Part shown: in pieces, positions 1 to 35,115 of the stretch | How the letters are laid out: every line of letters begins with the position of its first letter | Numbering within the stretch: position 1 is the first letter of the stretch | Origin: Clostridia bacterium | Lineage (GTDB): Bacteria > Bacillota > Clostridia > Christensenellales > Aristaeellaceae | DNA: 35,115 nt | NCBI GenBank assembly: GCA_017512805.1 | Contig: JAFWES010000079.1 | Location: 1 to 35,115 of the forward strand | Direction: 5' to 3' | Position numbers and translations under genes: made by a program | The notes under the pieces: generated by a model | Seen by the model: only the letters and a program-made list of their open reading frames with translations | What the model was told of the DNA's origin: nothing | Database searches by the model: none

Positions 1-3000
1 ACCGGCAACACCAAGGATGGCACGGTCACGACCCTGACCAATACCTACTCCGTGGAGAAGACCGAAGCCACCGTGCGGAAGGTCTGGGACGACGACAACG
101 ATGCCGACGGCAAGCGGCCGGCGAGCCTGACGGTCACGCTGAGCAACGGCGAGAGCGTCACGCTGAACAAGGCCAACGGCTGGATGGCGACGGTGAAGGA
201 TCTGCCGAAGTTCGAGAACGGTGAAGAGATCGCGTACACCTGGACGGAGCCCACGCTGCCCGAAGGGTACAAGCTGACCAGCACCGCGAAGAACGGTACG
301 GTCACCACCCTGACGAACAGCTATACGCCTGAGAAGACCGAAGCGAGCGTGAAGAAGGTCTGGAACGACGAGAACAACGCAGCCGGCAAGCGGCCGGCGA
401 GCCTGACGGTCACGCTGAGCAACGGCGAGCGTGTCACGCTGAACGAGTCTAACGGCTGGACGGCGAAGGTAGAGAACCTGCCGAAGTACGAGAACGGCAA
501 GGAGATCGCTTACACCTGGACCGAAGACAAGCTGCCCGAAGGGTATGAGCTGACCGGCAACACCAAGGATGGCACGGTCACGACCCTGACCAATACCTAC
601 TCCGTGGAGAAGACCGAAGCCACCGTGCGGAAGGTCTGGGACGACGACAACAATGCCGATGGCAAGCGGCCGGCAAGCCTGACGGTCACGCTGAGCAACG
701 GCACGACCGTGACGCTGAACGAGGCCAACGGCTGGATGGCGACGGTGAAGGATCTGCCGAAGTTCGAGAACGGCGAAGAGATCGCGTACACCTGGACGGA
801 AGCGACGCTGCCCGAAGGGTACACGCTGACCTCCACCACGAAGGAAGGCACGATTACCACCCTGACCAACACGCACACGCCCGAAACGACGGAAGCGACC
901 GTGCGGAAGGTCTGGGAAGACAACAACAACGCGGCCGGGAAGCGGCCGGAGAGCCTGACGGTTGTGCTGAGCAACGGTGACGCGGTCACCCTGAACGAAG
1001 CCAACGGCTGGACGGCGACGGTGAAGGATCTGCCGAAGTATCGGAACGGAAACGAAATCGTATACACCTGGAAGGAGGGCCGGATGCCCGAAGGGTACAC
1101 GATGACGTCCAACACGACGGAAGGCACGATCACAACCATTACCAACAGCATGCAGGCCGGCAACCTGCGGGTGGAGAAGACCTTCATTGTGAGGGACGCC
1201 AGCGGCAACGCCATCTACAGCCCGACGCAGAGAGTGGACAAGATGGATGCCAACGCGAAGTCCCAGTTCAACGGACTGCAGCTGACCATCTACGGGCCCG
1301 GCGGATTCGAAGAGAATCTGACCTACGCGCAGCTGCCCTACGAGGCAAGGAATGTGGTACCCGGCCGGTACATCGTGGTCGAAAAGAACGCGGTGGGCCT
1401 GCTGACGGGCTACACCATGGAAGTGGGCAGCAGCACCATGGCCGCCTCCGGCGACGTGCTGGATCAGGAATGGGTCACCATTACACTGACCAACGTCTAC
1501 ACCGCCGACACGGGCAGCCTGGAAATCATCAAGGATTGGAGCTTCGACCCGGCGCTGACCGACGAAGAACTGATCGCCAAGATGAACGAGCTGACCTTCA
1601 CGATTGAAGGGCCGAGCTTCGAAGAACCGATGACCGTGACCTACAGCGAGTTCACGAACGGACGGTATCTGCTGAGCGACCTGATGCCCGGCACCTACAC
1701 CGTGACCGAAACCAACGCGGAGGGCCTGTTCGCCGAAACCTATGTATGGACCGGTGGCACGACCACCGCGACGGCGGAAGTGGCGGCGAACGGCACGGGC
1801 AGGGCGAACCTGCGGAACACGTACGCGAAGGAGGCGGGCAGCATCACGCTGACCAAGACCTGGAGCGAGAACGTGGCGGATCTGGAGGAACTGAACGACC
1901 TGATCTTCCTGATCACGGGCGTGACCGATCCCAGCTTCCGGCAGATTGTGACCTACGCGGAATTCACGGGCGGCGCCTACACGATGACGGTACCGGTTGG
2001 CACCTACAACGTGAAGGAAATCAACCATAACACGATCCTGAACGACTACACCTGGGAGAGCGGCACCGCTGCTGTCAGCGGCATTGAAGTCACGGCGAAC
2101 GCGGAAGCGACGGCGGCCTTCGAGAACAACTACAAGGAGAATGAAGGACAGCTGGTCATCATCAAGAGCTTCATCGGGATCGACAACCCGGACGAAGTGG
2201 CGGGTGATATAAGCAGCCTGAGCTTCACCATTGAAGGACCGAGCTTCGAAGCGCCGATGACCGTGAGCTACGGCGAATTCGTGAACGGACGGTACACGCT
2301 GAGCGACCTGTTGCCCGGCACCTACACCGTCACCGAAAAGAACGCGGAAGGCCTGCTGACCAGATGGAACTACACCTTCGACGCGGCTTCCAGCGCCACC
2401 GACGGATACGCATACGTGACGGAGGAATCCGGTAACGGCATGCCGGCGGTGATCCGACTGATCAACAAGTATGACCGGGAGGATGACGAGAAGGGCGGCC
2501 TGCGGATTCGCAAGACCATCAACGGCGGCGATAACGTAGACTTCAGCAACCTGACCTTCCAGATCCTGGGCCCGAACGGGTACGAGGAGACGGTGACCTA
2601 CGCGCAGTTCACCAACGGCGTCCTGACCCGCACGGGTCTGGAGCCCGGCACCTACACCGTATACGAGACCAACGCGGCGGGAATCTCCATGCAGCTGACG
2701 CTGCTGGGATCCTCCGTGACGGCGGTCCGGGCGGCGGTGGCGGCCGGACAGACGACGGAGGCGAACCTGATCAACGACTATGATCAGCCGCTGACCAGCG
2801 TCGTGGTCATGAAGGTCTGGGAAGACATGGACAACCTGGATGGCACGAGGCCCGGATCCATCACGATGCGGCTGAACAACGGGATGTTCGTGGTCCTGAG
2901 CGACGCCAACAACTGGATGGCGCAGATCACCGACCTGCCCCTGTACAACGGGAACGGCACGGTGGCGCAGTACAGCTGGACAGAAGAGGCCGTGGAAGGA

Positions 3001-3459
3001 TACACGATGACCGGGGTGCGGACGCTGGGCAACACGACGGTATTCACGAACACGCACGTACCGCAGGTGACCAGGACGTCGGTGACCAAGATCTGGGACG
3101 ACAACAACAACGAGGCGAACCTGCGGCCGGCAACCCTGAGGGTGCGGCTGAGCAACGGACAGACGTACACGCTGAGCGACGCGAACAACTGGACGGTGAC
3201 GGTGGAGAACCTGCCGGTAACCTACGCGGGCGTGCCGGTGACGTACACATGGACGGAGCAGACGGTACTGGGGTACACTTCCGAGGTACGGGTGGTGGAC
3301 GATGTCACGATCTTCACGAACCATTACCGCGTGATTACGCCGCCGTCGCCGCCGTACAACCCGGGTAAGCCGAGAACACCGGTGTATGTGTTCGAGGAAT
3401 ATCCGACGCCGCTGGGAATCGAAGTCATGATCAACCATGTCGGCGACTGCTTCGAATAA
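1..3459 (+). CDS. Giant secreted Cna-B-repeat surface protein, 5' end outside the window
   Basis: The frame is open from base 1, so this is the C-terminal 1152 residues of a longer protein; the GTG at 52 is internal. It is a string of about eleven beta-sandwich domains. After a fragment, four 92-residue Cna-B units run from residue 19 to 386, then five divergent domains start near residues 384, 501, 610, 712 and 829, and two more Cna-B domains start near 931 and 1022. Nearly every domain keeps the intramolecular isopeptide triad: Lys in the first strand (RKVW, IIKDW), Glu in the middle (TWTE, VTETN) and Asn in the last strand (TNTY, INDY). Such domains form rigid, protease-resistant stalks in adhesins and pilins. 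The tail (residues about 1112-1152) is Pro-rich and ends TPLGIEVMINHVGDCFE, with no LPXTG motif, hydrophobic segment or basic end, so anchoring is unexplained. The family call is firm; the ligand is unknown. Confidence 0.9.
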   Translation, partial: TGNTKDGTVTTLTNTYSVEKTEATVRKVWDDDNDADGKRPASLTVTLSNGESVTLNKANGWMATVKDLPKFENGEEIAYTWTEPTLPEGYKLTSTAKNGTVTTLTNSYTPEKTEASVKKVWNDENNAAGKRPASLTVTLSNGERVTLNESNGWTAKVENLPKYENGKEIAYTWTEDKLPEGYELTGNTKDGTVTTLTNTYSVEKTEATVRKVWDDDNNADGKRPASLTVTLSNGTTVTLNEANGWMATVKDLPKFENGEEIAYTWTEATLPEGYTLTSTTKEGTITTLTNTHTPETTEATVRKVWEDNNNAAGKRPESLTVVLSNGDAVTLNEANGWTATVKDLPKYRNGNEIVYTWKEGRMPEGYTMTSNTTEGTITTITNSMQAGNLRVEKTFIVRDASGNAIYSPTQRVDKMDANAKSQFNGLQLTIYGPGGFEENLTYAQLPYEARNVVPGRYIVVEKNAVGLLTGYTMEVGSSTMAASGDVLDQEWVTITLTNVYTADTGSLEIIKDWSFDPALTDEELIAKMNELTFTIEGPSFEEPMTVTYSEFTNGRYLLSDLMPGTYTVTETNAEGLFAETYVWTGGTTTATAEVAANGTGRANLRNTYAKEAGSITLTKTWSENVADLEELNDLIFLITGVTDPSFRQIVTYAEFTGGAYTMTVPVGTYNVKEINHNTILNDYTWESGTAAVSGIEVTANAEATAAFENNYKENEGQLVIIKSFIGIDNPDEVAGDISSLSFTIEGPSFEAPMTVSYGEFVNGRYTLSDLLPGTYTVTEKNAEGLLTRWNYTFDAASSATDGYAYVTEESGNGMPAVIRLINKYDREDDEKGGLRIRKTINGGDNVDFSNLTFQILGPNGYEETVTYAQFTNGVLTRTGLEPGTYTVYETNAAGISMQLTLLGSSVTAVRAAVAAGQTTEANLINDYDQPLTSVVVMKVWEDMDNLDGTRPGSITMRLNNGMFVVLSDANNWMAQITDLPLYNGNGTVAQYSWTEEAVEGYTMTGVRTLGNTTVFTNTHVPQVTRTSVTKIWDDNNNEANLRPATLRVRLSNGQTYTLSDANNWTVTVENLPVTYAGVPVTYTWTEQTVLGYTSEVRVVDDVTIFTNHYRVITPPSPPYNPGKPRTPVYVFEEYPTPLGIEVMINHVGDCFE
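55..1158 (+). repeat. Four tandem 276-bp Cna-B domain repeats
   Basis: Units begin at 55, 331, 607 and 883, a period of exactly 276 bp (92 codons). Bases 1-99 are identical to 553-651, an offset of two units, so units 1 and 3 resemble each other more than they resemble their neighbours. This suggests duplication or gene conversion of a two-domain block. A preceding unit continues off the left edge. Confidence 0.93.
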
Positions 3460-3481
3460 TGATTCAAAGCCAGGAAACAGG

Positions 3482-3514
3482 CCCCGGAGGGGCGGGAGAC
3501 CGCCCCTCCCGGGG
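3482..3514 (+). terminator. GC-rich hairpin between the surface protein and the substrate-binding protein
   Basis: CCCCGGAGGGGCGG pairs with CCGCCCCTCCCGGGG around a GAGA loop, with one bulged G. No T-run follows, so it may be a weak terminator, a processing site or an mRNA-stabilising stem rather than a classical intrinsic terminator. Confidence 0.45.
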
Positions 3515-3603
3515 ATCCCCTTCGGCCCCCGGTTTGGGGGGAGCCTTCGAACCCGCAAGGGGGAAGGAACACGAAGGTTACGTAAGAAAGGAGATACGAA
3601 CCC

Positions 3604-6132
3604 ATGTTTAAGAAGTATCTGGCTCTTCTGCTGGCGATGATGATGGTGATCTCCGCGGTGCCCTTCGGGGCGATGGCGGAAGAAGCGGACGCCACAGAAG
3701 AAACCGAAGAAGAACTGATGGAAATCGAGTATCCGGATGAGCTGATCGTGGGGCATACCACCATCACGAAGGGGGACTTCTTCACGGAGATGTTCGGCAA
3801 CGACACGGCCGACATCGACGTGCGGGCCCTGATCCACGGATACAACCTGGTGAACTGGGACCAGAACCAGGGGGTCTACCTGATCGACGAAAGCGTTGTG
3901 GAAAACGTGATGATCATGGAAGACGACCTGGGGGACAAAACCTACTATCTGGCGCTGTACGACGACCTGTACTACAGTGACGGGACGCCGATTACGGCCT
4001 GGGACTACGCGTTCTCGATCCTGCTGATGATGAGCAAGGAGATCGAGCAGATCGGCGGGAAGATCTACCGCAGCGAGCACATCATGGGCTCTCACGAGTA
4101 CCTGACGGGGGAGCTGCCGTACCTGTCGGGGGTGGGCGTGATTGACGATCATCTGCTGGCCATCACCCTGGATCACAACTTTCTGCCTTATTTCTTCGAG
4201 ACCGGCCTGCTGCTGACCGTGCCGTATCCCATCAGCGTGATCGCGCCCGGATGCAAGGTATACGCGGGACAGGCGGAGGACATCGGGGGCGGATACGGGT
4301 TCGGCATCCGCATCGGAAACGAGGACGAAAGCATCGAAGGGCCGATTTACACGGCGGACCTGCTGCGGGAGACGATTCTGGATCCCAATGTGGGATACAA
4401 CAGCCATCCCTCGGTGGTCAGCGGGCCTTACCGCCTGGTGGACTGGGACGGGACGACCGGATGGTTCGAGATCAACGAATATTACAAGGGCGCCTGGGTG
4501 TACAACACGCTGCCGGAGGACTTCAGCTTCGACATCAAGGATCTGGCGGGGACGGGTAGCGGCCATCTGGCCAACGACAGCCACAGCGGGCCGAACATTT
4601 TCATGGTGGAACGGGAACCCCTGGCGGACGGGACGGAAAACCCGATGTACCTGGTGAAGCCCACGATCAACAAGATCTGCTTCACGCTGGCGGATAACGA
4701 CACGCTGGCGGAGGACATGAACGACGGGAAGCTGCACCTGGTGAACAAGGTGACCTACGCGCCGACGATTATGTCCCTGATGGGGATCGAAACGGATCTG
4801 ACCCCTGTGGACGACGAGGCGGGCCCGGCGGAGGAGACCGCGGAAGCCGCGGAAGAAGCGGACGGCGAGGAGCCGACCGAGGAAACGGAAGAGGACGATC
4901 CCTTTGCGGACGAGGACGAGGAGGATGATCCCTTCGCGGACGAGGACGACGGGGAGTACGCCACCGCGGCCGGCGAGGAAGAAGAGGAGGGCAGCGGTTC
5001 CTCCACCGAAACCGGAGCCACGGCCAGCGGGCTGCAGTTCGAGGCCTATCCCCGGATCGGGCTGAGCTTCTTCACCTTCACGTACGAGAATCCCACGGTG
5101 CACGACAAGGAAGTGCGGCAGGCGCTGGCCTGGTGCATGGACCGGCATCAGCTGACCTTCGACTACACGGCGGGGTACGGCATCCCGGTGAACGGATACT
5201 ACGGCATCGAGCAGTGGGAGTACCTGATCTGCACGCATCAGCTGGCCTATCCGATCAACTTTGACAACGATGTGGTGCTGACGCCGGAAGAGGTGGAGGA
5301 ACGGGCCAAGCACAAGAACCGCTACGCCCAGACCCAGGAAGAATACGACCAGATGGTGGCGGCCTGGGAGATGCTGAATCTGGACAACCTGGTGGATTAC
5401 AACGTATACGACATGGAGAACGATCCGGGCCGGACCGAGAAGATCGGGATCGACAAGGCCCGGGCGCTGCTCAACGACGCCAAGTGGACGCTGAACCGGG
5501 ACGGCGGAGAGTACCGGCAGGGCGTGGACGACGTCCGCTGCAAGGAGATCGACGGGGAACTGGTGGCGCTGGACCTGACGATGATGTATCCGAGAGGGAA
5601 CCACATCGTGGACACGCTGCAGGAAAACTGGCTGGATAACCTGGCGGAGGTGGGTATCCGGGTCACGCTGGTGCCCGAGGACATGGAGGAGCTGCTGAAG
5701 AGCTACTACCGGGAGAAGGAACGGACGACGGATATCATCTATCTGGCGACCAACTTCCACGTGATCGTGGATCCCAGCATCACCTATTCCACCGATCCCA
5801 CGCCGGATCACCAGATCTGGAACAACACCTATTCGGACGACGAGGATTTGTGGTTCCGGGCGGTGAACATGCGCCAGACGCATCCGGAGGACATTTACGA
5901 CTACGTCAGCAAGTGGATCAGCTTCCAGGAACGGTATAACGAGGTGCTGCCGACGATACCGCTGTACGGGAATATCTACTACGACTTCTGGACCGGGCAG
6001 CTGCAGAACTATCATATTACGGCGCACGTGACCTGGAGCCAGGCCATCCTGCAGAGTTACTTCGGCGAGGCGCCGGAGGCGACGGAAGCGGAGGAAGGCG
6101 AAGGGGATCCGGAGGACGACAATCTCTTCTGA
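3604..6132 (+). CDS. Secreted family-5 solute-binding protein with an acidic insertion
   Basis: This 842-residue protein starts at an ATG 10 bases after AGAAAGGAG. It has a Sec signal peptide (MFKKYLALLLAMMMVISAVP, cleavage near AMA|EE). The mature part matches SBP_bac_5 (oligopeptide/nickel) binding proteins: the early YDDLYYSDGTPITAWDYAFS segment, and the central HDKEVRQALAWCMDR segment typical of DppA/OppA proteins. Two features are odd. There is no lipobox cysteine, although Gram-positive binding proteins are normally lipoproteins. Residues about 403-475 are a Glu/Asp-rich low-complexity insertion containing DPFADEDEE followed by DPFADEDDG, and the C-terminus is acidic too. No permease or ATPase of an Opp/Dpp transporter lies nearby; the MacAB-like genes downstream belong to another class and follow a strong terminator. 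The ligand cannot be inferred. Confidence 0.82.
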   Translation: MFKKYLALLLAMMMVISAVPFGAMAEEADATEETEEELMEIEYPDELIVGHTTITKGDFFTEMFGNDTADIDVRALIHGYNLVNWDQNQGVYLIDESVVENVMIMEDDLGDKTYYLALYDDLYYSDGTPITAWDYAFSILLMMSKEIEQIGGKIYRSEHIMGSHEYLTGELPYLSGVGVIDDHLLAITLDHNFLPYFFETGLLLTVPYPISVIAPGCKVYAGQAEDIGGGYGFGIRIGNEDESIEGPIYTADLLRETILDPNVGYNSHPSVVSGPYRLVDWDGTTGWFEINEYYKGAWVYNTLPEDFSFDIKDLAGTGSGHLANDSHSGPNIFMVEREPLADGTENPMYLVKPTINKICFTLADNDTLAEDMNDGKLHLVNKVTYAPTIMSLMGIETDLTPVDDEAGPAEETAEAAEEADGEEPTEETEEDDPFADEDEEDDPFADEDDGEYATAAGEEEEEGSGSSTETGATASGLQFEAYPRIGLSFFTFTYENPTVHDKEVRQALAWCMDRHQLTFDYTAGYGIPVNGYYGIEQWEYLICTHQLAYPINFDNDVVLTPEEVEERAKHKNRYAQTQEEYDQMVAAWEMLNLDNLVDYNVYDMENDPGRTEKIGIDKARALLNDAKWTLNRDGGEYRQGVDDVRCKEIDGELVALDLTMMYPRGNHIVDTLQENWLDNLAEVGIRVTLVPEDMEELLKSYYREKERTTDIIYLATNFHVIVDPSITYSTDPTPDHQIWNNTYSDDEDLWFRAVNMRQTHPEDIYDYVSKWISFQERYNEVLPTIPLYGNIYYDFWTGQLQNYHITAHVTWSQAILQSYFGEAPEATEAEEGEGDPEDDNLF

Positions 6133-6148
6133 TTCATACAAAAAACAG

Positions 6149-6176
6149 CGGCGGGGTTTTCCCCGCCGTTTTTTTT
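6149..6176 (+). terminator. Intrinsic terminator after the solute-binding protein
   Basis: CGGCGGGG, a TTTT loop and CCCCGCCG form a perfect 8-bp stem followed by eight T residues, 16 bases after the stop codon. Confidence 0.95.
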
Positions 6177-6246
6177 CTGTTTTCACCAGATCATCACGAA
6201 AAGACGGATGTCAGTTCATAAAGGGATGATAGGATGAGGGGGTAAG

Positions 6247-7332
6247 ATGGATGAAAGGACGGCAGAACCAATGGCAAAGGACACGAAGAAGGGATCGGGA
6301 CGGAAGCGGAAGCGGATCGTCCGGCGGATCATCGGGATCCTGGCGCTGATCCTGATTCTGGGAGGCGCGGGGTTCTATGCCTGGGCGAAGATGCGGGATA
6401 CCTATACGGTGACTTATGACGCGTATACCGCCACCACCGGGACCATTTCCAACTCCCTGAGCTTTTCTGGGAGCCTGGCGCTGAAGGACAGCAAGACCTA
6501 TACGGCGTCCTCGGGCGGGACGGTGCGGAATGTGTACGTGCAGGCGGGGGACAGCGTGAAGAAGGGGGACCGGCTGGTCCGGCTGAGCAACGGAAGCATC
6601 AGCACGGCGGACTTCGACGCCACGGTGAACCAGGTCAGCGTGGAGACGGGGGACGAGGTGGCCGCCGGGGACAGCCTGGTGCAGATCGCGGACTTTACCC
6701 ATATGCAGGTGTCCTTCCGGGTGGACGAATACGACATCAACGATGTGGCGGTGGGGGACGCCTGCACGGTGACGGCGACGGCCACAGAGAAGGCCTTTAC
6801 CTCGGCCATCGACAGCATCAACTATATTTCCTCCTCCACGGGGAACGTGGCCTACTATACGGCGGTGGCCAATGTGGAGGCCGACGGGCAGGTCTATCCG
6901 GGCATGCAGGTGACGGTGACCATTCCCCAGGAGGAAGCGAAGGACGTGGTGATCCTCAAGGCGGACGCGCTGAGCTTTTCGCTGGAGAACCAGGCGTTCG
7001 TCTATAAAATGCAGGCGGATCAGAGCCTGACAGAAGTGGAAGTGGAGGTCGGGGTCAGCAACGGGAACTACGTGGAGATCAAGTCCGGGCTGGCCAGCGG
7101 GGAAACCGTGTATGTGGAGAGCAAGGTGGAGGAAAACACCCTGGCATCCATGTTCTCCAGCATGTTCGGGCAGCAGCGGTTTAACCAGCAGGGCGGCCGG
7201 GGCAGCCGGGACAACAGCGATCGGCAGTGGAACCGGGACGGGAGCGGCAGCGGAACCGGGGCGGCTCCCCAGATGCCCTCCGGCGGCAGCGGCGGCAGCG
7301 GCGGCTCGGGCGGGAACGGCGGTGGACGCTGA
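6247..7332 (+). CDS. MacA-like membrane fusion (HlyD family) adaptor
   Basis: The protein has 361 residues. The ATG at 6247 is preferred because GAGGGGG lies 5 bases upstream; a second ATG at 6271 has no ribosome binding site. A basic N-terminus (KRKRIVRR) precedes one membrane helix at about residues 28-47. The extracytoplasmic part has two half-lipoyl motifs (VQAGDSVKKGDRL and VETGDEVAAGDSL) joined by a short linker, then beta-barrel and membrane-proximal domains. The long alpha-helical hairpin of Gram-negative MacA is absent, as expected where there is no outer-membrane channel to meet. The last 50 or so residues are Gly/Ser-rich and low complexity. The gene is followed with 1 base between by the ATPase gene, so it is the adaptor of a MacAB-like ABC exporter; the substrate is unknown. 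Confidence 0.87.
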   Translation: MDERTAEPMAKDTKKGSGRKRKRIVRRIIGILALILILGGAGFYAWAKMRDTYTVTYDAYTATTGTISNSLSFSGSLALKDSKTYTASSGGTVRNVYVQAGDSVKKGDRLVRLSNGSISTADFDATVNQVSVETGDEVAAGDSLVQIADFTHMQVSFRVDEYDINDVAVGDACTVTATATEKAFTSAIDSINYISSSTGNVAYYTAVANVEADGQVYPGMQVTVTIPQEEAKDVVILKADALSFSLENQAFVYKMQADQSLTEVEVEVGVSNGNYVEIKSGLASGETVYVESKVEENTLASMFSSMFGQQRFNQQGGRGSRDNSDRQWNRDGSGSGTGAAPQMPSGGSGGSGGSGGNGGGR

Positions 7333-7333
7333 G

Positions 7334-8044
7334 ATGGAACGGGACACGGCGGAAAAGGTCTTTTTCCGGATGCGGGACATCAACAAGTTTTACCGCATGG
7401 GGGATGAAGACATGCAGGTGCTCCGGGACGTGAACCTGGAGATCACCGAGGGGGAATACCTGTCGGTGCTGGGGCCCAGCGGCAGCGGCAAGAGCACCCT
7501 GATGAACATTATCGGATGCCTGGATACGGCCACCAGCGGCGAATACGTGCTGCGGGGGAACCGGATCGAGGATCTGACGGAGCCGGAGCTGGCGGATATC
7601 CGCAGCCGGGATGTGGGCTTCGTCTTTCAGAACAGCCAGCTGCTGCCCCGGCTGGACGCACTGCGGAACGTGGAGCTACCGCTGATTTACGCAGGGGTCT
7701 CCGGGCGGGAGCGGACCCGGCGGGCAAGGGAGATGCTGGAGCGGGTCGGGCTGAGCGACCGGATGGGGCATTATCCCAACCAGCTTTCCGGCGGACAGCA
7801 GCAGCGGGTGGCCATCGCCCGGGCGCTGGTGACGCATCCGGGGATCCTGCTGGCGGACGAGCCCACCGGGGCGCTGGACCAGAAGACGGGGAAGCAGATC
7901 ATGCAGCTTTTCCGGGAATTGAACGAAGAGGGGCATACCATCATCATGATCACCCATGACCTACATATCGCGCAGAACGCGAAGCGGGTGGTGCACATCA
8001 TCGACGGGATGCTGACGGAAGGAGGCGGGACGGAAGATGCTTAA
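7334..8044 (+). CDS. MacB/LolD-type ABC transporter ATPase
   Basis: The protein has 236 residues. The ATG at 7334 lies 1 base after the adaptor stop and gives a normal N-terminus; the frame is open further upstream but that part overlaps the adaptor gene. Seen directly: Walker A GPSGSGKST, Q-loop FVFQNSQLL, signature LSGGQQQRVAIARAL, Walker B ILLADEPTGALD and the switch histidine in ITHD. These match the MacB/LolD/MJ0796 subfamily, which powers FtsX-type permeases. The gene overlaps the permease gene by 8 bases, so the two are translationally coupled. It would sit on the cytoplasmic face and drive mechanotransmission rather than a classical transport channel. Confidence 0.95.
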   Translation: MERDTAEKVFFRMRDINKFYRMGDEDMQVLRDVNLEITEGEYLSVLGPSGSGKSTLMNIIGCLDTATSGEYVLRGNRIEDLTEPELADIRSRDVGFVFQNSQLLPRLDALRNVELPLIYAGVSGRERTRRAREMLERVGLSDRMGHYPNQLSGGQQQRVAIARALVTHPGILLADEPTGALDQKTGKQIMQLFRELNEEGHTIIMITHDLHIAQNAKRVVHIIDGMLTEGGGTEDA

Positions 8045-9251
8045 AGGAATCCGGGGAACCCTGGTCATGATCGGGGAATGCTTCCGGATGAGCCTGAGCA
8101 ACATCCGGGGCGCGAAGGTACGATCCTTCCTGACGGTGCTGGGGATCCTGATCGGGGTGATGGCGGTGATTGCGCTGATTACCACCGTCAACGGGGTGAC
8201 CGGGTCCATTTCAGACAGCTTTCTGAGCATGGGCGCGGGGACGCTGATGGTGTCGGTCACGGGGAGCGACCTGAAAACCGGCATGACGACGGCGGATCTG
8301 GAGGCGCTGACGCAGCTGGAGGAGGTGGAGGGCATCACCCCCACGGTGAACATCAGCAGCGCCCGGATCAGCCGGGGCGGGAAATACGAAAGCCGGATCT
8401 CCGTCAGCGGGAAGAACGCCTACTACTTCCTGACGAACCCGGAGGTGGTGCTGCGGGGGCGGATGCTCAACATCGTGGATGAGCGGAACATGAGCGCGGT
8501 GTGCCTGATCGACGATGAGATGATCGAGAGCTTTTTCTACGGCGTGGACCCGCTGGGGGAGCGGCTGTATGTGAACGGGATCCCGTTCCTGGTGGTGGGA
8601 ACCTTCTCCGCCGACAGCACGGAGAGCATCGCCTCGATTTTTTCCGGGTCGCCGAATATTCTGATCCCCTATACCACGGCCATGAAGATGAATAACGCCA
8701 GCGATGTGACCAGCTTCACCGTGTACATGGCGGAGGGCGTCACCAGCGATGAAGCCTCCGAGGCGGTGGAAGGGGCGATGGACGCCATGTTCTCCTATGA
8801 GGAGGATACCTTCACCATTACCACCATGGACGCCATCGAGGAAACCATGGAGACCATGACCGGGATGATGACGACGCTGCTGGCGGGAATCGCGTCCATC
8901 GCGCTGCTGGTGGGCGGGATCGGCATTATGAACATGATGCTGACCACGGTGACGGAGCGGACGACCGAGATCGGGCTGAAGAAGGCGCTGGGGGCCAGGC
9001 AGTGGCAGATCCAGCTGCAGTTCCTGATCGAGAGCTTTTTGCTGAGCCTGATCGGAGGGATCGCGGGGATTCTGCTGGGGCTGGGGCTGAGCCTGGCGCT
9101 GAGCAATGTGATGGGGACGTCGTTCCGGGTGAACATGGACGCCATCGCGCTGGGCTTCGGGTTCTCGGCGGCGATCGGGATCGTGTTCGGATGGGCGCCG
9201 GCACGGAAGGCCAGCAGGCTGAATCCCATCGACGCGCTGCGGGCCATGTAA
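8037..9251 (+). CDS. MacB-like ABC transporter permease (MacB_PCD plus FtsX domain)
   Basis: The protein has 404 residues. The N-terminal helix at about residues 29-52 (RSFLTVLGILIGVMAVIALI) is followed by a large extracytoplasmic MacB_PCD domain (residues about 55-275). The C-terminal FtsX region has three helices near residues 280-303, 331-357 and 368-388, with the conserved GGIGIMNMM and ALGARQWQI segments. This is the four-helix topology of MacB without the fused ATPase, which is encoded by the overlapping gene upstream. Homologues export antimicrobial peptides, macrolides or lipoproteins; nothing here identifies the cargo. Confidence 0.94.
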   Translation: MLKGIRGTLVMIGECFRMSLSNIRGAKVRSFLTVLGILIGVMAVIALITTVNGVTGSISDSFLSMGAGTLMVSVTGSDLKTGMTTADLEALTQLEEVEGITPTVNISSARISRGGKYESRISVSGKNAYYFLTNPEVVLRGRMLNIVDERNMSAVCLIDDEMIESFFYGVDPLGERLYVNGIPFLVVGTFSADSTESIASIFSGSPNILIPYTTAMKMNNASDVTSFTVYMAEGVTSDEASEAVEGAMDAMFSYEEDTFTITTMDAIEETMETMTGMMTTLLAGIASIALLVGGIGIMNMMLTTVTERTTEIGLKKALGARQWQIQLQFLIESFLLSLIGGIAGILLGLGLSLALSNVMGTSFRVNMDAIALGFGFSAAIGIVFGWAPARKASRLNPIDALRAM

Positions 9252-9275
9252 GGAAACACCTCCGCGCTGCGCTTG
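9252..9275 (+). repeat. Degenerate fragment of the dispersed inverted-repeat element
   Basis: GGAAACACCTC, immediately after the permease stop, matches 24969-24979 of the full element, and the following bases remain similar (CGCGCTGCGCTT against AGTACTCCGCTT). The match is short, so the assignment is tentative. Confidence 0.4.
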
Positions 9276-9318
9276 CAGGCTTGAGTATTTACGAATCATG
9301 AAAATGGAGGAAAAGAAA

Positions 9319-10410
9319 ATGAAACGAATCGCGTGCTTGCTGTTGGTGCTTTGCATGGCGGCGGGGACGGCCCTGGCGGATACCATTTCCTTCAGCGGGA
9401 AGGTGGAGGCCAGGACGACCAAGGAGATTTACGCGCCGGTGGGCGGCGTGGCGGAGGAAGTGCCGGTGAAGGCGGGGGAGACCGTCACCGCGGATACGGT
9501 GATCGCCCGGATCCGGACAACGAAGGTATACGCGACGGAGAACGGGACCATCACGGCGGTCTACGGGCAGCCGGGGGACGACGCCGAGACCGTGGCGGCT
9601 GATTACGGCGCGGTGATGTACATGGAAGGGGAAGCCCTGTTCACCATTTCCGCCAGCACGAAGAAGGCCTATGAGGCGAAGGAGAATTACATCGTCCATT
9701 CCGGGGAGACGGTGTACATCGCCAGCCGGAACCATAATATGAACCGGGGGCCGGCGACCGTCACGGCGGTGACGGAGGACGGATTCACCGTGCGGGTGAC
9801 CGAAGGGGAATACTACGTGGGGGACAGCTTCGATATCTTCCGGAGCAGCGAATATACCAACGCGTCCCGGATCGGGCGGGGAACCCTCGCCCGGGTGACG
9901 CCCACGGCCATCACGGGAACCGGCAGCATCGTGCGCTACGCCGTGCGGGCCGGGGAGAAGGTGAAGCGGGGGCAGCTGCTGTTTGAAACCGTGGAGGGAG
10001 GCTTTGACGGGCTGGAGATGACCGGGACGGAGATCCTGGCGGGAGTGGACGGCACGGTCGCCAGCCTGAACGTGGAACAGGGCGGCAGCGTGACCAAGGA
10101 CAGCGTGGCGGCGGTGATCTATCCCCGGGACGCGGTCTGGGTGGCGGCGGAAGTGGCCGAGACGGATCTGAACGACCTGCAGGTCGGGCAGAAGGTGAAG
10201 GTGGAGCTGGACTGGAACCAGGATCAGGGGATCAGCTATGAGGGACAGGTGGAGATGATTTCCCATCTGGGGACGGTGGGGGAAGAGAGCACCACCTTCC
10301 CGGTCTATATCTCCTTCCAGCCGGACGAGAATACCCGCTTCGGAATGACGGCGCTGGTGTCCACGCTGGAGGAAGAAGGGAAGACGGCCTCAAGCGGCAC
10401 TGGGGAGTGA
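9319..10410 (+). CDS. Second HlyD-type adaptor, secreted
   Basis: The protein has 363 residues. The ATG at 9319 is chosen over the one at 9298 because GGAGG lies 8 bases upstream of it and the resulting N-terminus is a clean signal peptide (MKRIACLLLVLCMAAGTALA). There is no downstream membrane helix. Two barrel-sandwich halves are visible: GGVAEEVPVKAGETVTADTV near residue 35-50, and GTVASLNVEQGGSVTKDSV near residue 245-265, with an inserted beta domain between them. The AEVAETDLNDLQVGQKVKV segment is typical of the adaptor barrel. It lies 67 bases after the permease gene and is likely part of the same export operon, which would then have two adaptors of different architecture. Confidence 0.8.
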   Translation: MKRIACLLLVLCMAAGTALADTISFSGKVEARTTKEIYAPVGGVAEEVPVKAGETVTADTVIARIRTTKVYATENGTITAVYGQPGDDAETVAADYGAVMYMEGEALFTISASTKKAYEAKENYIVHSGETVYIASRNHNMNRGPATVTAVTEDGFTVRVTEGEYYVGDSFDIFRSSEYTNASRIGRGTLARVTPTAITGTGSIVRYAVRAGEKVKRGQLLFETVEGGFDGLEMTGTEILAGVDGTVASLNVEQGGSVTKDSVAAVIYPRDAVWVAAEVAETDLNDLQVGQKVKVELDWNQDQGISYEGQVEMISHLGTVGEESTTFPVYISFQPDENTRFGMTALVSTLEEEGKTASSGTGE

Positions 10411-10415
10411 TCTCT

Positions 10416-10480
10416 GGCGAGACTCAAGGCCCCCGGAACCGAAATACCCCTGCGCAAGGCTGTTCAGATGAGCCGTAACT
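10416..10480 (+). repeat. Partial copy (right end) of the dispersed inverted-repeat element
   Basis: Eighteen bases, GGCGAGACTCAAGGCCCC at 10416-10433, are identical to 24946-24963 of the full element. Similarity continues through GAAATACC to about 10480 (GTAACT), with decay. The copy begins 6 bases after the adaptor stop codon. Confidence 0.65.
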
Positions 10481-10506
10481 GGGAGATTGATTTCCGGCGC
10501 ACAGCG

Positions 10507-10535
10507 TTGACAAAGACTCCGGAGACGGGTATAAT
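10507..10535 (+). promoter_or_regulatory. Consensus sigma-A promoter of the phosphofructokinase gene
   Basis: TTGACA at 10507-10512 and TATAAT at 10530-10535 are separated by 17 bases: both boxes and the spacer are perfect consensus. It predicts a start near 10542 and a leader of about 80 bases, and strong constitutive expression, as expected for a glycolytic gene. Confidence 0.92.
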
Positions 10536-10622
10536 CCTTTCCGATGCGATTTCAGGGCTTTGCGGGCGATGAACGCGGCTCGGGGGAGCCCAGGACGGAA
10601 AGGAAAGAGAGAGGAAACAGTC

Positions 10623-11888
10623 ATGAAAGGGAACGTGTTAGTCGGTCAGTCCGGCGGCCCCACGGCCGTCATCAATTCCAGCCTTGCCGGCGTCTTCAAG
10701 ACGGCGATGGAGCGGGGATACTCCAAGGTGTACGGTATGCGGTACGGCATCCAGGGTTTCATGGATGAGCAGTATATCGACATGTCCGACCATATCAAGA
10801 ACGAGCTGGATCTGGAGCTGCTCAAGCGGACGCCTTCCGCCTTCCTGGGGACCTGCCGGTACAAGCTGCCGGAGATCCATGAGGACAAGGCCGTGTACGA
10901 ACGGATTTTTGAGCTGCTGGACAAGCTCGATATCGAAGTGTTCATCTACATCGGCGGCAACGATTCCATGGACACCATCCGCAAGCTGTTCGACTACTCT
11001 CTGCTGACCGGAGCGAAGCAGAAGTTCGTCGGCTGCCCGAAGACCATTGATAACGACCTGGCGATTACCGACCATACCCCCGGCTTCGGCAGCGCGGCCA
11101 AGTACATCGCCACCTCCACCAAGGAAGTGATCTGCGACGCGCTGGGCTTCTCCTATAAGAAGAAGAACGTGAATATCATCGAGATCATGGGCAGGAACGC
11201 GGGCTGGCTGACCGGCGCCGCCGCCCTGTCCCGCAGCGAAGACTGCGAAGGCCCCGACCTGATCTATCTGCCCGAAGTGCCCTTCAGCATTGAGGATTTC
11301 ACCGCCAAGGTCGGCAAGCTCCTGGAGAAGAAGGACGTGGTCGTGGCCGTGGTGTCCGAAGGCATCAAGACCGCGGAAGGCAAGTATGTCTGCGAATACG
11401 CCAGCGAAAGCACCACCACCGACGCTTTCGGCCACATTCAGATGACCGGGACCGCCGCCTATCTGGCCCATGTGGTGCATGAGCAGCTGGGCTGCAAGAC
11501 CCGGGCGGTGGAACTGTCCACCCTGCAGCGGGCGGCGGCGCATCTGGCCAGCAAGATCGACGTGGATGAAGCCTTCAACGTGGGCGGCGCCACCGTCAAG
11601 GCGGCCGATGAAGGCTGCAGCGGCGTCATGGTCGTGATCGACCGGGTGTCCGACGATCCGTATCAGAGCGCCACGGGCGTGTATGATGTGCACCGTATCG
11701 CCAACGGCGAGAAGGTGGTTCCGCGGAAGTGGATCAACAAGGACGGGGACTATGTGACCGAAGAGTTCCTGGACTATGTGCGGCCGCTGATTCAGGGGCA
11801 TTACGCGCCGATGATGGTCGAGGGGATTCCGCGCCATCTGAACATGAATCTGAAGAACTACGACTGGGCGCACACCGCCAAGCGCTGA
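10623..11888 (+). CDS. pfp: PPi-type 6-phosphofructokinase
   Basis: The protein has 421 residues and starts at an ATG 9 bases after AGAGAGG. It phosphorylates fructose 6-phosphate to the 1,6-bisphosphate in cytoplasmic glycolysis. Seen directly: the N-terminal GQSGGPTAVINSS loop; GGNDS at residues 111-115, where ATP enzymes have GGDGS and typical PPi enzymes GGDDS; PKTIDND at 139-145, in which Lys140 marks PPi-dependent enzymes (ATP enzymes have Gly); and MGRNAGWLTG. The Asp at 114 and Lys140 argue for pyrophosphate as phosphoryl donor, making the step reversible. Asn at 113, where the Mg-binding Asp is usual, is atypical. The gene is monocistronic, between a consensus promoter and a bidirectional terminator. 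Confidence 0.93.
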   Translation: MKGNVLVGQSGGPTAVINSSLAGVFKTAMERGYSKVYGMRYGIQGFMDEQYIDMSDHIKNELDLELLKRTPSAFLGTCRYKLPEIHEDKAVYERIFELLDKLDIEVFIYIGGNDSMDTIRKLFDYSLLTGAKQKFVGCPKTIDNDLAITDHTPGFGSAAKYIATSTKEVICDALGFSYKKKNVNIIEIMGRNAGWLTGAAALSRSEDCEGPDLIYLPEVPFSIEDFTAKVGKLLEKKDVVVAVVSEGIKTAEGKYVCEYASESTTTDAFGHIQMTGTAAYLAHVVHEQLGCKTRAVELSTLQRAAAHLASKIDVDEAFNVGGATVKAADEGCSGVMVVIDRVSDDPYQSATGVYDVHRIANGEKVVPRKWINKDGDYVTEEFLDYVRPLIQGHYAPMMVEGIPRHLNMNLKNYDWAHTAKR

Positions 11889-11910
11889 TTTTCATTGCAT
11901 AGAGAATAAC

Positions 11911-11940
11911 AACCCCCCTCCCGATTCGGGAGGGGGGTTT
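11911..11940. terminator. Bidirectional terminator between pfp and the hydrogenase gene
   Basis: AACCCCCCTCCCGA and TCGGGAGGGGGGTT form a near-perfect 14-bp palindrome between convergent genes. The plus side is followed by a short TTTG and the minus side by TTGTTATT, so both directions have only modest T-runs. Confidence 0.8.
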
Positions 11941-12010
11941 GTAACAGGTTGACCGGCTTAATGTTTTACGCTATCATGAATGGATCCCTGTTGATCGGGA
12001 AGGGACTATT

Positions 12011-13495
12011 TTAGTCCGTGGTGTCCATATGCCCGTCCCGGTACATGGAGAAGCGGTCCATGGGGTAGTTTTTCAGGTTGTCCAGGATCCGGCGGCCATC
12101 GGCCTTGGCCAGCAGCCCGGTTCTGGCCTGCATGACCAGGTTTTCCGCCTGGTGCCTGGAGGGGCCGCCGATACATCCGCCGGGGCACATCATGCCCTCC
12201 ACAAAGTCCGCGTCCAGCCTGCCGGCTTTCAGCAGCTGCAGGGCCTTTTTGCATTCCGCGCCGCCGGCACAGGTCTGCAGCTTGATCTCGGACACGTCCT
12301 CGCCCATCTCCTGCATCACTTCCAGCACCGCCGCGGCCACGCCGCCGGACCCGGCAAAGCGCTTTCCGAAGAGGGAGGCCTCCTGATAATCCTCTTCCAC
12401 CGGCTCCACCGCGATGCCCCGGGAATCCAGCATGGCCACGATTTCACCGTAGGTCAGCGCGTAGTCCGGCCGATCGGCGATAAACTCATTGAGCGTTTCG
12501 CCTTTCTTGGCGATGCAGGGCCCGATAAAAACGGTGACACAGTCCGGATCGAGGGCCTTCAGGTACCGGGAGACCGCGACCATGGGGGAGACGGTATCCG
12601 ATTTGCAGGTATCGTACAGCGTGGGGAAATGATGCCGGATCATGGAAATGAAAGCCGGGCAGCAGGAGGTCGTCATCTTGCGGCCTTCCTTCCGGGCCTC
12701 GATCCATTCCTTCGCTTCGGAGGCGGCGGTCATATCGCCGCCCAGGCCGACCTCCACCATATCGGCGAAGCCCAGCTTTTTCAGGGCGGCTTTGACGGAC
12801 GCCATCCCCACATCCTTGCCGAACTGGCCCTCGGTCGCGGGGGCGCACATGGCGATCACACGTTTTCCGGCCTTGATGGCCCGGATCACATCCACGGCGA
12901 AGATCTTGGTGCCGATGGCGCCGAAGGGGCAGGCGTGGATGCAGTGCCCGCAGTGGACGCACTTTCCCTCATCGATGATGCAAAGGCCGTATTCATCATA
13001 GGAGATGGCGCCGGCGGGACAGGCCGCCTTGCAGGGGCGCTCCAGATGGAGAATCGCGCCGTAGGGGCAGGCTTTCGCGCACAGGCCGCAGGATTTGCAC
13101 TTGTTGGGATCGATCTTCATGCGGTTTTCCCCGGGGGAAATGGCGCCGAAGCGGCAGGAGTTCAGGCAGGCCTTTCCCAGGCAGAAACGGCAGATATCGG
13201 TGACGGAATAATCCTGAATCGGACAGTCGTCGCAGGCGGCGGGAATGACCGCCACCACGTTCTTCGTCTCCTTATCCACGTCCGGCGCCAGGCCGCAGGC
13301 CAGGCGGATGCGGCCGCGAACGATTTCCCGTTCCTTGTAGACGCAGCAGCGGTATTGGGGCTTGGGGCCGGGGCTGACCCGAATGACGATCTTTTCCTTG
13401 TTGTCCTCCGTCAGCTGATCCTCCCAGGCCAGGCGGCATACATCCCGCAGGATGGCATGCTTCAGTTCCACAATGCTTTTATCGTTCGTGACCAT
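12011..13495 (-). CDS. [FeFe] hydrogenase, group-B-like, with N-terminal ferredoxin domains
   Basis: The protein has 494 residues. The ATG at 13495 follows AAAGGA at a normal distance; the frame extends upstream without a ribosome binding site. Many Cys near residues 90-205 form ferredoxin-like Fe-S sites (CKSCGLCAKACP, CVHCGHCIHACP). The H-cluster motifs are complete: TSCCPAF with Cys278 and Cys279, GPCIAKKGE with Cys327, and EGMMCPGGCIGG with Cys437 and Cys441. The proton-transfer Cys278 is present, so it should be catalytically competent, presumably oxidising ferredoxin to make H2 in the cytoplasm. The length and the GPCIAKK form of the second motif suit the monomeric group B family of clostridia. 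It is transcribed divergently from the gene run at 13813-18431. Confidence 0.9.
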   Translation of the reverse strand: MVTNDKSIVELKHAILRDVCRLAWEDQLTEDNKEKIVIRVSPGPKPQYRCCVYKEREIVRGRIRLACGLAPDVDKETKNVVAVIPAACDDCPIQDYSVTDICRFCLGKACLNSCRFGAISPGENRMKIDPNKCKSCGLCAKACPYGAILHLERPCKAACPAGAISYDEYGLCIIDEGKCVHCGHCIHACPFGAIGTKIFAVDVIRAIKAGKRVIAMCAPATEGQFGKDVGMASVKAALKKLGFADMVEVGLGGDMTAASEAKEWIEARKEGRKMTTSCCPAFISMIRHHFPTLYDTCKSDTVSPMVAVSRYLKALDPDCVTVFIGPCIAKKGETLNEFIADRPDYALTYGEIVAMLDSRGIAVEPVEEDYQEASLFGKRFAGSGGVAAAVLEVMQEMGEDVSEIKLQTCAGGAECKKALQLLKAGRLDADFVEGMMCPGGCIGGPSRHQAENLVMQARTGLLAKADGRRILDNLKNYPMDRFSMYRDGHMDTTD

Positions 13496-13549
13496 AATGC
13501 TGTTTCCTTTCCGTACGCTTGTTTGACGCGGGGATTCCCACTGAGACGG

Positions 13550-13579
13550 ATTATACCATAATCCGCCTGCGGCCCGCAA
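13550..13579 (-). promoter_or_regulatory. Promoter of the [FeFe] hydrogenase gene
   Basis: On the minus strand TTGCGG (13579-13574) and a perfect TATAAT (13555-13550) are 18 bases apart. The start would be near 13543, giving a leader of about 48 bases. Confidence 0.65.
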
Positions 13580-13640
13580 CAATCAAAAAGGCGGGCGAAC
13601 CGTCCGACCATGTCGGAAAAACGGGCGCCCGATTCGAAAG

Positions 13641-13669
13641 TTGCGCTTCCCGCCGCAATGTGGTATGAT
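13641..13669 (+). promoter_or_regulatory. Candidate promoter of the dCMP deaminase gene run
   Basis: TTGCGC at 13641-13646 and TATGAT at 13664-13669 are 17 bases apart. The -10 box overlaps the start of the first 25-bp tandem repeat, so a repeat-binding protein would directly affect polymerase access. Confidence 0.5.
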
Positions 13670-13763
13670 ATCCACCGGAATACATAGGTATGATATCCGC
13701 CGGAATACATAGGTGTGATATCCACCGGAATACACAGATGATCCCCACCGGAATACACAGGGA
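13666..13763. repeat. Four tandem 25-bp repeats in the divergent intergenic region
   Basis: Units start at 13666, 13691, 13716 and 13739; the third is 23 bases, the others 25. The core is TGATATCCACCGGAATACAYAGG, with one or two changes per unit. The first unit junction recreates a TATGAT box. The core half-sites TATCC and GAATA form an imperfect palindrome around ACCG, as an operator might. There are no spacers, so this is not CRISPR. Confidence 0.85.
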
Positions 13764-13812
13764 CGAACCGACATGCGGAGGAGCGGCCTCCGACAAAGGG
13801 AGGGCAAAGCCG

Positions 13813-14271
13813 ATGGATAAATGGGACCGGCGGTTCATGAAGATGACCTACACCATCGCGGAATGGAGCAGCTGCTTCCGGAAGGGGCGGAGCATCGGGT
13901 GCGTCATCGTGCGGGACAAGCGGATCATGACCACGGGATACAACGGGGCGCCGGCGGGGATCAGGACCTGCCGGGAAAAGGGAGAATGCCTGCGGGATAA
14001 GCTGGGGATCGCCAGCGGGACCCGGATGGAGACCTGTTACGCGGTGCACGCGGAGCAGAACGCCATCGTGCAGGCCGCGAAGCTGGGGGTGTCCATCGAC
14101 GGGGCGACCCTGTACTGCACCCATCAGCCCTGCAGCATGTGCTGCAAGATGATTATCAACAGCGGGATCCGGCGGGTGGTGTACCGGGAGGGGTATCCCG
14201 ATCCCTTCACGCTGGAGCTCTTTGACGAGGCGGGCGTGGCGCTGGAAAAGTTCGAAGAGGAGCTGGAGTAG
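13813..14271 (+). CDS. dCMP/cytidylate deaminase family protein (ComEB-like)
   Basis: The protein has 152 residues and starts at an ATG 9 bases after AAGGGAGGG. Zinc-site motifs are intact: HAEQNAI (His ligand plus catalytic Glu) and PCSMCC (two Cys ligands). GYNGAPAGIRTC and the conserved length fit deoxycytidylate deaminases, which convert dCMP to dUMP for thymidylate synthesis. In other Bacillota this enzyme is called ComEB, but the ComEA and ComEC competence genes are not nearby. It leads the plus-strand run and lies 37 bases before the next gene, so co-transcription is likely, although its own role is probably housekeeping. Confidence 0.93.
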   Translation: MDKWDRRFMKMTYTIAEWSSCFRKGRSIGCVIVRDKRIMTTGYNGAPAGIRTCREKGECLRDKLGIASGTRMETCYAVHAEQNAIVQAAKLGVSIDGATLYCTHQPCSMCCKMIINSGIRRVVYREGYPDPFTLELFDEAGVALEKFEEELE

Positions 14272-14308
14272 CGCGCCGGGACGGCCCGACGGAAAGGAGA
14301 CGCGACGC

Positions 14309-15082
14309 ATGAAGTATCATATCGACACGATCCCGATCTGGGACGCGGCGAAACTGGACGGGGAATGCCTGATGTGCGCCCTGGAGCGGCGGACGGAGCT
14401 GGGGGAGGCGGAGCGGTATCTGGGGGCTTCGGTGATGGAGCCGGATACGCGGATCCAGGTGAACAAAAGGGGCTTTTGCCGGAAGCATCACGGGATGCTG
14501 TTCGGGATGAGCAACCGACTGGGGCACGCGCTGATGCTGGAAAGCCACATGATCGAGAACCGGGAGCGGCTGGCGAAGAGCTGGCAGGCGCTGGAAAAGG
14601 CCGGGGAGCAGCTGGAGGCGGCCGGCCTGGGAGACAAGCTGAACGGGAAGGTCAAGGGGCTGAAGGACAGCGTGAAGAAGGAAGCCGCCGCCATCAGGGA
14701 GATGGCGGGGACCTGCGTCATGTGCGATACGATTCAGGACAATATGACCCGGTACATGCACACCTTCTTTCACCTGTACAGGAGCGATACGGAGTTCAGG
14801 ACGAAGTTCAGCGCGGGAAAAGGGCTGTGCATCCCCCATACGGGGCAGCTGCTGGAGACGGCGGCGGAGGAGCTGAGCGGAAAGGAGCTGGGGGCTTTCG
14901 TCCGGGCGCTGGCCGCCAGCGAAAAGGAGAATCTGGACCGGATTCAGGAGGATATTTCCTGGTTTATCAAGAAATTTGATTACCGGTACGAGAAGGAAGA
15001 CTGGAAGAACAGCCGGGACGCGGTGGAGCGGACGGTGAACAAGACCAGAGGCTGGTGCGTGGGGAAGGAGCCGAACGAATGA
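14309..15082 (+). CDS. DUF6062-like protein with two Cys/His metal-site units
   Basis: The protein has 257 residues and starts at an ATG 8 bases after GGAAAGGAGA. From memory it fits the clostridial DUF6062 family (start MKYHIDTIPIWDA, then SVMEPDTR). It holds two similar metal-site units: Cys20-x2-Cys23 with Cys57-x2-His60, and Cys136-x2-Cys139 with Cys174-x2-His177. The gap between the pairs is 33 residues in the first unit and 34 in the second, which suggests an internal duplication and zinc knuckles or treble clefs. A helical, charged region lies between the units. No signal peptide or membrane helix is visible. It overlaps the following DRTGG gene by four bases (ATGA), tying it to the putative sensing module. 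Its function is unknown. Confidence 0.75.
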   Translation: MKYHIDTIPIWDAAKLDGECLMCALERRTELGEAERYLGASVMEPDTRIQVNKRGFCRKHHGMLFGMSNRLGHALMLESHMIENRERLAKSWQALEKAGEQLEAAGLGDKLNGKVKGLKDSVKKEAAAIREMAGTCVMCDTIQDNMTRYMHTFFHLYRSDTEFRTKFSAGKGLCIPHTGQLLETAAEELSGKELGAFVRALAASEKENLDRIQEDISWFIKKFDYRYEKEDWKNSRDAVERTVNKTRGWCVGKEPNE

Positions 15083-15447
15083 CGATCGGGGATGTCAAGG
15101 AGATTCTGGAAGCCGATGTCCTCCTGGGGGAGGACAGAATGGACGAAGAGGTGGATACGGCCTGCGGGTCGGATCTGATGAGCGACGTACTGGCCTTTGT
15201 GAAGGAAAAGGCCGTGCTGATCACGGGGCTGATCAATCCCCACGTGGTCCGCACCAGCGAGATGCTGGACATCTCCTGCATCGTGTTTTCCCGGGGGAAG
15301 CTGCCGGGTCCCCAGATTCTGGAAGAGGCGGAGGAATGCGGCATGACGGTGCTGGCCACGAACATGACCACCTATACCGCCTGCGGGGAGCTCTATACGC
15401 ACGGGCTGCCGGGGAGCAAACGGCGGGCCGCGCCGGAAGGAGCGTGA
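15079..15447 (+). CDS. DRTGG-domain protein 1
   Basis: The protein has 122 residues; its ATG overlaps the upstream stop in ATGA, with AAGGAG 8 bases before. The sequence begins MTIGDVKEILEADVLLGEDR and contains the alternating hydrophobic strands and the Cys-containing turns (DISCIVFSRGK, EECGMTVLATN) of the DRTGG fold (PF07085), known from the linker region of some phosphotransacetylases and CBS proteins and thought to bind small ligands. It has no catalytic motif. Five bases separate it from the HATPase gene. A second DRTGG gene follows the hydrogenase-like gene, so the module contains a pair. Confidence 0.78.
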   Translation: MTIGDVKEILEADVLLGEDRMDEEVDTACGSDLMSDVLAFVKEKAVLITGLINPHVVRTSEMLDISCIVFSRGKLPGPQILEEAEECGMTVLATNMTTYTACGELYTHGLPGSKRRAAPEGA

Positions 15448-15452
15448 CGGCC

Positions 15453-15887
15453 ATGGCGGTTCTGATGGAAAAGAAATTTCCCGTGGAAGCAGGGGCGTAT
15501 GAGACGGCGGGAGAGGTCAGCACCACCATCAAGCGGACGCTCAAGCAGCTGGGGGTCAGCGCGGAGGTGCTGCGCCACGTCAGCGTCGCCTGCTACGAGG
15601 TGGAGCTGAACCTGGTGATTCATTCCGACGGCGGGGCGCTGACCCTGCAGGTGGAGCCGGACAAGGTGACGCTGATTTCCCAGGACGTGGGGCCGGGGAT
15701 CCCGGATATCGGGAAGGCCATGACGGAGGGGTTCTCCACCGCCAACGAGGAAGCCCGGACGCTGGGATTCGGGGCCGGCATGGGCCTGCCCAACATGAAA
15801 CGGAACGCGACGGAGTTCGATATTCAGAGCGAGGTGGGGGTGGGGACCACCATCACCATGAGCTTCGCCCTGGACATGAAGGGATAA
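15453..15887 (+). CDS. HATPase_c kinase-like protein (anti-sigma factor type)
   Basis: The protein has 144 residues. The ATG at 15453 lies 10 bases after GGAAGGAG; a second ATG at 15465 is possible. It is a stand-alone GHKL ATPase domain: N box CYEVELNLVIHS with the Glu and Asn, G1 box DVGPGIPD, and G2 box GFGAGMGLPNMK. There is no phospho-acceptor His domain or sensor domain. In RsbW and SpoIIAB such domains are Ser kinases acting on a partner protein. Here no sigma factor or STAS partner is adjacent; the neighbours are DRTGG proteins and a hydrogenase-like protein, so it may transmit a hydrogen or redox signal. The partner is not known. Confidence 0.85.
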   Translation: MAVLMEKKFPVEAGAYETAGEVSTTIKRTLKQLGVSAEVLRHVSVACYEVELNLVIHSDGGALTLQVEPDKVTLISQDVGPGIPDIGKAMTEGFSTANEEARTLGFGAGMGLPNMKRNATEFDIQSEVGVGTTITMSFALDMKG

Positions 15888-16010
15888 AGCCTGTTCCGCC
15901 CGGGGCGGCGCGGGGGAGCCTTTTTCCCGGCGAAGGGCGGACGGTTCACCGGCGGAACGGCCGGGCGGCCGGACCGATGCGAACCGGGGTTCACGGAGGA
16001 GGGACGGAAG

Positions 16011-17306
16011 TTGGAAGCGGTAAAGCGGTTTCACTCGGTACGGCTGGAGGCGGATAAATGCCGGGCCTGCACCAACTGCCTGAAGCGTTGTCCCACGGAG
16101 GCCATCCGGGTCCGGGGCGGAAGCGCGCACATCATCGACGAAAGGTGCATCGACTGCGGGGAATGCATCCGCGTCTGCGGATATCACGCCAAGGTGGCGG
16201 TGACGGATCCCCTCAGCGTCATCGAGGGCTGGAAATATAAGATTGCCCTGCCGGCGCCCAGCCTGTACGGGCAGTTCAAGAACCTGAAGAATATCAGCCA
16301 GCTGCTTTCGGCCATAAAGGAGCTGGGATTTGACGAGGTGTTCGAGGTGGCCCGGGGGGCGGACGTGGTGAGCCGGGCCATCCGGGAACGGCTGAAGAAG
16401 CCGGATCTGCCCCGGCCGGTGATTTCGTCCGCGTGTCCGGCCATCGTGCGGCTGATCCAGGTGCGGTTTCCGGACCTGATCGATCACATCGTGGACATCC
16501 GCCAGCCCATGGAGGTGGCGGCGATGATCGCCCGGCGGGAGTTCGCCCGGAAGCATCAGGTGCCGGAGGAGGAGATCGGGTGCTTTTTCCTGACGCCCTG
16601 CCCGGCGAAGGTGACGGCGATTCATCATCCCATCGGGCATGAGAAGAGCGCGGTGAACGGGGCCATCAGCGTGATGGAGATCTACGGCCCCCTCAGCGCC
16701 CTGCTGCGCAAGGCGCCGACGGATGAGGCGCTGCAGGAATCGTCGGACTTCGGGGTCGGATGGGCCCGCAGCGGCGGGGAATGCGACGCGGTCTGCCCCA
16801 CGGAAAGCATGGCGGTGGACGGGATTTCCAACTGCATCAAGGTGCTGGAGGAGATTGAGGACAACCGGCTGAACGGGCTGGAGTTTTTCGAGGGGGCGGC
16901 GTGCCTGGGCGGATGCGTGGGAGGGCCGCTGAACTTCGAGAACACCTATGTGGCCCGGAACTGGATCCGCAGGCTGGTGGACATCCGGGACGCGGATCTG
17001 AACGTGGACAACGGGATGATGACCAAGTATCAGCTGTATGACAGCAAGCGGATTCAGCCCAACTCCGCGCTGAAGCTGGACGACGATCTGCTGGAGGCGC
17101 TGCGGAAGATGGAGCGGATCGAGGAGATCTACCAGTCGCTGCCGGGGTATGACTGCGGGAGCTGCGGAAGCCCGACCTGCAGGACCTTTGCGGAGGACAT
17201 CGTTCAGGGGAATGCCCGGGAGATGGAATGCATTTACCGGATGAAGGATCATCTGAAGATTATGGCCCAGCAGATGGTGGATCTGGCGGAGACGACCCGG
17301 GAATAG
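16011..17306 (+). CDS. Sensory-type [FeFe]-hydrogenase-like protein
   Basis: The protein has 431 residues and a TTG start at 16011 about 8 bases after GGAGGAGGG. Domains in order: two [4Fe-4S] sites (Cys17/20/23/27 and Cys46/49/52/56), an [FeFe]-hydrogenase large-subunit domain, and a C-terminal Fe-S domain with Cys382, 385, 390 and 407 (CX2CX4CX16C, PF04060-like). H-cluster ligands are kept: Cys142, Cys197 (with Lys200), Cys298 and Cys302. The first motif reads SSACPAI instead of TSCCPxW: Ala141 replaces the proton-relay Cys. The Met before Cys197 is Thr and the third motif is GAACLGGC. These changes are those reported for sensory HydS-like proteins, so slow catalysis and H2 or redox sensing are likely. 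A PAS domain, common in group C sensors, is absent. Confidence 0.87.
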   Translation: MEAVKRFHSVRLEADKCRACTNCLKRCPTEAIRVRGGSAHIIDERCIDCGECIRVCGYHAKVAVTDPLSVIEGWKYKIALPAPSLYGQFKNLKNISQLLSAIKELGFDEVFEVARGADVVSRAIRERLKKPDLPRPVISSACPAIVRLIQVRFPDLIDHIVDIRQPMEVAAMIARREFARKHQVPEEEIGCFFLTPCPAKVTAIHHPIGHEKSAVNGAISVMEIYGPLSALLRKAPTDEALQESSDFGVGWARSGGECDAVCPTESMAVDGISNCIKVLEEIEDNRLNGLEFFEGAACLGGCVGGPLNFENTYVARNWIRRLVDIRDADLNVDNGMMTKYQLYDSKRIQPNSALKLDDDLLEALRKMERIEEIYQSLPGYDCGSCGSPTCRTFAEDIVQGNAREMECIYRMKDHLKIMAQQMVDLAETTRE

Positions 17307-17383
17307 GGTTCGGCGGCGCGGCCGCTCGAACCGACACGCGCGGGAGACCGGCGGGAGAAGGAACGGAAGGAGTACAGGGAACC

Positions 17384-17737
17384 ATGACGATAAAAGAACT
17401 GATCGAACTGACGGGGGCAAAGAACATGACGCCGGAGGCTAGCCGGGACACGGAGGTGACCTGCGGGTATACCTGCGACCTGCTGAGCTGGGTGATGGCC
17501 CACGGGAGGGCCGGGATGGCCTGGATTACGGTGCAGACCCACATGAACGTGATCGCCGTGGCCAGCCTGATGGAGATGGCGGCGGTGATCGTGCCGGAAG
17601 GGATCGAGATGGAAGGCCCCACGCTGGAAAAGGCCCGGGAGGAAGGGATCTGCGTGCTGCAGAGCGAAAAAACCGCCTTCGAGCTTTGCGCGCTGATGGC
17701 GCAGGCGGGGCTGAAGGGGACGCCCCGGGAGGAATAA
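17384..17737 (+). CDS. DRTGG-domain protein 2
   Basis: The protein has 117 residues and starts at an ATG 11 bases after AAGGAG. It begins MTIKELIELTGAKNMTPE and contains a Cys-rich strand (VTCGYTCDLLSWVMAHG) and the WITVQTHMNVIAVASL segment typical of the DRTGG/HPr-kinase N-terminal-like proteins next to hydrogenase genes in clostridia. It is short, soluble and lacks a P-loop. The PHP gene starts 4 bases after its stop, so the two are co-translated. It probably binds a small ligand or a partner protein; its role is inferred only from context. Confidence 0.78.
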   Translation: MTIKELIELTGAKNMTPEASRDTEVTCGYTCDLLSWVMAHGRAGMAWITVQTHMNVIAVASLMEMAAVIVPEGIEMEGPTLEKAREEGICVLQSEKTAFELCALMAQAGLKGTPREE

Positions 17738-17741
17738 AGGG

Positions 17742-18431
17742 ATGCTGGTGGATCTGCACATGCACAGCTGCCTGTCCCCCTGCGCGGATGACGACATGAC
17801 GCCGGCGAATATCTGCGGCATGGCGCACATCAAGGGGCTGGAGGCCATCGCGGTCACGGATCACAACTCGGCGCGGAATCTGCCCTATGTGAAGGAAGCG
17901 GCGGATTATTACGGGCTGATCCTGCTGCCGGGAATGGAGATTACCACCAGGGAAGAAGTACACCTGCTGGGGTATTTCAGGGATGTGGAGACGGCGGTGG
18001 AGGTCGGGGAGTTTTTTTCCGGCCACCTGCCGCCCATGAAAAACAGACCGGATTATTTCGGAAACCAGCTGGTCATGAATACGGACGATGAAGTGCTGGA
18101 TGTCGAGGAAAGGCTGCTGATGGGCGCGACGGATCTGAGCCTGCAGGAGTGCGTGAAGATCATCCGGGATCACGGAGGAGCCGCCGTGCCGGCGCACATC
18201 AACCGGGGACACGGGCTGCTGGTCACGCTGGGCCTGTTTCCGGAGGATGTGGAGTTCCCGGTGGTGGAGGTGCGGCCGGAGCTGCCGGTGAACGAGAAGC
18301 TGATTACGGGGAAGCGGCGGCTCTGGTCGTCGGACGCCCACCGGCTGGGGGATATCCTGGAAGCGGTCAGCGATCTGCCGGTGGATCGGTTTTCCCTGGG
18401 CGGGCTGTTTGACGCGGTCAGCGGCCGATGA
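17742..18431 (+). CDS. PHP-domain metal-dependent phosphoesterase
   Basis: The protein has 229 residues. PHP motifs appear in order: DLHMHS at the N-terminus (HxH metal ligands), TDHN, GMEIT (Glu ligand), EVHLLGYF, PAHINR and SDAH near the C-terminus. This is the TrpH/YciV-like fold that hydrolyses phosphate esters of nucleotides or phosphohistidine in three-metal sites. It lies 4 bases after the DRTGG-2 gene and ends the module. In context it could hydrolyse a phosphorylated signal made under control of the HATPase protein, but this is inference; nucleotide turnover is an equal alternative. Confidence 0.9.
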   Translation: MLVDLHMHSCLSPCADDDMTPANICGMAHIKGLEAIAVTDHNSARNLPYVKEAADYYGLILLPGMEITTREEVHLLGYFRDVETAVEVGEFFSGHLPPMKNRPDYFGNQLVMNTDDEVLDVEERLLMGATDLSLQECVKIIRDHGGAAVPAHINRGHGLLVTLGLFPEDVEFPVVEVRPELPVNEKLITGKRRLWSSDAHRLGDILEAVSDLPVDRFSLGGLFDAVSGR

Positions 18432-18481
18432 AGAGGCCGCGGGCGATGCGGGCGGGACGTTCGCCGCGGGGCGGAAGGAAA

Positions 18482-18503
18482 CCCGGGGGAAAAAATCCCC
18501 GGG
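18482..18503. other. Hairpin between the PHP gene and yicC
   Basis: CCCGGGG and CCCCGGG pair around an A-rich loop in the 123-base gap. No T-run follows, so termination efficiency is doubtful, and readthrough into the yicC operon is possible. Confidence 0.4.
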
Positions 18504-18554
18504 AGCGAGGCGGAAAAGGATCCGCAATGAATCCGCAAAGGAGTTGAAGGAATT

Positions 18555-19427
18555 TTGCAGAGCATGACGGGGGTGGGCGCGGGAAAGGCGGCCGGAGACG
18601 GATGGGAAGTGACGGCGGAGCTGAAGACCGTGAACCATCGGTTTCTGGATGTGAACCTGCGGCTGCCCCGGAATCTGGCTTTTCTGGAGCCGGTGGCCCG
18701 GGAAAGGATTTCGGCAGGAATCACCCGGGGCCATGTCGAAGTGTATCTGAACGTGATGAGCACCGCCGGCGGCAGCCGGGAGGTGGTGACCGATCCGGGC
18801 CTGGCGGCGGCGTACGCGAAGGCGGCGGAGGAGATCGGGGCGGCGGCCGGGATCCGGGAACGGCTGGGCATCGGCCAGCTGATGGCCCTGGAGGGGGTCG
18901 TGACCCTGACGGAGCGGGAAATGGACCAGGAAACAGTGGCGGCCCTTTGCGGGGAAGCGCTGTCGGAGGCCCTCGAACAGGTGAAGCGGACCCGGGCCCG
19001 GGAAGGGGCGCATCTGAAGGAGGACCTGAAGCTCCATCTGGACCGGGCCGCGGCGCTGAGGGAACAGATTCTGGCCCGGGCCCCGGAGGTGGTCACGGAT
19101 TACCGGAGCCGCCTGGAGAGCCGCCTGGCCCAGCTGGGCGCGGGGGGCGTGGATCCCCAGCGGCTGGCGCAGGAGGTGGCCCTGATGGCGGATCGGTGCG
19201 CCATTGACGAGGAGCTGGCCAGGCTGGACAGCCACATCCGCCAGATGAACCGGTATCTGGAGGCGGAAGGGCCGGAGGGGAAAAAGATGGACTTTCTGAT
19301 TCAGGAGATGAACCGGGAGGCCAATACCATCGGGTCCAAGGCTTCGGACGCGGCCATCGCCCAGGCGGTGGTGGATCTGAAGAGCGAAATCGAGAAGATG
19401 CGGGAGCAGATTCAGAACGTGGAGTAG
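18555..19427 (+). CDS. yicC: YicC-family endoribonuclease
   Basis: The protein has 290 residues. The TTG at 18555 is chosen because it gives the family start MQSMTG; AAAGGAG lies 11 bases upstream, and an ATG three codons later is the alternative. The N-terminal YicC_N domain carries TVNHRFLDVNLRLPRN and the C-terminal DUF1732 domain carries KKMDFLIQEMNREANTIGSK and ends with KSEIEKMREQIQNVE. The family was recently assigned as an RNase acting on small RNAs and mRNA. The order yicC-remA-gmk-rpoZ-coaBC is the conserved Bacillota arrangement and supports the call. Confidence 0.95.
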   Translation: MQSMTGVGAGKAAGDGWEVTAELKTVNHRFLDVNLRLPRNLAFLEPVARERISAGITRGHVEVYLNVMSTAGGSREVVTDPGLAAAYAKAAEEIGAAAGIRERLGIGQLMALEGVVTLTEREMDQETVAALCGEALSEALEQVKRTRAREGAHLKEDLKLHLDRAAALREQILARAPEVVTDYRSRLESRLAQLGAGGVDPQRLAQEVALMADRCAIDEELARLDSHIRQMNRYLEAEGPEGKKMDFLIQEMNREANTIGSKASDAAIAQAVVDLKSEIEKMREQIQNVE

Positions 19428-19533
19428 GGAACGGTCCGCTCGGACGGTTTCCCAGACGGGGGGCCGGGGCGGCGTCCGCCGCGGTTCGCCGGAACGGACG
19501 AAGGACGGGAAGCGGCGTTCACAGAGGAGAAGC

Positions 19534-19788
19534 ATGCAACTGGTGAATATCGGGTACGGGAATATGGTGGCGGCGGATCGGGTGATGGCCGTGGTGGCTC
19601 CGGAGGCGGCCCCCATCCGGCGGATGATTCAGGACGCCCGGGACGGGGGGCGGATCATCGACGGCACCTGCGGGCACAAGACCAAGGCGGCGGTGATCCT
19701 GGATTCGGGGCATGTGATGCTCAGTCCCCTGATGCCGGAGACCATCGCGGGGCGCATGAACGGGAAAAAGGAGACGGAGCAGGCATGA
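19534..19788 (+). CDS. remA: RemA/DUF370 DNA-binding regulator
   Basis: The protein has 84 residues. It begins MQLVNIGYGNMVAADRV and keeps APIRRMIQDAR and GRIIDGTCGHKTKAAVI, the signature of the DUF370 family. In Bacillus subtilis RemA is a ring-forming DNA-binding activator of matrix genes and osmoprotection. It overlaps gmk by four bases (ATGA) and sits in the usual yicC-remA-gmk context. Targets here are unknown; the giant surface protein at the left edge is one conceivable target, without sequence evidence. Confidence 0.95.
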   Translation: MQLVNIGYGNMVAADRVMAVVAPEAAPIRRMIQDARDGGRIIDGTCGHKTKAAVILDSGHVMLSPLMPETIAGRMNGKKETEQA

Positions 19789-20387
19789 AGGAAACAAGAA
19801 AGGGAATGCTGCTGGTGATTTCCGGGCCTTCCGGCGCGGGAAAGGGGACCCTGGTGGAGAAGCTTCTGAAAAAGGATCCCAGCTTCTGCTTTTCCGTGAG
19901 CGTGACCACCCGGGAAAAACGAAAAAACGAAGAAGAAGGCGTGCATTACCACTTTATTTCCGAGGAAGAATATGATAAACTGCTGGACGCGGACGCTTTC
20001 CTGGAGCACGCCAGCGTTCACGGACACCGGTATGGAACGCTCAAGAGCGAAGTGTACGAGCGGATGGACCGGGGGCAGAACGTGCTGCTGGATATCGACC
20101 CCCAGGGGGCCAGGGCGGTGATGGAGAAGGAGCCGGACTGCGTCAGCATCTTCATTCTGCCCCCGAGCTACCGGGAGCTGAGGGTTCGGCTGGTGACCCG
20201 GAACACGGAGCAGCAGGAGGAGATCGAGCGGCGGCTGGGGAACGCCCGGGCGGAGATCGCCCAGATGAACAGATACCGGTATCTGATCGTGAACCGGGAT
20301 CTGGAGCTGGCCTTTGAACAGCTGCAGGCGGTGGTCCGGGCGGAAAAGCAGAACGCCATCCGGTATTTTCCCGAAATAGAGGACTGA
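19785..20387 (+). CDS. gmk: Guanylate kinase
   Basis: The protein has 200 residues, the usual length. It phosphorylates GMP to GDP with ATP. Seen directly: the P-loop GPSGAGKGT near residues 14-22, SVSVTTREKR (GMP-binding), GVHYHFIS, YGTLKSEV and LLDIDPQGA. The start overlaps the remA stop in ATGA. The internal RNTEQQEEIERRL lid region is normal. No abnormalities are visible. Confidence 0.98.
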   Translation: MKETRKGMLLVISGPSGAGKGTLVEKLLKKDPSFCFSVSVTTREKRKNEEEGVHYHFISEEEYDKLLDADAFLEHASVHGHRYGTLKSEVYERMDRGQNVLLDIDPQGARAVMEKEPDCVSIFILPPSYRELRVRLVTRNTEQQEEIERRLGNARAEIAQMNRYRYLIVNRDLELAFEQLQAVVRAEKQNAIRYFPEIED

Positions 20388-20491
20388 GGGCCCGGCCGGT
20401 TTTTGTCCCTTCTTCCGGGCGGGTCCGCCCGGAACGGGAAGCGCGCTGTCCCCGCATGCCCCAAAGAAGAAACACAGGAGGAACACAGAGC

Positions 20492-20701
20492 ATGTCCATT
20501 GTAGATCCCAACGTATTGGAACTGTTGAATCACGCAGACAGCCGCTACACCCTGGTGGTGGAGGCCAGCAAGCGGGCCCGGGAATTGGTCAGCGGGGCCC
20601 AGCCCATGATCAGCGCGGAGGGGATGAAGCCCCTGAAGGTGGCCGTGGAAGAGATTAACCGGGGGCTGCTGACCTACGAGTTGCCGGCGGATGAGGAATA
20701 A
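20492..20701 (+). CDS. rpoZ: RNA polymerase omega subunit
   Basis: The protein has 69 residues; the ATG at 20492 follows AGGAGGAAC at a good distance, whereas an upstream in-frame ATG does not. MSIVDPNVLELLNHADSRYTL and the following ASKRARELVSGA segment are the omega signature that contacts the beta-prime subunit. KPLKVAVEEINRG and a short acidic C-terminus follow. Its position between gmk and coaBC is conserved. Confidence 0.95.
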   Translation: MSIVDPNVLELLNHADSRYTLVVEASKRARELVSGAQPMISAEGMKPLKVAVEEINRGLLTYELPADEE

Positions 20702-20714
20702 GAGGAGCAATCAA

Positions 20715-21914
20715 ATGAACTGGACCGGCAGAGAGATTGTGCTGGGCGTAACGGGAGGCATCGCGGCGTACAAAAGCGCGGAGGTTGTCTCCCGTTTGCG
20801 TCATCTGGGCGCGAACGTGCATGTGATCATGACGAAAAACGCCACCGAGTTCGTGGCGCCGCTGACTTTTCAGACCCTGAGCGCCAACCCGGTGGCGGTG
20901 GATACCTTCAGCGCCCCGGAATACTGGAACGTGGAGCATGTGGCGCTGGCCAAACGGGCGGAGGTTTTTGTGATCGCCCCCGCGACGGCGAACATCCTGG
21001 CGAAGATGGCCGCCGGCATCGCGGACGACATGCTCAGCACCACGGCGCTGGCCACAAAGGCGCCCATTCTGGCGGCGCCGGCCATGAATACCGGGATGTG
21101 GACGGCGGAAGCCACCCAGGCGAACGTGGCGCTGCTGCGGGAGCGGGGGGTTCGCTTCGTGGGGCCCGGGAACGGCCTGCTGGCCTGCGGGGACAGCGGG
21201 GACGGCCGCATGAGCGAGCCGGAGGAGATCGTGGCGGCCCTGGAGGAGATTCTCCGGCCCCGGATGTCCCTGGAGGGGCTGAAGGTGCTGGTGACCGCGG
21301 GGGCCACCCGGGAGCGGCTGGATCCGGTGCGGTTCCTGACCAACGACAGCAGCGGAAAGATGGGCTTTGCCATCGCCGAGGCGGCCCGGGAACGGGGGGC
21401 GGAGGTGACCCTGGTCAAGGCGTTCACCACCGCGGCGGTGCCCGCGGGCGTGAGGATCGTGGAGGTGGAATCCACCCAGGATCTGCTGGAAGCCATGAAG
21501 ATCGAAGCGCCCCGGCAGGATGTGATCATCCAGGCGGCCGCGCCGGCGGATTACCGGCCCATCGACGTGATGGGGACGAAAATCAAGAAGCAGGAAGGGC
21601 AGGAGCTGGTGCTGCGGCTGACGGAGACCCCGGACGTGGCCAGGGCCGTGGGGCTGATGAAACGGGAAGGGCAGATTCTGGTGGGCTTCGCGGCGGAGAC
21701 CGATCATGTGACGGAGCATGCCCTGGGCAAACTGAAGAAGAAAAACCTGGATATGATCGTGGCCAACGACGTGACCAGACCGGGGGCGGGGTTCGGAGTG
21801 GGTACCAATATCACCACCCTGATCACCGCCGCGGGGGCGGAGGAAAGGCCGCTGCAGAGCAAGCGGGCGCTGGCGGAGGATATCCTGGATAAGGTCATCG
21901 CCCTTCGGGGATAA
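20715..21914 (+). CDS. coaBC: Bifunctional phosphopantothenoylcysteine decarboxylase/synthetase
   Basis: The protein has 399 residues. The ATG at 20715 lies 7 bases after GAGGAG; an ATG at 20691 overlaps rpoZ and lacks a site. The N-terminal CoaC flavoprotein has GVTGGIAAYK, the catalytic His in NVEHVALAK, PAMNTGMW and ACGDSGDGRM with the catalytic Cys. The C-terminal CoaB domain has VTAGATRERLDPVRFLTN followed by SSGKMG, then AAPADYRP and VANDVTRPGAGFG. Together they make 4'-phosphopantetheine from phosphopantothenate and Cys for coenzyme A synthesis. The gene ends the operon at a bidirectional terminator. Confidence 0.98.
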   Translation: MNWTGREIVLGVTGGIAAYKSAEVVSRLRHLGANVHVIMTKNATEFVAPLTFQTLSANPVAVDTFSAPEYWNVEHVALAKRAEVFVIAPATANILAKMAAGIADDMLSTTALATKAPILAAPAMNTGMWTAEATQANVALLRERGVRFVGPGNGLLACGDSGDGRMSEPEEIVAALEEILRPRMSLEGLKVLVTAGATRERLDPVRFLTNDSSGKMGFAIAEAARERGAEVTLVKAFTTAAVPAGVRIVEVESTQDLLEAMKIEAPRQDVIIQAAAPADYRPIDVMGTKIKKQEGQELVLRLTETPDVARAVGLMKREGQILVGFAAETDHVTEHALGKLKKKNLDMIVANDVTRPGAGFGVGTNITTLITAAGAEERPLQSKRALAEDILDKVIALRG

Positions 21915-21942
21915 GGGTGGAATGGGGAGGCAGACAAAAAAA

Positions 21943-21966
21943 CGGCGGGGAAACCCCGCTGTTTTT
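21943..21966. terminator. Bidirectional terminator between coaBC and rsfS
   Basis: CGGCGGGG, an AAA loop and CCCCGCTG form the stem. Five T residues follow on the plus strand and seven on the minus strand, so it can end both convergent operons. Confidence 0.93.
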
Positions 21967-21979
21967 GTATGCGTGTTTT

Positions 21980-22345
21980 TTAATCCGCGACAGTTTGATC
22001 GAAGGGGAGATCCAGCTGGTTGGTGCCATCGCTCCAGAGCCTTTCCAGGTGATAGAAGGCCCGATCGTCCCGATGGAACAGATGCACCATGATGAAGCCG
22101 TAATCCAGGACCACCCAGCGGCCTTCCCGGGCGCCTTCGGAGCGGCGGAGGGGAACGCCGGCTTTGGCCATCATTTCGTCCACTTCCTGGGCGAGGGCTT
22201 CCACCTGGGAGACGGTACGGCCGGAGGCGATTACCATGTAGTCGCAAAGGACGGTCAGGTGCCCGACCCGCAGGGCGACGATGTCCCCGGCTTTGCGGTC
22301 GTAGAGGGTCTGGGCCAGCTTGAGAACGATTTCCTGATCCTGCAT
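21980..22345 (-). CDS. rsfS: Ribosomal silencing factor RsfS
   Basis: The protein has 121 residues. It binds uL14 and blocks subunit joining in starved cells. Family hallmarks are visible: KAGDIVALRVG, the CDYMVIASGRTVSQVEALA segment and WVVLDYGFIMVHLFHRDDRAFYHLERLW near the C-terminus (shortened here as WVVLDYG and VHLFH). It follows the nadD-yqeK fusion gene by 75 bases on the same strand, the usual Bacillota order. Confidence 0.96.
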   Translation of the reverse strand: MQDQEIVLKLAQTLYDRKAGDIVALRVGHLTVLCDYMVIASGRTVSQVEALAQEVDEMMAKAGVPLRRSEGAREGRWVVLDYGFIMVHLFHRDDRAFYHLERLWSDGTNQLDLPFDQTVAD

Positions 22346-22420
22346 GTGTTTCTTTCCTTTCCAATCATCATTCGGATGAAAGCGCTTTGACCGGCGCGGA
22401 GCCGCGAGGGAACCCGCCGG

Positions 22421-23620
22421 TTATTTTCCCGCGCTTCGGGTTTCGGGGAGGGATTTGAGCCAGTCGATGGTTTCCTGCGTCCGGGGATGGAGGTATTTGC
22501 CCCTCTGCCGGACATAGGCGGAGGTCCCTTCCAGGGACAGAAGCAGGGCCCTTTCCAGGGAGAGCTCCGACAGAACCCGGACCTGATCCAGCAGGGGATA
22601 GCCGGGCCGGGTGGGTTCGATGGAATCCGCCAGGCAGACGCACATGGCCAGGCGGGACATGCCGGCGCGGCCGGTATTATGATATGCGATGGCCTCCAGG
22701 ACGGCGGGATCCTCCATGCCGTATTCGTCGCGGGCGACCTGGGCGCCCACCAGGGAATGCAGCAGGGCGTTGCTCTCCAGGACGGTGGGATCATCCGTCA
22801 GGGAATGGGCTGCCGCGATGCGGCGCATGTCCTTCATGGGGAGGCACTTGGCGCAGTCGTGCAGCAGGCCGGCTTCCTCCGCCTGACGGGGATCGACCCC
22901 ATAGAGGCGGGCCAGATGGCGGGAATAGGCGGCTACCGAAAGGGAATGGGCAAAGCGCCGGGGATTCAGGGCGGCAAAGAGCTTTTCGATCCATTCGCCG
23001 GCCCGCGCCATTCGGGGGGCCGTGCCGTACAGGCCCTTCAGGGCGATGAATTCCCGGAGGGGATAGGAAAGCCCCTGGACGGAGCCGCCGGCGGAAAGCT
23101 GGTCCCGGATCCCGGAGGAGGAAACGGTCAGGGGCTCCATGGTCAGCATGAGAAAACGGCCGCCCAGGGCGGTCAGATCCGCCAGCTCCCGGTGAAAATC
23201 CCCGGGGGAAATTTTTCCGACGCGGGGGCAGACCAGGAAGGAGCACAGGCGCAGCACTTCGGGAAGACGGCGCCACCCCCGGAGCTTCATGGCCCCGTCG
23301 GCGCCCAGAAGGCAGAAGAGCTCCGCCTTGGGGTATTCCCGCTTCAGGGCCAGGAGGGTATCCACGGTATAGGCGGGGCCCGGCCGGTCTATTTCCAGCC
23401 GGGAGGGAATGAGCCGATCATCCTGCGTGCAGCCGGTCACCGCCATTTTCCAGCGGTCTTCCCGGCCGGCGATACAGGGCTTATAGGCTTCGTCGGCGGA
23501 GGGAATAACCAGCAGCCGGTCCACCCGGCCGCTGTCCAGCGCCGCCCGGGCCATTTGCAGATGGCCCTGATGAAAGGGGTCGAAGGCGGCTCCGAGGATG
23601 CCGATGCGCTCTTTTGCCAA
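22421..23620 (-). CDS. NadD-YqeK fusion: nicotinate-nucleotide adenylyltransferase plus HD phosphohydrolase
   Basis: The protein has 399 residues. The TTG at 23620 lies 8 bases after AAGGAGG; a TTG at 23626 is only 2 bases from it. The N-terminal half is NadD: GAAFDPFHQGH at residues 10-20 (nucleotidyltransferase HxGH) and SSSGIRDQL near residue 170; it adenylates nicotinate mononucleotide for NAD synthesis. From about residue 205 the sequence is YqeK: RRFAHSLSVA, LLHDCAK (HD), HSLVGA and ADSIEPTRPGYP. YqeK hydrolyses diadenosine tetraphosphate symmetrically. In many Bacillota these are adjacent separate genes; here one uninterrupted frame links them. Confidence 0.93.
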   Translation of the reverse strand: MAKERIGILGAAFDPFHQGHLQMARAALDSGRVDRLLVIPSADEAYKPCIAGREDRWKMAVTGCTQDDRLIPSRLEIDRPGPAYTVDTLLALKREYPKAELFCLLGADGAMKLRGWRRLPEVLRLCSFLVCPRVGKISPGDFHRELADLTALGGRFLMLTMEPLTVSSSGIRDQLSAGGSVQGLSYPLREFIALKGLYGTAPRMARAGEWIEKLFAALNPRRFAHSLSVAAYSRHLARLYGVDPRQAEEAGLLHDCAKCLPMKDMRRIAAAHSLTDDPTVLESNALLHSLVGAQVARDEYGMEDPAVLEAIAYHNTGRAGMSRLAMCVCLADSIEPTRPGYPLLDQVRVLSELSLERALLLSLEGTSAYVRQRGKYLHPRTQETIDWLKSLPETRSAGK

Positions 23621-23657
23621 AACCAAGTCCTCCTTGCAGAAGCGTCCGGATGGGGGT

Positions 23658-23663
23658 ATTATA
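23658..23663 (-). promoter_or_regulatory. -10 box of the nadD-yqeK/rsfS operon
   Basis: A perfect minus-strand TATAAT lies 38 bases upstream of the TTG start. The matching -35 region (TTCCCT near 23686-23681) is poor, so the promoter may need help or be of moderate strength. Confidence 0.5.
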
Positions 23664-23711
23664 ATCCAATCCGGGCCGGGAGGGAAGGAAAAAATTTATC
23701 CGAAAAAACGC

Positions 23712-23740
23712 TTGCAATTCAGGGGGAAGCGTGTTATTAT
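23712..23740 (+). promoter_or_regulatory. Promoter of rpsT
   Basis: TTGCAA at 23712-23717 and TATTAT at 23735-23740 are 17 bases apart, 48 bases before the rpsT start codon. Confidence 0.75.
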
Positions 23741-23788
23741 TGATGTCGGCGAATTTTTCGCCGTATTCCTAAGGGGAGGTGAAATACG

Positions 23789-24055
23789 TTGCCGAATATC
23801 CAGTCCGCCAAGAAGCGCGTGAAGGTCAGCGAGACGAAGAATCTGCGGAACCGCATTGTGAAGAGCGGAGTGCGCACTTCCATCAAGAAGTTTGACGCCG
23901 CTGTCGCTGCTGATCCGAAGAGTGCGCAGGCCCAGCTGTCCGCCACCGCGGGCGCCATCGACAAGGCCGCGGCGAAGGGCGTAATCCATAAGAATGCCGC
24001 CAACCGCAAAAAGGCTCGCCTGGCGAAGCAGTTGAACAAGGCTGCCGCCGTGTGA
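23789..24055 (+). CDS. rpsT: Small ribosomal subunit protein bS20
   Basis: The protein has 88 residues, is Lys- and Ala-rich, and begins MPNIQSAKKRVKVSETKN with NRIVKSGVRTSIKKF in the middle, the bS20 signature that binds 16S rRNA helices. It starts with TTG, 8 bases after GGGGAGGT. A weak start codon is also used by E. coli rpsT, where it supports autoregulation; whether this applies here is inference. It is monocistronic with its own promoter and terminator. Confidence 0.97.
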   Translation: MPNIQSAKKRVKVSETKNLRNRIVKSGVRTSIKKFDAAVAADPKSAQAQLSATAGAIDKAAAKGVIHKNAANRKKARLAKQLNKAAAV

Positions 24056-24074
24056 GACGCGAGAAAATAAAACT

Positions 24075-24107
24075 CCCTTCCGACAGATCGGAAGGGGTTT
24101 TGTTGTT
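24075..24107 (+). terminator. Terminator of rpsT
   Basis: CCCTTCCGA, a CAGA loop and TCGGAAGGG are followed by a T-rich tract TTTTGTTGTTT. The convergent SH3-like gene ends just beyond it. Confidence 0.88.
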
Positions 24108-24118
24108 TCCGGGGCCGG

Positions 24119-24769
24119 TTAGTCCTCCAGGATCTCTTCCTCCACCACGTCGGCCACCAGATCCTCCAGGAGCATATAGCCGGTGGTTTCGTCGGCTCCG
24201 TTGTAGACCAGGGCCCAGTCACGATTGGCGGAACGGACGGTGACGGGGAAGCCCTCGGAATATTCCACCAGGATATCGGCCAGGAGGCTGGCTTTTTTGT
24301 ACAGGGGGGCCTTCAGATCCCGGACGCCGGTGATGACCGTGGCATCGTAGGGATCCACCTTTTTCAGCTTGGACTGATCCAGCTTGCTGTTGGCGGAGCG
24401 GAGGGCCTGAAGACGCTCGCGTTCCGCCTGGGCGGCGGCCTTCGCTTCCTCCCGGCGCTGCACGACGGTTTCGTAGGGCTCGGGGCGGGCGATGCTCAGA
24501 TGCTTTTTGACCACATAGCCCACGGCGGAATTATACCGGATGCGGGCCCAGGATCCGTCCCAGGAGAGGACATAAACCTTCGTCCCGTAGGGGATGTTGG
24601 CCAGATAATTATCCTTGGTGGTACTGGGGCTGGAACGGAAGGTCAGGGTTTTTCCGTTGGCGGTATTGACGTACATGGAACCCAGCTGCATATCCGCGGC
24701 CAGGGCAGAGCCCAGCGCCAGGGACAGGAGCAACGCGCACAGAAGGACAGCAAAAACCCGCTTCGACAT
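24119..24769 (-). CDS. Secreted bacterial SH3-like domain protein
   Basis: The protein has 216 residues and starts at an ATG 9 bases after GGAAGGAG. A Sec signal peptide (MSKRVFAVLLCALLLSLALG, cleavage after ALA) is followed by an SH3b domain at about residues 38-92 (LTFRSSPST, IPYGTKVYVL, GYVVKKH), a helical charged linker (about 100-135), and a second partial SH3-like segment (LYKKASLLADILVEYSEGFPVTV, here residues about 153-180). The C-terminus is acidic. SH3b domains commonly bind cell-wall peptides. No catalytic domain is visible, so it may be a wall-binding or accessory protein. Confidence 0.82.
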   Translation of the reverse strand: MSKRVFAVLLCALLLSLALGSALAADMQLGSMYVNTANGKTLTFRSSPSTTKDNYLANIPYGTKVYVLSWDGSWARIRYNSAVGYVVKKHLSIARPEPYETVVQRREEAKAAAQAERERLQALRSANSKLDQSKLKKVDPYDATVITGVRDLKAPLYKKASLLADILVEYSEGFPVTVRSANRDWALVYNGADETTGYMLLEDLVADVVEEEILED

Positions 24770-24836
24770 GAAGATTCACTCCTTCCGCCCCCACCCAAAA
24801 GAAGGGGCTTTCATTTCTATTTGGTGGCTATTCAGC

Positions 24837-24990
24837 CGCTTCGTACTGAGGTATTCCCCTCCTGGGGACGGCTCGCGCCTCCGTTCGCTTACGCAGCGGT
24901 TCTAAGCTCTGTCTTCGGCATTCGCCTCGCCAATCGCTAAGAACCGGCGAGACTCAAGGCCCCTGGAGGGAAACACCTCAGTACTCCGCT
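24837..24990. repeat. Full copy of a MITE-like intergenic inverted-repeat element
   Basis: The 25-bp arms at 24843-24867 (starting GTACTGAGGT) and 24960-24984 (ending ACCTCAGTAC) are inverted repeats with 22 of 25 positions matching; weaker similarity reaches CTCGCC/GGCGAG inside. A second nested inverted pair lies at about 24896-24907 and 24936-24947 (GCGGTTCTAAGC against GCTAAGAACCGG). No open frame is inside. Sequences related to its ends recur at 32501-32546, 10416-10480 and 9252-9275. Confidence 0.8.
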
Positions 24991-25064
24991 TTCTGGACTG
25001 AACAGTAACTTCTTTGCCTTTATTCTATCAGGAAGAGCGGGAAAAAGCAATGAAAATTTCCGCC

Positions 25065-25093
25065 TTGCCAGAACGCGGATTTCAGGGTATGAT
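25065..25093 (+). promoter_or_regulatory. Promoter of the smsC-smsB operon
   Basis: TTGCCA at 25065-25070 and TATGAT at 25088-25093 are 17 bases apart, each one base from consensus. The start would be near 25100, which is where the leader stem begins. Confidence 0.8.
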
Positions 25094-25173
25094 GAGACGG
25101 TGCCGGTGGGGAGGGAAAGCCTCTTGGGTCCCCGGAGAGGGAGAACGGCACAGGAGAGGAGATTATCCGGAAG

Positions 25174-25926
25174 ATGCTGGAATTAAAGAATATTACGTTC
25201 CGGGTCCGGGACGAGGGCGAAGAAAAAGGGATCATTCATGACCTGAGCCTGACCCTGCCGGACGGGAAGCTGATCGTGATTACCGGGCCCAACGGGGGCG
25301 GAAAATCCACCCTGGCCCGGCTGATCGCGGGGATCGAGACCCCTGACGCGGGGCGGATTCTATTGGATGGAGAGGATATCACCGGATGGAGCGTCACCCA
25401 GCGGGCAAGGGCGGGCATCGCGTTTGCCTTCCAGCAGCCGGTGCGGTTCAAAGGGCTGCAGGTGATTGACTTGCTGCGGCTGGCTTCCGGGAAGCAGATC
25501 AGCATGGGGGAGGCCTGCGACTATCTGTCCCGGGTGGGGCTGTGCGCCCGGGATTATATCGACCGGGAGGTCAACGCCAGCCTCAGCGGCGGGGAGCTGA
25601 AACGGATCGAGATCGCCACCGTGCTGGCCCGGAAGGCGAAGGTGACGCTGTTTGACGAACCGGAGGCGGGTATCGATCTGTGGAGCTTCCAGAATCTGAT
25701 CGGGGTGTTCCGGGAGATGCGGGAGGACATGAAGGACCGTTCGATTCTGATCATTTCCCATCAGGAGCGGATCCTGAACATCGCCGATGAGCTGGTGGTG
25801 CTCAGGGAGGGGCAGGTGACCTGCCACGGACAGCGGGAGGAGATTATGCCCTCCCTGATCGGAACGGCCAGCGCCGTGCCGGACTGCCGAAAGGGCCAGA
25901 CCGGGGAAGGAGGGGAACGGGCGTGA
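25174..25926 (+). CDS. SufC-like Fe-S assembly ATPase (SmsC)
   Basis: The protein has 250 residues. It is an ABC ATPase of the SufC family: Walker A GPNGGGKST, Q-loop FAFQQPVRFKG, signature SLSGGELKRIEIATVLA, Walker B VTLFDEPEAGIDLWS and ISHQ. The AGIDLWS after Walker B is characteristic of SufC rather than of transporters. It binds the SufBD-type scaffold in the cytoplasm and powers Fe-S cluster assembly. It overlaps the scaffold gene by four bases (GTGA). The ribosome binding site AGGAGAGGAG lies about 12 bases upstream, slightly far. No SufS, SufU or SufD gene is adjacent. Confidence 0.92.
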   Translation: MLELKNITFRVRDEGEEKGIIHDLSLTLPDGKLIVITGPNGGGKSTLARLIAGIETPDAGRILLDGEDITGWSVTQRARAGIAFAFQQPVRFKGLQVIDLLRLASGKQISMGEACDYLSRVGLCARDYIDREVNASLSGGELKRIEIATVLARKAKVTLFDEPEAGIDLWSFQNLIGVFREMREDMKDRSILIISHQERILNIADELVVLREGQVTCHGQREEIMPSLIGTASAVPDCRKGQTGEGGERA

Positions 25927-26849
25927 TTCAGCTGGACGAGATTCAGCGCAGGCTGCTGCGGGAAGTGGCGGATCTGCACGAGGTGCCGGAGGGAGCCTAC
26001 AATATCCGCTCCAACAGCCGCAGCGCCGGGCGCCAGAGCACGGCGAACATCGAAATCATTCCCCGGGAAGAGGGGAACGGGCTGACCATTCGGATCAAGC
26101 CCGGAACCAAGCACGAGAGCGTGCATATTCCGGTGGTCATGACGGAGAGCGGCCTGAAGGAAGTGGTCTATAACGATTTCTACATCGGCGAGGACGCGGA
26201 TGTGGTGATCGTGGCGGGATGCGGCATCGACAACTGCGGCAACCAGGACAGCCAGCATGACGGGGTGCACCGGTTCTTCGTGGGGAAGAACGCCCATATC
26301 CGATATGTGGAGAAGCATTACGGCAGCGGGGACGGGAAGGGAAAGCGGATCCTGAACCCGGTGACGGAGGTGTACCAGGAAGAGGGCTCCAGCGTGGAGA
26401 TGGAGATGGTGCAGATCAAGGGCGTGGACGACACGAACCGCACCACCGTGGCCGAGCTGGGGAAGGGTGCGAAGCTGGTGGTCCGGGAGCGGCTCATGAC
26501 CCACGGGGAGCAGCGGGCCCTGAGCGTATACGATGTGCGCCTCAACGGCGAAGGGGCCAGCGCGGACGTGGTGTCCCGGAGCGTGGCGAGGGACAGATCC
26601 TATCAGAAGTTTGACGCCAAGCTGCTGGGAAATGCGCCCTGCACCGGGCATACGGAATGCGACTCCATTATCATGGACGAGGGGCGGATTCTGGCGGTGC
26701 CGGGGCTGGAGGCCAACGACGTGGACGCGGCGCTGGTGCATGAGGCGGCCATCGGAAAGATTGCCGGGGATCAGCTGATCAAGCTGATGACCCTGGGGCT
26801 GACCGCCCAGGAAGCCGAGGAGCAGATTGTGAACGGGTTTTTAAAATAA
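25923..26849 (+). CDS. SufB/SufD-like Fe-S scaffold (SmsB)
   Basis: The protein has 308 residues, much shorter than SufB (about 465), and starts with GTG overlapping the smsC stop. It is mostly the SufBD beta-helix: AGCGIDNCGNQDSQHDG, RYVEKHYGSG, the C-terminal core APCTGHTECDSII, and ALVHEAAIGKI, which matches the SufC-contact helix region. Four of its Cys lie in these conserved spots and could hold a nascent cluster. A two-gene SufC-SufB set with a short scaffold is the minimal form called SMS (SUF-like minimal system), typical of anaerobes. It should supply clusters to the hydrogenases and other Fe-S proteins. Confidence 0.88.
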   Translation: MIQLDEIQRRLLREVADLHEVPEGAYNIRSNSRSAGRQSTANIEIIPREEGNGLTIRIKPGTKHESVHIPVVMTESGLKEVVYNDFYIGEDADVVIVAGCGIDNCGNQDSQHDGVHRFFVGKNAHIRYVEKHYGSGDGKGKRILNPVTEVYQEEGSSVEMEMVQIKGVDDTNRTTVAELGKGAKLVVRERLMTHGEQRALSVYDVRLNGEGASADVVSRSVARDRSYQKFDAKLLGNAPCTGHTECDSIIMDEGRILAVPGLEANDVDAALVHEAAIGKIAGDQLIKLMTLGLTAQEAEEQIVNGFLK

Positions 26850-26904
26850 TCTCTTTCAAACGCAAAAGAGTCCCTTTCAAATGCAAAATAGTCCCTTTAA
26901 AATC
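26850..26904. repeat. 21-bp tandem repeats upstream of cdaA
   Basis: TCTCTTTCAAACGCAAAAGAG (26850-26870) and TCCCTTTCAAATGCAAAATAG (26871-26891) are followed by a partial third unit TCCCTTTAAAATC. The block begins right after the smsB stop, is AT-rich against the GC-rich background, and its third unit contains the putative -35 box of cdaA. Confidence 0.8.
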
Positions 26905-26924
26905 TTATGATTCTGTGATATACT
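26896..26924 (+). promoter_or_regulatory. Candidate promoter of cdaA-cdaR
   Basis: TTTAAA at 26896-26901 and TATACT at 26919-26924 are 17 bases apart. The -35 box lies in the third 21-bp repeat unit. Confidence 0.6.
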
Positions 26925-26959
26925 GACGGGTGGGAGAACGAGAACAAGGAGGCGCCCGG

Positions 26960-27817
26960 ATGAACGATCTCTGGATCACGGTTCGCAACATGAGCTGGAA
27001 CCTGACGCACCGGCTGGGGTTTGCGGACGTGCTGGATATCCTGATCGTGGCGGCGATTCTGTATGAGGTGATGATCCTCATGCGGCGGACCCGCAGCAGC
27101 GCCCTGATCAAAGGAATCATCCTGCTGCTGCTGATCGTGGGGGCCAGTTCCTTCCTTGGGCTGACCAGCCTGACCTGGCTTCTGAGCAGCATTATCAAGA
27201 ACGGGATGCTGGTGGTGATTATCCTGTTCCAGCCCGAGATCCGCAAGGCCCTGGAGAAGATGGGCCGGAGCACCCTTTTCGGAAAGGGAAACCGGAAGGC
27301 CGCCGGGCAGGATGAGCAGGAGCGGATTATCCGGGAAGTGATCCAGACGGCGCTGGACCTGAGCAAGCGGAAGGTGGGGGCGCTGATCTGTTTCGAGCAG
27401 ATGACCGGGCTGCAGGATGTGATTGATACCGGGACCAGGGTGGACGGGGAGATTTCCGCCCCCCTGCTGGAAAATATCTTCGAGCCCAACACCCCCCTGC
27501 ATGACGGGGCGGTGGTGATCCGGGGGGACAAGGTGGAGGCGGCGGCCTGTATTCTGCCGCTGACGGAGGCCAGCGGCGTATCCCGCGAGCTGGGCACCCG
27601 GCACCGGGCCGGGATCGGCCTGAGCGAGAACAGCGACGCGGTGGTGATCATCGTTTCCGAGGAAACGGGCACCGTCAGCATGGCCCGGGGCGGGCAGCTG
27701 TTTCGGCCTCTGCATGAGGAGGAGCTGCGGATGATTCTGGAGGAGATCTACAAAGGAGAGCCTTCCAGGCTGATGACTTTCTTCCGCAGCCTGTTCAGGG
27801 AACGGAGGACGGCATGA
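26960..27817 (+). CDS. cdaA: Membrane diadenylate cyclase CdaA
   Basis: The protein has 285 residues and starts at an ATG 7 bases after AAGGAGG. It makes c-di-AMP from two ATP. Three membrane helices lie at about residues 22-42, 50-70 and 75-97. The DisA_N/DAC domain follows with LHDGA (Asp182, Gly183, Ala184) and GTRHRAG (Arg214-His215-Arg216), the two catalytic motifs. The cdaR gene overlaps by four bases. In other Bacillota glmM follows cdaR; here it does not. c-di-AMP controls potassium and osmolyte uptake and wall homeostasis. Confidence 0.97.
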   Translation: MNDLWITVRNMSWNLTHRLGFADVLDILIVAAILYEVMILMRRTRSSALIKGIILLLLIVGASSFLGLTSLTWLLSSIIKNGMLVVIILFQPEIRKALEKMGRSTLFGKGNRKAAGQDEQERIIREVIQTALDLSKRKVGALICFEQMTGLQDVIDTGTRVDGEISAPLLENIFEPNTPLHDGAVVIRGDKVEAAACILPLTEASGVSRELGTRHRAGIGLSENSDAVVIIVSEETGTVSMARGGQLFRPLHEEELRMILEEIYKGEPSRLMTFFRSLFRERRTA

Positions 27818-28944
27818 GGAAACAGCAGCCGATCGGCGGCGAGCCGAAGAAACAGCAAACCCCATGGGAGATCCTCCTGCAGAGCGTGAAGCATCTGTGC
27901 CTGCACAACTGGGGATTCAAGGTGCTGGCCATCGTGATCAGCATTCTGATCTGGGCGGGCCTGATCAGTCAGGACGAGACGCTGACGCGGGAAAAAACCT
28001 TCACCGACGTCAGCGTGAATATCAGCGGCACCGACAACATGAAGCGGAACGGATACATCGTCACCAGCGATCTGAGCGAGGCGCTGGAGGATGTGACGGC
28101 GGTGGCGGCCGTGCCGCAGCAGCAGTATGACCGGGCGGAGGCTTCCGCCTACAATATCCGGGTGGATCTGAACCGGATCAGCGGCACCGGGGAACAGGAG
28201 CTGCGGCTGCTGAGCACCACGTCCGCCATGTACGGGCGGGTCACCAGCCTGAACCCGGAAAGCGTGAAGGTGCAGGTGGACGACTATATCTTCCGTTACC
28301 GGATTCCCGTATCGGTTTCGGTCACGGGGGAGACCCCTTCCGGCTGGTACCTGGGGACCCCGACCGTGGATACCCCCCTGGTGGCGGCCAGCGGCCCCCG
28401 GAGCCTGCTGAACAGCATCAGCCGGGCCAGGGTGTTCCTGGATACCTCGGAGATCCAATGGGAGGAAGGGACGGCCTACATCACCGGGGATCTGCATCTG
28501 TACAACCGCAGCGGCGAGGCGGTGGAGAGCAATCTGCTGGAAATCAGCTATGACGGGGTCAAGCTGGACAGCGTGGTGCTGGAAATCTCGATCCTGCCCA
28601 CCCGGACCTTTGATACGGAGACGCTGATCAAGACCATCAACCAGGTGGCGGACGGGTATGAAGTCCGTTCGCTGCATATCAGTCCGGAGAGCATCACGGT
28701 GGCGGCCCGGAGCGAGGTGCTCAGCCAGGTGAGCGAGCTGTCCCTGAGCGAGCATTATGTGGATCTGAAGGAGCTGACGGAAACCACCAGCTACCAGATC
28801 AAGGTCAATAAGCCCAGTGAGGACGCCATCCTGAACAACGATACCATTTCGGTCACCGTGGAGGTTCAGCCCGTGGAGGCCGAAACGGAGGACGGCGAGC
28901 CTTCGGGAACGGAAACGGAAACGGAAGAAAACCTGCGGCCGTGA
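27814..28944 (+). CDS. cdaR: CdaA regulator CdaR (YbbR domains)
   Basis: The protein has 376 residues; its ATG overlaps the cdaA stop. One membrane helix at about residues 34-52 (GFKVLAIVISILIWAGLIS) is followed by extracytoplasmic YbbR-like repeats, each with a short beta-barrel: near 60-145, 150-235, 240-320 and 320-360. Motifs such as NPESVKVQVD and SPESITVAAR are typical. The C-terminus is a Glu/Thr-rich tail. CdaR modulates CdaA activity through the membrane. No glmM follows. Confidence 0.93.
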   Translation: MRKQQPIGGEPKKQQTPWEILLQSVKHLCLHNWGFKVLAIVISILIWAGLISQDETLTREKTFTDVSVNISGTDNMKRNGYIVTSDLSEALEDVTAVAAVPQQQYDRAEASAYNIRVDLNRISGTGEQELRLLSTTSAMYGRVTSLNPESVKVQVDDYIFRYRIPVSVSVTGETPSGWYLGTPTVDTPLVAASGPRSLLNSISRARVFLDTSEIQWEEGTAYITGDLHLYNRSGEAVESNLLEISYDGVKLDSVVLEISILPTRTFDTETLIKTINQVADGYEVRSLHISPESITVAARSEVLSQVSELSLSEHYVDLKELTETTSYQIKVNKPSEDAILNNDTISVTVEVQPVEAETEDGEPSGTETETEENLRP

Positions 28945-28994
28945 CGGCGGCGGGCGGAACGTCGGGGACGGTCCGGATCAGGGATATGCGAATC

Positions 28995-29023
28995 ATCCCC
29001 GCGCGAGAAATCAGCGCGGGGAT
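28995..29023. other. Hairpin after cdaR
   Basis: ATCCCCGCGC and GCGCGGGGAT form a perfect 10-bp stem with a 9-base loop in the 106-base gap before the next gene. Only TT follows, so it is either a weak terminator or a leader structure of the next operon. Confidence 0.5.
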
Positions 29024-29050
29024 TTCGCGTCGCGGAGGAAAGAGAACAAG

Positions 29051-29815
29051 ATGGGAACCCTGGCGAATTCGGTTTTTCAGACCCTTTTAGGCTGGGTCCG
29101 CGCGGTGACGCTGGAAATTTGGAACACCTTTTCCTCCCCGGAGGGGACCACCTTTCTGGAATGGGTGGCGGCCCGCTGGAAGGGGATCGCACTGGCCTTT
29201 TGCGCGGCGGGGGCGGCCATAGATCTGGCGGTGTACCTGCTCCGGTGGCAGCCCTACCGGGTCTGGCGGAGCCGGCGAAACCGCCGGCGCGCGGAGCGGG
29301 AGAAGCCGGAGCCGAAGGAGGCGGAGGAGCCCGCCGGGGAGCCGGAGACCTACGGGGAATCCGGATCTTTTGCGGGCGAGCTTCCCCTGACGGCGGCGGC
29401 GGAGCTGGCGCCCTCCCTGATCCGGCAGGCGCGGCAGGATTCGCGGGAGAATGCGGCCGGCGAGACGGAAAGGCGGGGGGTCCGGCGGAGGATCGCCCGG
29501 TATGTGGAGAACGCCTATGACGGGGATCCGGCGGAGGACCGGGCGGATCGGCCCCGGGAATGGGAAGGGGACGCGGAAGCGGATCCCCCGGAGGAGGAAT
29601 ACCGGCCGGAGCCGGCGGAAGAGCCGGAAAGCGCGGGCCGCATCACGGAGAAGTTTGAACAGGCGATCCGGCTTCGGCGCCGGCGGAGCGTCCGGGCGAT
29701 GCTCAGCGACCGGCCGGAGGAAGAAACGGAGACGCCGGATCAGCTGATCGACCGGAACGAGGCGTACCGCAGGCCGGTCTATCCCCGGGGATGGACGGAG
29801 GAAGAAGAAAGATGA
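29051..29815 (+). CDS. Membrane-anchored charged protein of unknown function
   Basis: The protein has 254 residues and starts at an ATG about 11 bases after GGAGGAAAG. I do not recognise a family. One membrane helix lies at about residues 45-65 (GIALAFCAAGAAIDLAVYLL), followed by a basic stop-transfer stretch (RVWRSRRNRRRAEREK) and a long, low-complexity, Glu/Arg/Pro-rich cytoplasmic part with no catalytic motif. A short patch RITEKFEQAIRLRRRRSVRAM near residue 198 may be a helix. It overlaps the MinD-like ATPase gene by four bases, suggesting that the two products act together, perhaps with this protein as a membrane anchor. Confidence 0.75.
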   Translation: MGTLANSVFQTLLGWVRAVTLEIWNTFSSPEGTTFLEWVAARWKGIALAFCAAGAAIDLAVYLLRWQPYRVWRSRRNRRRAEREKPEPKEAEEPAGEPETYGESGSFAGELPLTAAAELAPSLIRQARQDSRENAAGETERRGVRRRIARYVENAYDGDPAEDRADRPREWEGDAEADPPEEEYRPEPAEEPESAGRITEKFEQAIRLRRRRSVRAMLSDRPEEETETPDQLIDRNEAYRRPVYPRGWTEEEER

Positions 29816-30504
29816 TGACGGAATACGGACATTTTCCCCGCTTTATCATCCTGACCGGGAATTACGGCAGCGGAAAGACGGAGCTGGCGCTGAACCTGGC
29901 CCTGGCGGGGGCGGCGGAAGGAATGCGGACCACGCTGGTGGATCTGGATATCGTGAATCCATATTTTCGCAGCGGGGAAAAGGCGGCGGAGATGAAAGCG
30001 GCGGGGATCCGCATGCTGATGCCCACCTTCGCCCTGACCACGGTGGATATTCCGGCGCTGCCGGCGGAGATTCAGAGCGTGTTTGAGGATCCGGGCGACC
30101 GGGTGATCTTTGACGTGGGGGGCGACGATACCGGGGCCGCGGCCCTGGGGCGGTACGCGCCCGGGTTTGCGCGATACGCGGGAGAGACCGCGGCGCTGAT
30201 GGTGGTGAACTGTATGCGGCCCCTGACGGGGACGGAAGAGGACATCCTGGACCTGTCGGAACGGATTTCCGCCCGGGGGCGGCAGCGGATCGGCGGGATG
30301 ATCAATAACACCAATCTGGCCGGGAAGACGGAGCCGGGGATGGTGGAGGACGGGGAACGGATCGTGCTCGCGTGCGCGGAAAAGATGGGGATCGGGAACG
30401 TCATAACCGCCGGAATGACCTCAGTGCTGGCGAGGTGCAGCCTGCGGACGCCGGTCATCCCCATCCGGAGGTATATGGTGCCGGAATGGATGGAGGAAGA
30501 ATGA
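29812..30504 (+). CDS. MinD/CobQ-like P-loop ATPase
   Basis: The protein has 230 residues. The ATG at 29812 overlaps the upstream stop (ATGA) and lies 9 bases after GGAGGA. Walker A is TGNYGSGKTELALNLA, without the second Lys of the deviant ParA/MinD motif. VDLDIVNPYFRS follows, then Walker B-like VIFDVGGDDTGAAALGRY. It matches the nucleotide-binding domain of the CobQ/CobB/MinD/ParA superfamily; no C-terminal membrane helix is present. Its partner is probably the overlapping membrane protein. A role in cofactor loading or localisation is possible but not shown. Confidence 0.82.
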   Translation: MMTEYGHFPRFIILTGNYGSGKTELALNLALAGAAEGMRTTLVDLDIVNPYFRSGEKAAEMKAAGIRMLMPTFALTTVDIPALPAEIQSVFEDPGDRVIFDVGGDDTGAAALGRYAPGFARYAGETAALMVVNCMRPLTGTEEDILDLSERISARGRQRIGGMINNTNLAGKTEPGMVEDGERIVLACAEKMGIGNVITAGMTSVLARCSLRTPVIPIRRYMVPEWMEEE

Positions 30505-31808
30505 GAACGGACCTGCCCGAGGCCTTTGTCCGGCGGATCCGGGCGCAGCTGGGGGCCGGGAGCGAGGCCTTTTTCGAGGCGATGTCGCAGCCCCCGGTCC
30601 GAGGGCTGCGGATGAACCCCCTGCGGGAGGGCGGCCGGGTTCCCTTCCGGGACGCGGGCGACCGGATTCCCTGGTGTCCGGAGGGATGGGAGATTCCCGC
30701 GGATTCCACGGCGGGGGTCACGATTGCCCACGAAGCCGGGGCTTTCTATCTGCAGGAGCCGGGAGCCATGATTCCGGCCCGGGTCATGGATGCCCGGCCG
30801 GGGGAGCGGATCCTGGATCTTTGCGCGGCCCCCGGCGGGAAGAGCACCCAGATGGGGGCGGACATGAGGGGCGAGGGCCTGCTGGTATGCAATGAGCCCG
30901 TCCCCAGGCGGGCGGCGATCCTGAGCCGGAACATGGAACGGATGGGGATCCCCCACAGCGCGGTCATCTGCGCCTGGCCGGAAAAACTGGCGGACCGATG
31001 GTCGGAGGGGTTTGACGGCGTCATGGTGGACGCGCCCTGCAGCGGGGAGGGCATGTTCCGGCGGAATCCCGAGGCCGCCGCGGAATGGAGCGAGGAAAAG
31101 GCGCTGGGATGCGCGGCCCGGCAGCGGGAGATCCTGGAGGCGGCGGCCCGGATGGTGCGGCCGGGCGGGCGGATGGTCTATGCCACCTGCACCTTCCATC
31201 CGGCGGAGAACGAGGAGCAGGTGAAAGGCTTTTTACGGGCCCACCCGGAGTTTGAGGCGGAAGGGTTCACGCTGCCCGGGGCGGACGGAAGCGGGGGAAT
31301 GTTTACCTGCTGGCCGCATCTGAGCCGGGGAGAGGGGCAGTTCACGGCGCTGCTTCGGAAGAAGGGAGACGCCCCGGCGCGCCTGCCCGGCGGGGAGGCC
31401 GGATTCCGGATGAATCCGGAGGCGCGGAAGATGCTCCGGACCTGGCCGGACGGGCTGGAGGAGCCCAATGCCCTGTTCGGAAACACGGCGGTGCTGCTGC
31501 GGGAGATTCCCGATCTGGCGGGGATCCGGGTCCTGCGGCTGGGGCTCCATCTGGCGGAGCTGCGGGGAAAGAACTGGATTCCCGATCACGCGGCGGCTGT
31601 GGGGCCAATGACGGCGGGAAGAACGGTGACGGAGCTCGACGGAAAAGAGGCGCTGAGGTATCTGGCCGGGGAGACGGTCGAAGGGGACGCGAAGGGATGG
31701 ACGGTGATGATGCACCGGGGGCTGGCTCTGGGATGGGGGAAGGGCAGCGACGGGATCATCCGGAACCACTATCCCAGGGGACTGCGAAACGGAAAGCTGA
31801 CGGAGTAG
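30501..31808 (+). CDS. RsmF/RsmB-type rRNA (cytosine-C5) methyltransferase
   Basis: The protein has 435 residues and starts at an ATG overlapping the upstream stop, after GGAGGA. The SAM-binding motif LDLCAAPGGKS, motif IV DAPCSGEGMFR (Cys180) and motif VI YATCTF (catalytic Cys230) are intact. A C-terminal RsmF-type PUA-like region follows (residues about 295-430; NALFGNTAVLLREIP, then LRLGLHLAELRGKNWIPDH). It should methylate a cytosine of 16S rRNA. The YebU/RsmF subtype is indicated by the C-terminal domain, but the exact position modified cannot be told. Confidence 0.92.
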   Translation: MRTDLPEAFVRRIRAQLGAGSEAFFEAMSQPPVRGLRMNPLREGGRVPFRDAGDRIPWCPEGWEIPADSTAGVTIAHEAGAFYLQEPGAMIPARVMDARPGERILDLCAAPGGKSTQMGADMRGEGLLVCNEPVPRRAAILSRNMERMGIPHSAVICAWPEKLADRWSEGFDGVMVDAPCSGEGMFRRNPEAAAEWSEEKALGCAARQREILEAAARMVRPGGRMVYATCTFHPAENEEQVKGFLRAHPEFEAEGFTLPGADGSGGMFTCWPHLSRGEGQFTALLRKKGDAPARLPGGEAGFRMNPEARKMLRTWPDGLEEPNALFGNTAVLLREIPDLAGIRVLRLGLHLAELRGKNWIPDHAAAVGPMTAGRTVTELDGKEALRYLAGETVEGDAKGWTVMMHRGLALGWGKGSDGIIRNHYPRGLRNGKLTE

Positions 31809-31849
31809 GGGACGGGGAAAACGGAAAAAGGGAAAAGGGGGGCACAGGG

Positions 31850-32461
31850 ATGATCCGGAATGTGGTGTTTGATATGGGAAATGTACTGCTGCGGTTTGAG
31901 CCGGAGCTGTTTATGACCCGGCGGGGCATCGTGGATCCGGAGGACCGGGACACCGTGATGCGGGAAATGTTCCAGAGCGTGGAATGGGTGCAGATGGATA
32001 TGGGGATTCTGAAGGAGGAGACCGCGGAGCCCCTGATCCTGGAGCGGATTCCGGAACGCCTGCGGGACCGGGCGCGGGATATGCTGTATCACTGGTGGGA
32101 GCCCCGGCAGATGCTGCCGGGGATGGAACGGCTGGTGAAGCGCCTGAAAAAGGCGGGGTATGGGATCTATCTGCTGAGCAATGCCAGCGTGCATCAGCCG
32201 GAGTACTGGGAAAGCGTGCCGGTGAGCCAGCTCTTTGACGGGACGATGATTTCCGCGATCGTGAAGGTGATCAAACCCTGCCCGGCGATTTACCGGCTGT
32301 TTACGGAGGAGTTCGGGCTGAAGGAAGAGGAGTGCGTATTCATTGACGATTCGCCCGTGAACGTGGCCGGGGCGGTGGCCTGCGGATGGAAGGGAATCGT
32401 GTTTCACGGGGATCCGGTGGAGACGGAAGAAAAGCTGAAGGCCTTGGGGTTGGACTTTTAA
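31850..32461 (+). CDS. HAD-family phosphatase (YihX-like)
   Basis: The protein has 203 residues. HAD motif I is VVFDMGNVLLRF (Asp8; the DxGNV form of the YihX subgroup), motif II LLSNAS, motif III Lys in VKVIKPCPAIY and motif IV FIDDSPVNV. The cap is the small helical type between motifs I and II. YihX homologues dephosphorylate sugar phosphates such as glucose 1-phosphate; the substrate here is uncertain. The gene follows the methyltransferase by 41 bases and precedes a terminator. Confidence 0.92.
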   Translation: MIRNVVFDMGNVLLRFEPELFMTRRGIVDPEDRDTVMREMFQSVEWVQMDMGILKEETAEPLILERIPERLRDRARDMLYHWWEPRQMLPGMERLVKRLKKAGYGIYLLSNASVHQPEYWESVPVSQLFDGTMISAIVKVIKPCPAIYRLFTEEFGLKEEECVFIDDSPVNVAGAVACGWKGIVFHGDPVETEEKLKALGLDF

Positions 32462-32689
32462 TCGCGGGCCTTCGGGTGCCGCCGCTTTTTCAGTAAACAA
32501 CCGCTCCGCACTGAGGTATTCCCCTCCTGGGGAAGCCTCTCGCCCCCGCAACCTCAATCGGCGCACAGCCGCTTTGGGGCAGCGGCTGCGCTTGTTTCGG
32601 TTGAGGCGGTCACCTTCCTTTCGCCTTCAGCGAACGCCCCACAGGGGCGACGGTCGGCTCCCGCCCCGGCGATTCAGCCGGGGCGTTTT
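32462..32689. other. 228-base gap with a partial repeat element and hairpins
   Basis: No gene is visible. A left-end copy of the dispersed element occupies about 32501-32546, then a large hairpin (AACCTCAAT to about ATTGAGG-like arms around AGCCGCTTTGGGGCAGCGGCT) at 32550-32606, a CGCCCCACAGGGGCG hairpin near 32634-32649, and a terminator at 32662-32690. Confidence 0.65.
32501..32546 (+). repeat. Left-end copy of the dispersed inverted-repeat element
   Basis: Twenty-four bases at 32510-32533, beginning ACTGAGGTATTCCCC, are identical to 24845-24868 of the full element; similarity extends left through CCGCTCCG and right through CTCTCGCCCCCG. The right arm is not recognisable, so this copy is truncated or rearranged. 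Confidence 0.8.
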
Positions 32690-32690
32690 T
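32662..32690 (+). terminator. Terminator after the HAD phosphatase gene
   Basis: CGCCCCGGC, loop GATTCA and GCCGGGGCG are followed by five T residues. It directly abuts the stop codon of the convergent cysteine desulfurase gene. Confidence 0.88.
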
Positions 32691-33805
32691 CAGCGGTGGG
32701 CCAGGCCTCTGGCCTCGGCCAGCGCTTCGGCGAGGGCGGCGACGTCATCCTCGCTGTTCATGCGGGAGAAGCCGAGGCGAAGGGCTCCGTCGATAACCCG
32801 GGGAGGGAGACCGATGGCTTCCAGCACGTGGGAACGGCGGCCCTGCTTGCAGGCGGAGGATTTGGACACATAGACGGATTTGGATTCCAGAAAGTTCATG
32901 AGCACCTCGGAACGCCACCCGGGGAGGGACAGATTCAGAATATGGGGCGCTTCCGTTTCGATGAAACGGGCCTCCGGAACCTTTTCGGCGATCAGGCGGC
33001 GGGCCAGGTCTTTCAGGGAGCGGATCCGGTCGGTCTGAGGATCCAGGGCGCAGGCCGCGGCGAAGGCCGCGATCTGGGGGAGGGGCTCGGTGCCGGCCCG
33101 GAGGCCGGATTCCTGGGAGCCGCCGACGATCCGGGGGGCCAGGCGGAGGCCGGGACGGATATAGAGGGCTCCGATGCCCTTGGGGGCGTGAATTTTGTGA
33201 CCGCTGACGGAGATCAGGTCCGCCCCCAGGGACCGGGCCTGAAAGGGGATTTTCCGAAAGGCCTGAACCGCGTCGGTATGGAGGAGGGCCCTGGAGCCGG
33301 CGGACTTCAGCAGGCGGGAGACGGCCGCGATATCGGTGACCGCGCCGGTTTCGTTATTAACCATCATCAGGGAGACCAGGACGGTATCCTCCCGAAGGGC
33401 GGCCGCGACGGAATCGGGGGAGATCCGGCCGGTGGCGTCCGGCCGGAGACGGGTGATTTCATAGCCCTGGGCTTCCAGAAGATCCAGGGAGCGGCGGACC
33501 GCGTCATGCTCCGCCAGGGAGGAAAGGATGTGCCGCCCTTGCCGCTTCATGGATTCCGCGCCGGAGAGAATCGCCAGGTTATCGCTCTCCGAGCCGCAGG
33601 AGGTAAAGAGCACCTCGGAGGGGGAGGCGGCCCCCAGGGCCTGCGCCACCGCGGCCCGGGAGGATTCCAGGAGCGCGCGGGCCTTTCGGCCGAGGGTATG
33701 GGTGGAAGACGGGTTGCCGTACTCTTCCAGCATGGCGTGGAGAGCGGCCTGGGCGGCCTCGGGGCAGACCCGGGTGGTGGCGGCGTTGTCAAGGTAATGA
33801 TCCAT
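32690..33805 (-). CDS. NifS/IscS-like cysteine desulfurase
   Basis: The protein has 371 residues and starts at an ATG 6 bases after GGAGG. It is a class V PLP aminotransferase: YLDNAATT start, HDAVRRSL, the Schiff-base Lys204 in SGHKIHAPKG, GGSQESGLRAGTE, and the catalytic Cys319 in SKSSACKQG. The SGHKxxxPKG and SSAC segments place it in the NifS/IscS group that donates persulfide sulfur for Fe-S clusters and tRNA thiolation. No IscU or ThiI gene is adjacent; the SmsC-SmsB scaffold genes 6 kb away and the two hydrogenases are plausible clients. Group assignment is secure; the client is not. Confidence 0.93.
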   Translation of the reverse strand: MDHYLDNAATTRVCPEAAQAALHAMLEEYGNPSSTHTLGRKARALLESSRAAVAQALGAASPSEVLFTSCGSESDNLAILSGAESMKRQGRHILSSLAEHDAVRRSLDLLEAQGYEITRLRPDATGRISPDSVAAALREDTVLVSLMMVNNETGAVTDIAAVSRLLKSAGSRALLHTDAVQAFRKIPFQARSLGADLISVSGHKIHAPKGIGALYIRPGLRLAPRIVGGSQESGLRAGTEPLPQIAAFAAACALDPQTDRIRSLKDLARRLIAEKVPEARFIETEAPHILNLSLPGWRSEVLMNFLESKSVYVSKSSACKQGRRSHVLEAIGLPPRVIDGALRLGFSRMNSEDDVAALAEALAEARGLAHR

Positions 33806-33908
33806 CGGGAACCTCCAATATACCGTAAACGGAAGAAAATCCGGCAGAGCCGGGCGGGCCCAGAACAGCCAGCTGCCATTGTAGCAGAAAAAAGAGCGAA
33901 AAAAAAGC

Positions 33909-33937
33909 TTGACTTCATTCCCGGACTGCGGTAGAAT
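33909..33937 (+). promoter_or_regulatory. Promoter of the rplM-rpsI operon
   Basis: TTGACT at 33909-33914 and TAGAAT at 33932-33937 are 17 bases apart, each one base from consensus. Confidence 0.85.
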
Positions 33938-33943
33938 GGCCGA

Positions 33944-34048
33944 TGGTATCAATAGCTCCGCTAGCCCCGGTAGCTTTTGTACGAAGCCGGACGTGCGACC
34001 ATCACGGCCGGAGGAACCTTGCGAAGATTCATTTGAGGAGGGACACCC
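33944..34048 (+). promoter_or_regulatory. Structured leader of the rplM-rpsI mRNA
   Basis: The predicted leader is about 105 bases. CCGGACGTG and CACGGCCGG can pair with one mismatch around CGACCAT (about 33988-34012), and GCTT/AAGC with flanking CCG/CGG can form a hairpin upstream. In other Bacillota an L13 leader mediates autoregulation; homology to that RNA was not tested here. Confidence 0.45.
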
Positions 34049-34480
34049 TTGAAAACGTTTTTACCGAAAGCCGCGGACATCGACCGCAAGTGGTACGTTG
34101 TGGACGCGGAGGGGCAGGTGCTGGGCCGTGTGGCCAGCCAGGTCGCGAACATCCTGCGCGGGAAGAATAAGCCCATTTACACGCCCAATGTTGATACCGG
34201 AGACTATGTCATCATCATCAACGCGGACAAAGCGATTCTGACCGGCAAGAAGCTGGATCAGAAGTTCTACTATCATCACAGCGGATACGCCGGCGGCCTG
34301 AAGGCGACCAGCTATCGGCGGCTGATGGCCGAAAAGCCCGAGATGGCGATGCGCCACGCGATCGTGGGCATGCTGCCCAAAGGGCCGCTGGGGCGGAAGA
34401 TGGCGAAGAAGCTGCACGTCTATGCCGGCGCCGAGCATGAGCATGCGGCCCAGAAGCCCGAAGATCTGGAACTGAAGTGA
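34049..34480 (+). CDS. rplM: Large ribosomal subunit protein uL13
   Basis: The protein has 143 residues and begins [20 protein letters not shown] with [17 protein letters not shown] and [11 protein letters not shown], the uL13 signature; [20 protein letters not shown] follows near the C-terminus. The start codon is TTG, 6 bases after GAGGAGGG. It heads the conserved rplM-rpsI operon and may be autoregulated through its leader. Confidence 0.98.
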
Positions 34481-34504
34481 GACGCGAAAAGGAGATAGAG
34501 AAGA

Positions 34505-34894
34505 ATGGCTAAGGTAGAATACAGTGCTGTTGGCCGCCGGAAAAAGGCTGTGGCCCGCGTCCGCCTGGTGGCCGGCGAGGGGAAAATCACCATCAACAAG
34601 CGTGATATCGATCATTATTTCGGTCTGGAAACCCTGAAGATGACCGTGCGGCAGCCTCTGGCGCTGACCAGCCAGGGCAGCTTCGACGTGCTGGTGAACG
34701 TGAACGGCGGCGGGCTGACCGGTCAGGCCGGCGCGATCCGGCACGGCATCAGCCGGGCGCTGTGCAAGGCGGATCCCGATCTGCGGGTGTCCCTGAAGAA
34801 GGCCGGGTTCCTGACCCGCGACCCGAGAATGAAGGAACGGAAGAAGTACGGCCTCAAGGCTGCTCGTCGCGCTCCGCAGTTCAGCAAGCGCTGA
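34505..34894 (+). CDS. rpsI: Small ribosomal subunit protein uS9
   Basis: The protein has 129 residues and starts at an ATG after AAAAGGAGA. It shows [13 protein letters not shown], the central [19 protein letters not shown] and the invariant C-terminus ending FSKR that reaches the P-site tRNA. It lies 24 bases after rplM and ends at a strong terminator. Confidence 0.98.
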
Positions 34895-34912
34895 TATCCC
34901 CGTATGATGGCT

Positions 34913-34943
34913 CCGGAACCGGATCGGTTCCGGGGTTTTTTTT
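34913..34943 (+). terminator. Terminator of the rplM-rpsI operon
   Basis: CCGGAACCG, loop GAT and CGGTTCCGG, then GG and eight T residues, 19 bases after the rpsI stop. Confidence 0.95.
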
Positions 34944-34954
34944 CGCTTCGCGGG

Positions 34955-34983
34955 TTGATATTCGGCCAGAAAACGCATATAAT
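34955..34983 (+). promoter_or_regulatory. Promoter downstream of rpsI
   Basis: TTGATA at 34955-34960 and a perfect TATAAT at 34978-34983 are 17 bases apart, giving a start near 34990. No coding sequence with a ribosome binding site starts within the remaining 125 bases of the window. Confidence 0.78.
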
Positions 34984-34989
34984 AACCCG

Positions 34990-35057
34990 AGTTTGACAGT
35001 TGCGAGACAGAAGAAACCCGCTGAGCGTTGCCTCATAACGCATAGCGGGTTTTCTCA
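34990..35057 (+). ncRNA. Candidate small RNA or leader with a two-step hairpin
   Basis: Behind the promoter a structured segment follows: AAACCCGCT (35014-35022) pairs with AGCGGGTTT (35044-35052), and inside it GCGTT (35025-35029) pairs with AACGC (35037-35041). The outer stem ends in a short T-rich TTTTCTC. A further hairpin, TTTCTC (35051-35056) with GAGAAA (35063-35068), overlaps its 3' side and would compete with it. This fits a short terminated transcript of about 65 bases or an attenuator for a gene beyond the right edge. Beyond 35050 the sequence is clearly AT-richer. Confidence 0.4.
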
Positions 35058-35115
35058 ATTTCGAGAAATGTTGTATGTAAATATCACTTCAGATATTTTT
35101 TCAGCATCTGGTTGA

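Follow-up and report, generated by a model that had tools for sequence, protein, structure and literature searches.

The closest described system is TamHydS of Thermoanaerobacter mathranii, a group D (M2e) [FeFe]-hydrogenase. In the accessible parts of the reports, group D is marked by replacement of CpI C299 and by Ser or Thr in place of M353, and TamHydS turns over H2 (PMC8163306); its alternative proton path consists of S249, E252, D265 and E289, and its C-terminal cluster is not reduced by H2 (PMC13104023). The group C (M2f) proteins TmHydS, T. saccharolyticum HfsB and R. albus HydS are proposed H2 sensors. Group C HydS/HfsB proteins have a C-terminal PAS domain and, in the available portions of the papers, lie near kinase or phosphatase genes, and deletion of hfsB increases ethanol yield (PMC10055695, PMC5707799, PMC11837493). 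A survey in 2012 classed M2e hydrogenases as sensory and noted that protein kinases and bifurcating hydrogenases are encoded nearby; the accessible part of its text names neither DRTGG or PHP partners nor unlinked cassettes (PMC3561251). The association of HydS, kinase and HydABC is already published, and our literature search found no account of DRTGG and PHP partners or of recurrent uncoupling.

A group D hydrogenase-like protein and its neighbours

The DNA analyzed here (the window) is a 35,115-nucleotide stretch of a gut-type clostridial genome, in which a cluster on the + strand occupies positions 14309-18431 (Table 1). A sequence-only reading had described seven same-strand genes in this span. 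The strand, overlaps and spacings were correct, but there are six genes. DRTGG1 overlaps the end of the DUF6062 gene by 4 bases, the HATPase gene begins 5 bases past DRTGG1, the HydS-like gene begins with TTG 123 bases past the HATPase gene, and DRTGG2 and PHP follow after 77 and 4 bases, respectively. An Rfam scan over 13500-19000 gave zero matches, and promoter and terminator scans revealed nothing convincing.

Table 1. Positions in the window of the cluster genes and flanking features
Feature	Position	Strand	Evidence and remarks
dCMP-deaminase-like gene	13813-14271	+	neighbour of cluster
DUF6062 protein	14309-15082	+	PF19538, 285 bits (cut-off 27); optional neighbour, membership doubtful
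DRTGG1	15079-15447	+	PF07085, 36.2 bits (cut-off 25.2); cassette core
SpoIIAB/RsbW-like GHKL ATPase (HATPase)	15453-15887	+	HATPase_c, 37.7 bits (cut-off 26.4); cassette core
HydS-like, group D (M2e) putative sensory [FeFe]-hydrogenase	16011-17306	+	Fe_hyd_lg_C, 114.4 bits (cut-off 22.1)
DRTGG2	17384-17737	+	divergent DRTGG paralogue, Pfam 15.7 bits, below cut-off; cassette core
PHP metal-dependent phosphoesterase	17742-18431	+	PF02811, 29.3 bits (cut-off 26.4); cassette core
Synteny breakpoint	18432-18554		left block corresponds to the region of complete sister genome G023 in which the cassette is linked to HydABC
yicC	18555-19427	+	neighbour of cluster

The hydrogenase-like protein had been called sensory in type, and this was borne out: its features place it among the putative sensory [FeFe]-hydrogenases of group D (M2e), the TamHydS type. 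Among 13 aligned rows, the H-cluster cysteines C142, C197, C298 and C302 are invariant, as are A141, which replaces the proton-transfer cysteine (CpI C299), and the C-terminal CX2CX4CX16C motif (C382, C385, C390 and C407). The position of M353 is occupied by T195, a hydroxyl residue as in group D. The alternative proton path is kept as S254, E257, D270 and E294, of which S254 is variable and the other three are invariant in the same 13 rows. The C-terminal FeS domain is recognized by Pfam (PF04060, 48.3 bits; cut-off 23), and the protein ends 22 residues past this match; no PAS family matched in Pfam at E<=0.1, which separates it from the group C proteins, although a role as H2 sensor is suggested for both. 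TamHydS shares the domain plan, the H-cluster ligands, the Ala substitution, the hydroxyl residue, the C-terminal FeS motif, the absence of PAS and a flanking GHKL ATPase gene; this comparison uses residues and locus as given in the accessible parts of the reports (PMC8163306, PMC13104023, PMC11803613). A relative from T. wiegelii, about 54% identical to the window protein, agrees with TamHydS in all 13 residues checked, numbering included.

Motifs are kept in the HATPase and PHP as well. The HATPase matches solved SpoIIAB chains at 2.5e-5 and its N-box Glu and Asn align with those of SpoIIAB; the N-box E and N, DxGxG and G-box are at least 90% conserved in 115 sequences. Partner-switching systems of SpoIIAB/RsbW contain a STAS antagonist, a PP2C/SpoIIE phosphatase and a sigma-factor target. 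The cassette has the GHKL family and N-box residues in common with these kinases, but DRTGG and PHP proteins instead of a STAS antagonist, PP2C phosphatase and sigma factor; the two STAS and four SpoIIE matches of the genome are all on other contigs than the cassette. DRTGG1 matched a single solved chain (2ioj, E 3e-4). DRTGG2 can be regarded as a divergent paralogue because, in spite of its low Pfam score, its seed retrieves the DRTGG1 frames of relatives with E down to about 1e-12. The metal-ligand residues of PHP are at least 90% conserved in 105 sequences, and its relatives are phosphoesterases and exonucleases. One natural DRTGG1-HATPase fusion was found, in Tepidanaerobacter, and is the sole evidence of contact obtained. 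A structural model of the fusion was not used, as its DRTGG rows were poorly aligned (19-28% identity), its N-terminal domain was poor, its pTM was 0.55 and it had no contact.

A conserved cassette and its separation from HydABC

We compared the neighbourhoods of HydS in named loci, which are the best 80 of 588 matches and mostly come from draft MAGs, some species being counted twice, under a genome handle and as named loci (e.g., L063/L075 and L045/L110). Room thresholds were the sole treatment of contig ends and left 71, 64 or 49 of the 80 loci with room, and domain matches below 20 bits were dropped before listing. Within this best 80, HATPase is beside HydS in 71/71 loci with room and DRTGG1 in 69/71, while DRTGG2 and PHP are found in 59 and 58 of 64. 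The order DRTGG1-HATPase-HydS-DRTGG2-PHP is constant in all 68 named loci holding all five genes and in 34/34 other such loci. Incomplete cassettes among the named loci with room consist of HATPase-HydS only (L114, L132), or are without DRTGG2 and PHP (L077, L080, L110) or without PHP (L115). Thus the proposed module, in which a sensory-type hydrogenase is joined by PHP, a SpoIIAB-like protein of the GHKL family and a pair of DRTGG proteins, is conserved. This five-gene cassette is rigid in Clostridia, and these counts place the cluster far beyond chance. Group D HydS is present in 143 of the 291 genomes sampled from the class. A search of 36 congeners left 11 without a HydS match, and all 11 of these genomes are 54-87% complete.

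It had also been proposed that this is a distinct module lacking HydABC. This was not supported: HydABC lies within 10 kb of the cassette in 28 of the 49 loci with room (best 80 of 588). The cassette thus often accompanies HydABC, and the two have been separated in the window's clade. HydABC is indeed absent from the window, where searches with phmmer using the genome's own copies found no HydC, HydB or HydA, but not from the genome, which has it on another contig (C41). In the linked arrangement the cassette is followed by HydC-GHKL-2Fe2S-HydB-HydA, and the HydABC operon itself contains a second GHKL gene (HATP2) and a thioredoxin-like gene (TrxD). Clustering of 87 loci placed HydC, HATP2, TrxD and HydB after the cassette in 45-47 loci, against at most 13 for every other family. 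T. wiegelii has the complete five-gene cassette and then HydABC.

In the window's clade, HydB occurs in 7/8 genomes, always on another contig than the cassette, whereas in 17 of 18 sister loci the cassette and the HydABC part form one run, with HydC behind the cassette. The right block of the synteny breakpoint (yicC-gmk) lies about 475 kb away in the complete sister genome. The linkage was lost repeatedly, and the loss is recurrent in the window's clade, on a quick tree without bootstrap whose counts, like those of co-occurrence below, include related genomes and drafts. Two of the 21 unlinked loci among the best 80 (L085, L091) keep HATP2 beside PHP. HydB was found in 138/143 genomes with HydS versus 92/148 without it (odds ratio 16.8; cut-offs E 1e-90 for HydS and 1e-200 for HydB, whose matches may include related NADH-binding subunits).

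Probable regulation in trans and alternative roles

Separation raises the question of whether the genes are decaying remnants. The linkage to HydABC is lost, as that explanation would have it, but reading frames are open, H-cluster, GHKL and PHP motifs are kept, and dN/dS of the cassette is 0.053-0.116 in the separated clade (computed without HydA/HydB rows) compared with 0.034-0.154 in the linked clade (without yicC/gmk rows). Decay is thus very unlikely. Since both the cassette and HydABC look intact, action of the cassette at a distance is probable. Codon usage of the cassette is less biased than that of HydABC, an indirect proxy of expression: in 15 linked loci, AGG, AGA and CGG make up 0.67-0.96 of Arg codons in cassette genes and HATP2 and 0.26-0.34 in HydA, HydB, HydC and TrxD. 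The contrast has the same direction in the window's genome, but is weaker, TrxD excepted.

The cassette might instead serve assembly, maturation or post-translational activity control of HydABC, with the HydS-like protein testing cluster supply or the state of the enzyme. Strong co-occurrence with HydB, the GHKL and thioredoxin-like genes within the HydABC operon and the lack of an obvious transcriptional output among frequent neighbours are consistent with this. HydB is nevertheless frequent in genomes without HydS, which means that HydABC generally needs no HydS, and five HydS genomes have no HydB match at 1e-200, although these may be incomplete (80-93% listed); we regard this role as rather doubtful. 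It is improbable that the cluster is a metabolic operon, in which DRTGG and PHP would serve nucleotide metabolism and the HydS-like protein would act as a redox enzyme or as a slow hydrogenase of metabolism. The four H-cluster cysteines of the latter, the H2 turnover of TamHydS in the accessible text (PMC8163306) and the phosphoesterase and exonuclease relatives of PHP would suit such an operon, but Ala replaces the proton-transfer cysteine, codon usage is unlike that of bulk hydrogenases and a kinase-like ATPase accompanies every locus with room in the best 80. Even less probably, the cassette's present partner in this genome is a divergent monomeric hydrogenase of group B, encoded 0.7 kb upstream (12011-13582; TIGR04105, 556 bits, cut-off 450). 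Proximity in the window speaks for it; no such gene adjoins the cassette in L048 or L050-L054, where 1.8 to 7.6 kb of contig precede the deaminase gene (L049 offers no room).

On balance, we favour the cassette being a common regulatory companion of HydABC that was separated in this clade and probably still works in trans. Most likely it senses H2 or redox state, includes a SpoIIAB-like kinase and regulates H2 metabolism in trans. Gene content, order, conservation, motifs, purifying selection, HydB co-occurrence and codon usage are the observed basis, from which we infer H2 as the signal, kinase activity, contacts, the direction of signalling and the target. The group D protein would bind H2 at a slow H-cluster and change conformation, and this change would modulate the adjacent SpoIIAB-like ATP-binding protein. 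The partner or phospho-acceptor of the latter may be a DRTGG protein, DRTGG1 first and DRTGG2 possibly second; PHP would hydrolyse a phosphate or nucleotide signal and reset the system, whose output may be directed at HydABC or at fermentation genes linked with it. An H2 or redox signal, its relay and PHP as off-switch had been proposed from the sequence, and such a mechanism remains presumptive; the failure of H2 to reduce the C-terminal cluster of TamHydS counts against a simple redox relay. The incomplete cassettes, the congeners in which HydS was missed, the many genomes with HydB but no HydS and the scarcity of transcription-like families among the neighbours also speak against the favoured reading. 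More tentatively, the cassette could be a widespread unrecognised switch of Clostridia, in which an H2-responsive hydrogenase fold, a SpoIIAB-like kinase, DRTGG substrates and PHP reset act in trans on HydABC. If so, the cassette proteins would be the partners still missing for group D HydS. The conserved cassette itself provides four candidate partners of HydS, and clades with an unlinked cassette offer natural instances of its action in trans. Several named loci (best 80 of 588) come from rumen samples according to record titles; given also the presence of HydS in about half of the sampled genomes, the role of the cassette would bear on the H2 response of fermenters.

Candidate control patterns and DUF6062

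Among families present in more than six loci, judged by eye and in part by Pfam, none resembled a transcription output; a sensor-kinase-like and a response-regulator-like family occurred in five loci each. Using a Rex consensus with one mismatch allowed, we found Rex-like patterns before HydC in 13/59 linked loci versus 27/1180 mononucleotide shuffles, and before DRTGG1 in 12/65 loci, counted without a shuffle control. No such pattern is in the window. The genome has one upstream of HydC, but so did 25/200 shuffles of that locus. The patterns suggest that HydABC may often have its own promoter, too weakly to build on, and Rex control was not adopted.

DUF6062 had been suggested as an unrecognised member. 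Its AF2 model is all-helical (pLDDT 88) with duplicated CxxC/CxxxH sites, and no PDB fold matched at E<=0.001. Among the matches listed, DUF6062 is found in 84/143 HydS genomes versus 69/148 without HydS (odds ratio 1.6, p=0.046). With such weak co-occurrence and adjacency in a minority, it was rejected as a general core member, and only the part of an optional neighbour stands. Counted by hand from position lists, it adjoins HydS in at least 12 of the 84 sampled genomes with both, in five families (f1, f29, f63, f71 and f82). In the window's genus it points the same way as HydS, and in the eight other examined loci with DUF6062 near HydS it has the opposite orientation; DUF6062 may thus have an optional role.

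A five-gene cassette around HydS

Sequence reading placed all six genes as the sequence-only reading had described them. Five of the six names passed the Pfam cut-off, and that of DRTGG2 fell below it. DUF6062 lies directly upstream of a cassette in the order DRTGG1-HATPase-HydS-DRTGG2-PHP. The best 80 of 588 candidate loci in named genomes were taken, and partners were counted only in loci with room on the contig. Among these 80, HATPase was present in 71/71 loci, DRTGG1 in 69/71, DRTGG2 in 59/64 and PHP in 58/64. The proposed conserved neighbourhood held up, with constant gene order and strand in 68/68 named loci carrying all five genes, but the proposed distinct module lacking HydABC, the bifurcating hydrogenase, did not, as its genes lie within 10 kb of the cassette in 28 of the 49 loci whose contig runs on for 7 kb or more downstream (both among the best 80 of 588). 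Order and strand were also constant in the 34/34 all-five loci of a second locus set.

ORF clustering of 87 loci found HydC, HATP2 (a second GHKL gene), TrxD (2Fe2S/thioredoxin-like) and HydB in 45-47 loci each, DUF6062 in 13, dCMP deaminase and an ABC-transporter-like family in 11 each, and all remaining families in at most six. The cassette is inserted between HydC and HATP2 in three loci (L036, L038, L134), and in L037 HydC lies upstream of it, followed by the contig end. The five genes thus travel together as one unit. Two relatives carry HATPase-HydS only, without DRTGG or PHP; in one (L114), a second hydrogenase-like frame lies directly downstream.

The source genome (3.07 Mb, 93 contigs, 87.8% complete; the window is its contig C38) has two further [FeFe]-hydrogenases, a group A HydA on C41 and, within the window, a monomeric enzyme of group B. 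The latter was not seen beside the cassette in relatives with room on the contig. Tandem repeats lie between its gene and the dCMP deaminase gene. Their core had zero exact matches in the fetched loci of other genomes, and elsewhere in the source genome near matches occur only twice, both isolated and on C87.

Coordinates of features in the window and in related loci
Feature	Location	Strand	Remark
Group B monomeric [FeFe]-hydrogenase	window 12011-13582	-	divergent, ~0.7 kb from DUF6062
Four tandem 25-nt repeats	window 13662-13759		GGTATGATATCCACCGGAATACATA type
Rex-like palindrome	L034 4348-4365		C41, upstream of HydC
Second GHKL gene	L034 5037-5588		inside HydABC
HATPase-HydS-only region	L114 9526-13000		
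HATPase-HydS-only region	L132 9574-11257		
DUF6062 near HydB	G098:C1 about 2381468		~2.8-2.9 kb from HydB
DUF6062 near HydB	G292:C71 about 26136		~2.8-2.9 kb from HydB

The HydS-like protein and its partners

Alignment with 13 relatives revealed that the four H-cluster cysteines, Ala at the position of CpI C299 and a C-terminal CX2CX4CX16C are invariant in the HydS-like protein. The M353 position is Thr in window HydS, and Pfam found no PAS domain in it. These are the marks of group D/M2e in the available text of the published description (PMC8163306). A T. wiegelii relative matched the group D reference TamHydS, from Thermoanaerobacter mathranii, at 13/13 checked residues with identical numbering. 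In the tree, a branch (SH-aLRT 99) separates 97 HydS rows, including the window's, from the group B protein and from four rows of HydA.

M2e has already been classed as sensory from its nearness to kinases and bifurcating hydrogenases (PMC3561251), and the TamHydS locus was described as carrying, upstream of HydABC, genes for a GHKL ATPase and for an AraC-type regulator (PMC8163306). The C-terminal cluster of TamHydS is not reduced by H2, and partner identification was named as further work (PMC13104023); these statements follow the accessible portions of the three papers. The portions of the open-licence literature that were accessible, searched with DRTGG, PHP or SpoIIAB-type terms and these hydrogenases, gave no account of the five-gene cassette, which may be in print elsewhere; no open-licence paper on DUF6062 was found.

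SpoIIAB chains could be aligned with the GHKL protein over its ATP site, N-box Glu and Asn included; conservation of these residues is 90% or higher in a set of 115 sequences. PHP residues H4, H6, D38, H39, E64, H72, H150, D196 and H198 (numbering of the aligned domain, whose first residue is Val3 of the window protein) show 90% or higher conservation across 105 sequences, as does Cys12. The His, Asp and Glu residues listed would be metal ligands; Cys12 lies close to the place of a third His in other PHP proteins. Both DRTGG proteins keep Ser35 and Thr49 at 90% or more; purely by inference, these two residues are candidate acceptor sites. That DRTGG1 and HATPase act together is hinted at by their fusion in Tepidanaerobacter, seen in one locus among the best 80 of 588.

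Linkage to HydABC

Of 36 other genomes in the window's genus, 25 yielded HydS; the 11 in which it was not found are 54-87% complete. Seventeen of the 18 loci at ~77-80% HydS identity share the order dCMP deaminase-DUF6062-cassette-HydC-HATP2-TrxD-HydB; HydA is also present in 15 of these, and two contigs end in HydB. The eighteenth (L063) has no HydC within 7.4 kb after PHP. In the window's closer relatives (L048-L054, 7/7), the cassette is followed by yicC-gmk, as in the window. HydB is in 7/8 genomes of this separated clade, including the window's, always on another contig than the cassette; in G032 it was only a fragment, and in G014 (77% complete) it was not found. In G023, a complete genome, ~475 kb separate yicC from the cassette, and the switch in synteny comes immediately after PHP. 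Because the cassette is linked to HydABC in several more distant relatives, the separation is most simply a derived state.

Parsimony on the HydS tree requires 14 changes of the unlinked label, or at least seven counting well-supported branches only. All 21 unlinked genomes examined have a further [FeFe]-hydrogenase of some kind, and 18 have HydB at 1e-100, which was not found in G359, G368 and G369. A class-wide sample of 291 genomes had HydS in 143 and HydB in 230; HydB was present in 138/143 genomes with HydS versus 92/148 without, and these genomes are related, so that a p value overstates independence. Two genomes of one genus (G098, G292) have DUF6062 near HydB and no HydS match at 1e-90.

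Selection and codon usage

The sequence-only reading would have been refuted if these genes were only remnants, with HydABC directly attached elsewhere. A remnant state was not borne out by median dN/dS, which is low in the separated clade (separated/linked clade: DUF6062 0.116/0.154, DRTGG1 0.093/0.065, HATPase 0.053/0.034, HydS 0.058/0.077, DRTGG2 0.105/0.107, PHP 0.072/0.089; yicC 0.217 and gmk 0.096 in the separated clade). At the sequence level, this indicates that the cassette genes and DUF6062 are kept up without HydABC linkage.

Arg-codon choice divides HydA, HydB, HydC and TrxD from the cassette genes and HATP2 in 15 linked loci. In the source genome, AGG/AGA/CGG account for 27/33 Arg codons in HydS, 15/27 in HydA, 18/29 in HydB, 16/31 in the group B gene, 2/5 in HydC and 4/6 in TrxD. 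The second GHKL gene of L034, the source genome's HydABC locus, and of the linked loci has cassette-type codon usage, unlike HydA/B, and thus may belong functionally to the regulator. In a published table, a predicted Rex site is given for a PHP-domain gene of T. saccharolyticum, which may or may not be the cassette's PHP. On C41, a Rex-like palindrome precedes HydC; 25 of 200 shuffles also had one.
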